From contig NZ_CP064908.1 of assembly GCF_015841355.1 (NCBI RefSeq), positions 496,001 to 560,000 of the forward strand: a stretch of 64,000 nucleotides of DNA, in the 5' to 3' direction. How positions within the stretch are numbered: position 1 is the stretch's first letter; each line of letters opens with the position of its first letter. Below the pieces are notes generated by a model. That model did not search any database and was not told the origin of the DNA. It saw only the letters and a list, made by a program, of their open reading frames with translations. The DNA comes from Synechococcus sp. CBW1107. GTDB taxonomy: Bacteria; Cyanobacteriota; Cyanobacteriia; PCC-6307; Cyanobiaceae. Position numbers and translations under genes: made by a program. Shown in pieces: positions 1 through 64,000 of this stretch.

Positions 1-62
1 TCCTCGGCAGACACGATCCTGCCCTTGGCCGCACCGGGGGCCTGGTTGAAGAGTCCGAACAC
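1..62 (-). CDS. Partial N-terminus of an unidentified protein running off the left edge
   Basis: A minus-strand frame opens with GTG at 60-62 and reads MFGLFNQAPGAAKG before leaving the window. A stop codon lies upstream in the same frame, so GTG is the only plausible start. It would follow the small membrane-protein gene by 24 bases on the same strand. The residues look like ordinary protein, but too little is present to name a family, and no clear ribosome-binding site is visible. It could be a chance open frame. Confidence 0.3.
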   Translation of the reverse strand, partial: MFGLFNQAPGAAKGRIVSAE

Positions 63-86
63 GACAGGATTGCTGAGGCCTCGAGC

Positions 87-350
87 CTAGGCAACGCGAT
101 CCGGGGCCGGAGCGGGATCCAGGGCGATGTGGTTCAGCAGGGTGGTGGTGAACGCGAAGAGCAGGAACGGCAGCGAGAGCACCAGGATCACCCCCACGCC
201 AACCAGGGCGAAGATCGGCTTGCTGGAGCCCATCAGCGCCAGCCCCGCCGCCAGGCTCACGAAGATCACGAGCATCCAGACCAGAACCTGGCCGTAGATG
301 TCGCCGAAGGTGAGGGTGCAGCGCAGGTTGTAGCCCTTGGGGTTCTCCAT
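87..350 (-). CDS. Small conserved membrane protein with two transmembrane segments
   Basis: The predicted protein has 87 residues, with hydrophobic segments at about 21-41 and 46-68 and a short polar proline-rich tail, so it is probably an inner-membrane protein. The start was placed at the ATG of MENPKG; an upstream in-frame extension is arginine- and proline-rich and runs into the end of the neighbouring gene, so it is unlikely to be coding. It lies 73 bases downstream of an ABC exporter on the same strand and may be co-transcribed with it. I do not recognise a named family, and function is unknown. Confidence 0.6.
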   Translation of the reverse strand: MENPKGYNLRCTLTFGDIYGQVLVWMLVIFVSLAAGLALMGSSKPIFALVGVGVILVLSLPFLLFAFTTTLLNHIALDPAPAPDRVA

Positions 351-423
351 CGTCCTCGCGTGATCTGCCTCAGCTAAGCCCCTCCCCGCGGGCTTGTCTG
401 TGCTGTTCAACAACTCGTGCGAT

Positions 424-2175
424 TCAGGCCACCTGCTGCAGCCTTTCCTCCGCCTGCTCCCGCTCCCAGAGGCGCCGGTAGGTGCCGGGGACGGCCAGCA
501 GCTCCTGGTGATGGCCCTGCTGCACCAGACGACCATCCTCCATCACCAGCACCCTGTCGCAGGCGGCGGCGGCGGAGAGCTGGTGGCTGATCATCAGGAT
601 CGTGCGCCCCTTCTCGGCGCGGATCGAATCCAGGATCTCAGCGGCCGTGTTGTTGTCGACGCTGGCCAGGGCGTCATCGAGCACCAGCAGGGGAGCTGAC
701 ACCAGCAGCGCCCGCCCGAGGGCCGCCCGCTGGCGCTGGCCGCCGCTGAGGGTGATGCCCCGCTCCCCCACCAGGGTCTGGTAGCCATCGGGAAAACCGC
801 GGATGTCGCCGGCCAGGCGGGCCTGCTGGGCGGCCGCCTCCACCCGGGCGTCGTCGGCCTCCGGGTCGCCGTAGCGCAGGTTGTCGGCCAGGGTGGCCGT
901 GAACAGATAGCCCTCCTGGGGCACCAGGGCCACCTGACGGCGCAGGTCACCGAGGGAGAGGGCCGTGACATCGACCCCATCGAGGAACAACTGCCCCTCA
1001 GGCACCTCCACCATCCGCCCCAGGGCCCTGGCCAGGGTGGTCTTGCCACACCCCACCGGGCCCACCAGCGCCACCAGTTCCCCTTGCCGCAGCTGAAAGC
1101 TCACCTCGTGGAGGGCTTCCCGCTGGGCGCCGTCGTAGCGCACGCTCAGCCCACGGGCCTCCACAGCCCCGCGCCCGGCCCTGGCCGGGGCCTGGGGCAC
1201 GGGCGGTGACACCACCCTGGGCTGACGCGCCAGCAGCTCCTCCACCCGCTCCAGGCTCACCTGGCCGGTCTGGAAGGTGTTGAGGGTGAAGCCCAGCAGG
1301 GCGGTGGGGAACACCAGCCGCTCCACGAACAGAATCAGGGCCACCAGATTGCCGATGCTGAGCCGGCCGCTCTCGAGCTGGCCACTGCCCAGGGCCAGCA
1401 ACAGCAAGAGGCTGATCGAGGAAATCCCCTCGAGCAGGGGGAAGAGCGTGCTGCGGGTTCGTGCCAGGGAAAGCGCCGCATCGCGGTAGCGGCCGTTGCG
1501 GCTGGCGAAGGCCTCCTGCTCGTGGTCCTCCTGCCCGTAGATCTTGATGGCGCTGATGCCGGAGAGATCTTCCTGAATGAGATCGCTGAGGCTGCCGAGG
1601 GCCTCCTGCTGGCGCCTCTGCTGGCGCATCATCCGCCCACCGAACAGGCGCACCACCACCAGCATCACCGGGTAGAGCCCCACCGCCGCCAGGGTGAGGG
1701 CGGGGTCGATCGCCAGCATCGCCGGCAGGGTGAGGGCATAGGCCAGAGCGGTGTTGGAGAGGCTGAGCACGGCGAAGCCCAGCAGCCGGCGCACGTTCTC
1801 CACATCACTGGTGGCCCGGCTGATCACCTCACCGCTGCCGGTGGCCTGCACCCAGCCGGGCTCCTGGCGCAGCATGTGATCGAACAGGCGCTGGCGCAGG
1901 TTGGCCTCCACCTGCCGGCCGACGCCGAACACGAGCATGCGCGACAGCTGGCGGGCACCCGCCATCACCGTGGCGAGCAGCACGATCACCCCGGCATGTC
2001 GCAGCAGCGTCGATGAGGAAAAACCGTCCTGGAGGTCGTCGATGACGCCTCTCACCAGCAGCGGAATACTGACGCTCAGCAGGTTCACCACCACCAGGGC
2101 CGTGACACCGAGGTACACCTCACGCCTGTGGGGGCGGAGGTAGCGCCAGATCAGGCCCAGACGAATGGCGGCCAT
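424..2175 (-). CDS. ABC exporter, fused permease and ATPase (MsbA/MdlB type)
   Basis: This 583-residue half-transporter has an N-terminal six-helix membrane domain (about residues 1-310) followed by a nucleotide-binding domain. Visible motifs are Walker A GPVGCGKTT near residue 375, the signature LSGGQRQR near 477, Walker B LLVLDDA near 495 and a switch histidine in ISHQ. Such proteins work as dimers in the inner membrane and export lipids, peptides or drugs; the substrate cannot be told from sequence. The length is normal for the family. It is divergent from the DUF3288 gene, with 38 bases between them. Confidence 0.9.
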   Translation of the reverse strand: MAAIRLGLIWRYLRPHRREVYLGVTALVVVNLLSVSIPLLVRGVIDDLQDGFSSSTLLRHAGVIVLLATVMAGARQLSRMLVFGVGRQVEANLRQRLFDHMLRQEPGWVQATGSGEVISRATSDVENVRRLLGFAVLSLSNTALAYALTLPAMLAIDPALTLAAVGLYPVMLVVVRLFGGRMMRQQRRQQEALGSLSDLIQEDLSGISAIKIYGQEDHEQEAFASRNGRYRDAALSLARTRSTLFPLLEGISSISLLLLLALGSGQLESGRLSIGNLVALILFVERLVFPTALLGFTLNTFQTGQVSLERVEELLARQPRVVSPPVPQAPARAGRGAVEARGLSVRYDGAQREALHEVSFQLRQGELVALVGPVGCGKTTLARALGRMVEVPEGQLFLDGVDVTALSLGDLRRQVALVPQEGYLFTATLADNLRYGDPEADDARVEAAAQQARLAGDIRGFPDGYQTLVGERGITLSGGQRQRAALGRALLVSAPLLVLDDALASVDNNTAAEILDSIRAEKGRTILMISHQLSAAAACDRVLVMEDGRLVQQGHHQELLAVPGTYRRLWEREQAEERLQQVA

Positions 2176-2213
2176 GATGCGGAGCAGATGGACCCAACCT
2201 AAGGATTCGCCCC

Positions 2214-2543
2214 ATGGCCTCGTCCGATGGCTCCGCCTCCCCCTCCCAGGCCCATCCCCTCTATGCCACCGACCGGGACCTGGTGGACGGCCTGCTGGCG
2301 GCCCGGGAGCCGAGCGACGGCCAGCTGGTGGACCTGGCCCGGCTGCTCAACCGCTACGACGGCTTCCCCGGCGCGGAGGACCTTCAGGACGACCTCCGCA
2401 AGACCCTGCGGCTCTGGGGCCTGAGCCTGGAGGAGCTGCAGCGCCGCACCCGCGCCATCTGGGCGCAGGGCTACAGGCCCGGAGCAGTGGTGGGCGCCGA
2501 GGCGGTGGGCAGCGGCTTCGACACCTCCTCGACCGAGGGGTAA
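2214..2543 (+). CDS. DUF3288 family protein
   Basis: The protein has 109 residues and no signal peptide or membrane segment. The order of features, HPLYATDRDLVDGLL, then LARLLNRYDGFPGAEDLQDDL, then WGLSLEELQ and TRAIWA, matches my recollection of DUF3288, a small soluble family of cyanobacteria with unknown function. The ATG start lies 38 bases from the divergent ABC gene, so the two may share a promoter region. A good intrinsic terminator follows at 2633-2661, which makes this a single-gene unit. Confidence 0.7.
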   Translation: MASSDGSASPSQAHPLYATDRDLVDGLLAAREPSDGQLVDLARLLNRYDGFPGAEDLQDDLRKTLRLWGLSLEELQRRTRAIWAQGYRPGAVVGAEAVGSGFDTSSTEG

Positions 2544-2632
2544 CGAACCGTGAGCAAGGGCCGGATCAAGCCCGGGGAGTAGCGCGGCGGAGCGCTGTGG
2601 CGAGAGATAGTGGAGGGAGCCTCATCACCCGG

Positions 2633-2661
2633 CCCGGCGTGCCCTGCACCCGGGTTTTTTT
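2633..2661 (+). terminator. Rho-independent terminator after the DUF3288 gene
   Basis: CCCGGCGTG (2633-2641) pairs with CACCCGGG (2647-2654), leaving one bulged C and the five-base loop CCCTG. Seven T residues follow at once. It ends the DUF3288 unit about 35 bases before the trpD start. Confidence 0.75.
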
Positions 2662-2696
2662 CTGACCGGGCCTCCACCCTCGTTCCTCTCGCCCCG

Positions 2697-3743
<1,047 letters not shown>

Positions 3744-3757
3744 GCGTCGCCTGCGGG

Positions 3758-4972
<1,215 letters not shown>

Positions 4973-5067
4973 ACCTGTGGGTCAGAGGTGAACCCGCACC
5001 GATACCTGCTTACACTTCAGCGTCTTCATTCCCCGCGAGGGCTGGAACGATTCCTGAACTGCACCGG

Positions 5068-5418
5068 TTGACCGTATCTCTGCGGGGCGGCTTCGAGCGA
5101 CGGGAGGAGTGTCTGCTGTTCAGCTTCACCGGCCAGCTCGACGCCTACTCCGACAAGCAGTTCCGCGATTTCATCACCGAGCACCGCGGGACCGACAAGC
5201 GGGCGGTGCTGCTGGATCTCACCCACATCGATTTCATCGATTCCTCCGGTCTGGGGGTGCTGGTGCAGCTGGCCAAGCAGTGTGCCGATGACAAGGTCGG
5301 CTTTGTGATGGTGGGCAATGCCCGCGTGATCCAGACGGTGAAACTGGTGCGGCTGGAGCAGTTCCTGCACCTCCAGCCCGATCTGAACACGGCCCTGGCC
5401 GCCCTTGCCAAACCCTGA
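5068..5418 (+). CDS. STAS-domain protein (anti-sigma factor antagonist type)
   Basis: A single STAS domain of 116 residues carries VLLDLTHIDFIDSSGLGVL, with the serine of DSSGLG (about 57-58) that partner-switch kinases phosphorylate in SpoIIAA/RsbV proteins. Such proteins bind anti-sigma factors or act in other partner-switching circuits; no kinase or phosphatase gene is adjacent. The start is a TTG, the only suitable codon close to the conserved TVSLRGGFERR. The next gene overlaps its 3-prime end by 14 bases, suggesting translational coupling. The SigF-like sigma factor at 53.9-54.9 kb is a possible but unproven indirect target. Confidence 0.85.
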   Translation: MTVSLRGGFERREECLLFSFTGQLDAYSDKQFRDFITEHRGTDKRAVLLDLTHIDFIDSSGLGVLVQLAKQCADDKVGFVMVGNARVIQTVKLVRLEQFLHLQPDLNTALAALAKP

Positions 5419-5860
5419 TCACGACGGCCGGGCCTGGTTGCGCCAGATCCAGCCAGATCCCCGGCACCGTCTCCAGCCCGAGACCCTCGGCGCCCTCCAG
5501 CTCGCCTGGCTGGGGGACGCGGTGTGGGAGCTCCACCAGCGCCTGCGCCACTGCCATCAGGCGGGCCGCCCCGAGGAGCTGCACCAGGCGGTGGTGGCCC
5601 GGGTGCGGGCCCAGGCCCAGGCCCGGGCGCTGCAGCGCCTGGAGCCGCTGCTGGATGACCGGGAGCGCGACCTGGTGCGCCGCGGCCGCAACCGGGCCGG
5701 CCGGGGACCTCGCGGCGGTGATCCGGCCAGCTATGGCCGTGCCACGGGATTTGAGACAATGGTGGGCTGGCTCTTTTTGCGGAATCCCGAGCGGCTTGCC
5801 CAGCTTCTGGATCATCTGGACGAGACCGACCTTTCTGACCCTTTGCCGAGCGACCCATGA
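5405..5860 (+). CDS. mrnC: Mini-ribonuclease III
   Basis: Mini-III is an RNase III catalytic domain without the double-stranded RNA-binding domain; it matures 23S rRNA ends. The 151-residue protein has LAWLGDAVWELHQR, in which Asp is the metal-ligand position, followed by RARGR-type basic stretches and GFETMVGWLFL, where Glu is the second catalytic position. The TTG start lies inside the STAS gene (14-base overlap), and its stop overlaps the rlmB ATG as ATGA. This places two 23S rRNA-processing or modifying enzymes in one coupled unit, consistent with the assigned role. Confidence 0.85.
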   Translation: MPNPDHDGRAWLRQIQPDPRHRLQPETLGALQLAWLGDAVWELHQRLRHCHQAGRPEELHQAVVARVRAQAQARALQRLEPLLDDRERDLVRRGRNRAGRGPRGGDPASYGRATGFETMVGWLFLRNPERLAQLLDHLDETDLSDPLPSDP

Positions 5861-7641
5861 GCCAACGTTTTGAGCGCCGCAGGCCCAAGGGTGCCGGTTC
5901 CGGTGATCGCCCCACCGGGGGAGCCAGGGGAGGCAAACCCTCCCGCTTCGGCGGGCCCCGTCCCGAATGGCGCGACTCCGGTGGTGGCGGTCGCGAGGGG
6001 CGTGAAGGGCGCGACGGCCGTGAGGACCGCCCCAGGGACAGCCGGGGTGGCTACCGCCCGGACGCCCCCCGGCGTGAAAGCTTCCAGCGTCCCCAGGGGG
6101 AGGGCCGCCCTGCCGGCCGCCCCACCCGCGTGATCGGCGCCCGCCCCGCGGCGCGGCGTTTCGACGACCAGCGTCCGGGAGCGGGCCGCCGGCCTGAGGG
6201 CCGCTTCGAGGGCAGGCCCGAGCGCCGCCCGGAGGGCCGCCCCGAAGGACGTCCCGAAGGACGTCCCGAGGGCCGTGATCAGGGCCGCCGGCCCAGCTTC
6301 AGGGCACCCCGCTTCAGCCGACCCGATGGCGACAGGCCCCGCTTCCAGCCGGGTCGTCCCCCCGCCCGCCCGTCCCGATTCAGCGAGCCCGAAGCCCCGG
6401 GTCCTGAGGCCAGCGGCAGCTCCGAGCGTTTCGGCGCCGAGCCCGCCGACGACCTCGTCTGGGGCCGTCACCCGGCCCAGGCCGCCCTGGAGGGGGATCG
6501 TCCGATCCACCGGATCTGGTGCACCCCGGAACTGCGCTTCGCCCCACGCTTCCTGCAACTGCTGCGCGATGCCAAGGCCAACGGTGTGCTGGTGGAGGAA
6601 GTCACCTGGGCGCGCCTGGGCCAGATCAGCGGCGGCGCCGTGCACCAGGGGATCGTGCTGCAGGCCGCAGCGGCGGAAACCCTGGATCTGGCCAGCCTGA
6701 TCGACGGCTGCAGCACGATCGGCGAAGCACCGCTGCTGATGGCGGTCGACGGGCTCACCGATCCCCACAATCTGGGAGCGATCGTGCGCAGCGCCGAGGC
6801 CCTCGGCGCCCATGGCCTGGTGCTGCCGCAGCGGCGCAACGCGGGCCTCACCGGCTCGGTGGCCAAGGTGGCGGCCGGGGCCCTGGAGCACCTGCCCGTG
6901 GCCCGGGTGGTGAACCTCAACCGCTCGATCGAGCAGCTCAAGGACGCGGGCTACCGCGTCGTGGGACTGGCCGAGGAAGGCAACGTGAGCCTGATGGAGG
7001 CCGATCTCGATGGCCCCCTGGTGGTGGTCACCGGCTCGGAGGCCCAGGGCCTCTCGATGCTCACCCGCAAGCACTGCGACCAGTTGATCCGCATCCCCCT
7101 GCGCGGGGCAACCCCAAGCCTGAACGCGTCGGTGGCCACGGCCCTGCTGCTCTACGAGATCGCCCGGCGGGGCTGGATGAAGAACATCAGCGGCAACGCC
7201 CCGGCACCGCGGCTGGTGCGGCCCCAGGTGCCCACCACCGCGGCCGCCAGCAGCATCCCGGCCGTGGCCCCCGATCAGGAGGCCGTCCAGGAGGAGCCGG
7301 TCCAGACGGCCACGGCAGGCGAGGACACCACGACGACCGTCGCCGCCGAACCAGCGCCGGAGACCACAACCCCGGAGACTGACGCCTGCGGCGATCCAGC
7401 TCCTCAGGCGACCGTCGAGATCCAGGACCTGATCGAGGAGCTGGTCGAGCAGATCGACGAGGAGGAGATTCAGGAGGACAGTCAGGACCGGATCCAGGAC
7501 GGGACTCCGGAGGCGGCTCCAGAGGCGGCTCCGGAGGACCAGCCTGCCGAGCTGGAGCTTCAGGTGGCCCTCCCCGAAGCCATCGAGCTGACCTTCACGC
7601 CCCCCACCGGCTCGCCCTTCCAGGGGGACATCCGCCTGTGA
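5857..7641 (+). CDS. rlmB: 23S rRNA (guanosine-2'-O-)-methyltransferase RlmB-like, with long disordered tails
   Basis: The SPOUT (TrmH/SpoU) core methylates the ribose of a 23S rRNA guanosine. Residues about 200-285 form the substrate-binding domain starting WGRHPAQAAL. Residues about 290-438 form the knotted methylase domain, with DPHNLGAIVRSAEALGA, VTGSEAQGLS and PSLNASVATALLLYE. The protein has 594 residues against about 250 in most bacteria. The extra length is a 200-residue Arg/Gly/Pro-rich N-terminus, including repeated GRPE units near residues 115-145, and a C-terminal tail of about 155 Ala/Glu/Thr-rich acidic residues. Arg-rich N-terminal extensions are common in cyanobacterial and plastid RlmB-like proteins. 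The start overlaps the Mini-III stop. Confidence 0.9.
   Translation: MSQRFERRRPKGAGSGDRPTGGARGGKPSRFGGPRPEWRDSGGGGREGREGRDGREDRPRDSRGGYRPDAPRRESFQRPQGEGRPAGRPTRVIGARPAARRFDDQRPGAGRRPEGRFEGRPERRPEGRPEGRPEGRPEGRDQGRRPSFRAPRFSRPDGDRPRFQPGRPPARPSRFSEPEAPGPEASGSSERFGAEPADDLVWGRHPAQAALEGDRPIHRIWCTPELRFAPRFLQLLRDAKANGVLVEEVTWARLGQISGGAVHQGIVLQAAAAETLDLASLIDGCSTIGEAPLLMAVDGLTDPHNLGAIVRSAEALGAHGLVLPQRRNAGLTGSVAKVAAGALEHLPVARVVNLNRSIEQLKDAGYRVVGLAEEGNVSLMEADLDGPLVVVTGSEAQGLSMLTRKHCDQLIRIPLRGATPSLNASVATALLLYEIARRGWMKNISGNAPAPRLVRPQVPTTAAASSIPAVAPDQEAVQEEPVQTATAGEDTTTTVAAEPAPETTTPETDACGDPAPQATVEIQDLIEELVEQIDEEEIQEDSQDRIQDGTPEAAPEAAPEDQPAELELQVALPEAIELTFTPPTGSPFQGDIRL
6205..6285 (+). repeat. Short in-gene tandem repeat encoding GRPE units
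   Basis: Within rlmB a 12-base unit coding for Gly-Arg-Pro-Glu is repeated several times with slight variation, including two identical neighbouring copies of GAAGGACGTCCC. It encodes a basic disordered tract and is a likely site of length variation by slippage. Confidence 0.7.
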
Positions 7642-7723
7642 GTCCACGGCATCGGCCCGTGGCGAATTCCGCAAAAAACCTGGGCCCTTCGATCGGCACA
7701 ATGGTGCGGTTCGCCAAGGTTCG

Positions 7724-7972
7724 ATGAACCCCTTGATTCGGCTGCTCAGAGGCATGGCCAACGGTCTTGGGGTGGCCTGGTGGGCCCGGGTGGAAACCCA
7801 GGAGCCGCATGTCATCTACTGGTTCGGGCCCTTCGTGCGCCGGGGGGATCTGGAGGCGAAACTTCCTGTTTTTCTCGATGATGTCAACAGCGAGCAGCCG
7901 GGCTCGATCGAACACGAACTGATGCAGGTCCGCCGCGGTGAACCCCTCACCGAAGACCTGGAGCCTGGCTGA
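7724..7972 (+). CDS. DUF1816 family protein
   Basis: This small soluble protein of 82 residues contains [19 protein letters not shown], then [22 protein letters not shown]. That arrangement is typical of DUF1816, a family from cyanobacteria that is often annotated near phycobilisome or photosynthesis genes but whose biochemical role is not established. There is no signal peptide. The ATG start is preceded by an 82-base gap after rlmB, and gatA begins 29 bases after its stop, so it could be co-transcribed with gatA. Confidence 0.75.
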
Positions 7973-8001
7973 TAGCGTCGCTCGATGAAAGGCAGGGGCT
8001 G

Positions 8002-9462
8002 ATGGGGATCGCCGAGTGGCGTGGGCGACTGGAGCGCGGCGAGGTGTCGGCCCGGGAACTCACCGACCAGCATCTGGCCCGGATCGAGGCCGTCGAGGGC
8101 ACGCTCCATTCCTTCCTGGAGGTCACAGCGGAGCGGGCCCGCGCCGATGCCGACCGCATCGATGCCGCCCGTGCCGCCGGTGAATCGCTGCCGCCCCTGG
8201 CGGGAATCCCCCTGGCCATCAAGGACAACCTCTGCACCAAAGGCATCCGCACCACCTGCTCCAGCCGGATGCTGGAGCACTTCGTGCCGCCCTATGAGTC
8301 CACCGTCACCGAGCGGTTGTGGCAGGCCGGCGGAATCCTGATCGGCAAGACCAACCTCGATGAGTTCGCCATGGGCAGCTCCACCGAGACCTCCGCCTTC
8401 GGACCCAGCCGCAACCCCTGGGACCCCGAGCGGGTACCGGGCGGGAGCTCCGGCGGCAGTGCCGCCGCCGTGGCCGCCGGCGAATGCGTCGCCTCCCTCG
8501 GATCCGACACCGGCGGCTCGATCCGCCAGCCGGCCGCCTTCTGCGGGGTGGTGGGCCTCAAGCCCACCTACGGGCGGGTGAGCCGCTGGGGCCTGGTGGC
8601 CTTCGCCAGCTCCCTCGATCAGGTGGGACCCTTCAGCACCAGCGTGGCCGATGCCGCCGAGCTGCTCCAGGTGATCGCCGGTGAGGACCGCCGTGATGGC
8701 ACCTGTCTCAGGGCTCCCGTCCCCGACTACAGCGCCGCCCTGCAGGCACCCGTGAAGGGCCTGCGGGTGGGGCTGGTGAAGGAGTGCTTCGAGGCCGACG
8801 GTCTCGATCCCCAGGTGAAGTCCTCGGTGCTGGCGGCCGCCGCCCAGCTCGAAGCCCTCGGCTGCGAGCTGGTGGAGGTGAGCTGCCCCCGCTTCAACGA
8901 CGGCATCGCCACCTACTACGTGATCGCCCCCTCGGAGGCCTCAGCCAACCTGGCCCGCTACGACGGTGTCAAATACGGCTACCGCTCCGAGCAGGCCGGC
9001 AGCCTGGCGGAGATGACGGCCCGCAGCCGCGCCGAGGGCTTCGGAGATGAGGTGCAGCGCCGCATCCTGATCGGCACCTATGCCCTCTCGGCCGGCTACG
9101 TGGATGCCTACTACAAGAAGGCCCAGCAGGTGCGCACGCTGATCCGCCGCGATTTCGATGCGGCCTTTGGTGCGGTGGATGTGCTGCTCACACCCACCTC
9201 TCCCACCACCGCTTTCCGCTTCGGCGCCCACGCCGAGGATCCCCTGGCGATGTACCTGGCCGATCTGCTCACCATCCCGGCGAACATGGCCGGCCTGCCG
9301 GCGATCAGCCTGCCCTGCGGCTTCGACGACGGCGGCCTGCCGATCGGCCTGCAGCTGATCACCGGCGTGCTCGAGGAGCCCCGCCTGCTGCAGGTGGCCC
9401 ACCACTACGAGCAGGCCGCCCGGGTGATGGACACCAGGCCCACCGCCGCCCTGGTGCCCTGA
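8002..9462 (+). CDS. gatA: Glutamyl-tRNA(Gln) amidotransferase subunit A
   Basis: GatA is the amidase of the GatCAB complex, which converts Glu-tRNA(Gln) to Gln-tRNA(Gln). The 486-residue protein shows the Ser-cisSer-Lys triad of the amidase-signature family: Lys in [10 protein letters not shown] (about residue 74), cis-Ser in [13 protein letters not shown] (about 150) and nucleophile Ser in [11 protein letters not shown] (about 174). A purine-rich ribosome-binding site (GGCAGGGG) sits just before the ATG. gatB and gatC are not in the window. A hairpin follows directly after the stop codon. Confidence 0.95.
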
Positions 9463-9479
9463 GTCAGCCGCCGGCTGAC
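9463..9479 (+). terminator. Hairpin immediately after gatA
   Basis: GTCAGCC (9463-9469) and GGCTGAC (9473-9479) form a perfect 7-bp stem with a three-base loop directly after the gatA stop. No T-tract follows, so termination is inferred and weak. Confidence 0.4.
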
Positions 9480-9539
9480 ACCACATCTGGTGGCCGGTAA
9501 CGTGGCAACACCCCGTGGTGGCGTCCGACGCCCGAGCCC

Positions 9540-13073
<3,534 letters not shown>

Positions 13074-13079
<6 letters not shown>

Positions 13080-13089
13080 GGCCTCAGGC
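13074..13089. terminator. Perfect 16-bp palindrome spanning both stop codons of dnaE and the PAM68 gene
   Basis: GCCTGAGGCCTCAGGC contains the dnaE stop TGA on one strand and the PAM68-gene stop on the other. Because it is palindromic it could fold in either transcript, but it leaves little room for a loop and lacks a T-tract. A bidirectional terminator role is only a guess. Confidence 0.3.
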
Positions 13090-13539
13090 GCCGCTGCCCT
13101 GGCGGATGGCCTTGATCGAAGCCTTCATGCGGGCGATGTTGGTGCCGATCTGCTCGGTGCCCAGGAGGGTGCCCGGCTCCTGCTCCCAGCTGGCGGAGAG
13201 CACGCCGTAGCTCAGGCCGAGCACGCCCAGCAGAAACAGCCCCCCGGAGCTGGCCAGGGTGACCACGGGCGGCACGTCGAGGATGCCGCGGCTCACCAGC
13301 AGGTAGCTGCCGATGAACACGCCCATGCCCAGCACGGACGGGACACCGGTGGCCACACCGATGCGGCGGGCCATGCGGTTGGCCACGGCCGGTGGAATCA
13401 CCTGGGAACCCCTGGGCTGAGCCTGGGCACCGACCTTGGCTTTCGCGCCGGCCTTGGCTTTCGTACCGGCCTTGGCTGTGGCGCCGGCCCTGGGCTGACG
13501 CTCCGGCTCGAACGGCAGAGGCTTGCGCTTGGCCGCCAT
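13084..13539 (-). CDS. PAM68-like photosystem II assembly protein (DUF3464)
   Basis: The protein has 151 residues. An Ala/Lys/Gln-rich soluble N-terminus begins MAAKRKPLPFEP, followed by PPAVANRMARRI and two transmembrane segments (about 72-93 and 100-122). The tail GTEQIGTNIARMKASI is shared with PAM68, a thylakoid membrane factor that helps early photosystem II and ribosome-associated CP47 assembly in plants and cyanobacteria. The ATG lies eight bases after the rpsO stop, so it is probably in an operon with rpsO; the same pairing fits a co-translational role. The low-complexity KAGTKAKAGAKAK stretch is likely disordered. Confidence 0.85.
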   Translation of the reverse strand: MAAKRKPLPFEPERQPRAGATAKAGTKAKAGAKAKVGAQAQPRGSQVIPPAVANRMARRIGVATGVPSVLGMGVFIGSYLLVSRGILDVPPVVTLASSGGLFLLGVLGLSYGVLSASWEQEPGTLLGTEQIGTNIARMKASIKAIRQGSGA

Positions 13540-13547
13540 GGCTGAGC

Positions 13548-13817
13548 TCAGCCCCGGATGCCGAGTTTGGCGATCAGCTGGCTGTAGCGCTCTTCGCTTT
13601 CGGCGCGCAGGTAACCGAGCAGGCGCTTGCGGCGGCCGATCATCTTCAGCAGCCCCTGGCGGGAGGAGAAGTCGTGCTTGTTCTTCTGCAGGTGGCCGGT
13701 GAGCTGGGTCACCCGCTCGCTCAGCATCGCCACCTGAACCTCGACCGAACCGGTGTCGGTGCCGTGGGTCTGGTGGGAGTTGATCAGTTCCTGCTTCTTG
13801 GTGGTATCGAGCGGCAT
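13548..13817 (-). CDS. rpsO: 30S ribosomal protein S15
   Basis: S15 binds 16S rRNA and helps assemble the 30S platform. The 89-residue protein has the standard features: [27 protein letters not shown]-like [12 protein letters not shown] and the C-terminal [10 protein letters not shown]. The start was placed at MPLDTTKK, the usual family N-terminus; an upstream ATG would add ten non-conserved residues. The PAM68-like gene follows eight bases later on the same strand. Confidence 0.95.
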
Positions 13818-13888
13818 GCCGGCGTCGGGCCCTGACGGTGCAAACAATCAACCTAACGCCTCGGGGTTCTGAACCCCAAGCGATTCGC

Positions 13889-14554
13889 TCAGGCGGCCTC
13901 GCGGGCGAGCCAGCGCAGGCAGGCGCTCAGCCAGGCCTCGGCGTCGTGGGCCGGATCGAGGCCCTCCCGGCCGAGGGCCCGCAGGGCACGGCTGATCTCC
14001 AGGGGCTCGTAGCCCAGGGCCGTGAGGGTCAGCTGCAGTTCCTCGCGAGTGGAGGCTGCCGGCCCCGGATCACCGCCTGAGCCGCCGGTCGCCCCATCGA
14101 GCAGGTCGTCATCGCCAGCGGCGGCGGCCGCCCCGAAGCTCTCCGCCAGCTTGCCGCGCAGCTCCACCGCCAGCCGCTCGGCCGTGCGTTTGCCCACCCC
14201 GGGCGCCCGGCAGAGACGGCGCAGGTCGGCCTGAACGATGGCCTGCACCAGCTCCTCGCAGGGCATGGTGCCCAGCAGAGCCAGGGCCATCTGGGGTCCG
14301 ACGCCGCTCACGGCCACCAGCAGACGGAACAGATCGCGCTCGTGGCGGGCCCCGAAACCGAAGAGCGTCCAGCCGTCGTCACGAACCGACTGGTGCGTGT
14401 AGAGGCTGAGCGGGCTGCCCGCCGGTGGCAGCAGCTCCCAGTGGCGGCGGGTGATCTGCACCTCGTAGCCCACGCCGGCGCAGGCCAGCAGGAGCCCGCA
14501 GCGGTTGCCCTGCTGCCACGGCTCTGCCACATGGCCTTGCAGCCAGCCGATCAT
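13889..14554 (-). CDS. ruvA: Holliday junction branch migration complex subunit RuvA
   Basis: RuvA binds Holliday junctions as a tetramer and recruits the RuvB motor. The 221-residue protein starts MIGWLQGHV, the family N-terminus, and contains the OB domain, the double helix-hairpin-helix region (VSGVGPQMALALL and APGVGKRTAERL) and a C-terminal helical domain with LTALGYEP. The central linker is Gly/Ala/Asp-rich. Longer upstream starts (MADRAAW) were rejected because conserved sequence begins at MIGW. It is divergent from the lipoprotein gene, with 23 bases between them. Confidence 0.93.
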   Translation of the reverse strand: MIGWLQGHVAEPWQQGNRCGLLLACAGVGYEVQITRRHWELLPPAGSPLSLYTHQSVRDDGWTLFGFGARHERDLFRLLVAVSGVGPQMALALLGTMPCEELVQAIVQADLRRLCRAPGVGKRTAERLAVELRGKLAESFGAAAAAGDDDLLDGATGGSGGDPGPAASTREELQLTLTALGYEPLEISRALRALGREGLDPAHDAEAWLSACLRWLAREAA

Positions 14555-14577
14555 GGAGATCACTACCGATCCGACCC

Positions 14578-15087
14578 ATGCTGCCCGGTCCGCCAACCCC
14601 CGCCAGCCGGTCTGTGGCCATTCCCTCCCCGTGGAGCCGCTGGAGGCGGTCGCTGCTGAATGCCGTGCTGGTGGTCCTGCTCGGGGTGGGGCTGCTGGGT
14701 CTCGGGGGCTGCCAGGCGGCGGGCCAACCGCCCCGGGCCGTGCTGCTGCAGGCCCTGGGGCTGCAGATCGAGCTCACCCAGCAGGCCATCGCCGACGCCC
14801 TGAAACTGGACGCCGGCGTGGGGCGACCCCAGGTGAGCCGGGTGCGCGTCGATCACCAGGAGGCCATTCCGATCGGGCTGGGCAAGGGCCTGCACCTCAC
14901 CGGCCGGTTCGACTGGCGCCTGGCGGACGATCCCTACCGGGTGGACAGCCCCTTCGAGCTGTATCTGCTGCGGGGGGAGAGGGGGGAGAGCTGGCGGCTG
15001 GCCCGTCCGGTCGGGATGGCCGCCAACAGCCTCAGCCAGGACTGGCTGGTGGATCCCCTGCCGCTCGAAGGCGACCGGCCAGCCTGA
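14578..15087 (+). CDS. Putative lipoprotein, unknown function
   Basis: The protein has 169 residues. An unusually long basic N-terminus precedes a hydrophobic segment (about 28-44) ending LGLGGC, a good lipobox with Cys about residue 45, so it is probably anchored in a membrane facing the periplasm or lumen. The mature part (LQIELTQQAIADALKL, RVRVDHQEAIPIGLGKGLHL, YELYLLRGERG-like) resembles small cyanobacterial hypothetical proteins, but I cannot name a family. The true start may lie further in, for example near RWRRSLLN. Confidence 0.7.
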   Translation: MLPGPPTPASRSVAIPSPWSRWRRSLLNAVLVVLLGVGLLGLGGCQAAGQPPRAVLLQALGLQIELTQQAIADALKLDAGVGRPQVSRVRVDHQEAIPIGLGKGLHLTGRFDWRLADDPYRVDSPFELYLLRGERGESWRLARPVGMAANSLSQDWLVDPLPLEGDRPA

Positions 15088-15174
15088 TCAGAGCCAGCCT
15101 TCCCACAACAAAGATGCCGGTAATCAATCCGCAGATGCCATAGAGTTAGTTCACGCGAATCACCAGGAAGTTCA

Positions 15175-16623
15175 ATGGCCGACAAGTCAGATCTTCATTC
15201 TGAACGCCATTCAGATCAGCCTTCAGATCGCCACAAAGGCCGTTCCACACAGCGCCATTCCAGTAACGATGACATCTACGCCTCCGGTGATCTCGCGGCC
15301 GGCATGCCGAAGCGCACGTTTCCGACCAAGGAGAACGATCCCAGGTCTGTCTATGCCGCCATTCACGATGAGTTGATGCTCGATGGCAACTCACGCCAGA
15401 ACCTGGCCACCTTCTGCCAGACGTGGCTGGAGCCGGAAGTTCATCGCTTGATGAATGAGTGCATCGACAAGAACATGGAGGACAAGGACGAATATCCACA
15501 GACTGCCGAAATCGAAGCCCGCTGCGCCCGCATGCTGGCCGATCTCTGGAATGCCCCGTCGATCGATGGCGCCATCGGCTGCACCACCGTGGGATCGAGC
15601 GAAGCGGCCATGCTCGGCGGCATGGCGATGAAACGCCGCTGGGAAGCCAGCCGGCGTCAGCAGGGGAAACCGGTCGGGAAGCCGAATCTCGTCACCGGGC
15701 CCGTGCAGATCTGCTGGCACAAATTCACCCGCTACTGGGACATCGAGCACCGGGAGATCCCAATGGACCCCGGCCGCTTGCTGATGACACCCGAGCAGGT
15801 GCTGGAGCGGTGCGATGAGAACACCATCGGGGTGGTGCCCACCCTGGGGGTGACGTTCACGGGCCAGTACGAACCCGTGCAGGAGGTGGCCGCCGCCCTC
15901 GATGCCTTCGAGCGGGACACCGGCCTCGACATCCCCATCCATGTGGATGGCGCCAGCGGTGGTTTTCTCGCCCCCTTCTGCCACCCCGATCTGCTCTGGG
16001 ATTTCCGTCTGCCCAGGGTGAAATCGATCAATGCCTCAGGCCACAAGTTCGGTCTGGCGCCGCTGGGGGCCGGCTGGGTGCTGTGGCGGGACGAGAAGGA
16101 TCTTCCCGAGGAGATGGTGTTCTGGGTGAATTATCTCGGCGGGAACATGCGTGACATCACCCTGAACTTCTCCAAGCCCGGCGGCCAGGTGGTCTGCCAA
16201 TACTACAACTTCATCCGACTGGGCAAGGAAGGCTACCGAAAGGTGCACAACGCCTGCTATGCCACCGCCCAGCATCTGGCGGCGGAACTCGTGACACTCG
16301 GCCCGTTCGAGATCATCTACGGCGGTGATCCGCACACGGGCATCCCGTGCGTCTGCTGGCGGATCAGGGACGGGGACGATCCCGGCTTCAACCTCTTCGA
16401 CCTGGCGGACCGGCTGCGGGTGCGGGGCTGGCAGGTGCCGGCCTACACCCTGCCGGCCCACTGCGGCGATCAGGCCGTGCAGCGGATCCTGGTGCGGCAT
16501 GGCGTCAGCCGTGACCTCGCCGACCTGCTGCTGGAGGACATCAGGGGTGCCATCGACCATCTCCGGCTCCATCCCGTGAGCACCTCGCTGACCAGCCAGG
16601 AAGCGACGGGATTCCATCACTGA
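15175..16623 (+). CDS. gadB: Glutamate decarboxylase
   Basis: This PLP enzyme converts glutamate to GABA and CO2; in cyanobacteria that feeds the GABA shunt around the TCA cycle, and it consumes a proton. The 482-residue protein has HVDGASGGF (PLP-binding Asp) and [10 protein letters not shown] with Lys291 as the Schiff-base residue, followed by [20 protein letters not shown], typical of bacterial GadA/B. The extreme N-terminus is rich in His, Ser and Asp. The C-terminus ends GFHH; a near-terminal His plugs the active site at neutral pH in E. coli GadB, so a similar role is possible but unproven. It converges on the EamA gene. Confidence 0.95.
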
Positions 16624-16637
16624 AGCGCTCAGCTTCA
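16621..16637. terminator. Small hairpin at the gadB stop
   Basis: TGAAGC (16621-16626) pairs with GCTTCA (16632-16637) around a five-base loop, starting at the gadB stop codon, between convergent genes 16 bases apart. There is no T-tract, so the terminator call is weak. Confidence 0.3.
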
Positions 16638-16639
16638 GC

Positions 16640-17491
16640 TCAGGGGTCTGAGGCCGCCGGGGCTGGCCTGGCCCGCAGGCTCAACAGGGTGGCCAGCAGC
16701 ACCAGCAGCGCCGAGAGCCCAGCTCGGGCCGGCACGGCCTCGCCGAACCACCACACGCCCCACAGCGCCGAGAACGGCACCTGCACGTAGCTGATGGCCG
16801 TGGCCCGGGCGGCCGCCATGCCCATCAATCCGTAGGTGAGGGCGATCTGCCCCAGCTGGGTGAAGACCCCCACCCCCAGCAGCCAGCCGAACTCGGCGAC
16901 CGTGGGGGCCACCGGCCACAGCAGCACCAGGGGCAGGCTGAGCGGCAGGGCCATCAGCGGGAAATAGAAGACCACCACCAGGGGATGCTCGCTGCTGCGC
17001 AGGGCGCGCACGCTCACGTAGGCGAGGGCCGAGAGCAGGGCACCGGCCAGGGCGAACAGCAGCGGCAGGGCCGGCAGACCGGCGCCAGCCGCCGCACCGA
17101 CCCCGCCCGGGGCGGCCAGCACCACCACCCCCAGAAAGCCCAGGAGCACGGCTCCCCAGACCCGCCAGCCCGGCTTCTCGGCCAGCAGCGGCCAGGCCAG
17201 CAGGGCCGTGAAGGTGGGGTGGAGGTACTGCAGCACCGTGGCCACCGCCAGCGGCAGACCGATCAGGGCCAGATAGACGCAGTAGAGCCCGGCGGTGCCG
17301 AGGATGCCCCGCCCCACCAGCAACCGCCGCCGCTGACCCCAGGGGTGGAGACCGGCCCGCCGCAGCATCCACCAGCTGATCAGCACGCTCACCACCGCCC
17401 GCGCCAGCACCACCTCCGCCACCGGCAGGCGCCCCCCCAGGGCCTTGACGCACACCCCCATCAGGCTGAAGGCCAGGGCGCTGGCGACCAT
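16640..17491 (-). CDS. EamA/DMT-family transporter
   Basis: The 283-residue protein has about ten hydrophobic segments in two EamA repeats. It begins MVASALAFSLMGVCVKAL and includes EVVLARAVVSVLISW, LPLAVATVLQYLHP and ATAISYVQVPFSALWG, the usual drug/metabolite transporter pattern. Transport of metabolites across the inner membrane is inferred; the substrate is unknown. The ATG at 17491 gives the normal family length; the longer open frame upstream runs into the divergent dnaG gene and is unlike a membrane protein. It shares a 109-base divergent upstream region with dnaG. Confidence 0.85.
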   Translation of the reverse strand: MVASALAFSLMGVCVKALGGRLPVAEVVLARAVVSVLISWWMLRRAGLHPWGQRRRLLVGRGILGTAGLYCVYLALIGLPLAVATVLQYLHPTFTALLAWPLLAEKPGWRVWGAVLLGFLGVVVLAAPGGVGAAAGAGLPALPLLFALAGALLSALAYVSVRALRSSEHPLVVVFYFPLMALPLSLPLVLLWPVAPTVAEFGWLLGVGVFTQLGQIALTYGLMGMAAARATAISYVQVPFSALWGVWWFGEAVPARAGLSALLVLLATLLSLRARPAPAASDP

Positions 17492-17600
17492 CCACAGACC
17501 CGCCCGCCAGGCCGGGGGCTCGCCATGGGCGCGCTCGCCCCACTTCTGGTGTGGTGCGGCAGAATGGAGGCCAGAGCGACCCCAGCGGTAGCGCCATCCC

Positions 17601-19673
17601 TTGAGCCAGTCCCAGCCCCACGCCCGCCTCCACCCCCGCACGATCGAAGCGGTGAAGGAGCGCGCGGACATCGTCGATGTGGTGGGCGAGCACGTGGTGC
17701 TCAAGAAGAAGGGGCGGGAGTTCGTGGGGATCTGCCCCTTCCACGACGACAAATCGCCGTCGATGACGGTGTCGCCCGCCAAGCAGTTCTACTACTGCTT
17801 CTCCTGCGGGGCCGGCGGCAACGCCATCAAGTTCCTGATGGAGCTGCAGCGCACCAGCTTCAGCGAGGTGGTGCTGGATCTGGCGCGCAAGTACCAGCTG
17901 CCGGTGGAAACGGTGGATGGGCCGCAGCAGGAGCGGCTGCGCAGGCAGCTCTCCCGCCGTGAGGCCCTGCTGCGCGCCCTGAGCCTGGCCTCGGGCTGGT
18001 TCCGCAGTCAGCTGCGCAGCCCCGAAGGCGCCGGCGCCCTGACCTACCTCACCGGGGAGCGGGGTCTGAGCGAGGGCACGATCGACGCCTTCGACCTGGG
18101 CTACGCCCCCGAGAGCTGGGATGCGCTGCTCAGGCACCTCGGCCAGGTGGAGAACCTGCCGCCGGAGCTGCTGGAGGCGGCCGGGCTGGTGGTGCCGCGC
18201 AAGGGCGGCGACGGGTTCTACGACCGCTTCCGCCACCGGGTGATGGTGCCGATCCGCGACCGCCAGGGTCGGGTGATCGGCTTCGGCGGCCGCAGCCTTG
18301 ATGGCGGTGAGCCGAAATACCTCAACTCCCCGGAAACGGAGGTGTTCGAGAAGGGCAAGCACCTGTTCGGCCTGGATCGTGCCAGCAACGCCATCCGCAA
18401 GGACGACCAGGCGGTGGTGGTGGAGGGTTACTTCGATGTGATCGCCCTCCACGCCGCCGGCATCACCAATGCGGTGGCGTCGCTGGGCACGGCGCTCAGC
18501 AGCCAGCAGATCACCCAGCTTTGCCGCTGCTGCGACAGCCGCCGCCTGGTGCTCAATTTCGACACCGATGGCGCCGGTGTGCGCGCCGCCCAGCGGGCGA
18601 TCGGGGCGGTGGAGCAGCAGGCGCTGCAGGGGCAGCTGGAGCTGCGGGTGCTGCACCTGCCCGCCGGCAAGGACCCTGATGAATTCCTCAGGCAGCATGG
18701 CGCCGGCGAGTACCGCGCCCTGCTGGAGCGGGCACCCCTCTGGCTCGACTGGCAGATCGAGCAGGTTCTGGAGGACAAGGATCTGGCCCGCTCCGATCAG
18801 TTCCAGCAGGCGGTGGCTTCCCTGGTTGCCCTGCTGGGCAAGCTGCCCCAGAGCGCCGTGCGCAGCCATTACCTGCAGCAGGTGGCCGAGCGGCTCAGCG
18901 GCGGCCAGGCCCGGCTGGCCCAGAAGCTGGAAGAGGACCTGCGCCAGCAGGTGAAGGGTGAGCGCTGGCATGGCCGGGCCAGCCGCTGGGAGCAACCCGG
19001 GGAGATCGGCCTGCGCGAGCGCGCCGAAGCGGAGCTGCTGCGCCTCTACCTGCATGCGGGCCGTCACCGCGGCGCGATCCGCCGAGAGCTGCGCCAGCGG
19101 GAGCTGGAGGATTTCGCCATCGCCCACCACCGTCTGCTCTGGGCCAGCATCAGCGAACTGGAGGAAGACAACCTCGGCGTGGGCCGGCTGGAGGCGATCA
19201 ACCGGGGCAGTGATCCGGGCGACGATCTGGCCGATCTGGATCTGCCGCGTCTCCTGAGCGACCGGCTGCTGGTGGAGGAAAGCGAGCTGCTGAATCGGCT
19301 CACCCCCCTGCTGGAGCCGAACGAACTGCAGCGCATGGCCCTGGCCGAACCCCTGCTGCAGCTGCGCGGCACCACGGCGGTGCTGGAGCGCCAGCGCAGC
19401 CTCAAGCGCTGCCGCCACCTGCTCGATGCCTGGGGATCCCAGCGGCTGGAAACGCTGGAGCGCTGCATCGCCCGCCTGCTGGAGGAGAGCGAGGCGGAAG
19501 CCAGCGCCGCCGCCGCCCTGAGCATGGAAAGCCGGATCGATTCGATGTTCAGCGAACTGAACGGCGATGCCCTGCGCTTCCAGGAGCTGTACTACAACGA
19601 ACGTCGGCACATCCATCACCTCGACCAGCAGCGCTGCGCTGATCCCCTGGCGGCGGCACGGCTGGCCAGCTGA
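17601..19673 (+). CDS. dnaG: DNA primase
   Basis: DnaG makes RNA primers for replication. The 690-residue protein has an N-terminal CHC2 zinc-binding domain (CPFHDDKSPS near residue 44 and CFSCGAGG near 67). A catalytic core follows, with LGYAPESWDALL, the motif RFRHRVMVPIRD and the Toprim sequence VVVEGYFDVIALH (about 271) plus LNFDTDGAGVRA. The C-terminal helical helicase-interaction region is Gln/Leu/Glu-rich. The TTG start is the only start near SQPHARLHPRTIEAVKERADIVDVV, the conserved N-terminus, trimmed here to show the site. It is divergent from the EamA gene. Confidence 0.95.
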   Translation: MSQSQPHARLHPRTIEAVKERADIVDVVGEHVVLKKKGREFVGICPFHDDKSPSMTVSPAKQFYYCFSCGAGGNAIKFLMELQRTSFSEVVLDLARKYQLPVETVDGPQQERLRRQLSRREALLRALSLASGWFRSQLRSPEGAGALTYLTGERGLSEGTIDAFDLGYAPESWDALLRHLGQVENLPPELLEAAGLVVPRKGGDGFYDRFRHRVMVPIRDRQGRVIGFGGRSLDGGEPKYLNSPETEVFEKGKHLFGLDRASNAIRKDDQAVVVEGYFDVIALHAAGITNAVASLGTALSSQQITQLCRCCDSRRLVLNFDTDGAGVRAAQRAIGAVEQQALQGQLELRVLHLPAGKDPDEFLRQHGAGEYRALLERAPLWLDWQIEQVLEDKDLARSDQFQQAVASLVALLGKLPQSAVRSHYLQQVAERLSGGQARLAQKLEEDLRQQVKGERWHGRASRWEQPGEIGLRERAEAELLRLYLHAGRHRGAIRRELRQRELEDFAIAHHRLLWASISELEEDNLGVGRLEAINRGSDPGDDLADLDLPRLLSDRLLVEESELLNRLTPLLEPNELQRMALAEPLLQLRGTTAVLERQRSLKRCRHLLDAWGSQRLETLERCIARLLEESEAEASAAAALSMESRIDSMFSELNGDALRFQELYYNERRHIHHLDQQRCADPLAAARLAS

Positions 19674-19701
19674 GCCGCACCCGCCTTCGCCCAGTAACCC
19701 C

Positions 19702-20439
19702 ATGGCCCCAGGCAAACCGCGCGTCCGCATCAGCCCGGCGGAGGCCTTGGGCTTCGCCGGGCTGATGGCACTGGCGGGCCCCCTGGGGACCGCTTCCGCG
19801 CAGCCGAGCGGTCCGGCCCCCCGGATCCGGCAGACGGTGGCTCCGATCGCCACGCCGAACCGCCTCCTGGAGGACGCCCTGCGACAGGACCTGTTCCCCG
19901 TAGCGGTGGTGGACGACCAGGGCCATGGTCCCGACCCGGGCACGGCGGAATGGCGGCAGGCCGAGATCCATCAGCGCCGCAACGCCTGCCGGGCGGCTGG
20001 CCCCTTGCGTTACGCCTACAACCGCATCGACCTGAACGGAGACCGGCAGGACGAGCTGGTGGCCAGCGTGATCGGCCCCTACACCTGCGGCACAGGCGGT
20101 TGTAACGCCTATGTGTTCAAGAACGGTCCCAAGGAGAAGGGTCTGCGCCTGGTGTCAAGGATGTCGCTGTTCAAGCCGCCCCTTGTGGTGAGCGACCAGC
20201 GCCACAACGGCTGGAGAGACCTGATCAGCCGGGTGAGGATCGATGCGGGCCACGGCTACTACGCCCGTCTGCCCTTCAACGGCCGCGGCTATCCGAGCAA
20301 CCCTTCAGCGCCCCCCGCCGAGCCCCTGCGTCAAGCGGTTCGGGGCGTGGTCCTGCTCGACACCGACGACGACGCCAACCCCACCCATCCCCTGCCCTGC
20401 GACAGGCCCGCCATCGCCGCGCCGCCCCGCAGCCTCTGA
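19702..20439 (+). CDS. Exported protein with CGTGGC motif, unknown function
   Basis: The protein has 245 residues. Near the N-terminus a short hydrophobic segment (ALGFAGLMALAGPLGTASAQ) looks like a signal peptide with AxA-type cleavage. The mature part has NRIDLNGDRQDELVAS, then GPYTCGTGGCNAYVF and NGWRDLISRVRI. This DLNGDG-like plus CGTGGC arrangement recurs in bacterial exported proteins of unknown role, and the two Cys may form a disulfide. It converges on the PliI-like gene, and both encode exported small-domain proteins with a calcium-type DLNxDG loop. Confidence 0.65.
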   Translation: MAPGKPRVRISPAEALGFAGLMALAGPLGTASAQPSGPAPRIRQTVAPIATPNRLLEDALRQDLFPVAVVDDQGHGPDPGTAEWRQAEIHQRRNACRAAGPLRYAYNRIDLNGDRQDELVASVIGPYTCGTGGCNAYVFKNGPKEKGLRLVSRMSLFKPPLVVSDQRHNGWRDLISRVRIDAGHGYYARLPFNGRGYPSNPSAPPAEPLRQAVRGVVLLDTDDDANPTHPLPCDRPAIAAPPRSL

Positions 20440-20466
20440 TCCAGGCAAGGCCTGGCTGCCCCCTGC

Positions 20467-21048
20467 TCAGAACTGGGTGGAACGCACCGGCTTGAGTTGC
20501 CACATCGCCTCGCCGGGCACCAGCTTGTACGTCACCTGGCGGGTGCCACCGGTGGGCCTGGCATTGCTGTCGCCGCTCCTGTAGACGGGGAAGCGCCGCA
20601 CCAGGCTGGTCTCCACCACGGCGAACTGGTCGTGGCCCATGTAACCCCTGGCATCGTTGGAGCTCATGTCCTGCAGATGGATCGGCAGCAGGCCCCCGGC
20701 CCTGGTGGTGGTCCAGGCCTTCACGGAGCCGTAACTGCCGCTGCCGGCGCTCTGCACATAGACGAACAGATCAGGCAGCCCGTCGCTGTTGAGGTCCTCC
20801 ACTTCGGCACCGACCACACGGCCCTCGACGGTCTCCTGGATGGACGGGAAGGCCTTGTCGCCGCGGCGGGCCTTCACCGTGAGCTGCTGGGTCGAGCCCT
20901 CACCGCTGGCTGTCACCGCGAAGCTGACTCCCTGGAGGCTGAGGTTGCTGCGGAACGGAGCCGCGAGCGCCGAAGCTCCGGCCAGAAGCAGAGCCGATCC
21001 GAGGGCCCATGACCCGAGACGCCCGATCCGATCGTGGTGAAGTGCCAT
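20467..21048 (-). CDS. PliI-like exported protein (periplasmic inhibitor of I-type lysozyme family)
   Basis: The 193-residue protein has a signal peptide (SWALGSALLLAGASALAAP). The mature domain contains VEGRVVGAEVEDLNSDGLPDLFVYV, abbreviated here to its order: GAEVEDLNSDGLPDL, then SAGSGSYGSVKAW, then RGYMGHDQFAVVE, FPVYRSGDSNARPTGGTRQ and YKLVPGEA. From memory these match the PliI family, whose founding members block invertebrate-type lysozyme in the periplasm; whether this one inhibits a lysozyme is unknown. Three ATGs are possible (21048, 21075, 21078); the shortest gives a standard signal peptide. Confidence 0.75.
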   Translation of the reverse strand: MALHHDRIGRLGSWALGSALLLAGASALAAPFRSNLSLQGVSFAVTASGEGSTQQLTVKARRGDKAFPSIQETVEGRVVGAEVEDLNSDGLPDLFVYVQSAGSGSYGSVKAWTTTRAGGLLPIHLQDMSSNDARGYMGHDQFAVVETSLVRRFPVYRSGDSNARPTGGTRQVTYKLVPGEAMWQLKPVRSTQF

Positions 21049-21258
21049 GGCAGATGGTCCTGTTGCCCTGGCCATCATCGTCAGCGGCGGGTTCTCACAG
21101 TGACGGCCTTGCGCCACTGCGGAAGCCGATGCCCCTGCACCTCCGCCCCCCTCAGGCCCAGCAGGGAAAACGCCGGCAGGTCCCGACGCGATGCTGGGCG
21201 GCATGTTCTCTGGAACAGAACACTCCCACGCTCCTGTGGGAACCCTCGGTGGTGAACG

Positions 21259-21507
21259 GTGACCCTCCTCGCTGAACTCCTGGTCGGGCAACCGGGGCAC
21301 TGTCTGATCGTGGCCCTGGTGCTGCTGGCGGGCTGGTCCCTGCTGTGGGCCTCCCTGGCCTGGGGGTTGTACGCCGCCTGGGAGGCGCTGGTGCAGCTGC
21401 GCACGCCGGAGGCCAACATCCGGGTGGATCTGCTGTTGATCTGGCCGTTGCTGGCCGCGCTGACGCTGGTCGGATTGATCAGCTGCACCATCGGGGCAAG
21501 ACGCTGA
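21259..21507 (+). CDS. Small two-helix membrane protein, unknown
   Basis: The protein has 82 residues with two long hydrophobic segments (about 14-40 and 57-78) separated by QLRTPEANIRVDL. A GTG start is used. It lies between the divergent PliI-like gene and a secreted-protein gene on the same strand. No family is recognised. The regular codon use and clear membrane topology make a real gene likely, but it is short. Confidence 0.5.
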   Translation: MTLLAELLVGQPGHCLIVALVLLAGWSLLWASLAWGLYAAWEALVQLRTPEANIRVDLLLIWPLLAALTLVGLISCTIGARR

Positions 21508-21597
21508 GCTGGGTGCCACTCGGCGTGGCCTGGTCCTGAAAGATGTGTTATGAATGCTCTCTGGATTGCCCAGCGAGGCGGTTCGATCCGACCTTCA

Positions 21598-22350
21598 ATG
21601 TCCACATCACCCATGGTTTGCAGCCTTCGTCACCACTCCGCAGCCCTTGGCGCGGGTCTTCTGCTGTCGGGCCTGTCCGCCCCCTTCGCGCCGGCAGCCA
21701 TGGCCGAAGTCCTGGTCCGGGCCCAGGGCCGTTGCAAACTGATGAGCGGTGGGTACGAAGCCTTCAACGGACACTGCCTCTTCAAGCACAAGAAGGCTGG
21801 AAGCGTCGATGCCTATGTCGTGAAGCTCGACGACGGCACGGAGTTCAGCTTCTCGGGCCCCAACGTGCAGGCGCTGAGTGTGCAGACCTACGACGGCATT
21901 CGCAGCGTCAGTCACAGCATCCAACCGGACCATGAGGTCTTCAGCTGGAATGACGGCGAACCCCGAAAGCTCTCCGTTCGGCTCGACCGCGTCGAGAACC
22001 CCGACGTCCGTTTCGAGGATTCCGCCCAGAAGGCTGATTCCAGCACGCTCCTGGGTGCCGCGGTGGGTGCTCTGATCGGCGGGCTGATCTCCGGTAAGCC
22101 CATCACCACGACCGAGCCAGCCCGGGAGGGCGCTCCGGTCTCCGATCTGCAATCCCTGGTGGGCGCCAAAGGGGGCCAGGCCGAAGGAACCCTGACGTCC
22201 AAGGGCTACACCTACCGCGGCGGCACCAAGCTGGCCGACAGTTCCTTCAGCTACTGGCAGCAGCCCAGCACAAAAAACTGCGTGGCGATTCGCACCACCA
22301 ACGGACGCTATCAGTCCATCACCTACACAACAAAGAGCGACTGCAACTGA
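21598..22350 (+). CDS. Exported protein, unknown function
   Basis: From the ATG of MSTSPMVC the protein has 250 residues; an ATG 48 bases upstream (21550) is an alternative. A signal peptide is visible (ALGAGLLLSGLSAPFAPAAMAE). The mature part begins VLVRAQGRCKLMSGGYEAFNGHCLFKH, shortened here to its key residues: Cys pair RCKLMSGGYEAFNGHC, then DDGTEFSFSG, a glycine-rich hydrophobic stretch GAAVGALIGGLISG (about residues 160-173) that resembles a glycine-zipper, and a C-terminal domain ending TTKSDCN. No family is recognised. A strong hairpin follows the gene. Confidence 0.65.
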   Translation: MSTSPMVCSLRHHSAALGAGLLLSGLSAPFAPAAMAEVLVRAQGRCKLMSGGYEAFNGHCLFKHKKAGSVDAYVVKLDDGTEFSFSGPNVQALSVQTYDGIRSVSHSIQPDHEVFSWNDGEPRKLSVRLDRVENPDVRFEDSAQKADSSTLLGAAVGALIGGLISGKPITTTEPAREGAPVSDLQSLVGAKGGQAEGTLTSKGYTYRGGTKLADSSFSYWQQPSTKNCVAIRTTNGRYQSITYTTKSDCN

Positions 22351-22379
22351 CCAGCGGCTGGATCAGCGGCTGAGATGTC

Positions 22380-22406
22380 CCCCCTGTGGCCCTAAGCCAC
22401 AGGGGG
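22380..22406. terminator. Strong hairpin between convergent genes
   Basis: CCCCCTGTGGC (22380-22390) and GCCACAGGGGG (22396-22406) form a perfect 11-bp stem with loop CCTAA. It sits between the exported-protein gene and the convergent GlsB/YeaQ-like gene, so a bidirectional terminator is likely, although neither side has a T-tract. Confidence 0.65.
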
Positions 22407-22440
22407 ATTGCTGGTGGCCTGACGTCGAGGCCAGCGGAGG

Positions 22441-22686
22441 TCAGGCGCGCTTGAGCAGGCGCAGGATCACTAGAAGGATCACGGCGCCAAGGGTGGCCAC
22501 CACGATGCTGCCCAGCACGCCACCTCCGAAGGCTCCACCCAGACCGCCGAAGAACAGGCCACCGATCAGGGCTCCGATGATGCCGGCGACCAGATCACCG
22601 ATCAGGCCGAAGCCACTTCTTTTGACCAGGACACCCGCCAGCCAGCCGGCGATCACGCCGACCAGCAGAAACCAGAGAACGTTCAT
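22441..22686 (-). CDS. GlsB/YeaQ/YmgE-family small membrane protein
   Basis: The 81-residue protein is almost entirely hydrophobic and glycine-rich, with three membrane segments. The start MNVLWFLLVGVIAGWLAG and the motif GLIGDLVAGIIGALIGG are characteristic of the transglycosylase-associated GlsB/YeaQ family, small inner-membrane proteins linked with stress responses. The ATG at 22686 gives the family length; longer starts add charged residues with no support. Confidence 0.85.
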   Translation of the reverse strand: MNVLWFLLVGVIAGWLAGVLVKRSGFGLIGDLVAGIIGALIGGLFFGGLGGAFGGGVLGSIVVATLGAVILLVILRLLKRA

Positions 22687-22856
22687 AGGCACTCGCCGTT
22701 GGTCCTGACGATCAGTCACACCGTAGATGTGGGGCCAAGAGCTGCAATCAGCGGACCTGATCGCCTTAGAAACTCATTGTCAATCCTGACCCTTGATCAC
22801 ACCCATCGATCAGGCTGCACCAGGGAGCGTGAACATAGACCTGTGCCTGCCGCTGG

Positions 22857-23873
22857 TCAAAATCCCTCCAGCACGATCTTGCCGTGCACCTCACCCGAAG
22901 CGATCCGGGCATGGGCCTGCTCGAGGTTCGCGGCATTGATCGGCCGGAGAATCCCGGTGACGGTGGTGCGCAGCCGGCCGGCATCGATCTCATCGGCCAC
23001 CTGATTGAGCAGGTGATGCTGTTCGATCATGTCTGGCGTCTGATGCAGCGCCCGGGCGAACATGTATTCCCAGTGCAGGCTGGCGGCCTTCGTTTTCATC
23101 TCGGCCATCGGCATCGGCTGATCTGTGGCCTCGATGCAGACGATGCCGCCCTGGGGACGGATCAGCTCCACGGCCTCAGGCCAGTGACCCATGTCGCTGA
23201 AGATGGCGATGTGATCCACAAAGCGAGGCCCGAGGGCACGCACCTGCTCCACCAACGGGCGGTGGTGATTGACCACATGCTGGGCACCGAGCTCCTGCAC
23301 CCAGGCGATCGAGCTGGCCCGGGAAGCCGTGGCGATCACCGTGAGCCCGGCGCGGCTGGCGAGCTGAATGGCGATCGAGCCGACACCGCCGGCGGCACCG
23401 ATCAGCAGGATCGTCTGACCCCTGGCGCTGCCATCACGGGGGATCCGCAGCCGGTGGAACAGGGATTCGAACGCGGTGATCGTGGTGAGCGGCAACGCCG
23501 CCGCTTCGGCGAAGGACAACGATCGAGGCTTGCGGCCCGCCAGTCGCTCATCCACCAGCTGGAACTCGGCATTGCTGCCAGGCCGTGTGATCTCCCCGGC
23601 GTAGAACACCGCATCCCCCACCCGGAACAGACTCACCTCGGCGCCCACCGCCCGCACCACCCCGCTGGCATCCCAGCCGAGCACCCGTGGGGCCGGTGAA
23701 TCGGCGCCGGTGGCGTCGCGGACCTTGAGGTCCACCGGATTCACGGCGACGGCGGCCACCGCCACCAGCAGATCGTGGCTGCTGGGAGTGGGTATGGGCA
23801 GTTCACGGTCCTGAAGGCGGCGCGGATCGGACTCGTGCAGGGAGGCGCCGACGGTGACAGCCTTCATGGACAT
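22857..23873 (-). CDS. Zinc-type alcohol dehydrogenase / quinone oxidoreductase family protein
   Basis: This 338-residue medium-chain dehydrogenase has an N-terminal GroES-like domain (VAVNPVDLKVRDATG, RVLGWDASGVVRAVG) and a Rossmann domain with LLIGAAGGVGSIAIQLA that binds NAD(P)H. The classical catalytic-zinc and structural-zinc cysteines are absent, as in quinone oxidoreductases. Reduction of a quinone or enone is inferred; the substrate is unknown. It lies at the edge between core and accessory DNA; the next upstream sequence is a gene remnant. Confidence 0.85.
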   Translation of the reverse strand: MSMKAVTVGASLHESDPRRLQDRELPIPTPSSHDLLVAVAAVAVNPVDLKVRDATGADSPAPRVLGWDASGVVRAVGAEVSLFRVGDAVFYAGEITRPGSNAEFQLVDERLAGRKPRSLSFAEAAALPLTTITAFESLFHRLRIPRDGSARGQTILLIGAAGGVGSIAIQLASRAGLTVIATASRASSIAWVQELGAQHVVNHHRPLVEQVRALGPRFVDHIAIFSDMGHWPEAVELIRPQGGIVCIEATDQPMPMAEMKTKAASLHWEYMFARALHQTPDMIEQHHLLNQVADEIDAGRLRTTVTGILRPINAANLEQAHARIASGEVHGKIVLEGF

Positions 23874-23884
23874 GGGAGAAAAGA

Positions 23885-24097
23885 TCAGGGAGCAGGGCGG
23901 AAGCCAGGCTCGGCGCTCAGGAGATAAAAGTCGAGCTCAGATGTTGTGAAGGTGAAGGCCAGCTTGCCTGCCTTATCTCTACCACCAATGGCAAACATCA
24001 TCCCACCCACCTTCCAGGCATAGGCACCTCTCCAGTGGTTGAGGCAGGAGGTGTCTTCACGAGGAGCACAGAATTCATTGAATTCTTATTCGCCCAT
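23885..24097 (-). pseudogene. Remnant of a MmcQ/YjbR-like gene
   Basis: Minus-strand translation reads EFNEFCAP, then NHWRGAYAWKVGGMMFAIGG, AFTFTTSEL and EPGFRPAP before a stop. This follows the order of YjbR/MmcQ proteins (start, W-KVGGK-FAI, TF-SEL, PGYRPAPY). A TAA stop lies three codons after the only upstream ATG (24095-24097), and the protein ends where family members continue for about 30 more residues. It is therefore a truncated, decayed copy rather than a small gene. It fills most of the gap between the dehydrogenase and the HPF-like gene. Confidence 0.65.
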
Positions 24098-24221
24098 GGA
24101 AGCATCGACTGCCGCTCAAGACGAGCGGCGAGAAGTGACTCTCATCATCCACCATAAGCTTCTGAGCCCGTCCGCTGGATCCTGAAGCTCGGCCCATGAC
24201 CACCAAGGCAGTACAGGCACC

Positions 24222-24539
24222 CTAGTGCATGGCAAGCTTACCTAATTCACTGTCAAGCATGCTCACCATCTTATGAGCAGCGCCGGTCACTGCTTGCTCA
24301 GTTGTAAGCGCAAGTTCACTCACAGCTGTCGGTTCACGCCCAGCAAGCCGAGCTTCAAGTAGGCATCGCTTGTCAACCATGCCTGCTTTTGAGGTGCTGT
24401 CCTCGTCGCTGAGATGCACTTCCAGCCTGGTGATATGATCAGCGAAGCGTGCAAGAATACGATGAAGAGTGTCCTCAACATTCTGAGCCAGAGCTTCGTG
24501 CCCAGAGATATTCTTGTCTGTGTTGACCTGGATCTGCAT
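24222..24539 (-). CDS. Short HPF/RaiA-family ribosome-associated protein
   Basis: The 105-residue protein begins MQIQVNTDKNISGHEAL and carries ITRLEVHLSDEDS, the beta-strand and acidic segment typical of the S30AE/HPF fold, followed by LARLAGREPTAVSELA-like sequence and the second helix AVTGAAHKMV. HPF/RaiA proteins bind the 30S decoding region and hibernate or dimerise ribosomes under stress. This copy lacks the C-terminal domain of the long HPF (LrtA) usual in cyanobacteria, so it may be a second, short paralogue. Codon use is less G+C-biased than in the core genes. Confidence 0.75.
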   Translation of the reverse strand: MQIQVNTDKNISGHEALAQNVEDTLHRILARFADHITRLEVHLSDEDSTSKAGMVDKRCLLEARLAGREPTAVSELALTTEQAVTGAAHKMVSMLDSELGKLAMH

Positions 24540-24599
24540 GACGACTGCCTCGAGCGATAGTGAGCGTCGTGGGCTCAACTCACTACTAGCCAGATCCAC

Positions 24600-24889
24600 A
24601 CAAGATGCCAGTCATGACTTCACATCCCGTATAAGGCGCTCATTCCCTGGGACACTGCCTGCAGCCTGCGGTGGGTTGGGTTGACCGCCATTCGACAGCT
24701 TCGGACCCTGACATCAATGGTCTCAGTCGAGAGGAACAGGGTTGAACAAGTTGCAGATTTCACAAGAGTTACGCTTCATCGAACTGAGCGCCATTGACTA
24801 TGCACCATTGCGAACCAATATCTCCTGAAGAAGCGGACCAGTCAGCTGACCTCAGTTTCCCAACGACTATTGTAATCTCAGATCAGCAA
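24600..24889. other. Intergenic stretch with nothing recognised
   Basis: About 290 bases upstream of the HPF-like gene and downstream of the cupin gene. I see no convincing open frame, repeat or RNA structure on either strand. G+C is visibly lower than in the core genome. Confidence 0.5.
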
Positions 24890-25432
24890 TTACCCGGGAT
24901 TCCGATAACCCGCCGGTCCGGAAGCGGGAGGGCGGTGCATCGGATCTGCTGATGGCGCGGGTTCGAGCACCGTGATCGGCGTCCCCTTCACCCCCGCGTA
25001 AACCACCACGATCTCGGCCGGTTCCGTGCCGTTGTTGCTGCCGTAGTGGGGCTGATTCACCATTTCGATCAGCCCGTCTCCCGCCTTCAGCTGCAACCTG
25101 GGGCCCGCCTCGCTGATCACCAGCAGCTGCCCGCGGATCAGCATGCCGGCGTTGATCACCGCGTGCATGTGCATCGGCAGCTCCATCCCAGGGGGAATCG
25201 TGATGTGCAGAACGGTGACTTCAGGCTCCCCACGGGGATAGGCGGGCAGCCGTGTGCCGTTCCAGGCCTTGCCTGATCGGACCAGTGTCTGCACCTTGAT
25301 TCCGGGCAGTTCCCCACCAGCCTGCACCTTCGGGGCTGACAGCAGCAGACAGCCGCCGAGCAACATCATGGCCAGCCGGCGCTGCCAGATCTGGAGCCTC
25401 AGCAGGGGCCCTATCGCAGGACGGACGGGCAT
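24890..25432 (-). CDS. Exported cupin-domain protein
   Basis: From MPVRPAIG the protein has 180 residues. A signal peptide (AMMLLGGCLLLSAPKVQA) precedes a single cupin domain. The metal-binding motif 1 is visible in PPGMELPMHMHAVINAGML (two His ligands plus a later position), and motif 2 in GDGLIEMVNQPHYGSNNG. The tail is Pro-rich. Such small exported cupins are of unknown substrate. An upstream start (25519) is possible but adds an unlikely charged stretch before the signal peptide. Confidence 0.75.
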   Translation of the reverse strand: MPVRPAIGPLLRLQIWQRRLAMMLLGGCLLLSAPKVQAGGELPGIKVQTLVRSGKAWNGTRLPAYPRGEPEVTVLHITIPPGMELPMHMHAVINAGMLIRGQLLVISEAGPRLQLKAGDGLIEMVNQPHYGSNNGTEPAEIVVVYAGVKGTPITVLEPAPSADPMHRPPASGPAGYRNPG

Positions 25433-25548
25433 GGGAGGCACGAGATCAACGGCACGTCTGGGGGATTCGGCGCGGGAGTGTCTGGCCTCCATTGAATGAT
25501 CGCAACCAGGCACAACCATCGGGGGACCGCGGTTATTCGTAGCCCGGC

Positions 25549-26313
25549 TCAGGCCGGGGTCACCCCCAGATAGGCAAAGGCAGCGTCCAGGGCAACCTCC
25601 TGACTGCTGTCCGACTCAAAGCCCCAGATCGTCACCAGGGCGGCGATGTCGGTTGGGGAGTAGGTGGTGTCGTAACCGCCGTTGCTGTTGGGGTTGTAGG
25701 ACATCACGGCATCCGAAGTGTCATACAGAGAACTTGAAGGCCGCTCGTTCGGGTGCCTGAGGCCAAGCGTATGACCAACTTCGTGAACAAAGGTATTGGC
25801 ATCGTACTGATTATCGCCGGTTTCCTTGACAAAAATCTCCCAGTCGTCGCCAGTCTGATGGGCCAGACCAACAACTCCAGGCAGGAGAACGGGAACATCT
25901 TCGACATAATAGATCGAGATGTAAGCCTCGTCCGGGTTATCAACAAAGACAAAGTCTGCATCGATGATCGGATCGATACCAGTGAAGACTGCCTGGCCGT
26001 AGCTTTCCTCGGTGCTGGTGAGCCCGACACTGTCGACCCTGCCACGATCCGAGGTGATCACGCCTGAATCAGTTTCGAAATAGATTTCCAGGGTTTCATC
26101 AGCACCCAGGATGGATTCATTGTAGGCCGTGAATCCCGGGCTGATCACCACCTCCGGCTCAGGAAAGAGATTGAAATCGGAGGCCTCGATTCTGAATCCC
26201 GGCGTGGAGATCGCTGCACTCGGCAGAAACGCGCTGCAGGCTTCCCAGGCCTGCCCAGTCAGTGAATCGACGATGGGCGCAGCGAAGGACTCCTCCATGA
26301 AGGAAAACTTCAT
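25549..26313 (-). CDS. Metzincin zinc metalloprotease (matrixin/serralysin-like catalytic domain)
   Basis: The 254-residue protein has the zinc-binding HEVGHTLGLRH at residues 177-187 and a Met-turn, DAVMSY with Met204, the two hallmarks of metzincins. The acidic Asn/Asp-rich sequence around SYNPNSNGGYDTTYSPTDIAAL resembles peptidase M10 proteins such as serralysins. No signal peptide is visible, and the C-terminus lacks RTX repeats, so the export route is unclear; many M10B proteins go out by type I secretion. The end DAAFAYLGVTPA is hydrophobic. A start at the second Met (MEESF) is possible. It lies alone in the accessory region. Confidence 0.85.
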   Translation of the reverse strand: MKFSFMEESFAAPIVDSLTGQAWEACSAFLPSAAISTPGFRIEASDFNLFPEPEVVISPGFTAYNESILGADETLEIYFETDSGVITSDRGRVDSVGLTSTEESYGQAVFTGIDPIIDADFVFVDNPDEAYISIYYVEDVPVLLPGVVGLAHQTGDDWEIFVKETGDNQYDANTFVHEVGHTLGLRHPNERPSSSLYDTSDAVMSYNPNSNGGYDTTYSPTDIAALVTIWGFESDSSQEVALDAAFAYLGVTPA

Positions 26314-27029
26314 CGACTCACGGGCAAAAACTGTTCAAGAGACTACCCGTGGCCCCACTTTGTTGCTGTGCCACAACAACATCCCCGTCGAACCGTTGCA
26401 TTTCTTTGCCCTGGGCCGATCCATTCGCCAGGGACGCTGGTCCCTCTGGTCTGCACGCAGTGGACCGTCACTCGCAACCTCATGCTGGAGGAAGCCGCAT
26501 CCTGGCTGTGGCCGCCGTCAGCATCATTCACTCAAGCCACTGGAATCATCGGATCGTTCTGAACGCACCGACGCCGATCGTGCCCCGTTGAACGCGTGTG
26601 GTCTGGATGCCTGAGGAGAAGGCCGCTACGCCGGAGCCTGAGCGCCTAAAGCCCATGGGCGTCGAGGTTGCGATGAGATTCAGGTCTGATCTGAGAAGCC
26701 CCTGTTCACACCTGAACGCAACACTCACAACACCAACCAAGCTCAAGAGCAGCAAGCATTCGAGACTCTCTCGGTACTCATCTGCCAATGATTCGCCCAA
26801 GCAGCCGACAAGTGCTGCAGTACAGCTATTGAACACTTCTCCAAACAGACCTTGCGCCCGTTAACGAAGCACAAGCGCCCGATCAGTCCCCCCCACAAGC
26901 GCACGTGTACTGACGCCCTTCGACAGATTCCTGGAGTTGCTGAGGAGCAGCCCGCATGATCAAGTGGCTGTGAGGTCGATGCAGATCTCCCTTCAGCGTA
27001 CGTTCAGCCAGTCACTTGACTTGCAGTGC
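26314..27029. other. Long gene-poor stretch
   Basis: About 700 bases between the metalloprotease start and the MFS remnant. Open frames here (for example a minus-strand frame about 26546-26836 with one hydrophobic run) show no family motif, no ribosome-binding site and composition unlike the core genes. I see nothing supportable; it probably holds the protease promoter and decayed sequence. Confidence 0.5.
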
Positions 27030-27733
27030 GAGGGCCCGATCGCGTGATGTGCGGTGGTGAGCAGCAACACAATGTTGAGCAGACCGAAGGTGCCAGCAGC
27101 AGCGTACCGAAATGATCAAAACCAGCCCGATTGACGTTCGGCACCCGACGATCCATGGGTCAGTAGCGCTCGGCAAGCACAACATTCACAATGCCCAGCG
27201 GCACATTGACCAGGAAAATGGTCCGCCAGCCGAGTCCGGCGATGAGCAGACCGCCGATCGAGGGACCAAGCGTGGTGCCGATCGCGGACATCGTTCCAAG
27301 CAACCCCATCGCGCTGCTGATCCTTGCTTTCGGCACCGTCTCACTGACGAGAGCAACGGTGAGAGCCATCATGATCGCGGCTCCGAGGCCCTGCAGGGCA
27401 CGGGCGGCAATCAGCACCCGAGCGTGGGCGCGAGGCCACACAGAAGCGACGCAATCGTGAACAGGCTGATTCCAGCCAGTAACAGTCGTCGACGTCCAAT
27501 GATGTCTCCGAGCAGTCCGACGCTGACGATCAGGGTGGTGATAGCGAGAAGATACGCCAGGACGATCCACTGGACGGACTGGAAAGAGGAGGAGAACGCC
27601 TGGGCCAGCGTCGGCCGGCCGGCATTGGCGATGCTCGTATCCAGCGAGGGCATAACATGGAGAGGGAGAGGCTGGCCGGCGCCCAGCGAACCGACGAAGT
27701 GCGTTCCGACGGTTCTGCAATGATTGGCTTCAA
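27030..27733 (-). pseudogene. Decayed MFS drug-efflux transporter (DHA2/EmrB type), N-terminal part
   Basis: Three minus-strand frames together spell an MFS N-terminal half. They give WAPASLSLSML (start ATG about 27733), then after a frameshift PSLDTSIANAGRPTLAQAF, VQWIVLAYLLAITTLI and GDIIGRRRLLLAGI up to GLAPTLG, then after a second shift near 27415 LIAARALQGLGAAIMMAL and GWRTIFLVNVPLGIVN. A stop follows ERY, yet homology-like sequence DRRVPNVNRAGFDHFGTLLLA continues behind it, and a shifted FGLLNIVLLLT comes after that. The motif GDIIGRRR is the MFS loop signature. About half the family length is missing. It is non-functional. Confidence 0.8.
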
Positions 27734-28004
27734 GGTTGCCTCATTATTTTGGTCTGTCTTGAAATCTCTCGACCTGGAACAGCCTTTCCTGACTGAGGGA
27801 GATGCACGTTATGTGCAGGCTGAATCAGCCCTCAGCCACAAGCCTGACCTGATTGAAATTCAGTGGCAGGCTGCACAATCTTCTGCCACGAAGGAGCTTG
27901 CTAGAACCCAGTATTCATCACAGTCAGGGGCAGAAGATTCTCCTATAAATAAATGTTTTCACGGGGATTCAGGCGCAATGCTGTGGCCGTGACCAGTGGT
28001 GCAG
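27734..28004. other. Gap with no supportable gene
   Basis: A plus-strand open frame covers most of this stretch (MIGFKVASLFWSVLK from about 27720), but it overlaps the 5-prime end of the MFS remnant, has no family resemblance and no ribosome-binding site. I cannot support a gene here. Confidence 0.4.
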
Positions 28005-28295
28005 TCAATTGATCGGGCATGTGGACGAGCTGAACACAAGAGACGCGGCTGGACTGACAAAGCCGGGAGGGACGGTCTTCTGCTCGCGCGCGAATGTTGC
28101 GATGCAGTTGTCTCCAAAGGTCACGGTGCGTCGGCTGAGATCGATGGTGTTGAGAGAAGCCATGACCTTCGGATGTTGCTTGACGAACGCAACGATGACG
28201 TCGAGATCCTTCGCGTTTTGGTCTTGCGGTGGAAGAGCGGCAGATGCAGGCGAGGCAAGTGCTGCTCCGAGCAGCAGCCAGAGGACATGGTTCAT
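28005..28295 (-). CDS. Small exported protein, unknown
   Basis: The protein has 96 residues. It begins with a clear signal peptide, MNHVLWLLLGAALASPASA, cleaved before ALPPQDQ. The mature part of about 75 residues has two cysteines (DNCIATFA and SSTCPIN) that could pair. It includes VIVAFVKQHPKVMASLNTID, here noted only as a Lys/Val-rich helix. No family is recognised. The signal peptide and paired cysteines favour a real secreted protein, although it stands between remnants. Confidence 0.55.
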   Translation of the reverse strand: MNHVLWLLLGAALASPASAALPPQDQNAKDLDVIVAFVKQHPKVMASLNTIDLSRRTVTFGDNCIATFAREQKTVPPGFVSPAASLVFSSSTCPIN

Positions 28296-28573
28296 GGACA
28301 GAGGACCTGCAGATTCATGGTGTTCGCGAGATGGTGATCACGAGGCCTGCCCCGCGCCGGAGTGGCAGGCAGTACGTCCAAGGTATAAGGATTCAGTGAC
28401 TGAGAATTTCGGCTGAATGGCATCAGTCGAGCCGTCATCGACATGAAATCCAGTCGCAGACCCGCTGGAGCTGAGAAGCCTGAGGGACCCGGCAAACCAG
28501 CGCTTCTGGCGATCTTCGGGCCTCCGTTCATCCCCATCAGAATGGTCCCCATCACCCCCTGACGAGGCCATGC
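28296..28573. other. Upstream region of the CDGSH-GltS fusion gene
   Basis: This divergent gap of 278 bases lies between the small exported protein and the CDGSH fusion gene. It should hold both promoters. I see no convincing open frame or known RNA motif. Confidence 0.4.
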
Positions 28574-30118
28574 ATGAACAAACCGATCGTGGCGGCCAAC
28601 TCACCCATTGCCGTCGATCTGAAGAAGGGCAAAACCTACCTGTTCTGCACCTGTGGACGGTCGAAGGATCAACCGTTCTGCGACGGCTCCCACAAGGGCA
28701 GCGGGATGTCACCCCTGCCGTTCACGGCCGACGATGAGGGAGAAGCCTGGCTCTGCCGCTGCAAGCAGACGGCACAGGCACCCTATTGCGACGGCAGCCA
28801 TGCCCAGGTTTCCGATGATCAGGTGGGGCAAAGCTTGTCGCTGAAGAGTTCAGCCGAGCGGGACCGGATGCCTGAACCCCATCCCACCCGGGAGGAACCC
28901 ACGCTCAGCCTCATCCATGACCTTGCCGAGCATGGGCTCGAGCACGTGGGACCCCAGGGGCCGATCGCGGCAATGGGCGTTCCCCGCAGCGAGCTGCCCA
29001 ACTGGGATCACCTCCAGATCCTGGTGGCCCAGCTGGCCAGGCAGCCTCTGCAGGACGACGTGCCGGTCGCCACGGAGCTGGTGCTGGGTCCGCAGGCCGC
29101 CAAGCCCCTGCACCTGCGGATTCCGCTGTTCGTGTCCGACATGAGTTTCGGCGCCCTCTCCGAGGAGGCGAAGGTGTCCCTGGCGCGAGGAGCCGAACAG
29201 GCTGGAACCGGGATCTGTTCCGGGGAGGGGGGCATGCTTCCCGAGGAGAAGGCGGCCAGCAGCCGCTATCTCTATGAGCTGGCCCCGGGTCGATTCGGCT
29301 ACCGGGAGGAGTTGCTCACCCAGGTCCAGGCGTTCCACTTCAAGTGCGGACAGGCGGCGAAGACCGGAGCCGGAGGCCACCTGCCCGGCATCAAGACCAC
29401 CGCCCGCATCGCTGAGCTGCGTGGCGTCCCGGTGGGCGAGGCGGTGATCTCTCCGCCAGCGTTCACGGATCTGACGACGGTGGATGATTTTCGGCGTTTC
29501 GCCGACGGGGTGCGCGAGGTCAGCGGGGGAATTCCCGTGGGCTTCAAGATGAGTGCCCAGCACATCGAAGCCGATCTGGATTTCGCCCTTGATGCCGGGG
29601 CCGACTACATCATTCTCGATGGACGCGGCGGCGGCACGGGGGCGGCCCCCCTGCTGTTCCGTGATCACATCTCGGTACCGACGATCCCGGCCCTGGCTCG
29701 GGCACGCCGCCATCTGGATCGCCGTGGGGCCAGCGGCCGCGTGACCCTGATCATCACGGGCGGACTACGGACCCACGCGGACTTCATCAAGGCCATGGCC
29801 CTGGGTGCCGATGGGATCGCCCTGGCGAATGCCGCGATCCAGGCGATCGGCTGCGTCGGGGCCCGAATCTGCCACACAAACAACTGCCCGGCCGGCATCG
29901 CCACCCAGGATGAAACCCTGCGGCGGCGACTGAACATCGACCATGCCGCCGATCGTCTGGCCCGCTTTCTCGAGGCCAGCGTGCAGCTGATGCAGGTCAT
30001 GGCCCGGGCCTGCGGTCACGCGGATCTCCACAGCTTCCACAGAGACGATCTGACCAGCTGGCATCAGGACATGGCGACGCTGGCCGGCATCGCCTGGAGC
30101 GGGGCGGAAGGCCAGTGA
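28574..30118 (+). CDS. Double CDGSH iron-sulfur domain fused to a glutamate-synthase-type FMN domain
   Basis: The 514-residue protein begins with two CDGSH motifs: C25-x-C27 with C36DGSH40, and C61-x-C63 with C72DGSH76. Each can hold a [2Fe-2S] cluster by three Cys and one His. Residues about 110-500 match the FMN-binding synthase domain of GltB: SDMSFGALSEEAK, SGEGGM, KCGQAAKTGAGGHLPG, DGRGGGTGAAP and, near residue 435, CHTNNCPAGIATQ, whose cysteines fit the [3Fe-4S] site. The glutaminase domain of GltB is absent, so glutamate synthesis is unproven; it may be an FMN oxidoreductase fed by the CDGSH clusters. It stands alone between decayed genes. Confidence 0.85.
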   Translation: MNKPIVAANSPIAVDLKKGKTYLFCTCGRSKDQPFCDGSHKGSGMSPLPFTADDEGEAWLCRCKQTAQAPYCDGSHAQVSDDQVGQSLSLKSSAERDRMPEPHPTREEPTLSLIHDLAEHGLEHVGPQGPIAAMGVPRSELPNWDHLQILVAQLARQPLQDDVPVATELVLGPQAAKPLHLRIPLFVSDMSFGALSEEAKVSLARGAEQAGTGICSGEGGMLPEEKAASSRYLYELAPGRFGYREELLTQVQAFHFKCGQAAKTGAGGHLPGIKTTARIAELRGVPVGEAVISPPAFTDLTTVDDFRRFADGVREVSGGIPVGFKMSAQHIEADLDFALDAGADYIILDGRGGGTGAAPLLFRDHISVPTIPALARARRHLDRRGASGRVTLIITGGLRTHADFIKAMALGADGIALANAAIQAIGCVGARICHTNNCPAGIATQDETLRRRLNIDHAADRLARFLEASVQLMQVMARACGHADLHSFHRDDLTSWHQDMATLAGIAWSGAEGQ

Positions 30119-30147
30119 GCCCGCTCAGCGTGAGTGCCGGCGCGCCT

Positions 30148-30318
30148 TCACGTCTGTGCTTCGAGATCGCCCGGCTGCCAGGTCTGGTTGAACCAGGGCT
30201 CCAGAGGGCCATAGAGCCGCAGGATGACGTTGTACCCCCTGCCCGGCATCGTCTGCACCCAGTTGGCCTCCCTGCCGGCCGGCGCCTTCGGTCCGAACCA
30301 GATGGTCGTCGGACACAT
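30148..30318 (-). pseudogene. C-terminal remnant of a DUF1254/DUF1214-type gene
   Basis: The minus strand encodes MCPTTIWFGPKAPAGREANW, then VQTMPGRGYNVILRLYGPLE and PWFNQTWQPGDLE, then a stop. These segments are the typical C-terminal end of DUF1214-domain proteins (FGPKAPAGKEANWIQT, RLYGPLEPWFDKTW). Only the last 50 or so residues of a protein usually over 300 residues remain; sequence upstream (30319-30423) shows no continuation. It is a gene tail left by deletion. Confidence 0.7.
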
Positions 30319-30423
30319 GATTGAGCGCGTTTCAACAGCCTACTGAAAATGAGGTGATTGACGCGATCAAACTCACAAACAGGGGCGGAGTAGAACGCCA
30401 TAAACGATTGAATCGGGTTGCTT

Positions 30424-30957
30424 CTAATCTTTGTTGATTCTGGACTTCAGCTTCTCCAGCTCTTCCCTGAGTTCATCAAGGTTCCGTCTGGAGTCGTCGA
30501 GCTCAAGACGCCTGCGCTCCTGCTCTTCTCCCTGATAGTCCCTGAGAGATTTGAACATCAATCCACCACCGCCGGCGATCATCACCACCATGGTCATCAG
30601 GCTCCACAGGCTGGTGATTCTGAAGCTGAACAGCAGGCTCTGCAGCACTCCCACTCCAACCGCCGCCGAGGACGCCAACAGAAGAAACCAGCCCACCTTT
30701 CTGAACGAATCAGCCAACAGAAGCGCCACCCCGATCCCGAAGGGAATCATCAGCAATCCAAATCCCTCCCCCGCGCCAAAGGACAACAGTCCACCGAAGG
30801 AGGACCCCATCCCTCCACCGAAACGTCGCCCCCAACCCATCCCATGGATGCCAGTGCCTACCATCACCTGATTGCTGAACAGGAAAATACCTGCTGAAAA
30901 CAGAGCACCTCCAATGAGGAACAGGACGAAGTCCTGAACTGGCTTGCGAATCATCAT
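30424..30957 (-). CDS. Membrane protein with C-terminal coiled coil, unknown
   Basis: The 177-residue protein has hydrophobic segments at about 9-33, 66-84, 88-108 and 116-133, with a Gly-rich loop HGMGWGRRFGGGMG between the first two. The last 40 residues are charged with heptad-like leucines (ELDDSRRNLDELREELEKL), so a cytoplasmic coiled coil is predicted. No family is recognised. Codon use is less G+C-rich than in the core. The start is the first of two ATGs (MMIRKPVQ). Confidence 0.6.
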   Translation of the reverse strand: MMIRKPVQDFVLFLIGGALFSAGIFLFSNQVMVGTGIHGMGWGRRFGGGMGSSFGGLLSFGAGEGFGLLMIPFGIGVALLLADSFRKVGWFLLLASSAAVGVGVLQSLLFSFRITSLWSLMTMVVMIAGGGGLMFKSLRDYQGEEQERRRLELDDSRRNLDELREELEKLKSRINKD

Positions 30958-31158
30958 GGATGGGTGTCTTCAGCAATCCTCAGCAGCAGTCTGGCAGATG
31001 CCAACAGATTCAGGAATTCGTGGATCACAGCATTGGAGCCAATCGCTGCAGAATATAAGTTCGTAGCTCTCCACGACTCAACAGCAACGGACTGGTTCAG
31101 GCCAGCCACGGTCCCTGATCCCGGTCAATGCGTGGTTGCCTGTCCGACAAACACATCG

Positions 31159-31283
31159 TCACCCGAGAACGAATCCGCCATCAGCCACCAGGGCTGCACC
31201 TGTAATGTTTGAGGCTTGCGATGAGCACAGGAACAGGACACTGTCGGCAATGTCCTGGGGCGTGAGAATCCCACCCTGTTCGG
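31159..31283 (-). pseudogene. SDR dehydrogenase gene, C-terminal piece (cut by IS21 element)
   Basis: The minus strand reads VAEQGGILTPQDIADSVLFL, then CSSQASNITGAALVADGGF and a stop at 31159-31161. This is the standard end of a short-chain dehydrogenase (PEDIA-AVLFLAS, ITG-----DGG). The piece begins at the left end of the IS21-family element and has the same orientation as the SDR pieces at 33960-34236 and 35930-36109. About 60 residues, including the catalytic Tyr-x3-Lys, are missing between this piece and the middle piece. Confidence 0.8.
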
Positions 31284-31371
31284 CGACGATTAGGTAGGCG
31301 GGTCCGCGCAACTACATAGGCGGGTCTCAAGACGCGACAACAGGGCTCCGATTCCGGTCTGGAGCGTTGTC

Positions 31372-33090
31372 ATGCCCGCCCCTTTGTCGTTGCGGATCAA
31401 GGAGCGGTACATGGCCAAACGGGCCCAGGGCCTCAGCCAGCAGATCGCCGCTGATGGAGCCGGTATTTCGGTGCGTAGCGCCCAGCGCATCGATCGAGGA
31501 GACCATCAGCCCCAGAACCAGCCGCAGCGCGGGCGGAGTTGGCGCACCCGAGCTGATCCACTCGCCGCCGTATGGGAGAGCGTGTTGGTGCCGATGCTTG
31601 AGCAGGCGCCGCAGCTTGAACCTCAGACCCTGCTGCTCCATCTCGAGCAAAGCTTCCCTGGCCAGGAGTGGTATCGCCGCAAACGCACCCTGCAGCGGCG
31701 TGTTGAGCAGTGGCGGGCGCTGTACGGCCCGGCTCAGGAGGTGATGTTCCTGCAGGAGCACCGCGCCGGGGTGATGGGCATCTCCGATTTCACGTTGCTC
31801 AAGGGCGCACCCATCACCGTGGCTGGTGTGGTGCTTGAGCACCGGCTGTTCCACTTCCGTCTGCCGTTCTGTGGCTGGTGCCATGTGGAGGTGATCCACG
31901 GCGGTGAGAGCTTTGTCGCCCTGTCCGAGGCTCTGCAGAACGCCCTGGTCCTCTGCGGTGGCGTGCCGGCGGAACACCGCACCGACAGCCTCAGCGCCTG
32001 CTTTCGTAACCGCGACGGCAGCTACGCAGGCGACTACACCAGCCGCTACCGCGAGCTCTGCGCTCATCTCGGAGTGATCGCCACCCGCAACAACCGCGGC
32101 GTGGCCCATGAGAACGGCGCGATCGAGGGACCGCATCGGCATTGGAAGCATCGGCTGGAGCAGCAGCTGATTCAGCGCGGCAGCAGGGATTTCGAGACTG
32201 AGAGCGAGTACCGGCAGCTGGTGAGTCAGGTCACCACTACGTTCAACAGCCGTGCTGGCGTGCAGGGGAAGCTGGAGATCGAGCGGCTGCACCTGCAGCC
32301 GCTGCCGGTGCAGCGCTTTGCCGACTACGAGCCGCTGGTGGTGCGGGTGCGGAGCACCAGCACGATTGAGGTGCGCTCGGTCACCTACAGCGTTCCCTCA
32401 CGGCTGATCGGCCATCAGCTGACGGTGCACCTGCACCATGACCGGCTGGATCTGTTCCTGCGCAGCCAGTTCGTTGAAACTCTGCCGCGGTTACATCGGC
32501 GAGCGGGAGAGAGCGGTCCACTGCGACGTATCGATTTCCGCCACGTGATCGAGAGCCTCCGGCGCAAGCCGCGGGCGCTGCTGCGGGCCCAGCTGCAGGC
32601 CGACATCCTTCCGGGCCCGAGGTGGCATCGGCTCTGGCGGCAGCTGCTGGCGGCCCTGCCGCCGGATGAGGCCGCCAAGGTCATGGTCGATGCCCTCCAT
32701 GTCGCCGCCAAACAGGACGACCTCGCCGGGGTGGAGCGCTACCTGCGGCGTCAGCTGCGCAGCGGCGAGGTGAGCCTCACCGCTCTGCGCGATCACTACG
32801 GCCTGCGGCCCCCGAGGGGCCTGGCGGCCCTTCCCCAACTCGACATCCCCGAACACCAACTGAGCAGCTATGACGAACTCCTGGGTGGAGCCCCCGAGCA
32901 GGCCAGCACTGGAGAGTGCCCTGCCCTCACTCCTGAAACAGTTGAAATTGGCCCAGTTCCGCAGCCAGTGGCAGGCGGCCGAACAGCAGGCCATAGCCGA
33001 TGGCTGGAGCCCGGCCAGCTACCTCTATGTGCTGGCCGAGCAGGAACACCAGCAGCGCCACCAGGCACGGCTGCGGCGGCTGTTGCATGA
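31372..33090 (+). CDS. istA: IS21-family transposase IstA (element 1)
   Basis: The DDE transposase has an N-terminal helix-turn-helix-like region (LSQQIAADGAGISVRSAQR) and an RNase H-like core. Candidate catalytic residues are Asp in MGISDFTLL, Asp in EHRTDSLSA and Glu in AHENGAIEG. It works with the IstB ATPase to insert the element. The frame remains open 221 bases into istB, giving 572 residues; conserved sequence ends near SSYDELL, where other IstA proteins stop, so the last about 70 residues are probably a read-through tail. The start could be GTG/ATG at 31372 or nearby. Confidence 0.85.
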   Translation: MPAPLSLRIKERYMAKRAQGLSQQIAADGAGISVRSAQRIDRGDHQPQNQPQRGRSWRTRADPLAAVWESVLVPMLEQAPQLEPQTLLLHLEQSFPGQEWYRRKRTLQRRVEQWRALYGPAQEVMFLQEHRAGVMGISDFTLLKGAPITVAGVVLEHRLFHFRLPFCGWCHVEVIHGGESFVALSEALQNALVLCGGVPAEHRTDSLSACFRNRDGSYAGDYTSRYRELCAHLGVIATRNNRGVAHENGAIEGPHRHWKHRLEQQLIQRGSRDFETESEYRQLVSQVTTTFNSRAGVQGKLEIERLHLQPLPVQRFADYEPLVVRVRSTSTIEVRSVTYSVPSRLIGHQLTVHLHHDRLDLFLRSQFVETLPRLHRRAGESGPLRRIDFRHVIESLRRKPRALLRAQLQADILPGPRWHRLWRQLLAALPPDEAAKVMVDALHVAAKQDDLAGVERYLRRQLRSGEVSLTALRDHYGLRPPRGLAALPQLDIPEHQLSSYDELLGGAPEQASTGECPALTPETVEIGPVPQPVAGGRTAGHSRWLEPGQLPLCAGRAGTPAAPPGTAAAAVA

Positions 33091-33652
33091 GGCCCAGCTG
33101 CCCTGGCCCAAAACCCTGGCCGACTACGACTGGAGCGCCATCCCCGATCTGGACCATCACCAGATTGAGCAGCTCGCCCACGACACCAGCTGGCTGGACC
33201 GCGCCGAGAACCTGCTGCTGTTCGGCCCCAGCGGGGTGGGCAAAACCCACCTGGCCTCAGGGATCTGTCGCAGCCTGATCGCCCTGGACCGCTCGGCGCG
33301 CTTCTTCTCGGGCACCACGCTGGTGCAGCACCTGCAGCAGGCCAAGGCCGACTACGCGCTGGCCAAGGCGCTCACCAAGCTCGATCGCTACGCCCTGCTG
33401 GTGATCGACGACATCGGCTACGTCCGTAAGGACGAGGCCGAGACCTCAGTGCTGTTTGAGCTGGTGATGCACCGCTACGAGCGCAGATCGCTGCTGGTGA
33501 CCAGCAACCAGCCGTTCAGCGAGTGGGAGAACGTGTTCTCCACCAGCGCCATGACCGTGGCGGCGGTGGACCGGCTGGTGGACCACAGCACCATCGTTCA
33601 AATCAGTGGTGAGAGCTACCGCCGCAAGCGGGCCCGCCGTTCTGCGTCCTGA
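32870..33652 (+). CDS. istB: IS21-family helper ATPase IstB (element 1)
   Basis: IstB is an AAA+ ATPase that assists IstA target capture. The 260-residue protein has the N-terminal helical domain, Walker A FGPSGVGKTH, Walker B LLVIDDIGYV and the sensor segment LVTSNQPFSEW. It ends SYRRKRAR as usual for IstB. It begins inside the istA frame. The length is normal, so the element may still be active unless its left end is defective. Confidence 0.9.
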   Translation: MTNSWVEPPSRPALESALPSLLKQLKLAQFRSQWQAAEQQAIADGWSPASYLYVLAEQEHQQRHQARLRRLLHEAQLPWPKTLADYDWSAIPDLDHHQIEQLAHDTSWLDRAENLLLFGPSGVGKTHLASGICRSLIALDRSARFFSGTTLVQHLQQAKADYALAKALTKLDRYALLVIDDIGYVRKDEAETSVLFELVMHRYERRSLLVTSNQPFSEWENVFSTSAMTVAAVDRLVDHSTIVQISGESYRRKRARRSAS

Positions 33653-33958
33653 CCAGGCGTCAATTACCCGCCAACCGACCCCAGACGCCAGCTGCCGGTG
33701 ACGAGCTCCGCGCTGCCGGCGGACTGTGGGGTCCACCGGCCCGTGCGCTCCGCGGCAACAATCGGGCAGAAGCTGAGCAGGGGCACCGGCCAACCGGATT
33801 GACGCCGCCGGATGCCGATCAAGGAACCCCAGCCGTGCTCCGACTTCTCGACTGAGGGTGGCTCAGTTTTCGTGTCGCCTCCCCCCTGCCATGGCAGGGG
33901 GTGAGAAGGCGGGAGGAACCCGCCTAAGTAATTGACGCGAGCCGCCTACGTAGTTGAC
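33653..33958. other. Non-coding 3-prime part of IS21 element 1 with fossil element ends
   Basis: GCGTCAATTAC (33657-33667) is inverted at 33928-33938, enclosing about 260 bases. Within this lies TGGCTCAGTTTTCGTGTCGC and following bases (33859-33882), which match the end of IS21 element 2 (42129-42152) at 22 of 24 positions. Just after it is a perfect 20-bp palindrome (33882-33901). Most IS21 elements end shortly after istB, so this segment looks like a patchwork of other element ends. Confidence 0.6.
33882..33901. repeat. Perfect 20-bp palindrome
   Basis: CCCCCTGCCATGGCAGGGGG is its own reverse complement. It lies in the non-coding end of IS21 element 1 beside a fossil end of a second IS21 type. 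It could act as a transcription barrier that protects the element from outside transcripts; this is inference. Confidence 0.7.
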
Positions 33959-33959
33959 A

Positions 33960-34236
33960 CCGGGCAGTCAGGCAACCGAGCCGATGTTGGCGATCGCGTC
34001 CCCGCCGCCACGGCGCATCGCGCCCACCTCCTCTCACAGGCAGAGGAACAGGCCGCGAACATTCGTGCCGAAGATGAGGTCGAAATCCGCAGCGGTGTAG
34101 TCGAGGATGCCTGCGCTCCTGTCGACCCCCGCACAGTTCGCCGCACAGTCGATCCGTCCATAGCGATCCAGCACTGCTCGCAGGCCGTCCATGACCTGGG
34201 CCTCGTCGCCAAGGTCGATCGGCAAGAACAAAAAGC
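33960..34236 (-). pseudogene. SDR dehydrogenase gene, middle piece (between two insertion sequences)
   Basis: The minus strand encodes FLPIDLGDEAQVMDGLRAV, then GRIDCAANCAGVD, DYTAADFDLIFGTNVRGLFLCL, then a TGA in place of an Arg codon, followed by EEVGAMRRGGGDAIANIGSVA and another TGA. NCAG and the GSV segment (catalytic Ser position in IGSVA) are SDR landmarks. The upstream edge is the IS66 target duplication (34229-34236) and the downstream edge is the right end of IS21 element 1. The point stops show decay after the gene was broken. Confidence 0.85.
34229..34236. repeat. Target-site duplication, left copy, of the IS66 element
   Basis: CAAAAAGC occurs directly before the IS66 left end and again directly after its right end (35930-35937). 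Eight bases is the duplication length expected for IS66. Confidence 0.93.
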
Positions 34237-35929
34237 GTATCCGTTCAGGGGGCGTGACAGCTCGCGGCGAACATCGGCCCTGCTGAACCCTTGACGACAG
34301 CTTGATTTCCGGTTGCATCTCAGGTAGAGACCCGCCTATGATGACCGCACATCCGGCTGGAATTCCAGAAGCCGACTGGCTGGAAACTCCCGCCAGCGTC
34401 AGAGCGCTGATCAACGCCCAGCAGCAGGAGATCGAGCTGTTGCGCGGCCAACTCACCTCCTTGGCCACCGAGTTGGCAAACCTGCGTGAGCGGATCGGAC
34501 GCAGCTCTCGCAACTCATCCAAACCTCCCTCCAGTGATGGTCTGGGTTTTAAGCCGCCAGAACGGCGCAAGGGCAGTGGCCGCAAGCGGGGCGGCCAGCA
34601 GGGCCATCCCGGATCCGGACCAGAGCTGCTGTCGATCGAGCGGGTGGATCAGGTGGTGGATCACCACCCTGATGCCTGCCGCCGCTGTGGCACCTTGCTC
34701 CAGGGAGAGGATCTCGATCCCCTGCGCCATCAGGTGATCGAGATCCCGCCGATTACCCCGCTGGTGATCGAGCACCGGCTGCATCGCCTGGTCTGCCCCT
34801 GCTGTTCCACCAGCACCTGCGCCTCGTTGCCGGCGGATGTGGAGGCCAGTCACTACGGCCCAAGGCTCAGTGCACTGGTGGGCCTGCTGGGCAGTGCCTT
34901 TCCGTTGAGTTTCAGCAAGACCCAGGCCCTGCTCCAGCAGCTGGTAGGAGTGGAGATGAGCCGCGGCGCGATTGGACGGGTCCGCCAGCGCTTGAGTGCA
35001 GCACTGGAGCAGCCCATGCAGGAGGCCCTTGCTTTTGCCCGCGTGCAGCCGGTGGCCTACGTAGATGAAACTGGCGCCCCCACCGGCAATGCCGACGGCA
35101 ACAATCCCACTGGAAAGCGGGGCTGGCAGTGGGTCATGGTCACCGCCGTGGTGACGGTATTTGTGCAAGGGCTGAGTCGATCGACGACCGCTGCCATCGA
35201 GCTGCTGGGGAACGCCTTTGGCGGGATTGTGGTGAGCGATCGCTTCTCGGCCTACAACCACCTGCCCACCAAGCAGCGCCAGCTGTGCTGGGCGCACCTG
35301 ATCCGCGACCTGACGGCCATCGCCGAACGCCCGGGCGCCAGCGCTGAATTCGGAGCCCAGCTGCTGGGCCTGCAGCAGCAGCTGTTTGGCCACTGGCACC
35401 GCTACAAGGAGGGAAAGATTGACTGGCCCGCCTTGCAGCAAAGCTGCCGGCCGATCCGCCAGACCTTTGAGACCACGCTGCAGCGGGTAGTAGAGCTCGG
35501 CTACCAGCGCGGCGAGCGAACGCCTTGGGCCAGCACAGTGCGCACGTGCCAGCAGCTCCAGAAGGTGACAGGTGGGTTGTGGACCTTCCTGGAGAACGAG
35601 GGAATAGAGCCCACCAACAACGCCGCAGAACGTGCCCTGCGCCAATCGGTGATTCAGCGCAAGATCAGTCAAGGAGTCCAATCCCGCCAAGGTGCGATCT
35701 GCCGGAGCCGCCTGCTCACGGTCACCACTACCCTCAGGCAACAGGGGCGGGATGTCTGGGAGTTCCTGGAGCAGGCCTGGATCGCCCATCACCGCGATGG
35801 GGTGATGCCGTCACTGCTGAGCGATCCCTGAAGGCAGAAGAAAGGACAAGGAAGAGTCTCTGATCGCTCAGCGGTGAGCGATCAGGCTTGCATTCGTGCG
35901 GTGGGGCGTCCCGACCCCTGAACGCATAC
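34237..35929 (+). mobile_element. IS66-family insertion sequence, single-gene (ISBst12-like) type
   Basis: The element is 1693 bp. Imperfect terminal inverted repeats match: left GTATCCGTTCAGGGGGCGTG, right (reversed) GTATGCGTTCAGGGGTCGGG. It is flanked by perfect 8-bp direct repeats, CAAAAAGC. It carries only the transposase, without tnpA/tnpB accessory genes, as in the ISBst12 subgroup. Removing it and one repeat joins GGSFL to FLPIDLGDEA with no frame change, proving insertion into an SDR gene. Boundaries are exact to about one base. Confidence 0.93.
34338..35831 (+). CDS. IS66-family transposase
   Basis: The protein has 497 residues from the ATG at 34338. An N-terminal leucine-zipper region (QQQEIELLRGQLTSL) is followed by the IS66 linker RNSSKPPSSDG and KRGGQQGHPG, a zinc-finger-like pair CRRCGTLL and CPCCST, and a DDE core: Asp in AYVDETGA, Asp in VVSDRFSAYN and Glu in NNAAERALR. 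The frame is intact and full length, so the element may be active. A longer start just upstream (34302) would lie in the terminal region. Confidence 0.93.
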   Translation: MMTAHPAGIPEADWLETPASVRALINAQQQEIELLRGQLTSLATELANLRERIGRSSRNSSKPPSSDGLGFKPPERRKGSGRKRGGQQGHPGSGPELLSIERVDQVVDHHPDACRRCGTLLQGEDLDPLRHQVIEIPPITPLVIEHRLHRLVCPCCSTSTCASLPADVEASHYGPRLSALVGLLGSAFPLSFSKTQALLQQLVGVEMSRGAIGRVRQRLSAALEQPMQEALAFARVQPVAYVDETGAPTGNADGNNPTGKRGWQWVMVTAVVTVFVQGLSRSTTAAIELLGNAFGGIVVSDRFSAYNHLPTKQRQLCWAHLIRDLTAIAERPGASAEFGAQLLGLQQQLFGHWHRYKEGKIDWPALQQSCRPIRQTFETTLQRVVELGYQRGERTPWASTVRTCQQLQKVTGGLWTFLENEGIEPTNNAAERALRQSVIQRKISQGVQSRQGAICRSRLLTVTTTLRQQGRDVWEFLEQAWIAHHRDGVMPSLLSDP

Positions 35930-35937
35930 CAAAAAGC
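35930..35937. repeat. Target-site duplication, right copy, of the IS66 element
   Basis: CAAAAAGC is identical to the left copy at 34229-34236. On the minus strand it encodes part of the Ser-Phe-Leu of the broken SDR. Confidence 0.93.
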
Positions 35938-36109
35938 TTCCACCTTCAGCCTCCGCCAGGCGCTGCGATTCAGCCCCTTGTGCGGCATTCCGACCGCAGC
36001 CGATCACCGCTGCTCCCTCCCGTGCGAAAGCGAGTGCCACTCCCCGTCCGATGCCGGACGTCGCACCGGTGACGAAAGCGATCTTGCCTTCAAAGCGGCG
36101 GGAAGACAT
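35930..36109 (-). pseudogene. SDR dehydrogenase gene, N-terminal piece (cut by IS66 element)
   Basis: Sixty codons from the ATG at 36109 encode MSSRRFEGKIAFVTGATSGI, then GRGVALAFAREGAAVIGCGR and EAEGGSFL. TGATSGIG is the SDR nucleotide-binding motif and the Arg in CGR fits NADP preference. The frame reaches the IS66 element exactly and continues in the piece at 33960-34228. An intact protein of about 250 residues, an NAD(P)-dependent oxidoreductase, is inferred for the ancestor. Confidence 0.88.
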
Positions 36110-36297
36110 CGATCAAGTCCGTCCAGAGGGTGGTCTTCAAGGAAGCCCATGACGTCCGCCATTGAACGGTTGATCCGCACGAGCGTGCTGGCATCCTGAC
36201 GTGATTCGCTCTATCCCAGAGCGCTCGGGCAAAAGTCTTATCATCGGCCGAGCACAGACGTTCAGCCACGTAACATCTCCGCGTTGTCTGCAGCCTC
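36110..36297. other. Upstream region of the broken SDR gene
   Basis: This 188-base region lies between the SDR start and the SGNH hydrolase stop. Several frames are open for short distances, but none has a recognisable motif. It probably contained the SDR promoter. Confidence 0.4.
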
Positions 36298-36957
36298 CTA
36301 CTTGGCGTCGTCTTGTCGGATTGCCGATTCAATTTCGGCTCGCCAAAGGCTATAGGTGGCATCCGAGAAATGCACGCCATCAACGGTGTACCGGGTCAGA
36401 AGTAGTCCCCGTGGTGCGATGGTCGGATTCAAGTCGATGACGGGAATCCCTCTGGAACGAGCCAGCCGTTTAATGATCTGATTCGCGGGCGGGATGAACT
36501 GATTGGCCTCTGCTCGCGATGTGAACGGGATCAACGTGATGAACACCTGGGCCTTCGTCTGCTGCGCACGATCAAGCAGACTTGAATAATCCAACTCAAA
36601 TTGTCTGGGATCAAACGTCTTGACTGAAAGAACGTCATTGGTTCCAGCAAGCATGAAGATTCGTTCTGGGGAGTATTGCTTGGCTTGCACAAGTTGATCT
36701 CCAATCTGTCGAACCGTGTATCCATCCTCAGCAAGATTGATGCTGCCCAGGGCAGCTCCCCAATGTCGCCCTGCTGACGTGATCGAGTCGCCGACATAGA
36801 CAGAATGAATGCCGATCAGCCTTCCGCGCCAGCTCGTGACTATCTGCAGGGCTTCGTAGCGGACCTCTTCACTGCTGAGGGAGACCACGGCAAGGGGGAA
36901 GGCCAAAGTACAGACTGCGGCAACGGCAATACGGATGATGTTCTTGTGTTGAACCAT
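36298..36957 (-). CDS. Exported SGNH/GDSL-type hydrolase
   Basis: The 219-residue protein has an N-terminal signal or anchor segment (IIRIAVAAVCTLAFPLAVVS). The SGNH blocks follow: VYVGDSIT with nucleophile Ser58, Gly in the NLAEDGYT region, LAGTNDVL with Asn107, and VDGVHFSDA with Asp and His of the catalytic dyad. Such enzymes hydrolyse esters, for example acetyl groups on polysaccharides or lipids; the substrate is unknown. G+C content is clearly lower than in the core genome. It lies 45 bases after the stop of the frameshifted gene on the same strand and might have been in one operon with it. Confidence 0.85.
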   Translation of the reverse strand: MVQHKNIIRIAVAAVCTLAFPLAVVSLSSEEVRYEALQIVTSWRGRLIGIHSVYVGDSITSAGRHWGAALGSINLAEDGYTVRQIGDQLVQAKQYSPERIFMLAGTNDVLSVKTFDPRQFELDYSSLLDRAQQTKAQVFITLIPFTSRAEANQFIPPANQIIKRLARSRGIPVIDLNPTIAPRGLLLTRYTVDGVHFSDATYSLWRAEIESAIRQDDAK

Positions 36958-37002
36958 GGTTCCCGCACTGAAGCCAAAGATCAGCGGCGGCGCAACACGG
37001 CC

Positions 37003-37859
37003 TCACCATCGCTGGGCCCACACCGGCGCAGAGGTTGGGTTTGGCTCGAAAAGCGCAAGATCCTCTTCAAAGAGTAGATCAGGGTTTTCACCATCCAGAT
37101 CCCAGGCCTGGAGCGTCCCACCGCGTGTGGCCAGCAGAAGGTGTCCCTCCTGATCCCAGTCTGCCCACTGGACATGACTCAACGGCTGACTATCTTGATT
37201 TGTCTCCAGCCAGTAACTGACGCGCAGCCCGTCGACGGCCTGACCGATGCCAAACTCGCCCCCGGCCCAGCCGAGGCTCTCTGCACCGAGCAGGCGGTCT
37301 CCGCCAACCTGGCGTTCCAGATGCGGGCGTTCCTGGGGTGATCCCCGGCGTCATCCTGGGCTCGGCGGGGAGAGTCCTCGGTTTCCGTCCAGCCGCGTCG
37401 CCGTTCGTTGGCGAACTGAACCACGGGAATGGGGGCTAATCCATAAGGAATTGGCAACTGTCTGCCCTGCAAAATCTGATTGTCTTGATCTTCGGTGAAA
37501 TAGAATCCGCGAGTCCAAGTCCCACACGTCCGAAGGGCGGCTAATGCCGTCAGCCACGGTAGCTTTGATACCGCCACGTAAGTTTCGCCGTACTCCCAGA
37601 TAGCACTGGGTTTGTGTGCAAAGTAGCTCAGAAAACGACCATCCGGGGAGAGATCAGACCGTCGTGGAAAGATCCGGCCTCGAAACCATGCACCGGGTTC
37701 GTAACGTCTCTCTGCGAGATCCCAGCGGCCGACATGAGACCAGTTCGACGGTCCACGCCGAAACACAGCGATCACCGGCGCCTCTGTCGCCGGAATGCAG
37801 TAGATCCGAGGAGGGGGGATGTCCTTCATCGCCAACTTGTTTTTATCATCCAACAGCAA
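37003..37859 (-). pseudogene. Frameshifted conserved protein of unknown function
   Basis: Frame one runs from ATG 37859 (or 37829): PPPRIYCIPATEAPVIAVFR, then GPSNWSHVGRWDL, FPRRSDLSPDGRFLSYFAHK, GTWTRGFYFTEDQDN and RNARI near 37325. The sequence then continues naturally in another frame: LERQVGGDRLLGAESLGWAG, VSYWLETNQ, VQWADWDQEGHLLLATRGG and a stop at 37003-37005. The repeated W-D and SPDG elements suggest a beta-propeller-like protein, and from memory a similar protein occurs intact in other cyanobacteria. One indel around 37320 breaks it, unless this is a sequencing error. Confidence 0.75.
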
Positions 37860-37934
37860 AGCTCACCAGCAGTCATTCCGCAGCGCTCCATGGGTACCGC
37901 TGAAACGTATTGTCAGCACATGTTTATGGACCCG

Positions 37935-39260
37935 TCACCTATTCATTAAGTATTCAGCAACAGCCTGATAGGCGGGCAATGAGGTTGGGTCAATCGTCGC
38001 GTTCCCAGCCGTGGGAAAAGACGCGAACCGCACGATGACCATGTCGGCAGTTGGATCCACGTAGATGGTTTGCCCATGAACACCACGTGCTGCAAAAGCG
38101 CCGTGCCTGTTATGAAGAACCCACCACATGCTACGGTAGCTTCCACCGGCAAGCGTTGCATAGCCAGCCTTGGCAAAGCCGGTCTTGTCGCCACCGGCCC
38201 GGATGTTCTCCGTCACTTCTTTCGGGAACAACCGTTGCCCATTGATCATGCCGCCGTTAAGCATGAGCAGCCCAAGACGCCCAAGGTCTCGCATGCCTGC
38301 ACTGAGTCCGCCGCCGGCAAAAGGTGTCCCCTTGGCGTCCACGGTCATGTATCCATCCTGCTCCGCGCCCATTCGGCTCCAGATGCGCTCCGACAACAGC
38401 TGTGCAACATCCTTGCCCGTGACCCGCGACAGGATCCAACCAAGAGCGTCCGAGTTGATTGTCCTGTAGCCAAAAGCATCACCGTGTACGCCGTTCTGCT
38501 TGACAGTCTGGAGATACTCAAAGTAACCGTCAGGGCCCGCATAGTCCACTGGCTTCGGGAACGGGCTCGCTGCCTTTGAATAGACCCAGATATCCGCGTC
38601 TGGGTCAGAGTAGTCCTCGCTGTAATCGAGCGCCGTGGTCATGTCCATGACCTGACGCACGGTCGCGCTGCCGAATGCGCTGTCCTTCAGTTCTGGGATG
38701 ATGGAAGACACCATTGCTCTTTCGTCGAGGCGCCCCTCGACCACGAGCATCTCGGCAAGGAGTCCTGTCATGGACTTGGTCATCGACATAGCGGCATGCT
38801 TGCCCATCTCGTCGAGACAGCCAGCATATTTCTCATAGACAATTCGATCTTTGTGGAGGATCAGAATGCCATCGGTAAAGTTTGCCGAAAGCGATTCCTT
38901 CCATGTCAAGGATTTTTCGCCACCCATAGGCGTGAAGGTCACGGCCTCAATACCGGCATCAATTGCGTAGGCGAGCGAAGTTAGCGAGCCGATGCCCCTG
39001 CTCACTTGCTTCGTGGGCATCAGTTCTCGAATGTGGCAGACCGTCCAACGCAACTTTGGGAAGCTAAAGAAATTGGATTCCGGCTGCATGATCAACTTCT
39101 CAGATGGAGAGGGAAATCCCTCCATCCAGCCCAACCGCGTGGGGTCAGAGTCCTCAGCATTCATGAATGAACTGGCTGGCGCATGGGCTTGCGCAACAAG
39201 GCTGAGCGTGGCCAGGAGATCTACGCCCAGCAAGAATGAAATTCGGATTAGACGTTTCAT
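37935..39260 (-). CDS. Exported serine hydrolase of the beta-lactamase (class C) fold
   Basis: The 441-residue protein has a signal peptide (LLGVDLLATLSLVAQAHA). The active-site motif SxxK is SMTK at 159-162, followed by a Tyr-containing YRTINSD segment (the YxN position) near residue 270 and HGQT near 400 (the KTG-like position). It fits the group of esterases and 6-aminohexanoate-dimer hydrolases rather than true beta-lactamases. The substrate is unknown. The frame is intact, and G+C is lower than in the core. It stands on the same strand as the frameshifted gene and SGNH hydrolase downstream of it. Confidence 0.85.
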   Translation of the reverse strand: MKRLIRISFLLGVDLLATLSLVAQAHAPASSFMNAEDSDPTRLGWMEGFPSPSEKLIMQPESNFFSFPKLRWTVCHIRELMPTKQVSRGIGSLTSLAYAIDAGIEAVTFTPMGGEKSLTWKESLSANFTDGILILHKDRIVYEKYAGCLDEMGKHAAMSMTKSMTGLLAEMLVVEGRLDERAMVSSIIPELKDSAFGSATVRQVMDMTTALDYSEDYSDPDADIWVYSKAASPFPKPVDYAGPDGYFEYLQTVKQNGVHGDAFGYRTINSDALGWILSRVTGKDVAQLLSERIWSRMGAEQDGYMTVDAKGTPFAGGGLSAGMRDLGRLGLLMLNGGMINGQRLFPKEVTENIRAGGDKTGFAKAGYATLAGGSYRSMWWVLHNRHGAFAARGVHGQTIYVDPTADMVIVRFASFPTAGNATIDPTSLPAYQAVAEYLMNR

Positions 39261-39405
39261 GCTGATACTGCCATGTGATTACTGGCATTCCTCTCATCAA
39301 TCGATGCTAGCGCTCAGGATCAGAAGCGGGCCATGACTTTGGCATAGACAACACCATTCACTTCCGATTACTGAATCTTGATGGTGGGCCTCACCCATCG
39401 TTGAA

Positions 39406-39744
39406 CTAGCGCGCGCGCCGGTCGTGCATGGCGACCCTGCCGTTGCGGAACGGCCTCGCCGAGATCAACTGAAGCGATCGCGTGCTGGGCAGCTCAGCCT
39501 CGTACAGCGTGGGCCGTGGCCGACGATCCTGGGATGGACGAGCAATTGATACTCGTCGATTAGATCCAGCTGGTTCAGCTCTGTCGCGAGCTTGCCGCTA
39601 CCGAGGACGCCGCCTGGGGTCGCGTCCTCGAGCTTCTGTACGCCGGATCTCAGGTCGTCGGTGATGTGTTGGCTGTTGATCCATGGGAAGTCCTTTCGCG
39701 TCGAGGACACCACGTACTTAGGCTCGGTCTCCAGCTTTACCGCC
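39406..39744 (-). pseudogene. RibD_C/DHFR-like reductase gene, C-terminal piece (cut by IS21 element 2)
   Basis: The minus strand reads VKLETEPKYVVSSTRKDFPW, then NSQHITDDLRSGVQKL, LGSGKLATELNQLDLIDEY and LVHPRIVGHGP. After a one-base deletion near 39520 it continues as LPSTRSLQLISARPFRNGRV to a stop at 39406. This is the dihydrofolate-reductase/RibD C-terminal fold family (GSGKLA, DEY-L-VHP--G-G). The upstream edge is the 5-bp duplication of IS21 element 2, and the missing N-terminus lies at 42179-42400. Confidence 0.85.
39740..39744. repeat. Target-site duplication, left copy, of IS21 element 2
   Basis: CCGCC precedes the left terminal TGTCA of the element; an identical copy follows its right end at 42179-42183. 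Removal of the element and one copy restores the reading frame across the junction. Confidence 0.85.
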
Positions 39745-39908
39745 TGTCAAGCGACATCCGCTTTTGGTCCTCCGGCGACACGAAAACTGGTCCACCTGAT
39801 GGCTTGCTGATGGGGGCCTTACGGCTGCCCTTGGATCGGTGTTTCATCGGTGGGTGTCGTGTCGTTGTTGTTGGCTGCGGCATCTGTGCCGCTTGATCCG
39901 GGTTCCCC

Positions 39909-40775
39909 TTAGGCCTTCTCACCGGGCGGTGGTGGCCGTAGGCCAGCGCTGTCCGGTGAGGAGGAACCGCCCGCCTGCGGGCGGATCAGGCCGCTGCGCC
40001 GCTTCTCCCTGAGCCGGTAGCTGTCGCCCCGGATCGTCAGCACGTGGCTGTGGTGCAGCAGCCGGTCGAGGATCGCTGTGGCGACCACCTGATCGCCAAA
40101 CACCTCGCCCCATTCCATGACGGGGCGGTTGGAGGTGATCAGCACGCTGCCGCGCTGGTAGCAGCGGGAGATCAGCTGGAAGAACAGGTACGCAGCGTTC
40201 GGCTCCAGCGGCAGGTAGCCCAGCTCATCGATGATCAGCAGCCGGGTTTTGGCGTACTGCGTCAGCCGGCCCTCCAGGGCGTGCTGCGCCTGGGCCTTGG
40301 CCAGGGCGCTGATCAGCTCCATGGCACCGACGTACTGGACGCTGTGACCGAGACGCACCGCCTCCCGGCCCAGCGCCACCGCCAGGTGGGTCTTGCCCAC
40401 ACCCGGCGGCCCGAGCAGCAGCAGGGTGTCGCCGTTGGCCACCCAGCGGCAGGTGGCCAACTCACGGATCTGGGCCGGGTCGATCGACGGCTGGGCCTCG
40501 AAATCGAACGCTTCCAGCGTGCGCACATAGGGGAAGCGCGCCAGCCGCAGCGCCATCTCCATCCGCAGCTGGTCTTTGCGTGCCACCTCGGCCGCGCACA
40601 GCCAGGCCAGGGCCTCGCGCAGGTTCATCTCCCGCCTTGCCGCTTCCTCCAGCAGCGCATCGAGGCGGTCGCGGATTGCTGGGAGCCGTAGGCGGGTGAG
40701 CATTGCCTCCAGCTCCTCGGTCGGTACCGGTGGTATCGCCGCTGTGGATCGGTTGCGTGGGTTGGTGGGACTCAT
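39909..40775 (-). CDS. istB: IS21-family helper ATPase IstB (element 2)
   Basis: The 288-residue AAA+ protein has Walker A LGPPGVGKTH, Walker B LLIIDELGYLPL and sensor LITSNRPVMEW, with the family ending GDSYRLREKRR followed by a Pro/Ser/Gly-rich tail. Its ATG overlaps the istA stop by four bases (ATGA), so translation is coupled. It helps IstA choose and join the target. Confidence 0.93.
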   Translation of the reverse strand: MSPTNPRNRSTAAIPPVPTEELEAMLTRLRLPAIRDRLDALLEEAARREMNLREALAWLCAAEVARKDQLRMEMALRLARFPYVRTLEAFDFEAQPSIDPAQIRELATCRWVANGDTLLLLGPPGVGKTHLAVALGREAVRLGHSVQYVGAMELISALAKAQAQHALEGRLTQYAKTRLLIIDELGYLPLEPNAAYLFFQLISRCYQRGSVLITSNRPVMEWGEVFGDQVVATAILDRLLHHSHVLTIRGDSYRLREKRRSGLIRPQAGGSSSPDSAGLRPPPPGEKA

Positions 40776-42067
40776 GCCGCCACCTCCCCGATCAGCTCGG
40801 CATAAACCGCCAGAGGCCGGGCCAGTTCAGAGCTGCGGACCGGGCGCTGCTCCTGATCACGTCTTGCGTTGCCATCCCGCAGCGATCGCTCCGCCTCGCG
40901 CTGCTGCCGTTGCGGCAGCAGGCCCTCCCAATGGCCGTCGATCACCTGGCGGCTGCGGCTACCGGGCCGCTGGCGCCTGTGCTCAGCGACGATCCGGCCG
41001 CCGTGGCGGATCAGTACCTGTTGATCGCGCACCAGCACGCTCACCCGCTGACGGATCAGCGCCTGCGGCGCCGAGTACCAGTTCGCCTCCACCTCCACGC
41101 AGCAGTCGCTGTGCACGATCCGCACCAGCTCCCGCTCCGCCAGGAACGACGGCTTGGCCTCCAGCGGCTGCAACGCCTGGGCTTCTGCCCGCACAAACCG
41201 GTCCAGCGGCGCCTCGCCGGTGGTGCCGTGCACCCGCAGGTCGGCCACCTCGCGGGTCCAGCGCACCAGATGGGCCTCAAACTCCGCCCAGCTGCTGAAC
41301 TCCCGCCCAGCGATGGCGTTCCTCTTGACGTACGCCACCCCACGCTCGTCCTTGCCTTTGGTTCTGGCCCGGTACGGCCGACAGGCACGGGGCTTGAACC
41401 CCCAGTAACGGGCGAACTCCTCCAGCCGCTCGGCAAAAACCAGGATGTTGCGCTCGGGATCGTGCTGGCTCACCAGCGCACGGGCGTTATCCACCAGCAC
41501 CTCCTGCGGTACCCCGCCCCAGTGGCGGAAACCCTCCTCCAGGGCCTGGAGCCAGTGGTCCTGCTTCTCGCTGCGGAATGCCCGCACCAGCAGCCGGCGC
41601 GAGTACCCCAGGGTGAGCACCGCCAGGTGCACCCGCACCCGCTCGCCGCCAATGCTCACCAGGCACTGGCCAAAGTCTGCCTGCAGTTGCCGGCCCGGCG
41701 GGGTCTCAAACCGCACCGTCGCCAGGGCCGCGTTGCGCAGCTCCCGCCGCCACGGCTCCACGGCACGCTCCACTGTCCGCAGGCTCACCTCGATTCCCTT
41801 CTCACTGGCCAGCTCCTGCCGCACCACATCGGCATTGCCGCGGTGGGCCATAAACCGCTGCCGCAGCCACTCCCGTTGGCCATCGAGAACCGTGTTGCGG
41901 CAGGGCTTCCCGTAGGGCTGCCAGCCACCCTGCCGCAGGTACTTGCGCACCGTCTCCGGTGAACAGCCCAGTTCTTTAGCAATCCGCCTCCGGCCCCAAC
42001 CTGCTGCCGATAGCCGTCGCATCGCCTCCACGTCCTGAGGGGTCTGCACAGCTGTCTCCAGAACCAT
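40772..42067 (-). CDS. istA: IS21-family transposase IstA (element 2)
   Basis: From MVLETAVQTPQDVEAM the protein has 431 residues; a GTG at 42124 would lengthen it but lies inside the terminal repeats. The helix-turn-helix is visible in GRRRIAKELGCSPETVRKYL. The DDE core has Asp in LQADFGQCLV, Asp in EVLVDNARALV and Glu in GKDERGVAYVK. It pairs with IstB downstream. The frame is intact, so the element could be active. Confidence 0.92.
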   Translation of the reverse strand: MVLETAVQTPQDVEAMRRLSAAGWGRRRIAKELGCSPETVRKYLRQGGWQPYGKPCRNTVLDGQREWLRQRFMAHRGNADVVRQELASEKGIEVSLRTVERAVEPWRRELRNAALATVRFETPPGRQLQADFGQCLVSIGGERVRVHLAVLTLGYSRRLLVRAFRSEKQDHWLQALEEGFRHWGGVPQEVLVDNARALVSQHDPERNILVFAERLEEFARYWGFKPRACRPYRARTKGKDERGVAYVKRNAIAGREFSSWAEFEAHLVRWTREVADLRVHGTTGEAPLDRFVRAEAQALQPLEAKPSFLAERELVRIVHSDCCVEVEANWYSAPQALIRQRVSVLVRDQQVLIRHGGRIVAEHRRQRPGSRSRQVIDGHWEGLLPQRQQREAERSLRDGNARRDQEQRPVRSSELARPLAVYAELIGEVAA

Positions 42068-42178
42068 CGGCTCCAGAGATGGCGCCCCTGCGCTGCCCTT
42101 GTCGTCCTGCCTGGCTCGCTCCACGGGGTGGACCAGTTTTCGTGTCGCCTCCGGACCAGTTTTCGCTGTCGCCTGACA

Positions 42179-42183
42179 CCGCC
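42179..42183. repeat. Target-site duplication, right copy, of IS21 element 2
   Basis: CCGCC is identical to the copy at 39740-39744. It encodes part of Trp-Ala in the broken reductase gene on the minus strand. Confidence 0.85.
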
Positions 42184-42400
42184 CACTCGCGCATCGCCGG
42201 CTCTGCCTCCGTGTCGCCTCGGGCCACCGCTGGTCAGTAGATCTCCATCATCTCGTATAGGTGACACGGCCCCACAACATCGCCCCGCCTTCGTCCATGA
42301 GGCGTGTGAAGAAGGCGTGTGTCTCGTCGTCGACGATTCCTTCCTGGAGGTCGACATAACCGTCCAGTGTGACGTTGATACTGAAGATCAGGAGTCCCAA
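42179..42400 (-). pseudogene. RibD_C/DHFR-like reductase gene, N-terminal piece (cut by IS21 element 2)
   Basis: From a TTG near 42400 the minus strand reads GLLIFSINVTLDGYVDLQEG, then DDETHAFFTRLMDEGGAMLW and GRVTY. It then shifts frame to YEMMEIY, has TGA where Trp is expected, and continues PAVARGDTEAEPAMREWA up to the insertion. Joined across the element it gives MREWAVKLETEPKYVV, as in intact family members. SINVTLDGYV is the family N-terminus. The piece has at least one frameshift and one nonsense change besides the insertion. Confidence 0.85.
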
Positions 42401-42858
42401 GATGTCCGGCCCAGATGTTGCCTCTGAGGCCTACCGCTCTTCATCACATACTCACAGGTGCTACCGCTGACGAGCATGGACCTGGAAGTGGGTCGAATGC
42501 ATGATGCTGTTAGGCATTGCCTCTAAAATATCTAACCGCTAATCGAGATAAGGCTTCAACAAGCATGAAGGTTATCAAGACAAGTCCGATGATCAGCGGA
42601 AGTAGTGTCACTGAAGCGTGATTCGTGGCCGTGAGATCGTGCACGATTTAACCTGTGATAAAGCCTACTCTGGTTAACGCCATCACCAAGTAACCGCGAC
42701 GGGTCATCTCTAGCCAAAAACGGAACCCGAACCCGGCAACGGCAAAAGAATTAGCCCCATTGACCTTTCGCTTGTCCGACGGATTCCGATCTGGGGGCTC
42801 GGCCGCGTCAACTTCGGGCTAACGATCAACATGACCGTCGATGTTCTTGTTCGCCGGT
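42401..42858. other. Low-GC intergenic region
   Basis: This stretch of about 460 bases is visibly A+T-richer than the core. Apart from one possible 44-residue membrane-protein frame on the minus strand (42510-42644), I see no gene, RNA or repeat. It lies downstream of the methyltransferase and upstream of the broken reductase. Confidence 0.5.
42510..42644 (-). CDS. Possible 44-residue single-span membrane protein
   Basis: A GTG-started frame encodes HDLTATNHASVTLLPLIIGL, then VLITFMLVEALSRLAVRYF. It has one clean membrane span followed by a positively charged tail, which is typical of bacterial miniproteins. No ribosome-binding site is obvious and no homologue is recognised, so it could be chance. 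Confidence 0.25.
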   Translation of the reverse strand: MHDLTATNHASVTLLPLIIGLVLITFMLVEALSRLAVRYFRGNA

Positions 42859-43614
42859 CTAGTTGATTTTCCTTGCTATATACACCCCATAGCCGAAGTA
42901 CGTCTTGTACTTTTCGTAGAGTGCGATTTCTTTCTGCTCTACATCCGCTATCTCATGTGCTTCTTTGCTGTTCCCGTTGCGGCTCAAAAAATCACCTAGC
43001 CTCGCCTGGATGGGGCGGTAGTACTCGTCGAGCCAGCAGTGTTCTGGCAGCACGAAGTAGCCAACAGGAGAATAGCCATGCTTCTCCAGAACACCGATCT
43101 TTGCCGATGCCGTATTGATTTCTGGATACTCGCTATCCCAATATTGCTGAAGTTCCTCCGGTCGAGAGTCTGTCAGCCATGTAATCTCAGACGCAACCAG
43201 TAGACCTCCCGTTTTGAGGAAGCGTCGCCACTCAGCTACGCCCTTCTCGAATCCCATGTTGTAGATAGCTCCTTCCGACCAGATCACATCCAACTCCTCG
43301 TCGGCGAACGGCAGGTTCTCCATCGAGCATGGAAGTGTCGATATCATGTCAGCAACTCCCGAGTTCTTGGCTTCTTCATTCAAGACATCGAGCAAGTCCT
43401 GTAGGAAATCGACTGCCGTGATGTCGGACTTGTTCAAGAGTCGTGCAAGCAGGATTGTGGACGCGCCTGTTCCGCAACCGATATCTGCGACTTTCAGCGA
43501 GGCATCGCGGTCGATCATCGCGAGATTCAGAGCAAGCTCTGTCTCGGCATCACCCCCAGGGCCTTGTCGATGGCCTTGTTTATGCAGGTCGATCAGAAGA
43601 GTGTAGTCATCCAT
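42859..43614 (-). CDS. Class I SAM-dependent methyltransferase
   Basis: The 251-residue cytoplasmic protein has the SAM-binding motif I VADIGCGTGAST (about residues 42-53), motif II with acidic ITAVDFL and the post-motif segment DVIWSEGAIYNMG. The N-terminus DLHKQGHRQGPGGDAETELAL and the C-terminal YGYGVYIARKI-like end suit a small-molecule methyltransferase. Substrate unknown. The codon use is much less G+C-biased than in the neighbouring nrdJ cluster, consistent with horizontal transfer. The start ATG follows a 123-base gap. Confidence 0.85.
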   Translation of the reverse strand: MDDYTLLIDLHKQGHRQGPGGDAETELALNLAMIDRDASLKVADIGCGTGASTILLARLLNKSDITAVDFLQDLLDVLNEEAKNSGVADMISTLPCSMENLPFADEELDVIWSEGAIYNMGFEKGVAEWRRFLKTGGLLVASEITWLTDSRPEELQQYWDSEYPEINTASAKIGVLEKHGYSPVGYFVLPEHCWLDEYYRPIQARLGDFLSRNGNSKEAHEIADVEQKEIALYEKYKTYFGYGVYIARKIN

Positions 43615-43737
43615 TGATTCATTTTCCTTTCATGGCGAACTTGTCATTGGACGGTTCCGAGAACCACCTGCCACCGTCTCCCGCATTCCGTGAACCACCT
43701 GTTCACTGCGATGCAGTCCGTAGGCCGGATCATCAGC

Positions 43738-44316
43738 TCACTCCTCCAGCAGGGCCTGCTCGATGCGCCGATCGGGGATGATCCAGATCAGGGCCACCAG
43801 CACATAGATCGCCTGGGCCAGCCACGCCGCCGCGAAGGCCGCCAGCACGGCCAGGGCATACAGCAACAGCGACAGGCGACCCTTCAGGTCGCGGCCGATG
43901 GCCTTGCGCAGCAGGGAGTTCTGGCCGTCGTTGCGGATGATCGCCTGCTGCAGGATCGAGTAGGCCACCGCGGCCAGCAGCAGGTTGAGGCCGTAGACCG
44001 CCGTGGGCACGGCGGCGTCGTGGTTTTCGCCGATCCAGCGCGTCGCGAAGGGAACCAGGGACAACCAGAAGAGCAGATGCAGATTGGCCCAGAGCACGCC
44101 ACTGCTCACCCGCCGGCAGGCCTGCAGCAGATGGTGATGGTTGGTCCAGTAGATGCCGACATACACGAAACTCAGCACATAGCTGAAGAAGATCGGTGCC
44201 ATGGACAGCAGTGCCCAGACACCTTCCCCTTCCGGGCTCCTGAGCTCCAGCACCATGATGGTGATGATGATCGCGAGCACCCCGTCACTGAACGCTTCGA
44301 GGCGTCCGCGACCCAT
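43738..44316 (-). CDS. TMEM175-family (DUF1211) predicted potassium channel
   Basis: The 192-residue protein (from MGRGRLEAF) begins with the RxxxFSD signature, RLEAFSDGVLAI, the channel-lining helix start of bacterial TMEM175 homologues. Six hydrophobic segments follow, with TNHHHLLQACRRV between the second and third. Bacterial members assemble as tetrameric, weakly K-selective channels. A GTG at 44334, directly after the preceding stop, would add six residues. It is the last gene of a tight string with nrdJ and a small exported protein. Confidence 0.85.
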   Translation of the reverse strand: MGRGRLEAFSDGVLAIIITIMVLELRSPEGEGVWALLSMAPIFFSYVLSFVYVGIYWTNHHHLLQACRRVSSGVLWANLHLLFWLSLVPFATRWIGENHDAAVPTAVYGLNLLLAAVAYSILQQAIIRNDGQNSLLRKAIGRDLKGRLSLLLYALAVLAAFAAAWLAQAIYVLVALIWIIPDRRIEQALLEE

Positions 44317-44334
44317 GGCTGAGTTGCGGTTCAC

Positions 44335-44604
44335 TCAGAACAACGACGAGCAGGTTCTGGTGGAGGTGAGTTTCATCAGCGACCACAGCGCGCCGTATTG
44401 AGCCTGGGTGAGCGACAGCTCGGTCTGCATGCGCTGGCCCATCGGTGTGCCCGGCGCCGCCGTGGCCCCCAGTTCGGTGTTGATCACCGCCAGACCCTGG
44501 CACATCTTGTCGATGTCGGGGTTGAGGTCAGTGCTGGCCCAGGCGGGCAGGCTCAGGCAGAGCAGGCTGATCACCAGGCCCGCTGGCCAGATCCGGCTGG
44601 TCAT
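44335..44604 (-). CDS. Small exported protein, unknown
   Basis: From MTSRIWPAG the protein has 89 residues: a signal peptide (LVISLLCLSLPAWAS) and a mature part with a Cys in IDKMCQGLAVIN and one in TRTCSSLF. Its ATG overlaps the nrdJ stop (ATGA), and its stop lies next to the TMEM175 gene start, so all three are probably translated from one transcript. No family is recognised. A helical domain with SLTQAQYGALWSLMKL is predicted. Confidence 0.6.
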   Translation of the reverse strand: MTSRIWPAGLVISLLCLSLPAWASTDLNPDIDKMCQGLAVINTELGATAAPGTPMGQRMQTELSLTQAQYGALWSLMKLTSTRTCSSLF

Positions 44605-46994
44605 GAGGCTGGTTTGGCCAGGGGAAGGAGGCACTTGTCGGAATCGCAACCGGCAGGACCAGCTTCCATCAGTTCACCCTGGTCGTAACGCTGCAGCGCC
44701 TCGAAGAAATCAGCCGTGCGCCGGCGGGCCAGCACCTCCTGCTGCAGCCGGGTGTAGGTGGCCTGATCGATCGGCTCGAACGGCAGCCGCGGGAAGGTGG
44801 CATTGGCATCGAAGCGGGCCAGCAGCGCCGCCGAGATGTAGCCCTCGCCCTCATCGATCGCCTTGTAGATCGCTTCGGCCAGCGGCTCGATCTCGTTCTC
44901 GCGGAACTCCACCGTGGCGGAGGTGTTGTGGGCCGTGTAGTGCTTCTGCACCTGCATGTAGAAGTCGAACTGGGCCAGAGCCGAGAAGTTGTTGATCTCC
45001 ACCGCATCAGCGCCGGGGATGTTCGCCCAGCTCACCTCGGTGGGGATCTCCACCAGCCATTCGCCGCAGCGTGGATCGAAGGGATCATCCAGCAGCCGTC
45101 CGTTCTCGTCCTTGTCCGACTGGCTGGGCACGATCGTGTAGCCGTAATCCATGCAGGCCAGCGCCACCGGATCGTTCTTGCGGAAGGTGATGCGGCGGAT
45201 GAAGCGCTGCGCCTTGGGCGGATGCCAGCCGGGGCTGGCGCCGGTGAGCAGGCTCTTGGTGCCGGCCGGTTGCACGGTGGTGCAGCGGTTGGGGCGACGC
45301 AGGTTATGGCGGTCGCAGTAGTCCCACACCGCCTCGTTCACGATCTGCTTCCAGCGGCTCAGGTACTCGGCTTCCCGGGCTTTGAAGGCCAGGCCCTCCT
45401 CGGTTTCAGGTCGGCCCTGCTCCCACCAGCGCAGCCAGGGCGTGCCGAAGGCATGCACGAAGAAGTCGAACAGACCCGTGAAGCTCACCCCCACGATCGG
45501 ATCCCAGGCCCGGCTCTGGCGGTAGCGCTCCACTTCGAAGTCGTGGTTGAGCAGGCAGGCCACCGCCAGCCCACCGGCCCTGAAGGCATCGGCCTGGGCC
45601 TGGTGATCCGCCGGATCGATCCGGTTCAGGTGGATTTCGGCCAGGTTGCAGTGGAAATCAGCGCCGAGGATCTCGCCGCAGGGATTCAGCCCGTAGCGCC
45701 CGAGCCGGTGCTCCAGCTCGGAGGCGCTGATCTCGGGGTGATGCAGTTGCAGCCAGCGGCCGGCCTCCTCGCGGCCCTGGTCCACGTAGATGTCGATGAA
45801 CTCACCGCGCAGCTCAGGGGTGGGCAGCAGATCGGCATTGGAGCGGGCGATCGCTTCGGGGGCGAACTGGATCGCCCCTTCCCCGCTCTGGAACTGCTTG
45901 ACCACCGCCTCGAGCACCACCTCCTTCGTGGGGCGGCTGTGGAACACCCGGGTGTGGTTGGCCATCCGCAGCGCATCGCGCTCGGGATCGATGCTCCAGT
46001 TGCCCTCAGCGTCCTGCTGCCAGAGGTTCTCCTTGGCGCCGGCGGCGGAGAGATCCTCGGCGGCGAACTGGCGCATGCCGGCGCTGCGGCGGATGTTGCC
46101 GGCCACGATCGTGACCGCCGCCTCATCGATCAGCAGGCAGCACTCCACCGAGGTGAGCCGGCGGCCGATGGCCTTGTTGAGGATCTGGGCCACGCGGCCG
46201 TAGAGGTCGCCCAGCTTGACAGGATTCGCCATGCCGCCGAAGCCCTTGAGCGTTTCACCCACCGGCCGCACATCGGAGAGATCCACGCTCACCCGGATCG
46301 GGCTGCCGGCCTCGAAGCGCTCGTCGCTGCAGAGTTCGAGCAGCAGCTGGTAGCTGTCGACCCAGCCGCGGCGGGTGTCACCCACCTTGATCGCCACCCG
46401 CTGCCCCTCCACCGTGTGGCTGGTGGCCTCCTGGCGCGCGCCGGCGGGGGTGAGGCCGATCGGCGTCACGCTCTCGATCACCAGCCGGTTGCGCACCAGC
46501 GGCAGGCGCTCGATCAGGTGCGGCTCGATGATGGCGCCGGTGCCGCAACCCATCATCGCCAGGTCCATCATCAGACCGAAGGCTTCCCAGTCGATCAGGT
46601 TGGTGGAGGTGCAGTTGTAGGCGCCGGAGAAATTGTGGCGCTGCTCGATCCAGGGGGTGCCGCCGATCCAGAGCCAGCGCCCCGAAGGCAGGGCCTGCTG
46701 GTGCTTCTGCATGCGCCGGATCAGCTCCACCTCCTGCGCATCGAGATGACCGAGCTGACGCAGCCCCTCGAGGTTGCGCTCGGAAACCTGGTGCCAGCTC
46801 TCGCGGCCGCCCGCGGTGCGGCGGGAATAGGTGCGGTAGAAGACCGGGTTCGCCGCCGGCGCGGTGGCCGGGAAATCGGGCTCCAGCAGGCCATGGGCAC
46901 CGATCTGGCCGCCCTGGAGCCTCACGGCCTCAGCCTCCGGGCGCACCGTCCCGGCGGGATCGATCAGATCGGGACGCGCTGGGGTGAGGGTCAC
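44601..46994 (-). CDS. nrdJ: Adenosylcobalamin-dependent (class II) ribonucleotide reductase
   Basis: NrdJ reduces ribonucleotides to deoxyribonucleotides using B12 instead of a diiron subunit, the usual enzyme in marine picocyanobacteria. The about 797-residue protein has YNCTSTNL (substrate-site Cys near 125), MGCGTGAIIEPHLIERLPL (key part MGCGTGA), LNPCGEILG (radical Cys and Glu), CTTVQPAGTKSLLTGASPG (key part PAGTKS) and a C-terminal redox pair CDSDKC. It resembles the monomeric triphosphate-type enzyme. The start is uncertain: GTG at 46994 gives VTLTPARP, and a TTG at 47048 would add 18 residues. It is divergent from prfC. Confidence 0.93.
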   Translation of the reverse strand: MTLTPARPDLIDPAGTVRPEAEAVRLQGGQIGAHGLLEPDFPATAPAANPVFYRTYSRRTAGGRESWHQVSERNLEGLRQLGHLDAQEVELIRRMQKHQQALPSGRWLWIGGTPWIEQRHNFSGAYNCTSTNLIDWEAFGLMMDLAMMGCGTGAIIEPHLIERLPLVRNRLVIESVTPIGLTPAGARQEATSHTVEGQRVAIKVGDTRRGWVDSYQLLLELCSDERFEAGSPIRVSVDLSDVRPVGETLKGFGGMANPVKLGDLYGRVAQILNKAIGRRLTSVECCLLIDEAAVTIVAGNIRRSAGMRQFAAEDLSAAGAKENLWQQDAEGNWSIDPERDALRMANHTRVFHSRPTKEVVLEAVVKQFQSGEGAIQFAPEAIARSNADLLPTPELRGEFIDIYVDQGREEAGRWLQLHHPEISASELEHRLGRYGLNPCGEILGADFHCNLAEIHLNRIDPADHQAQADAFRAGGLAVACLLNHDFEVERYRQSRAWDPIVGVSFTGLFDFFVHAFGTPWLRWWEQGRPETEEGLAFKAREAEYLSRWKQIVNEAVWDYCDRHNLRRPNRCTTVQPAGTKSLLTGASPGWHPPKAQRFIRRITFRKNDPVALACMDYGYTIVPSQSDKDENGRLLDDPFDPRCGEWLVEIPTEVSWANIPGADAVEINNFSALAQFDFYMQVQKHYTAHNTSATVEFRENEIEPLAEAIYKAIDEGEGYISAALLARFDANATFPRLPFEPIDQATYTRLQQEVLARRRTADFFEALQRYDQGELMEAGPAGCDSDKCLLPLAKPAS

Positions 46995-47101
46995 GGCGGA
47001 GAGGGTGGTCAGGTTGGTGAACCATACCGCCACCTGTGGGGGGTGCAAGCGTCAGCGGCCACCAGCGGCAGCGCCCCGGGATGGCCTGTCAGGCTGAGGC
47101 C

Positions 47102-48766
47102 ATGACCAGCAGCAGCAGCACCAAGGAGGCCCTGAACGGGGCCGTGGACCCCGAGCAGCAGGCCCTGGCGGAGGCCGTGGCCCGGCGGCGCAATTTCGCG
47201 ATCATTTCCCACCCCGACGCCGGCAAGACCACCCTCACCGAAAAGCTGCTGCTCTACGGCGGTGCCATCCAGCAGGCCGGGGCGGTGAAGGCCAAGGGCG
47301 AGCAGCGCAAGGTGACCTCCGACTGGATGGAGCTGGAGAAGCAGCGCGGCATCTCGATCACCTCCACCGTGCTCCAGTTCGACTACGACGGCAGCACGAT
47401 CAACCTGCTCGACACCCCCGGCCACCAGGACTTCTCCGAAGACACCTACCGCACCCTGGCGGCCGCCGACAACGCGGTGATGCTCGAGGACGCCGCCAAG
47501 GGCCTCGAGCCCCAGACCCGCAAGCTGTTCGAGGTCTGCCGCATGCGGCGGATTCCGATCTTCACCTTCATCAACAAGATGGACCGTCCGGGGCGTGACC
47601 CCCTGGAGCTGATCGATGAGATCGAGAGCGAGCTGGGCCTCACCTGCTGGCCGGTGAACTGGCCGATCGGCAGCGGCGACCGCTTCCGAGGCGTGATCGA
47701 CCGCCGCAGCCGCGATGTGATCCTGTTCGCCCGCGCCGAGCGGGGCCGCCAGGCCACCGAGCAGCGTCTGGCCGCCGGCAGCCCCGAACTGGCCGATCTG
47801 GTGGAGCCCGAGCTCCTGGCTCAGGCCCTCGAGGAACTGGAGCTGCTCGATGGCGCCGGTGCCGACCTCGACCTGGAACTGGTCCATGCCGGTGAGCTCT
47901 CGCCGGTGTACTTCGGCTCGGCGATGACCAACTTCGGCGTGCGCCCCTTCCTCGATGCCTTCCTGGAACTGGCCCAGCGGCCCGTGGCCCGCAGCAGCCA
48001 CGACGGCCCCGTCGACCCCCTGCGGCCCGAGTTCAGCGGCTTCGTCTTCAAGCTGCAGGCCAACATGGATCCCCGCCACCGCGACCGCATCGCCTTCGTG
48101 CGCGTCTGCTCCGGCCATTTCGAGAAGGACATGACCGTGCGTCATGCCCGCAGCGGCCGCAGCATCCGTCTCTCGCGCCCCCAGAAGCTCTTCGGCCAGG
48201 ACCGGGAAGTGGTCGAGGACGCCTACCCCGGCGACGTGATCGGCCTCAACAACCCCGGCATGTTCGCCATCGGCGACACCCTCTACGTCGGCGCCCGGGT
48301 GGAGTACGAGGGCATCCCCTGCTTCAGCCCGGAGATCTTCGCCTGGTTGCGCAACCCCAATCCCTCGGCCTTCAAGAGCTTCCGCAAGGGGGTCAACGAA
48401 CTGCGCGAGGAGGGGGCCGTGCAGATCCTCTACGACACCGACGCCAGCAAGCGCGATCCGATCCTGGCGGCGGTGGGCCAGCTGCAGATGGAGGTGGTGC
48501 AGTACCGCCTCCAGAACGAGTACGGCGTCGAGACGCGGCTGGAGCCGCTGGGCTTCACCGTGGCGCGCTGGGTCACCGGCGGCTGGCCGGCCCTGGAGCG
48601 CGTGGGCCGCATCTTCAACTGCAAGACCGTGCGCGACGCCTGGGACCGGCCGGTGCTGCTGTTCAAGAACGAGTGGAACCTCAACCAGCTCAAGGAGGAT
48701 CACCCCGAGCTCGGGCTCAGCGCCGTCGCGCCGGTGGTGAGCGGCGTCGAACCGATCGCGATCTGA
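47102..48766 (+). CDS. prfC: Peptide chain release factor 3
   Basis: RF3 is a GTPase that removes RF1/RF2 from the ribosome after termination. The 554-residue protein has all G-domain motifs: G1 [11 protein letters not shown]2 RGISITST, G3 [16 protein letters not shown] and G4 NKMDRPG. The RF3-specific C-terminal region includes [18 protein letters not shown] (key part GQDREVVE) and [13 protein letters not shown]. The ATG of [13 protein letters not shown] was chosen; a longer frame upstream overlaps the nrdJ control region. Confidence 0.95.
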
Positions 48767-48826
48767 GCCACAGCCTGGCGCCGGCCTCGCCAGAATCAAT
48801 TGCAACGAAAGGTCAAGGTCACGGCC

Positions 48827-49051
48827 ATGCCTCAGCCGATCTGGCTGGTTCGCCCCCGCAGGGATGGAGGTTCCGATTACGTCCGCTTCCTGCCCAGCCA
48901 GGAAGCCGTGGAAATCCGCGAAGGCAGTCACCTCCCCCCCCAGATGCCGCTGCTCAAGAGCCGCCGCTGGCTGGCGGTTGACGAAGCCGAGGCCCGGCGC
49001 CTCGAGCTACAGCAGGACGCGGGCTACCGCCGCAGCGAGCCCCTGTTCTGA
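48827..49051 (+). CDS. Small basic protein, unknown
   Basis: The 74-residue soluble protein begins MPQPIWLVRPRRDGGSDYVR and ends RRSEPLF. It is rich in Arg and Glu, with the conserved-looking LLKSRRWLAVDEAEARRLEL. A purine-rich AACGAAAGG lies upstream. I do not recognise a family; it may be one of the small DUF families of picocyanobacteria. It follows prfC by 60 bases on the same strand. Confidence 0.6.
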   Translation: MPQPIWLVRPRRDGGSDYVRFLPSQEAVEIREGSHLPPQMPLLKSRRWLAVDEAEARRLELQQDAGYRRSEPLF

Positions 49052-49158
49052 GCCGCCGCCAGCGGCAGCGGCAGGTCTCAATCCACTCCTGACGGACAGC
49101 CACCGGCCCCGCGCCTCGATACGCTCGGGCCACGACCCAGCCCCACGCACCGGAGGCC

Positions 49159-49848
49159 ATGACCAACGGTTCTGAACCAGCCCCCAGCGGCAGCCCCTAC
49201 GAACGGCTCGGTGTCAGCCCCGACGCCAGCTTCGACGAAGTGCAGGCGGCCCGCCATCATCAGCTCGAGGCGGTCGGCGACGACCCCCAGGGGCGCGCCA
49301 GGGTGGAGGCCGCCTACGACGCGGTGTTGATGGAGCGGCTGCGGGAGCGTCAGCAGGGCAAGGTGAGCAGCGCCGCGGTCACCGCCTCCAAGCGCGAGGA
49401 ACTCAAGCCGGTGCCGGCGCGGGTCCCCTCCCGGCCCTCCCTGCCCCAGCTGCCCTCCCTGCCCCAGCTCAACGGCGGCAACAAGCTGCAGGCCCCCAGC
49501 TTCTCCATGCCCAGCTTTGCCCTGGCGGAGGGCCGTGAGCGCTGGTTTCCCCTGGTGGCCGATGGGCTGCTGCTGCTGCTGGTCCTGATCACCCCGCCGG
49601 GTTCGGCCGAGGTGCTGCTGGCCCTGGCCACCGGGGTCACGGTGGTCAACCTGCGGCGCCGCAACGGCCGCTTCCTGGCCGCCGTGGGCTGGAGCTTCGC
49701 CCTGCTCAGCGTCGGCCTGCTGCTGGGAGGTCTGCTCACCCTCGGGCTCGATCCGGCCCTGCCGCTCGGCCTGCCCCTGGCCCTGAATCAGGTGCAGAGC
49801 CTGCCCGCCCTGATCCTGCTGCTGCTCGGAGCCCTGCTGATCGCCTAG
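49159..49848 (+). CDS. CPP1-like J-domain membrane protein (DUF3353)
   Basis: The 229-residue protein has an N-terminal J-like domain ([20 protein letters not shown], then [10 protein letters not shown]) without the HPD tripeptide. A Pro/Ser/Gln linker with repeats [12 protein letters not shown] follows, then four hydrophobic segments. This is the layout of plant CPP1, a chaperone-like factor for protochlorophyllide oxidoreductase, and of its cyanobacterial relatives. A role in folding or stabilising a chlorophyll-synthesis enzyme at the membrane is inferred. Its stop TAG overlaps the convergent hslO stop in the palindrome CTAG. Confidence 0.8.
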
Positions 49849-50759
49849 GCCAGCGACAGCTCGGCGATCAGCTCCCGCAGCTCCCCTTCCTCCACGCCGT
49901 ACACCTCATTGCAGAAGTGGCAGGTGAGCTCGGCGCGGCCGTCTTCGCGCAGGATCGAGGCGAGCTCCTGCTCACCCAGCAGCCGCAGGGCGTTGACACT
50001 GCGACGGCGGGTGCAGGGGCAGTGGAAGGTCACATCCTGACGGGCCTCGGCGTCCTCCAGCAGCTGGGGATCGAGGTCGGGAAAGATGTCTTCCAGCAGC
50101 AGTTTGAGGTCGTCCTTGCAGGCGGCCAGGCGAGCGCTGAATCCACTGATCTCCCGGCAACGCTCCTCCAGCAGCGCCACCAGCGCCGGCTCCCGCGCCG
50201 CCTTGGGCAGCACCTGCACCAGCACCCCGCCTGAGCAGCGCACGCCGCTGCTGTCGATCTGCTCACCCACGAACACCGCCGAGGGGGTCTGCTCGGAATG
50301 GAGCAGGTAGGAGGCCACGTCGTCGCCGATGCCGCCGCTCACCAGCTCCACCGTGCTGCTGAACGGCTCCCCCTTGCCCTGGTCACGCACCACATGCAGG
50401 TAGCCGGTGCCGGTGGCCTGGCGGAAGTCGAACTGATGCTGGCCGTCGGCCTCCTCGATCAGATCGAGCTCCAGGCCAGGGTTGCCCACATAGCCGCGCA
50501 CGCTGCCGTCGCGGCCCGCATCCACCATCAGCCCGCGCAGGGGCCCGTCCGACTGGATGCGCAGGTTCACCCGCCCGTGGGCCACCTTCATCGAGCTGGC
50601 CAGCAGCAGTCCCGCCGTCATCGCCCGCCCCAACAGCGCCGTGGTCAGGTACGAGAGGCCATGACGCCGCCGGGCGTAGCGGCTGGTGACCGTGGTGAGC
50701 GCCGCCACCAGGCGTATTCCCCCATCGGCCGCCGTGGCCCGCACCAACTGATCGGGCAT
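49845..50759 (-). CDS. hslO: Redox-regulated chaperone Hsp33
   Basis: Hsp33 is an ATP-independent holdase switched on by oxidation. The 304-residue protein starts [14 protein letters not shown] and has the N-terminal substrate-binding domain. The zinc-binding redox switch at the C-terminus is complete: CPC in FHCPCTRRR and CHFC in [11 protein letters not shown]. The start at 50759 matches the usual family N-terminus. It lies 19 bases after the ABC ATPase gene on the same strand, so the two may be co-transcribed. Confidence 0.93.
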
Positions 50760-50778
50760 CGCTGCGCCCTCCACCGAC

Positions 50779-51426
50779 TCAGGGCATCGTACGGAGCGCC
50801 GGCAGGGGCTGAAGGCTCCCGTCGCTCAGGCGCCAGGCCCGCCCCACCACGCCCTGGAACACCTCCGGCTCATGGGTGACCACGAGCAGGGCCCGCTGAC
50901 GGCCGAGCTGGGCGATCAGCTGCAGCACCTCATGGCGCACCGACCAGTCGAGCCCGGCGGTGGGCTCATCCAGCAGCAGCACCTTCGGGTCCCGCAGCAG
51001 CTGCACCGCCAGGGCCAGACGCCGCTGCTGGCCGCCGCTGAGCCGCTCCGGCGCCTGCTGCAGCGACACACCCTGCAGACCCACCTGGCCCAGCACCGCC
51101 TCCAGCCGCTCGCTCCCCAGCCGGCGCTGCCCCAGCTTCAGCTCCTGACCCACGCTCAGGCCGAGGAAATGGCGCTCGGGGAACTGGAACACCAGGCCGC
51201 TCAGCCAGCGGCGCGCTCGGCCCGTCACCGGCTGACCCTGCCAGAGGATCGTTCCGGAGCTCGGTTCCGCCAGCCCACTGATCAGCTCCAGCAGGGTGCT
51301 CTTGCCACTGCCGCTGCGGCCGGCCACCAGCACCGGCTCGCCCACGGGCAGGGTCAGGCTGAGATCGCGCAGCACCGGCTCGGGGGTGGTGGCCGGGTGG
51401 TAGCGGACCGATCGGAGCTCCAGCAT
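50779..51426 (-). CDS. ABC transporter ATP-binding protein, ECF-like
   Basis: The 215-residue ATPase has Walker [11 protein letters not shown], the Q-loop in [12 protein letters not shown], signature [12 protein letters not shown] and Walker [13 protein letters not shown]. The Q-loop QFPE is characteristic of energy-coupling-factor (EcfA) ATPases for vitamin and metal uptake. No membrane subunit is adjacent, so the transporter partner must be encoded elsewhere. The ATG at 51426 is standard; a longer open frame upstream overlaps the divergent DUF3531 gene. Confidence 0.85.
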
Positions 51427-51489
51427 GGGGGACCACGGACCGCACCAGCTTGCAGCAGCCGCCACCGAGTTTGATGGGGTCACCAGTCG

Positions 51490-51963
51490 ATGCTGGAAGG
51501 AGCAACGCCCATGGACATTCGCTTCCGCGAGGTGGATCCGTTCAACTGCTGGATCTGGCTGCGCTTCCCCAATCCCCCCGGTCAGGGGGAGCGGGGCTAT
51601 GTCGATACGGTGTTCGACAGCTGGTTCTTCCTGGGCAAGCTGGGGGGCTTCAACGCCGAATGCCTGCACGTGCATGAGGAGGGGATCGACCTCAGCGCCA
51701 TGCAGTACGACATCGAGGCGGCCGAGGCGACCCTCCCCGCGCTGATGCACAGCATGGGTGAACCGGAATACCGCGACGCCTGGTGCCGCTGCTGGGTGGA
51801 TCTGGGCACCAGCGACGGGGTGGCCCTCGATGTGCTCATCAACGCCCTGCGTCAGCTCGACAACGACGTGGTGGAGATCGAGGAGATCGTGATCGGCGGC
51901 GTCAATGACGACTGGCCGGTGGAGGAGGTGCCCGAGGCCCTCTTCCCCCATGGCGCCAACTGA
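51490..51963 (+). CDS. DUF3531 family protein
   Basis: The 157-residue acidic soluble protein contains MDIRFREVDPFNCWIWL, then DTVFDSWFFLGKLGGFNAE, a pattern I associate with DUF3531 of cyanobacteria and plastid lineages. It ends with an acidic region (VVEIEEIVIGG, NDDWPVEE). Function unknown. The start may be this ATG or MDIRF (51511). rsmE begins five bases after its stop, so they are probably one operon. Confidence 0.75.
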   Translation: MLEGATPMDIRFREVDPFNCWIWLRFPNPPGQGERGYVDTVFDSWFFLGKLGGFNAECLHVHEEGIDLSAMQYDIEAAEATLPALMHSMGEPEYRDAWCRCWVDLGTSDGVALDVLINALRQLDNDVVEIEEIVIGGVNDDWPVEEVPEALFPHGAN

Positions 51964-51968
51964 GGCCC

Positions 51969-52733
51969 GTGGTGCGTGAGCTGCGCCGGCTGCTGATCGC
52001 CCCGGAGCGGCTGGCGGCCGGCACCACCCTGGCTCTGGCCCCCGAGGAGAGCCGCTATCTCAGCCGCGTGCTGCGCTACGGCCCCGGAGAGCGCTTCGCC
52101 GTGATCAATGGCCAGGGGCAGCTCTGGAGTGCCGTGCTGCTCGACGGCCCCCAGGCCCGGCTGGAGCAGCCACTTGATCAGCCCCTGCAACGCCGGGCAG
52201 CCGCCAGTCCCCGGCTGGAGCTGGCGGTGGCCATCCCCCGCCTCGACTTCGACGTGGTGGTGCGCATGGCCTGCGAGCTGGGGGTGGACCGCCTCCAGCC
52301 CCTGCTGGCCGAGCATGGGACGCTGCGCGGCAGCTGGAAGGCGGCCCGCTGGAGCACGATCCTGCGCGAGGCCTGCGAGCAGTGCGAACGCCTCTGGCTG
52401 CCGCAGCTGCTGGAGCCTCAGGAGGCGATCACCTACCTGGGCCAACCGCGGAAGGCACTGTCGCTCCTGGCCACCACCCGTGAGGCGGAGCTGCCGTTGC
52501 TGGGGACCGCGCTGGCGCCGGTGTCAGCGGAGTCCGTGGCCGGGGTGGCGCTGGCGATCGGAGCGGAGGGCGGCTGGAGTCCAGCCGAGGCCGCGGCCGC
52601 TCAGGCCGGCGGCTGGCAGGCCGTGAGCCTCGGCCCCCACATCCTGCGCACCTCCACGGCGGCCGTGGCGGGGCTGGCCTCGCTGGTGCAGTGGCGTGAG
52701 CAGTGGCGAGAGCAGACCAGCCTTGGGCCCTGA
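51969..52733 (+). CDS. rsmE: 16S rRNA (uracil-1498-N3)-methyltransferase
   Basis: RsmE methylates U1498 of 16S rRNA. The 254-residue SPOUT-class protein has the N-terminal PUA-like domain (LRRLLIAPERL, YLSRVLRYGPGERFAVING) and the knotted methylase domain with AIGAEGGWSPAEAAAA and SLGPHILRTSTAAVAGLA, the SAM-binding loops. A GTG start is used, five bases after the DUF3531 gene. Confidence 0.92.
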   Translation: MVRELRRLLIAPERLAAGTTLALAPEESRYLSRVLRYGPGERFAVINGQGQLWSAVLLDGPQARLEQPLDQPLQRRAAASPRLELAVAIPRLDFDVVVRMACELGVDRLQPLLAEHGTLRGSWKAARWSTILREACEQCERLWLPQLLEPQEAITYLGQPRKALSLLATTREAELPLLGTALAPVSAESVAGVALAIGAEGGWSPAEAAAAQAGGWQAVSLGPHILRTSTAAVAGLASLVQWREQWREQTSLGP

Positions 52734-52748
52734 TGGCCTGGACTTCAC

Positions 52749-53141
52749 TCAGCGGCCGCGCAGGCTGCCGACCATCTCCTTGAACAGGCCCAGATTGGCG
52801 CCGGCGCGGCGGCGGGCCCGGGGCAGTGCGCCGGAGGGGGTCAGGCACTCGGGGGAGAAGGTGACGACGCTTGGGGCCGGACGGTTCTCCTGCTCACGAC
52901 GCAGCTCGGCTGCGATCGCCTCGGCGGTGGTGAGCACAGGGGCCGCTCCAGTGGAGGCGGCGTCAGCAGAAGCGGCAGCAGCGGTGGGCGCGTCAGCAGG
53001 GGCCGCCACGGCCGCCGCTGGTTGAGCCTTGGCCCCCTTGGCTGGCTTGGCCGGCCTGGCCGCCACGGGAGCCACCACCGCCGGCTTGACGTCCGCGTCC
53101 TTGTCGAGGTTGAGGAAGAACCCCTTGGGCTTGAAGATCAT
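52749..53141 (-). CDS. Ala/Pro-rich protein of unknown function
   Basis: The 130-residue protein begins MIFKPKGFFLNLDKDADVKP. It has a long disordered Ala/Pro/Lys segment (about 25-75) and then TTAEAIAAELRREQENRPAP, TFSPECLTPSGALPRARRRA and NLGLFKEMVGSLRGR. The conserved-looking ends around a variable linker resemble a small family common in picocyanobacteria, but I cannot name it. It converges on rsmE and is divergent from the DUF92 gene. Confidence 0.65.
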   Translation of the reverse strand: MIFKPKGFFLNLDKDADVKPAVVAPVAARPAKPAKGAKAQPAAAVAAPADAPTAAAASADAASTGAAPVLTTAEAIAAELRREQENRPAPSVVTFSPECLTPSGALPRARRRAGANLGLFKEMVGSLRGR

Positions 53142-53269
53142 GTCGCCGGCCAGCCAGGACGTGTGGGCTGATTATCCGCCGCGGCCGCTCCGTCACCGCC
53201 GGCCCTTAGGGGAGTGCAACAGAGGCCTGCGGCGGCGCCGGGGAAACTGGTGGCCTCCGTCCGTGCGCC

Positions 53270-54028
53270 GTGCTGACCGCCCTGCCCTCCGCCCCGCCGC
53301 CTGCGGCCCAGTGGCTGCTGGCCCTCGTGATCAACACCGTGCTGATCGCCCTGGCCCAGCGGCTGCCGCTGCTCACCAGGGCCGGCTGGGTGCACGCCGG
53401 CATCCTCGGCACCCTGCTCTGGGGCTCCCTCGGCTGGCGCGGCTGGCTCTCAGTGGTGCTTTACCTGGCCCTGGGCTCGGCCGTGACCCGGCTGGGGATC
53501 CGGCGCAAGCGGGAGCAGGGGTTGGCGGAAGGCCGTGGCGGCCGGCGCGGGCCCGAGAACGTCTGGGGCTCGGCGGCCACCGGCGCCGTGCTGGCCCTGC
53601 TCACCACCGTGCCGGGAGCGCCTGGTCCCCTGTTGATGCTGGGCTTCGCCGCCAGCTTCGCCGCCAAGCTGGCCGACACCTGCGGAAGCGAGATCGGCAA
53701 GCGCTGGGGCCGCACCACCGTGCTGATCACCACCCTGCGGCCGGTGCCCCCGGGCAGCGAAGGGGCCATCAGCCTCGAGGGAAGCCTCGCCAGCCTCGGC
53801 GGCAGCGCCGTGATGGCCGCAGTGCTGCTGGTCCTAGGCCTGCTGCCCACCGCCGCCGCGGCCCTGCTGGTGACGGCGGTGGGTCTGGTGGCCACGCTGA
53901 TCGAAAGCCTGATCGGCGCCACGCTGCAGGGGCGTCTGGCCTGGCTCAGCAATGAACTGGTGAACGGCCTGCAGACCTTGATCGCCGCCGTGCTGGCGAT
54001 GGCGCTGGCCCCGATTCTGGGGCTCTGA
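53270..54028 (+). CDS. DUF92 (VTE6-like) integral membrane protein
   Basis: The 252-residue protein has six or more hydrophobic segments and the conserved DUF92 features: RAGWVHAGILGTLLWG, KLADTCGSEIGKRWGR and PPGSEGAISLEGSLAS. Plant VTE6 of this family is a phytyl-phosphate kinase that recycles phytol from chlorophyll for tocopherol and phylloquinone. The same role here is inferred. A GTG start is used. Its 3-prime end overlaps the sigma-factor gene by 83 bases, tail to tail. Confidence 0.82.
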   Translation: MLTALPSAPPPAAQWLLALVINTVLIALAQRLPLLTRAGWVHAGILGTLLWGSLGWRGWLSVVLYLALGSAVTRLGIRRKREQGLAEGRGGRRGPENVWGSAATGAVLALLTTVPGAPGPLLMLGFAASFAAKLADTCGSEIGKRWGRTTVLITTLRPVPPGSEGAISLEGSLASLGGSAVMAAVLLVLGLLPTAAAALLVTAVGLVATLIESLIGATLQGRLAWLSNELVNGLQTLIAAVLAMALAPILGL

Positions 54029-54866
54029 GCCCGGGGGCCTGGCCCGCCCGCACCAGCTGCTGGATCTCTTCGCGCAACAGCAGCACCAGCGCATCGAAGC
54101 GCCTCTGGGTGGCCCGGGCCGTCAGCCCCTGATCGGCCCCCAGCCGCCGCCAGGAGGCGCCGTCGAGCACCCGCTCCAGCATCAGCTGGCGCAGGCTGGG
54201 ATCGAGCCGCTCCAGCCGGCGCTTCACCCAGAGCTGGGTCTCGCCTTCGCAGCAGACGGACTCCGCCATGTGATCAGGGCGGCAGGGATCCGGCTGCTCC
54301 CGGGCCGGCAGGCGCTCCAGCAGCGTGCCGGCCCGCTCCTCCCCGTCGCTGGCGGGGGCATCGAGGCTGCGCAGGCGCAGGGCCTGGTGCAGCTCGAGGG
54401 CCTCGCGCCAGCGCTGCGAGGAGCAGCCCAGGGCCTCCGCCAGGGCGTCCTCCCCCAGCACGGGCAGCTGGCGATGCTGACGCTGCTGCTGCAGGGCCTG
54501 GCCACGCCGGTGCAGCTCGCGCAGCTGACGGGAGCAGCGCAGGGGTTGCTCGTGATCGCGCAGATGGTGCTGCATCTCCCCGCGGATGTAGAGCACCGCG
54601 TAACTGCTCAGGGCGGTGGGGCGCGAGGGATCAAAGGCCTCGATCGCACGGATCAGCCCGAGGCAGCCCAGCTGGACCAGATCGTCGAGGGGCACCCTGG
54701 TGCTCCCGCTCTGACGCTTGGCCACCTGGCGCACCAGGGGCAGATTCAGCTCCACCAGCCGGTTGCGCAGGCGGTGGTCCCCGCTGCTGTGAAAGCGCCT
54801 GAGCAGCTCGGCGTTGCGGCTGTGGAGGTCCTGGTCCTGGTGAGGCTGAGGGCGTGGATCGGGCAT
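53946..54866 (-). CDS. SigF-like (group 3) sigma-70 family factor
   Basis: The 306-residue protein starts MPDPRPQPHQDQD. Region 2 is clear: NRLVELNLPLVRQVAKRQSG, DLVQLGCLGLIRAIEAFDPS and YIRGEMQHHLRDHEQPLRCS, closest to SigF/SigB-type sigma factors. The C-terminal part has LEALDPSLRQLMLERVLDGA-like region 4 with WRRLGADQGLTARATQRRFD. In cyanobacteria SigF-type factors control pili, motility or stress genes. The end is Arg/Pro/Ser-rich and lies within the overlap with the DUF92 gene, so the last about 27 residues may be a late extension. Confidence 0.85.
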   Translation of the reverse strand: MPDPRPQPHQDQDLHSRNAELLRRFHSSGDHRLRNRLVELNLPLVRQVAKRQSGSTRVPLDDLVQLGCLGLIRAIEAFDPSRPTALSSYAVLYIRGEMQHHLRDHEQPLRCSRQLRELHRRGQALQQQRQHRQLPVLGEDALAEALGCSSQRWREALELHQALRLRSLDAPASDGEERAGTLLERLPAREQPDPCRPDHMAESVCCEGETQLWVKRRLERLDPSLRQLMLERVLDGASWRRLGADQGLTARATQRRFDALVLLLREEIQQLVRAGQAPGLRAPESGPAPSPARRRSRSAGRSPVHC

Positions 54867-54976
54867 GGAAGGGACAGCGGTGGGTCCGTGTTTCCACCCT
54901 CTGCCGCCAGGCCCCGGCGGCGCTTCACCCCATCCGGGGAACCCACCTCCCCCGGATGGGTGAAGGATCCGGCTGC

Positions 54977-55657
54977 TCAGTGCGCCGGCGTGCGCTCCAG
55001 TCGCGTCTCCAGCCCCGCCCAGGCCAGCAGGGCCGGCCACCGGCGCACCTGCTCGTAGACCCGGTCGTGGCCCTCGGCATTGAGATGCAGGCCGTCGGCA
55101 CTGAGCAGCCGGCTCCAGTGGGGATCCCCGAGCAGGGGCTCCAGGAGGGGAAGAAAGGGCACATCAGCCTCCAGGCAGGCCTCCTCCAGCAGACGCTCGT
55201 ACTGGTGCACGGTGGCCAGCTGATACCAGAGGCAGCCCGCGAAGGGCATCTCCGCCTCGTCCACGGGCGTGAGGCCGGTCACCAGCACCGGCGCCAGCTG
55301 CACCGCCTCCCGCAACAGCTGCTGCAACCCGAACAGGAAGGCCTCCGGAGCCAGCTGGTGGCGGCCGTCGGGCCGCCCGACCCGGGCGGTGTCGTTGAGA
55401 CCCACGCTGATCACGATCCCCTGGGGTGCCTGACGGCGCAGCTCCCCCCGGGAGCTCACCTCCCCATGCAGCCGCGCCGCCAGCCGCTCCAGGCCATCAC
55501 CACGCACCCCGAGGTTGTAGAGCACGGGCCCATCGGGCAGACCCATCCAGTGGCGCCGCAGCCGCTCGCACCAGCCGCCGCCGTCAGGATCGCCCCAGCC
55601 ATAGACACCGCTGTCCCCGAGGACGATCAGCTTGCGCGGTGTCGCGGTCAGGGCCAT
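54977..55657 (-). CDS. SGNH/GDSL-type esterase linked to the phn genes
   Basis: The 226-residue cytoplasmic protein has LIVLGDSGVYGWG (nucleophile Ser16), LYNLGVRGDGLERL, VISVGLNDTAR (Asn about 112) and ADGLHLNAEGH (Asp and His of the catalytic dyad), so all four SGNH blocks are present. It starts 11 bases after phnE on the same strand and is probably the last gene of that operon. A hydrolytic role on the imported compound or another ester is possible; the substrate is unknown. Confidence 0.85.
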   Translation of the reverse strand: MALTATPRKLIVLGDSGVYGWGDPDGGGWCERLRRHWMGLPDGPVLYNLGVRGDGLERLAARLHGEVSSRGELRRQAPQGIVISVGLNDTARVGRPDGRHQLAPEAFLFGLQQLLREAVQLAPVLVTGLTPVDEAEMPFAGCLWYQLATVHQYERLLEEACLEADVPFLPLLEPLLGDPHWSRLLSADGLHLNAEGHDRVYEQVRRWPALLAWAGLETRLERTPAH

Positions 55658-55668
55658 GGGCTCGGTCG

Positions 55669-57236
55669 TCAGGCCGCCAGCAGGCGCCGGCGGAGGCGGT
55701 CGCTGAGATCTTCCCCCATCAGGGTGAGCAGCACATACACCGCCACCAGGGCGATCAACTGATCGATCGCGAAGGAACTGAGGGCCTCCAGCAGCAGGCT
55801 GCCCAGCCCGGCGGCCCCCACCAGGCCCACCACCACCGTTTCGCGCAGGATCACATCGGCGCGGTAGGCGCCATAGGCCAGGTAGGAGCGGGCCAGGGCA
55901 CTGAAGCGTCCGTAGAGCAGGGCCAGCCGCGGCCCGGTGCCGGCTACGGTCAGGGCCTCCTCCACCAGGACCGGGGCCGAGTCCTCCGCTTCCAGCAGCA
56001 GGCGCCCGAGAATACCCAGGTTGTGGAAGGCCAGGGCCAGGGCGGCCGTGAGCACACCCGGTTGCAGCACGAACAGCAGCAGCAGGGCTGTGAGCGGCGG
56101 GGGCCAGAGGCGCCCCAGGGCCCAGACCGCCTGCATCAGCGCCCGGCCCCAGGGCCAGGGCGCCATCAGCAGCAGCAGCAGCGGTGCGCTTCCCACCGCC
56201 AGGGCGGCCGCCAGCAGGGTGAGGCCGATGGTGGAGCCGATCAGCGAGGGCCAGGGCAAGGCCGCCACCGCCGGCCAGTCGGCCGTCCAGGGAGGCAGGG
56301 GCTGGAGCTGACCCAGCTGCAGCGGGTTGACCCCCAGGGCCACGGCCACCAGCACCAGCAGCGGCAGCAGCAACAGCAGGCCCAGCGCCACCTCCCGGCC
56401 ACCGCGCCCCACGGAGCGGCGTGTCAGCCCGAAGCGGGCCGGCATTGCCCAGCGCTGCCGCAACACCCGCAGCATGGCCTCCAGCGCCAGCATCACCAGC
56501 AGCAGCATCCACAGCCCGCTCCAGAGCTCATGGAACTGCAGCGACTGGAGCGTCAGGCGCAGGTCGGTGCCCAGCCCGCCAAGGCCGAACACCCCCAGCA
56601 GGGTGGCACTGCGCAGGGCACACTCCAGCCGGTAGCCGCCATAGCTGATCACCCCCGGCTGAAGCGCCGGTCCCAGCGCCGTCAGCAGGGCCGGACCCGC
56701 CGGCGCACCCGCCAGGCGCAGCGCGTCCAGTCCGCGGGTTGGGAGAGCGTCGAGCAGATCACTCACCACCCGCGCCACCAGGGCGGCGTAGGGGATCGTG
56801 ATCGCCAGCACCGCCACCACCGGCTGCAGACCCAGCAGCTGCAGCAGCAGCAGACCCCAGAGCAGCTCATGCACCGCCCGGGGCACCGCCAGCAGCCGCC
56901 GGATCCACTCCGCCGGCAGGGCACTGCCGCTGGCCGTGCGCCACACCGTGCGGGAGCTCAGCACCCCTCCCAGCACCCCCAGCACCAGACTCAGGGCCCA
57001 GCCGAGCAGGGCGATCCCCGCGGTGACCCCCAGGCCGGAGAAGGCCGAGCCCAGCACCAGCGGATCCAGCGACGGGGTGAAGGCCGCCCCGGCGAACTGA
57101 CCGATCAGGTCCCAGCCCCCGCCGTGGCTGAGCGAAGGGAGCACCAGCAGCACCGGCAGCCAGACCAGGGCCGGCAGCAGGGGCAGCAGCGGCGGGGGCA
57201 GATGCAGCGGCCCCCGGCCCGGGGTGGAGGCGACCG

Positions 57237-57240
<4 letters not shown>
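55669..57240 (-). CDS. phnE: Phosphonate-type ABC permease, double-length PhnE fusion
   Basis: The 523-residue protein has two PhnE-like permease halves. Half one holds an EAA-type loop DALRLAGAPAGPALL with SYGGYRLECALRSATLLGVF, and half two holds EALTVAGTGPRLALL with AYGAYRADVILRETVVVGLV. Single PhnE proteins are about 260 residues, so this is an internal duplication or fusion that forms the whole channel. It imports phosphonate, phosphite or a similar anion with PhnC and PhnD. Its ATG overlaps the phnC stop by four bases. Confidence 0.88.
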
Positions 57241-58028
<788 letters not shown>

Positions 58029-58050
58029 TCGGTCCCCAGCATCCTGGAGC

Positions 58051-58272
58051 TCAGGGAAGCAGCGCCTTCAGAGCCGCCTCCAGATCCAGCCGCTGGGCCG
58101 GATCACCCACCAGGCGGAGGTCCCCGCTGCGGGGCCACCAGTTCAGGCGGATGTTGGTCTCCTCGTCGTCGAGAACGTACATCTCGAACGCCCCCTGGTG
58201 GACCCAGTGGCCGGGTTGCCCCAGCTGGGCGACCAGAGCCTGCAGCTCTTCCAGACTGCCGTTGAAGCGCAT
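58051..58272 (-). CDS. Small protein encoded between phnD and phnC
   Basis: The 73-residue soluble protein begins MRFNGSLEELQALVAQLG and contains GHWVHQGAFEMYVLDDEETN and NIRLNWWPRSGDL. It lacks a signal peptide. A GTG or ATG further upstream (58308) would add 12 residues. Its position inside the phn string suggests a related role, but no family is recognised. Confidence 0.6.
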   Translation of the reverse strand: MRFNGSLEELQALVAQLGQPGHWVHQGAFEMYVLDDEETNIRLNWWPRSGDLRLVGDPAQRLDLEAALKALLP

Positions 58273-58324
58273 GCCACCGCCCGGATCCGGACCCCAGGCT
58301 AGGGGCATGGGTGTGGGCCGTGCC

Positions 58325-59290
58325 TCAGCGGATCTTGCCGATCTCGCGGCCCACCTTCTCGATCGCGCTGTACTGACCCACAGGGGCCGGCACGAACTGC
58401 TGGGCCCCGAACAGCTCCAGGATCTGGGCCTGCTGCGGGTTGCTGCGGCGCAGGCTCACGAAGGCCTTCTGCACCTTGCCGGTGAAGCCCTTGCCGAAGC
58501 GCTGATCCAGATTGGGCTGCGCGATCCAGTGGTAGTCGGGATAGCCGGGGGTGCGCCAGATCACGCTCACCTTGCGGCGATCGGCCTTGCCCGAGCGCAG
58601 GCTGCTCTTCCACACCTGCTCGTTGACCGCGCCGGCCTGGTAGGCACCGCTCTGCACCAGGGCGATGGTGGCGTCGTGGCTGCCACTGAAGCCTGGGGCG
58701 CCCCCCGCGAAATCCTTGAGCTTCACCCCGGCCTGGCTGAGGTAGTACTGCGGCATCAGACGGCCGGAGGTGGAACTCTCCGAGCCGAAGGTGAAGCGCT
58801 TGCCCTTCAGTTCCGCCAGGCCCTTCACACCGCGCACCGGCTTGAGGCCCGCTGAAGTGTTGGCGATGAAGACGCTGGTGAAGGCGGCGTCGATGTCGCG
58901 CTGGGCCAGCACCCGGGCGCCGGGTTTCTGCAGACGGGCCTGGACGCCGGTGAGGCCACCGAACCAGACCAGGTCCAGATCACCGGTGCGGAAGGCGCTG
59001 ACCGCGGCGGTGTAATCGGTCACGGGCACGTACTTGACGGGCACCTTCAGCTGGCGGCTGAGCTCATCGGCCACCAGCCCGTAGAGGCGGTTGAGCTTCT
59101 CGGGGTTCTGATCGGGAATGGCGCTGATGCGCAGCACCTTCTGCTGGGCCTGGGCGCCGGCGAGCTGGGGGGCGGCCTGCTGCAGCCGGGGTGGCAGCGC
59201 CGCCGGCGCCACGGCCAGGGCGAGGCCGGCCAGCAGGGCCAGCGGAACCCCGGGGCGTTGAAGGCGAGGGCGGACAGCGAGAGGTGGCAT
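58325..59290 (-). CDS. phnD: Phosphate/phosphite/phosphonate ABC transporter substrate-binding protein
   Basis: The 321-residue protein has a signal peptide (VPLALLAGLALAVAPAAL). The periplasmic domain has the PhnD pattern: LRISAIPDQNPEKLNRLYGL (key part IPDQNPEKL), VPVTDYTAAVSAFRTGDLDL, GKRFTFGSESSTSGRLMP and FSGSHDATIALVQSGAY. The SSTSGRLMP loop and GSHD bind the anion. No C-P lyase genes occur here, so the true ligand could be phosphite or a phosphonate used elsewhere. It begins six bases after the aminotransferase stop. Confidence 0.9.
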   Translation of the reverse strand: MPPLAVRPRLQRPGVPLALLAGLALAVAPAALPPRLQQAAPQLAGAQAQQKVLRISAIPDQNPEKLNRLYGLVADELSRQLKVPVKYVPVTDYTAAVSAFRTGDLDLVWFGGLTGVQARLQKPGARVLAQRDIDAAFTSVFIANTSAGLKPVRGVKGLAELKGKRFTFGSESSTSGRLMPQYYLSQAGVKLKDFAGGAPGFSGSHDATIALVQSGAYQAGAVNEQVWKSSLRSGKADRRKVSVIWRTPGYPDYHWIAQPNLDQRFGKGFTGKVQKAFVSLRRSNPQQAQILELFGAQQFVPAPVGQYSAIEKVGREIGKIR

Positions 59291-59295
59291 GGGGA

Positions 59296-60474
59296 TCAGA
59301 GGGAGGACATGAAGCGGCGGAGCCGGCCCAGACCATCGCGCAGGGTGGAGGGGGAAGCGGCGCAGGAGAGACGCACACAGCGGTCGTCGCCGAACGCGAC
59401 CCCAGGGACGAGGGCCAGGCCCACCTCGTTGAGGAGGCGGTTGCAGAAGGTCATCGAATCGAGCCCGTGGGCGCTGACATCGGGAAAGGCATAGAAAGCC
59501 CCCTCCGGCGGCTGCAGGGTGAGCCCCGGCAGGGAGGCGAGCCCCTCATGCAGCAGGGCGCGTCGCTCATTGAACTGCCGGGCCATCTCCACAACGCAGT
59601 CACGCGGGCCGCTCACCGCCGCCAGGGCACCGAACTGGGCGAAGGAGCAGACGTTGCTCGTGCTCTGGCTCTGCAGGGCGATCGCGGCGTTCACCACGGC
59701 GCTGGGGCCGGCCAGGAAGCCCAGCCTCCAGCCGGTCATGGCCCAGCCCTTGGCGAAGCCGTTGACGATGAACACCCGATCGCTCAGATCGGGTGCCACC
59801 GCCGCGAAGCTGTGGTGCACATGGCCCGGGGCCAGCAGGAATTCATAGATCTCGTCGCAGACCACCGCCACCTGGGGATGGCGGCGCAGCACAGCGGCGA
59901 TGGCCTCCAGCTCCGGGCGGCTGAGCACCATCCCGGTGGGATTGGAGGGGCTGTTGAGCACCAGCAGGCGGCTGGCCGGGGTGATCGCCGCCTCCAGCTG
60001 CTGAGGATCGAGGCGGAAGCCGTGCTCGGCGTCGCTGGGCAGCAGCCGCACCGAGGCCCCGGCCAGCCGCACCATCTCGGGGTAGCTGAGCCAGTAGGGG
60101 GCGGGGAGAAGCACCTCATCACCGGGGCCCAGCAGCACCTGGAAGAGGTTGAACAGAGCCTGTTTGCCGCCGTTGGTGACCAGCACCTGCTCGGCCTTGG
60201 TGGGGACCCCGTTCTCCTCGCTCAGCTTGACGGCGATCGCCTCGCGCAGGGCCGGCTCACCGGCGGCCGGGCCATAGCGGGTGGCACCGGCCTCAAGGGC
60301 TTCGCTGGCCGCCTGGCGGATGAAGGCCGGGGTGTCGAAGTCGGGTTCGCCCGCGCTCAGGCTGCAGATGTCCTGACCCTCGGCGCGCAACTGCTTGGCG
60401 CGGGCCGCGATGGCCAGGGTGAGAGAAGGGTGCAGGGCTTCGGCCCGGGCCGAGAGCTTCAACGGGCGGGGCAT
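59296..60474 (-). CDS. Class I/II PLP aminotransferase (aspartate-type)
   Basis: The 392-residue fold-type I enzyme has SLSAGEPDFDTPAFI, VTNGGKQALFNL, NSPSNPTGMVLSRPEL and the PLP-lysine segment VNGFAKGWAMTGWRLGF. It ends with Arg-containing VRLSCAAS, which binds the substrate carboxylate. It resembles the aspartate/prephenate aminotransferases of cyanobacteria. It lies just before phnD on the same strand (five bases between), so the two are probably co-transcribed, although a metabolic link is not obvious. It is divergent from the uracil-DNA glycosylase gene. Confidence 0.88.
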   Translation of the reverse strand: MPRPLKLSARAEALHPSLTLAIAARAKQLRAEGQDICSLSAGEPDFDTPAFIRQAASEALEAGATRYGPAAGEPALREAIAVKLSEENGVPTKAEQVLVTNGGKQALFNLFQVLLGPGDEVLLPAPYWLSYPEMVRLAGASVRLLPSDAEHGFRLDPQQLEAAITPASRLLVLNSPSNPTGMVLSRPELEAIAAVLRRHPQVAVVCDEIYEFLLAPGHVHHSFAAVAPDLSDRVFIVNGFAKGWAMTGWRLGFLAGPSAVVNAAIALQSQSTSNVCSFAQFGALAAVSGPRDCVVEMARQFNERRALLHEGLASLPGLTLQPPEGAFYAFPDVSAHGLDSMTFCNRLLNEVGLALVPGVAFGDDRCVRLSCAASPSTLRDGLGRLRRFMSSL

Positions 60475-60646
60475 CGGCGGGGGCGCGGCCGACGGCCGCA
60501 GCGCGAAGCGGCCACGAACGGCCGCGGCGCTCCGGAGAAGAAGCGCCAGAGAGATCCTGCATCCTGCCTGACGCCCCTCCTGGGAAAGGTTCGAGCGGGC
60601 ACCGTCGCGCCAGGCCCCTGGACAGCAGGCCCCCGCTGCCGCCAGC

Positions 60647-61333
60647 GTGGCAGCTCAGCCACAGGGGAAACACAGGGTGGAGGGTGATCCCGGCGGGGTG
60701 CGGCTGGACACGGCGCGGCGGGACGCGGCGCTGCGGGAACTCGCCGGTGGCTGCGCCGCCTGCCGCCGCTGCTCCCTGGCGGACGGCCGGGGGCAGGTGG
60801 TCGTGAGCCGGGGTGACCCCGGTGCCGCCCTGATGGTGATCGGTGAGGGCCCCGGCGCCCAGGAAGACGCCAGCGGCTCCCCCTTCGTGGGCCGGGCGGG
60901 GCAGCTGCTCGATCGGATGCTCGCCAGCGTCGGCATTGACAGCAACCGCGACGCCTACATCTGCAACGTGGTGAAGTGCCGTCCGCCTGAGAACCGCAAA
61001 CCCACGCCCCAGGAGATGGCCGCCTGCCTGCCCTGGCTGCTGCAGCAGGTGGAGCTGGTGCAGCCGCAGGTGGTGCTGCTGGCCGGCGCCACCGCGGTGG
61101 AAGGAGTGCTGGGAATCAAGGGAGGCATCACCCGCCTGCGGGGCCAGTGGCGGCCGTGGCAGGGGCGCTGGTGTCTGCCGATCTTTCACCCCTCCTATCT
61201 GCTGCGCAATCCCTCGCGGGAGCCGGAGACACCCAAGTGGCACACCTGGCAGGACCTCAAGGCGGTCAGGCGCCGCCTCGACGAGCTCAGGGCCGCCCCG
61301 GACCCCGCTCGGGATTCGTCAGGCGACCCCTGA
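60647..61333 (+). CDS. Family 4 uracil-DNA glycosylase ([4Fe-4S])
   Basis: The 228-residue protein excises uracil from DNA. Visible motifs are motif [20 protein letters not shown] and motif [11 protein letters not shown]. Cluster cysteines are C in [11 protein letters not shown], in [13 protein letters not shown] and in [13 protein letters not shown]. The Glu in motif A is typical of family 4. A GTG start is used; a second GTG (VRLDTARR) would shorten the N-terminus by 17 residues. The following ispG gene starts 38 bases after the stop. Confidence 0.88.
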
Positions 61334-61371
61334 TCTGTGGCAGGGTGAGCCCACTTCCCGGCCCCCTGGCG

Positions 61372-62616
61372 ATGACCGGCACCCTCGCCCGCCCCGACAC
61401 CAGCCTTCCGGGGCTCCCCGCCGACTGGGCCAGCAACCCCCGCTACGACACCCTGATCCACCGCCGCAAGACCCGCAGCGTGCGGGTGGGAGACGTCTGG
61501 GTCGGCAGCGAGCACCCCGTGGTGGTGCAGTCGATGATCAACGAGGACACGCTCGACATCGAGGGCGCCACCGCCGGCATCCGCCGTCTGCATGAGGCCG
61601 GTAGCGAGATCGTGCGGCTCACGGTGCCCAGCCTGGCCCATGCCAAGGCGGTGGGCGAGATCCGCAGGCGCCTGGAAGACAGCTACCGCCCGGTGCCCCT
61701 GGTGGCGGACGTGCATCACAACGGCATGAAGATCGCCCTGGAGGTGGCCCAGCACGTCGACAAGGTGCGCATCAACCCTGGCCTCTACGTGTTCGACAAG
61801 CCCGATCCCAACCGCACCGAGTTCACCCCCGAGGAAGTGGAGGCGATCGGTGCACGCATCCAGGCCACCCTCGAACCCCTGGTGAGCCTGCTCCGGGAGC
61901 AGGACAAGGCCCTGCGCATCGGCGTCAACCACGGCTCCCTGGCGGAGCGGATGCTGTTCACCTACGGCGACACGCCGCTGGGCATGGTGGAGAGCGCCAT
62001 GGAGTTCATCCACATCTGTGATCGCCTCGACTTCCACAACATCGTGGTGTCGATGAAGGCCTCGCGGGCGCCGGTGATGCTGGCCGCCTACCGGATGATG
62101 GCCGACCGGATGGATGCCGGCGGCTTCCATTACCCCCTGCACCTGGGAGTCACCGAAGCGGGCGATGGCGACTACGGCCGCATCAAGAGCACGGCCGGCA
62201 TCGCCACCCTCCTGGCCGAAGGCCTCGGCGACACCATCCGGGTCTCGCTCACCGAGGCGCCCGAGAAGGAGATCCCGGTCTGCTACTCGATCCTTCAGGC
62301 CCTGGGCCTCAGGAAAACGATGGTGGAATACGTGGCCTGCCCCAGCTGCGGCCGCACCCTCTTCAATCTGGAGGAGGTGCTGCACGTGGTTCGCAACGCC
62401 ACGGCCCACCTCACCGGCCTGGACATCGCCGTGATGGGCTGCATCGTCAACGGACCCGGCGAGATGGCCGACGCCGACTACGGCTACGTGGGCAAGACCC
62501 CCGGCACCATCTCCCTCTACCGCGGCCGCGACGAGATCCGCCGGGTTCCCGAGGCCGAGGGCGTGGAGGCCCTGATCGCCCTGATCAAGGAGGACGGCCG
62601 CTGGGTCGATCCCTGA
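61372..62616 (+). CDS. ispG: 4-hydroxy-3-methylbut-2-enyl diphosphate synthase (ferredoxin type)
   Basis: IspG carries out the penultimate step of the MEP isoprenoid pathway, with electrons from ferredoxin. The 414-residue protein starts [15 protein letters not shown] and has the TIM-barrel part ([34 protein letters not shown]) and the [4Fe-4S] cysteines in [12 protein letters not shown] and [17 protein letters not shown]. The short form without a central insertion is usual in cyanobacteria. The ATG start was preferred to an upstream frame that overlaps the glycosylase gene. A hairpin overlaps its stop codon. Confidence 0.95.
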
Positions 62617-62646
62617 CGGTCACATCCTGACTTGCCTGTGACCGTC
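62615..62646 (+). terminator. Hairpin overlapping the ispG stop codon
   Basis: GACGGTCACA (62615-62624) and TGTGACCGTC (62637-62646) form a perfect 10-bp stem with a 12-base loop. It begins within the ispG stop codon. There is no T-tract, so it may be a terminator or an RNA 3-prime end stabiliser. Confidence 0.5.
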
Positions 62647-62716
62647 CCCGATCCCTCGCCCGACCCCGGTGAGCGGGCTAGCTTGAGGAGACCGTCAAAC
62701 GCCAGGGAATCAGCCA

Positions 62717-64000
62717 ATGGGCAGGGGTCGCACCGGGATCGCCGTTCTCGCCGGACTGGGTGCCTGCGCCACCGCCGTGATCGTCGGCACCGACTGGCTG
62801 GGCTCCCCCAGCGCCGCCTCCCTGATCACCGACAGTCCCAAGGAGGTGATGGATCAGGCGTGGCAGATCGTCTTCCGCGACTACCTCGACACCACCGGCA
62901 AATACACCCCCGATCAATGGCGCAAACTGCGCCGCGACCTTCTCGCCAAGAGCTACGGCAGCACCAAGGAAAGCTATGAGGCGATCCGGGGGATGCTCGG
63001 CACCCTCGATGATCCCTACACCCGCTTCATGGATCCGCGGGAGTTCAAGGAGATGCAGATCGACACCTCCGGAGAACTCTCCGGGGTGGGCATCCAGCTG
63101 AGCCTCGACAAGGAGACCAAGGAACTTGTGGTGGTCTCGCCGATCGACGGCTCGCCGGCCTCCGAAGCCGGTGTGCAGCCGAAGGATGTGATCGTCTCGA
63201 TCGACGGCAAGAGCACCAAGGGCATGAGCACCGAGGATGCGGTCAAGCTGATCCGCGGTCAGGCCGGCACCAAGGTCACCCTGGAGCTGCGTCGCAACAG
63301 CAAAGTAGTCTCCGTGCCGCTCACCCGCGCCCGCATCGAGCTGCATGCGGTCGAGCACCAGATCAACACCGGGCCCGACGGCATCAAGGTGGGGTACATC
63401 CGCCTGAAGCAGTTCAACGCCAACGCCGCCAAGGACATGCGCGCCGCCCTGCGCGACCTGGAGCAGAAAGGCGTGCAGGGCTACGTGCTCGACCTGCGCA
63501 GCAACCCCGGTGGTCTGCTGATGGCCAGCGTGGAGATTGCCCGTCAGCTGCTGGATGAGGGCATCATCGTCTCGACCCGGACCCGCGACGGCATCCAGGA
63601 CGTGCGCCGCGCCAACGGCCGCGCCCTGACCAAATCACCGATCGTGGTGCTCGTGAACGAGGGCTCCGCCAGCGCCAGCGAGATTCTCTCCGGTGCTCTG
63701 CAGGACAACAAACGCGCCGTGCTGGTGGGCCAGAAAACCTTCGGCAAGGGCCTGGTTCAGTCGGTGAGGGGTCTCTCCGATGGCTCCGGCATGACCGTGA
63801 CCATCGCCAAGTACCTCACCCCCAGTGGCCGCGACATCCACAAGCACGGCATCGCCCCGGATGTGTCGGTGAAGCTGAGCGAGGCCGAGGCCGCCAAGCT
63901 CAAGCTGGAGGATCTGGGCACCTCCAAGGATGTCCAGTACCGCGCAGCCGAATCGACCCTGGTCAAGAAGCTGCGTGAAACCAGCGCCTCCCGGACCACC
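62717..64000 (+). CDS. Carboxy-terminal processing protease (CtpA/S41 type), right end cut by window
   Basis: At least 428 residues are present, and the frame is open at the window end. It has an N-terminal signal/anchor (IAVLAGLGACATAVIVG), the S41 N-domain (YTRFMDPREFKEMQ) and a PDZ domain (GVGIQLSLDKET, PASEAGVQPKDVI). The catalytic part has VLDLRSNPGGLL, the nucleophile Ser in NEGSASASEIL and the catalytic Lys in GQKTFGKGLVQ. CtpA-type proteases cut the C-terminus of the photosystem II D1 precursor; other copies have general roles, and which one this is cannot be decided here. Confidence 0.88.
   Translation, partial: MGRGRTGIAVLAGLGACATAVIVGTDWLGSPSAASLITDSPKEVMDQAWQIVFRDYLDTTGKYTPDQWRKLRRDLLAKSYGSTKESYEAIRGMLGTLDDPYTRFMDPREFKEMQIDTSGELSGVGIQLSLDKETKELVVVSPIDGSPASEAGVQPKDVIVSIDGKSTKGMSTEDAVKLIRGQAGTKVTLELRRNSKVVSVPLTRARIELHAVEHQINTGPDGIKVGYIRLKQFNANAAKDMRAALRDLEQKGVQGYVLDLRSNPGGLLMASVEIARQLLDEGIIVSTRTRDGIQDVRRANGRALTKSPIVVLVNEGSASASEILSGALQDNKRAVLVGQKTFGKGLVQSVRGLSDGSGMTVTIAKYLTPSGRDIHKHGIAPDVSVKLSEAEAAKLKLEDLGTSKDVQYRAAESTLVKKLRETSASRTT

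Follow-up and report, generated by a model that had tools for sequence, protein, structure and literature searches.

A single type of flavin domain, homologous to that of glutamate synthase, carries at its N-terminus one of several redox modules: a tandem CDGSH domain, a Rieske domain of either of two kinds, or a rubredoxin. We propose that the proteins built in this way are modular flavin dehydrogenases with an exchangeable electron-outlet module, a reading that we regard as possible rather than probable. We conclude that the module itself is an electron-transfer domain, which most likely carries FMN electrons out to a stress-linked acceptor, the substrate and the direction of flow being those that we infer. 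What is new here is comparative, namely the exchange of modules and the genes found beside them; the fusion of CDGSH and flavin domains was already known.

A type 5 CISD in Synechococcus

The window, a stretch of 64,000 nucleotides of Synechococcus sp. CBW1107, contains an open reading frame for a protein of 514 amino acids (Table 1). Pfam recognises zf-CDGSH in two stretches (67.5 bits, cut-off 29.5), and both ligand sets are full (C25, C27, C36 and H40; C61, C63, C72 and H76), in agreement with the two complete motifs of the original prediction. Residues 3–77 match PDB 3tbn in sequence (E 2.6e-23). They are followed by a linker whose length varies between relatives and whose pLDDT in the window protein is low at residues 92–96, and then by the flavin domain, covered by Glu_synthase (PF01645; 301.7 bits, cut-off 20.4, residues 174–481). 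Glutaminase and GXGXG domains gave no Pfam match in the protein, and Glu_syn_central stayed below threshold (13.7 bits, cut-off 22.8). Against five cyanobacterial copies, dN/dS is ~0.16–0.25 (ratios formed from dN and dS), which at the codon level indicates purifying selection on the window gene. Domain scores, conservation and dN/dS together rule out a chance or mis-called open reading frame.

Table 1. Features of the fusion gene, in window positions
Feature	Position	Strand	Evidence
Whole gene: tandem CDGSH plus glutamate-synthase-type FMN domain (type 5 CISD)	28574..30118	+	ORF, Pfam, purifying selection
Tandem CDGSH module, residues 1-77	28574..28804	+	Pfam zf-CDGSH, PDB 3tbn match
Variable linker, about residues 78-104	28805..28885	+	Length variation, low pLDDT
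GltS synthase-type FMN barrel domain, residues 105-507	28886..30094	+	PF01645, structural alignment
Pocket positions common to GOGAT: E218, K257, Q260, K263, R283	29225..29422	+	Alignment to 1ea0/2vdc, conservation
[3Fe-4S]-type motif C-x5-C-x4-C: C427, C433, C438	29852..29887	+	Alignment to 1ea0/2vdc, 78/78 rows

In the published excerpts of PMC3174974 (PLoS One 2011), type 5 CISDs are defined by the fusion of a tandem-CDGSH domain with a glutamate synthase FMN domain and are recorded in 32 bacterial species, and Gln33 and Lys64 mark types 5 and 6. The window copy has the identical overall plan, both marker residues, and 20 residues between H40 and C61, the spacing given for type 5 being ~20. 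Novelty of the fusion, which the original prediction had implied, is therefore ruled out: the architecture occurs widely and had been given its own class by 2011 (PMC3174974). What stands of that claim concerns function, as no proven function for type 5 CISDs was found in the open-licence literature, in the form of its available excerpts, and the account in the excerpts of PMC3174974 comes without function, module exchange or gene neighbours. According to excerpts of a later study (PMC5859297, Sci Rep 2018), those CDGSH proteins of cyanobacteria that have Glu_synthase and FMN_dh domains integrated group with proteobacterial ones, for which horizontal transfer is suggested; the same excerpts give no mechanism and mention no counterparts of the flavin domain that bear Rieske or rubredoxin. 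No report of Rieske or rubredoxin fusions of this flavin domain, or of the module-bearing neighbour enzyme described below, was found in the open-licence literature.

Distribution of the fusion

A domain search of other genomes, proposed together with the original prediction, found the fusion widely, beside neighbours that vary by locus. Within the host's family, the CDGSH form occurs in 13 of 91 sampled genomes, the window genome counted; among these 13, one copy is in pieces only (L016, genome G031) and another has one in-frame TGA (L006, genome G089), and some hosts may be able to do without the gene. A close relative, G002, holds two copies (C28 and C31), which share 92% and 72% identity with the window protein. 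Among the matches listed for 58 other genomes of the host's class there was no CDGSH form and one Rieske form (G095). Outside this class, matches at E 1e-150 or better, with CDGSH and Rieske forms pooled, were found in 51 of 369 genomes from the class of a Marinobacter, and matches at 1e-60 in 60 of 150 genomes from the family of a Vibrio (the centre counted in each figure).

Exactly two C-x-C-x8-C-x3-H sets are present in 133 of 136 distinct CDGSH-type proteins (loci L033–L304), the exceptions being L042 and L210 with one set each (the L210 reading frame is shortened) and L041 with four. The four motifs of this last protein, the Halomonas ventosae copy (L041, 7932–9869), form two tandem modules.

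A glutamate synthase fold and pocket

The flavin domain of the window protein aligns with chain positions 853–1128 of Azospirillum brasilense GltS. Its cysteines C427, C433 and C438 fall on chain positions 1102, 1108 and 1113 of 1ea0/2vdc, which we take to be the [3Fe-4S] ligands, and together with Q260, K263 and R283 they are invariant in 78 of 78 aligned rows, two GOGATs included. In the same 78 rows, E218 is kept everywhere except in 5 module-less rows; at K257 the departures are the MgsC-like row and 7 rows without a module. E218, K257, Q260, K263 and R283 match GOGAT residues with a role at 2-oxoglutarate or FMN (E903, K966, Q969, K972 and R992 of the ferredoxin enzyme); in FdGOGAT numbering, E975 and Q978 correspond to A266 and H269 of the window protein. 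As the aligned FMN and pocket residues are kept, the alignment shows no loss of the FMN contacts on which the original prediction had made enzymatic activity depend. Since the pocket is retained, the substrate is probably glutamate-like.

The AlphaFold model of the window protein (mean pLDDT 84.6) finds its best structural matches in glutamate synthases (Z 34.1–38.0 over about residues 106–507; with VIA-align, 38.0 to 1ea0 and 36.7 to 1ofe), with FMN hydroxyacid oxidases ranking behind at Z near 26. This fold comparison covered residues 100–503, and the likeness of the CDGSH module to 3tbn is one of sequence. The protein shares with GOGAT (1ea0, 1ofe) the fold, the C-x5-C-x4-C cysteines and the pocket residues, whereas it differs in lacking the glutaminase and GXGXG domains, in a central domain below threshold, and in the fused CDGSH module. 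Pfam and the 78-row alignment thus bear out the predicted GltB-like domain that keeps its FMN and [3Fe-4S] cysteines and has no glutaminase.

These features could also describe an ammonia-dependent glutamate synthase, in which electrons would pass from a donor through CDGSH and FMN to 2-iminoglutarate, itself formed by 2-oxoglutarate and free ammonia. Such an enzyme would fit the pocket residues common to GOGAT, a fold nearest to GltS (including the 2-oxoglutarate complexes 1ofe and 1ofd) and the gltB/gltD genes near the fusion at L053. We nevertheless find it doubtful: the host genome already has a full-length GOGAT-type ORF (an open frame of 1557 aa), the window protein has no glutaminase domain, the modules that are swapped are CDGSH, Rieske and rubredoxin rather than low-potential ferredoxins, and, by the potentials in excerpts of PMC9490426 and PMC8097209, a NEET cluster (−30 mV) seems ill suited to reduce FMN (−240 mV).

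Exchange of the N-terminal module

Module type was read from sequence motifs at most loci, with Pfam used for representatives. Rieske forms occur in a cyanobacterium (L015/L235), in haloarchaea (L115 and L116) and in the gammaproteobacterial sample (L218–L228, the L223 ORF starting inside the Rieske domain), and the second kind of Rieske at L229–L231. The rubredoxin forms are L118, whose match is sub-threshold (23.0, Pfam cut-off 26.5), L270 and L272–L281, some of them with a doubled rubredoxin. The gene at L117 (4932–7073), on a Pseudoalteromonas plasmid, has no N-terminal module and a C-terminal FGE-sulfatase domain.

A quick tree of the flavin domain alone, which carried long-branch warnings, placed 55 rows in one group (SH-aLRT 100), made up of 34 with CDGSH, 20 with Rieske and L117; outside it fall the rows with rubredoxin and those with the second kind of Rieske (L273, the same rubredoxin-bearing gene as L287, is labelled ‘none’ in this tree). 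In this quick tree, the 20 Rieske rows are nested among CDGSH rows. A single all-CDGSH clade is compatible with the data (p-AU 0.18) and a single all-Rieske clade is not firmly rejected (p-AU 0.051), so the number of module exchanges is uncertain. A tree constrained to one rubredoxin clade outscores the free tree (p-AU 0.77).

CDGSH, Rieske and rubredoxin domains are one-electron carriers, and the last two are mid-potential carriers. Because all exchanged modules are of this kind, the module would serve electron transfer rather than gating, and the sequence comparison suggests that the CDGSH unit acts as a swappable outlet for electrons and not as a regulator. Redox gating of the FMN enzyme, offered as an option in the original prediction, becomes the less favoured role, since electron carriers share one position. 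We consider it improbable that the CDGSH clusters sense redox state or oxidants and gate the FMN enzyme from off the electron path. Sensing could draw on the stress-type neighbours of some loci and on the finding that NO binding halts mitoNEET cluster redox cycling (excerpts of PMC9490426), but it is hard to reconcile with Rieske and rubredoxin domains at the same position and with rubredoxin forms beside rubrerythrin, which suggest electron delivery.

The tree also bears on N-substituted glutamate chemistry like that of N-methylglutamate synthase, in which the flavin domain would make or oxidise an N-alkyl glutamate. L238 and L239, which we take to be MgsBC-like proteins, share the flavin domain. 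However, the one MgsC-like row of the tree, L238, sits among rows without a module and its branch is very long (2.29), and no methylamine-type gene was recognised among the 16 scanned ORFs of the window; this chemistry seems to us highly improbable for the fusion.

Genes beside the fusion

Gene context was compared over 154 distinct loci (119 CDGSH, 21 Rieske, 3 second-Rieske and 10 rubredoxin forms, and 1 without module), taken from stretches over 5 kb after removal of copies with an identical 200-aa core; 78 of them, all CDGSH forms, came from the best 80 of 578 relatives, and the module counts are not frequencies. Neighbour families were assigned by BLAST against seed proteins of the same loci, with genes defined by a simple choice of ORFs.

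Within 6 kb, the 154 loci yielded pirin 16 times, a GST like glutathionyl (GS)-hydroquinone reductase 13 times, cytochrome b561 8 times, YceI 7 times and OYE 5 times (these counts, and the p values for neighbours, are uncorrected for kinship). Twelve loci had at least two of these five families. Pirin, GST, YceI or OYE, singly or together, lay within this distance at 21 of the 119 CDGSH loci and at 1 Rieske locus; at 98 of the 119 CDGSH loci there was none. In 30 of these genomes, about 96 Mb, there are 43 pirin places, and at this background at most 0.83 pirins would be expected over the 154 loci. An even gammaproteobacterial sample gave pirin at 2 of 50 loci, a weak excess (P 0.03), and GST at 5 of 50. 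By Pfam, the neighbouring GST has GST domains only, and from its resemblance we take it to belong to the glutathionyl-hydroquinone reductase group. LysR genes lie close by in many loci of the pirin/GST/YceI/OYE type. The LysR and pirin-type neighbours of some fusion loci recall the YhaJ regulon of E. coli, where the pirin-like yhaK is under a LysR regulator together with yqjF, and yqjF responds to hydroquinone and catechol (excerpts of PMC5031710).

Rubredoxin forms keep other company: rubrerythrin was found within 6 kb of 7 of the 10, versus 1 of the 144 other loci (Fisher p 2.7e-9). One more rubredoxin form beside a rubrerythrin-like ORF, L279, is on a short contig and was left out of the context counts. 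A single operon common to all copies is ruled out, with neighbours that vary and most CDGSH copies standing apart from the tested genes.

Genes for OYE, FMN reductase, hydroquinone-reductase-like GST and pirin adjoin some loci, which would suit electron input for detoxification: the module would pass electrons to FMN, and FMN would reduce a quinone, a nitroaromatic or another electrophile like old yellow enzyme. We judge this role unlikely, however, as the pocket residues are of the amino/2-oxo acid enzyme type and no reductase for the module was found beside the window gene among the 16 ORFs scanned there.

Other neighbours were seen at one or a few loci. A DUF5996 gene adjoins Rieske forms at 4 loci (L220, L222, L228 and L234). 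A second protein with two CDGSH motifs adjoins the fusion at L086 (9651–10283), where Pfam also finds Fer4_19 in it, and at L208 (3759–4394). Peptide methionine sulfoxide reductase stands ahead of or beside the Rieske forms L289 (by eye) and L291 (Pfam). In a verrucomicrobial MAG (L053, 10620–16711), a gltB-like ORF and a 493-aa ORF, presumed gltD, lie near the fusion. A gltB-like ORF is also near the L293 gene, and the gltB-type neighbours at these two loci favour glutamate synthesis there.

Around the window gene, 16 ORFs were scanned. Upstream come a fragment of an MFS transporter and a cupin gene; the fragment is just upstream (27160–27723, minus strand), and its match spans only part of the Pfam model. 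The nearest dehydrogenase-like ORF, of the zinc-type alcohol dehydrogenase family, is 4.7 kb upstream (22857–23873). Shortly downstream (31372–33652 and 34302–35831) lie transposase genes of two kinds, IS21-type, with a Mu-type transposase C domain and IstB, and IS66. No reductase was found next to the gene among the scanned ORFs, as had been predicted, and neither were pirin, GST, YceI, OYE, rubrerythrin or TPP-type neighbours. The tested neighbour genes are likewise missing from six other cyanobacterial CDGSH loci, and for this reason the function proposed for the window copy rests on homology. The window genome has one weak pirin match, distant from the fusion gene. In G002, the gene follows sequence matching window positions 21267–22391, and about 6 kb differs from the window.

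A TPP enzyme with matching modules

A PoxB-like TPP enzyme lies within 6 kb of 8 of the 21 Rieske forms and 1 of the 119 CDGSH forms (p 5.6e-7). The best solved match of the TPP neighbour at L226 is PoxB-type pyruvate dehydrogenase (cytochrome) (PDB 3eya, E 2.7e-62), from which the TPP neighbours differ by an additional N-terminal module: Rieske, CDGSH plus Rieske, or rubredoxin. Beside Rieske forms, the N-terminus of the TPP enzyme is a Rieske domain in 7 of 7 visible cases (that at L116 is cut), and two further Rieske-form genomes, G497 and G1004, also have a TPP enzyme with Rieske. At L051, a CDGSH flavin enzyme has a TPP neighbour with two CDGSH motifs and a Rieske, and at L287 both the flavin enzyme and the TPP enzyme bear rubredoxin, the CDGSH-with-CDGSH and rubredoxin-with-rubredoxin pairings being represented by one locus each. 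L112 is an exception, with a Rieske-only TPP enzyme 6.6 kb from a CDGSH flavin enzyme. At E 1e-100, the TPP enzyme was present in 10 of 61 chosen genomes, distributed as 9 of 23 Rieske-form (G747 partial), 1 of 11 rubredoxin-form and 0 of 27 CDGSH-form genomes; the window genome gave no match at this threshold.

We offer as a tentative idea that these unrelated enzymes, one of GltS-type flavin and one of PoxB-like TPP chemistry, use one-electron outlets of matching type that are swapped together (Rieske with Rieske, CDGSH with CDGSH, rubredoxin with rubredoxin) and feed a private pool serving defence against quinones and peroxides. The electrons of such a pool would come from amino and 2-oxo acids.

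Direction of electron flow

For the window protein, the electron-outlet reading that we prefer would run as follows. The GltS-type domain, with its GOGAT-like pocket, would oxidise a glutamate-like or related amino or 2-oxo acid at FMN; electrons would move from FMN to the domain's own [3Fe-4S] cluster, as the conserved cysteines suggest, and from there to the fused tandem CDGSH [2Fe-2S] module, which would release them one at a time to an outside acceptor. Judging by the neighbouring genes, CDGSH forms would deliver to a quinone or some comparable electrophile, and rubredoxin forms to rubrerythrin.

MitoNEET, whose cluster lies near −30 mV, accepts electrons from FMNH2 and hands them to ubiquinone or O2 (excerpts of PMC9490426), and in GltS the FMN lies near −240 mV and the [3Fe-4S] cluster near −280 mV (excerpts of PMC8097209), these being potentials of mitoNEET and of A. 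brasilense GltS, not of the window protein. The original prediction had proposed an electron path from CDGSH to FMN. The path is supported by Rieske and rubredoxin at the same place, but the direction is probably the reverse, because of the difference between these mitoNEET and GltS FMN potentials and because several neighbours resemble electron consumers. Stress-linked neighbours at a minority of CDGSH loci and at most rubredoxin loci support an outlet, whereas the large share of CDGSH loci that have no pirin, GST, YceI or OYE nearby weighs against it, and our confidence is lowered by the six cyanobacterial CDGSH loci that stand apart from the tested neighbours.

There is no settled view of the physiological electron partners of CDGSH (NEET) proteins. 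The window protein shares the 3Cys-1His [2Fe-2S] motif with mitoNEET and other CISDs; unlike them, it has a flavin domain on the same chain. With the putative flavin donor covalently attached, this single protein would allow donor, direction and acceptor to be measured. The exchange of CDGSH, Rieske and rubredoxin, together with the matching modules of the TPP enzymes, points to a testable electron-outlet role. If the two enzymes do share a matched outlet, the NEET domains of type 5 CISDs would be the electron outlets of the flavin enzyme.
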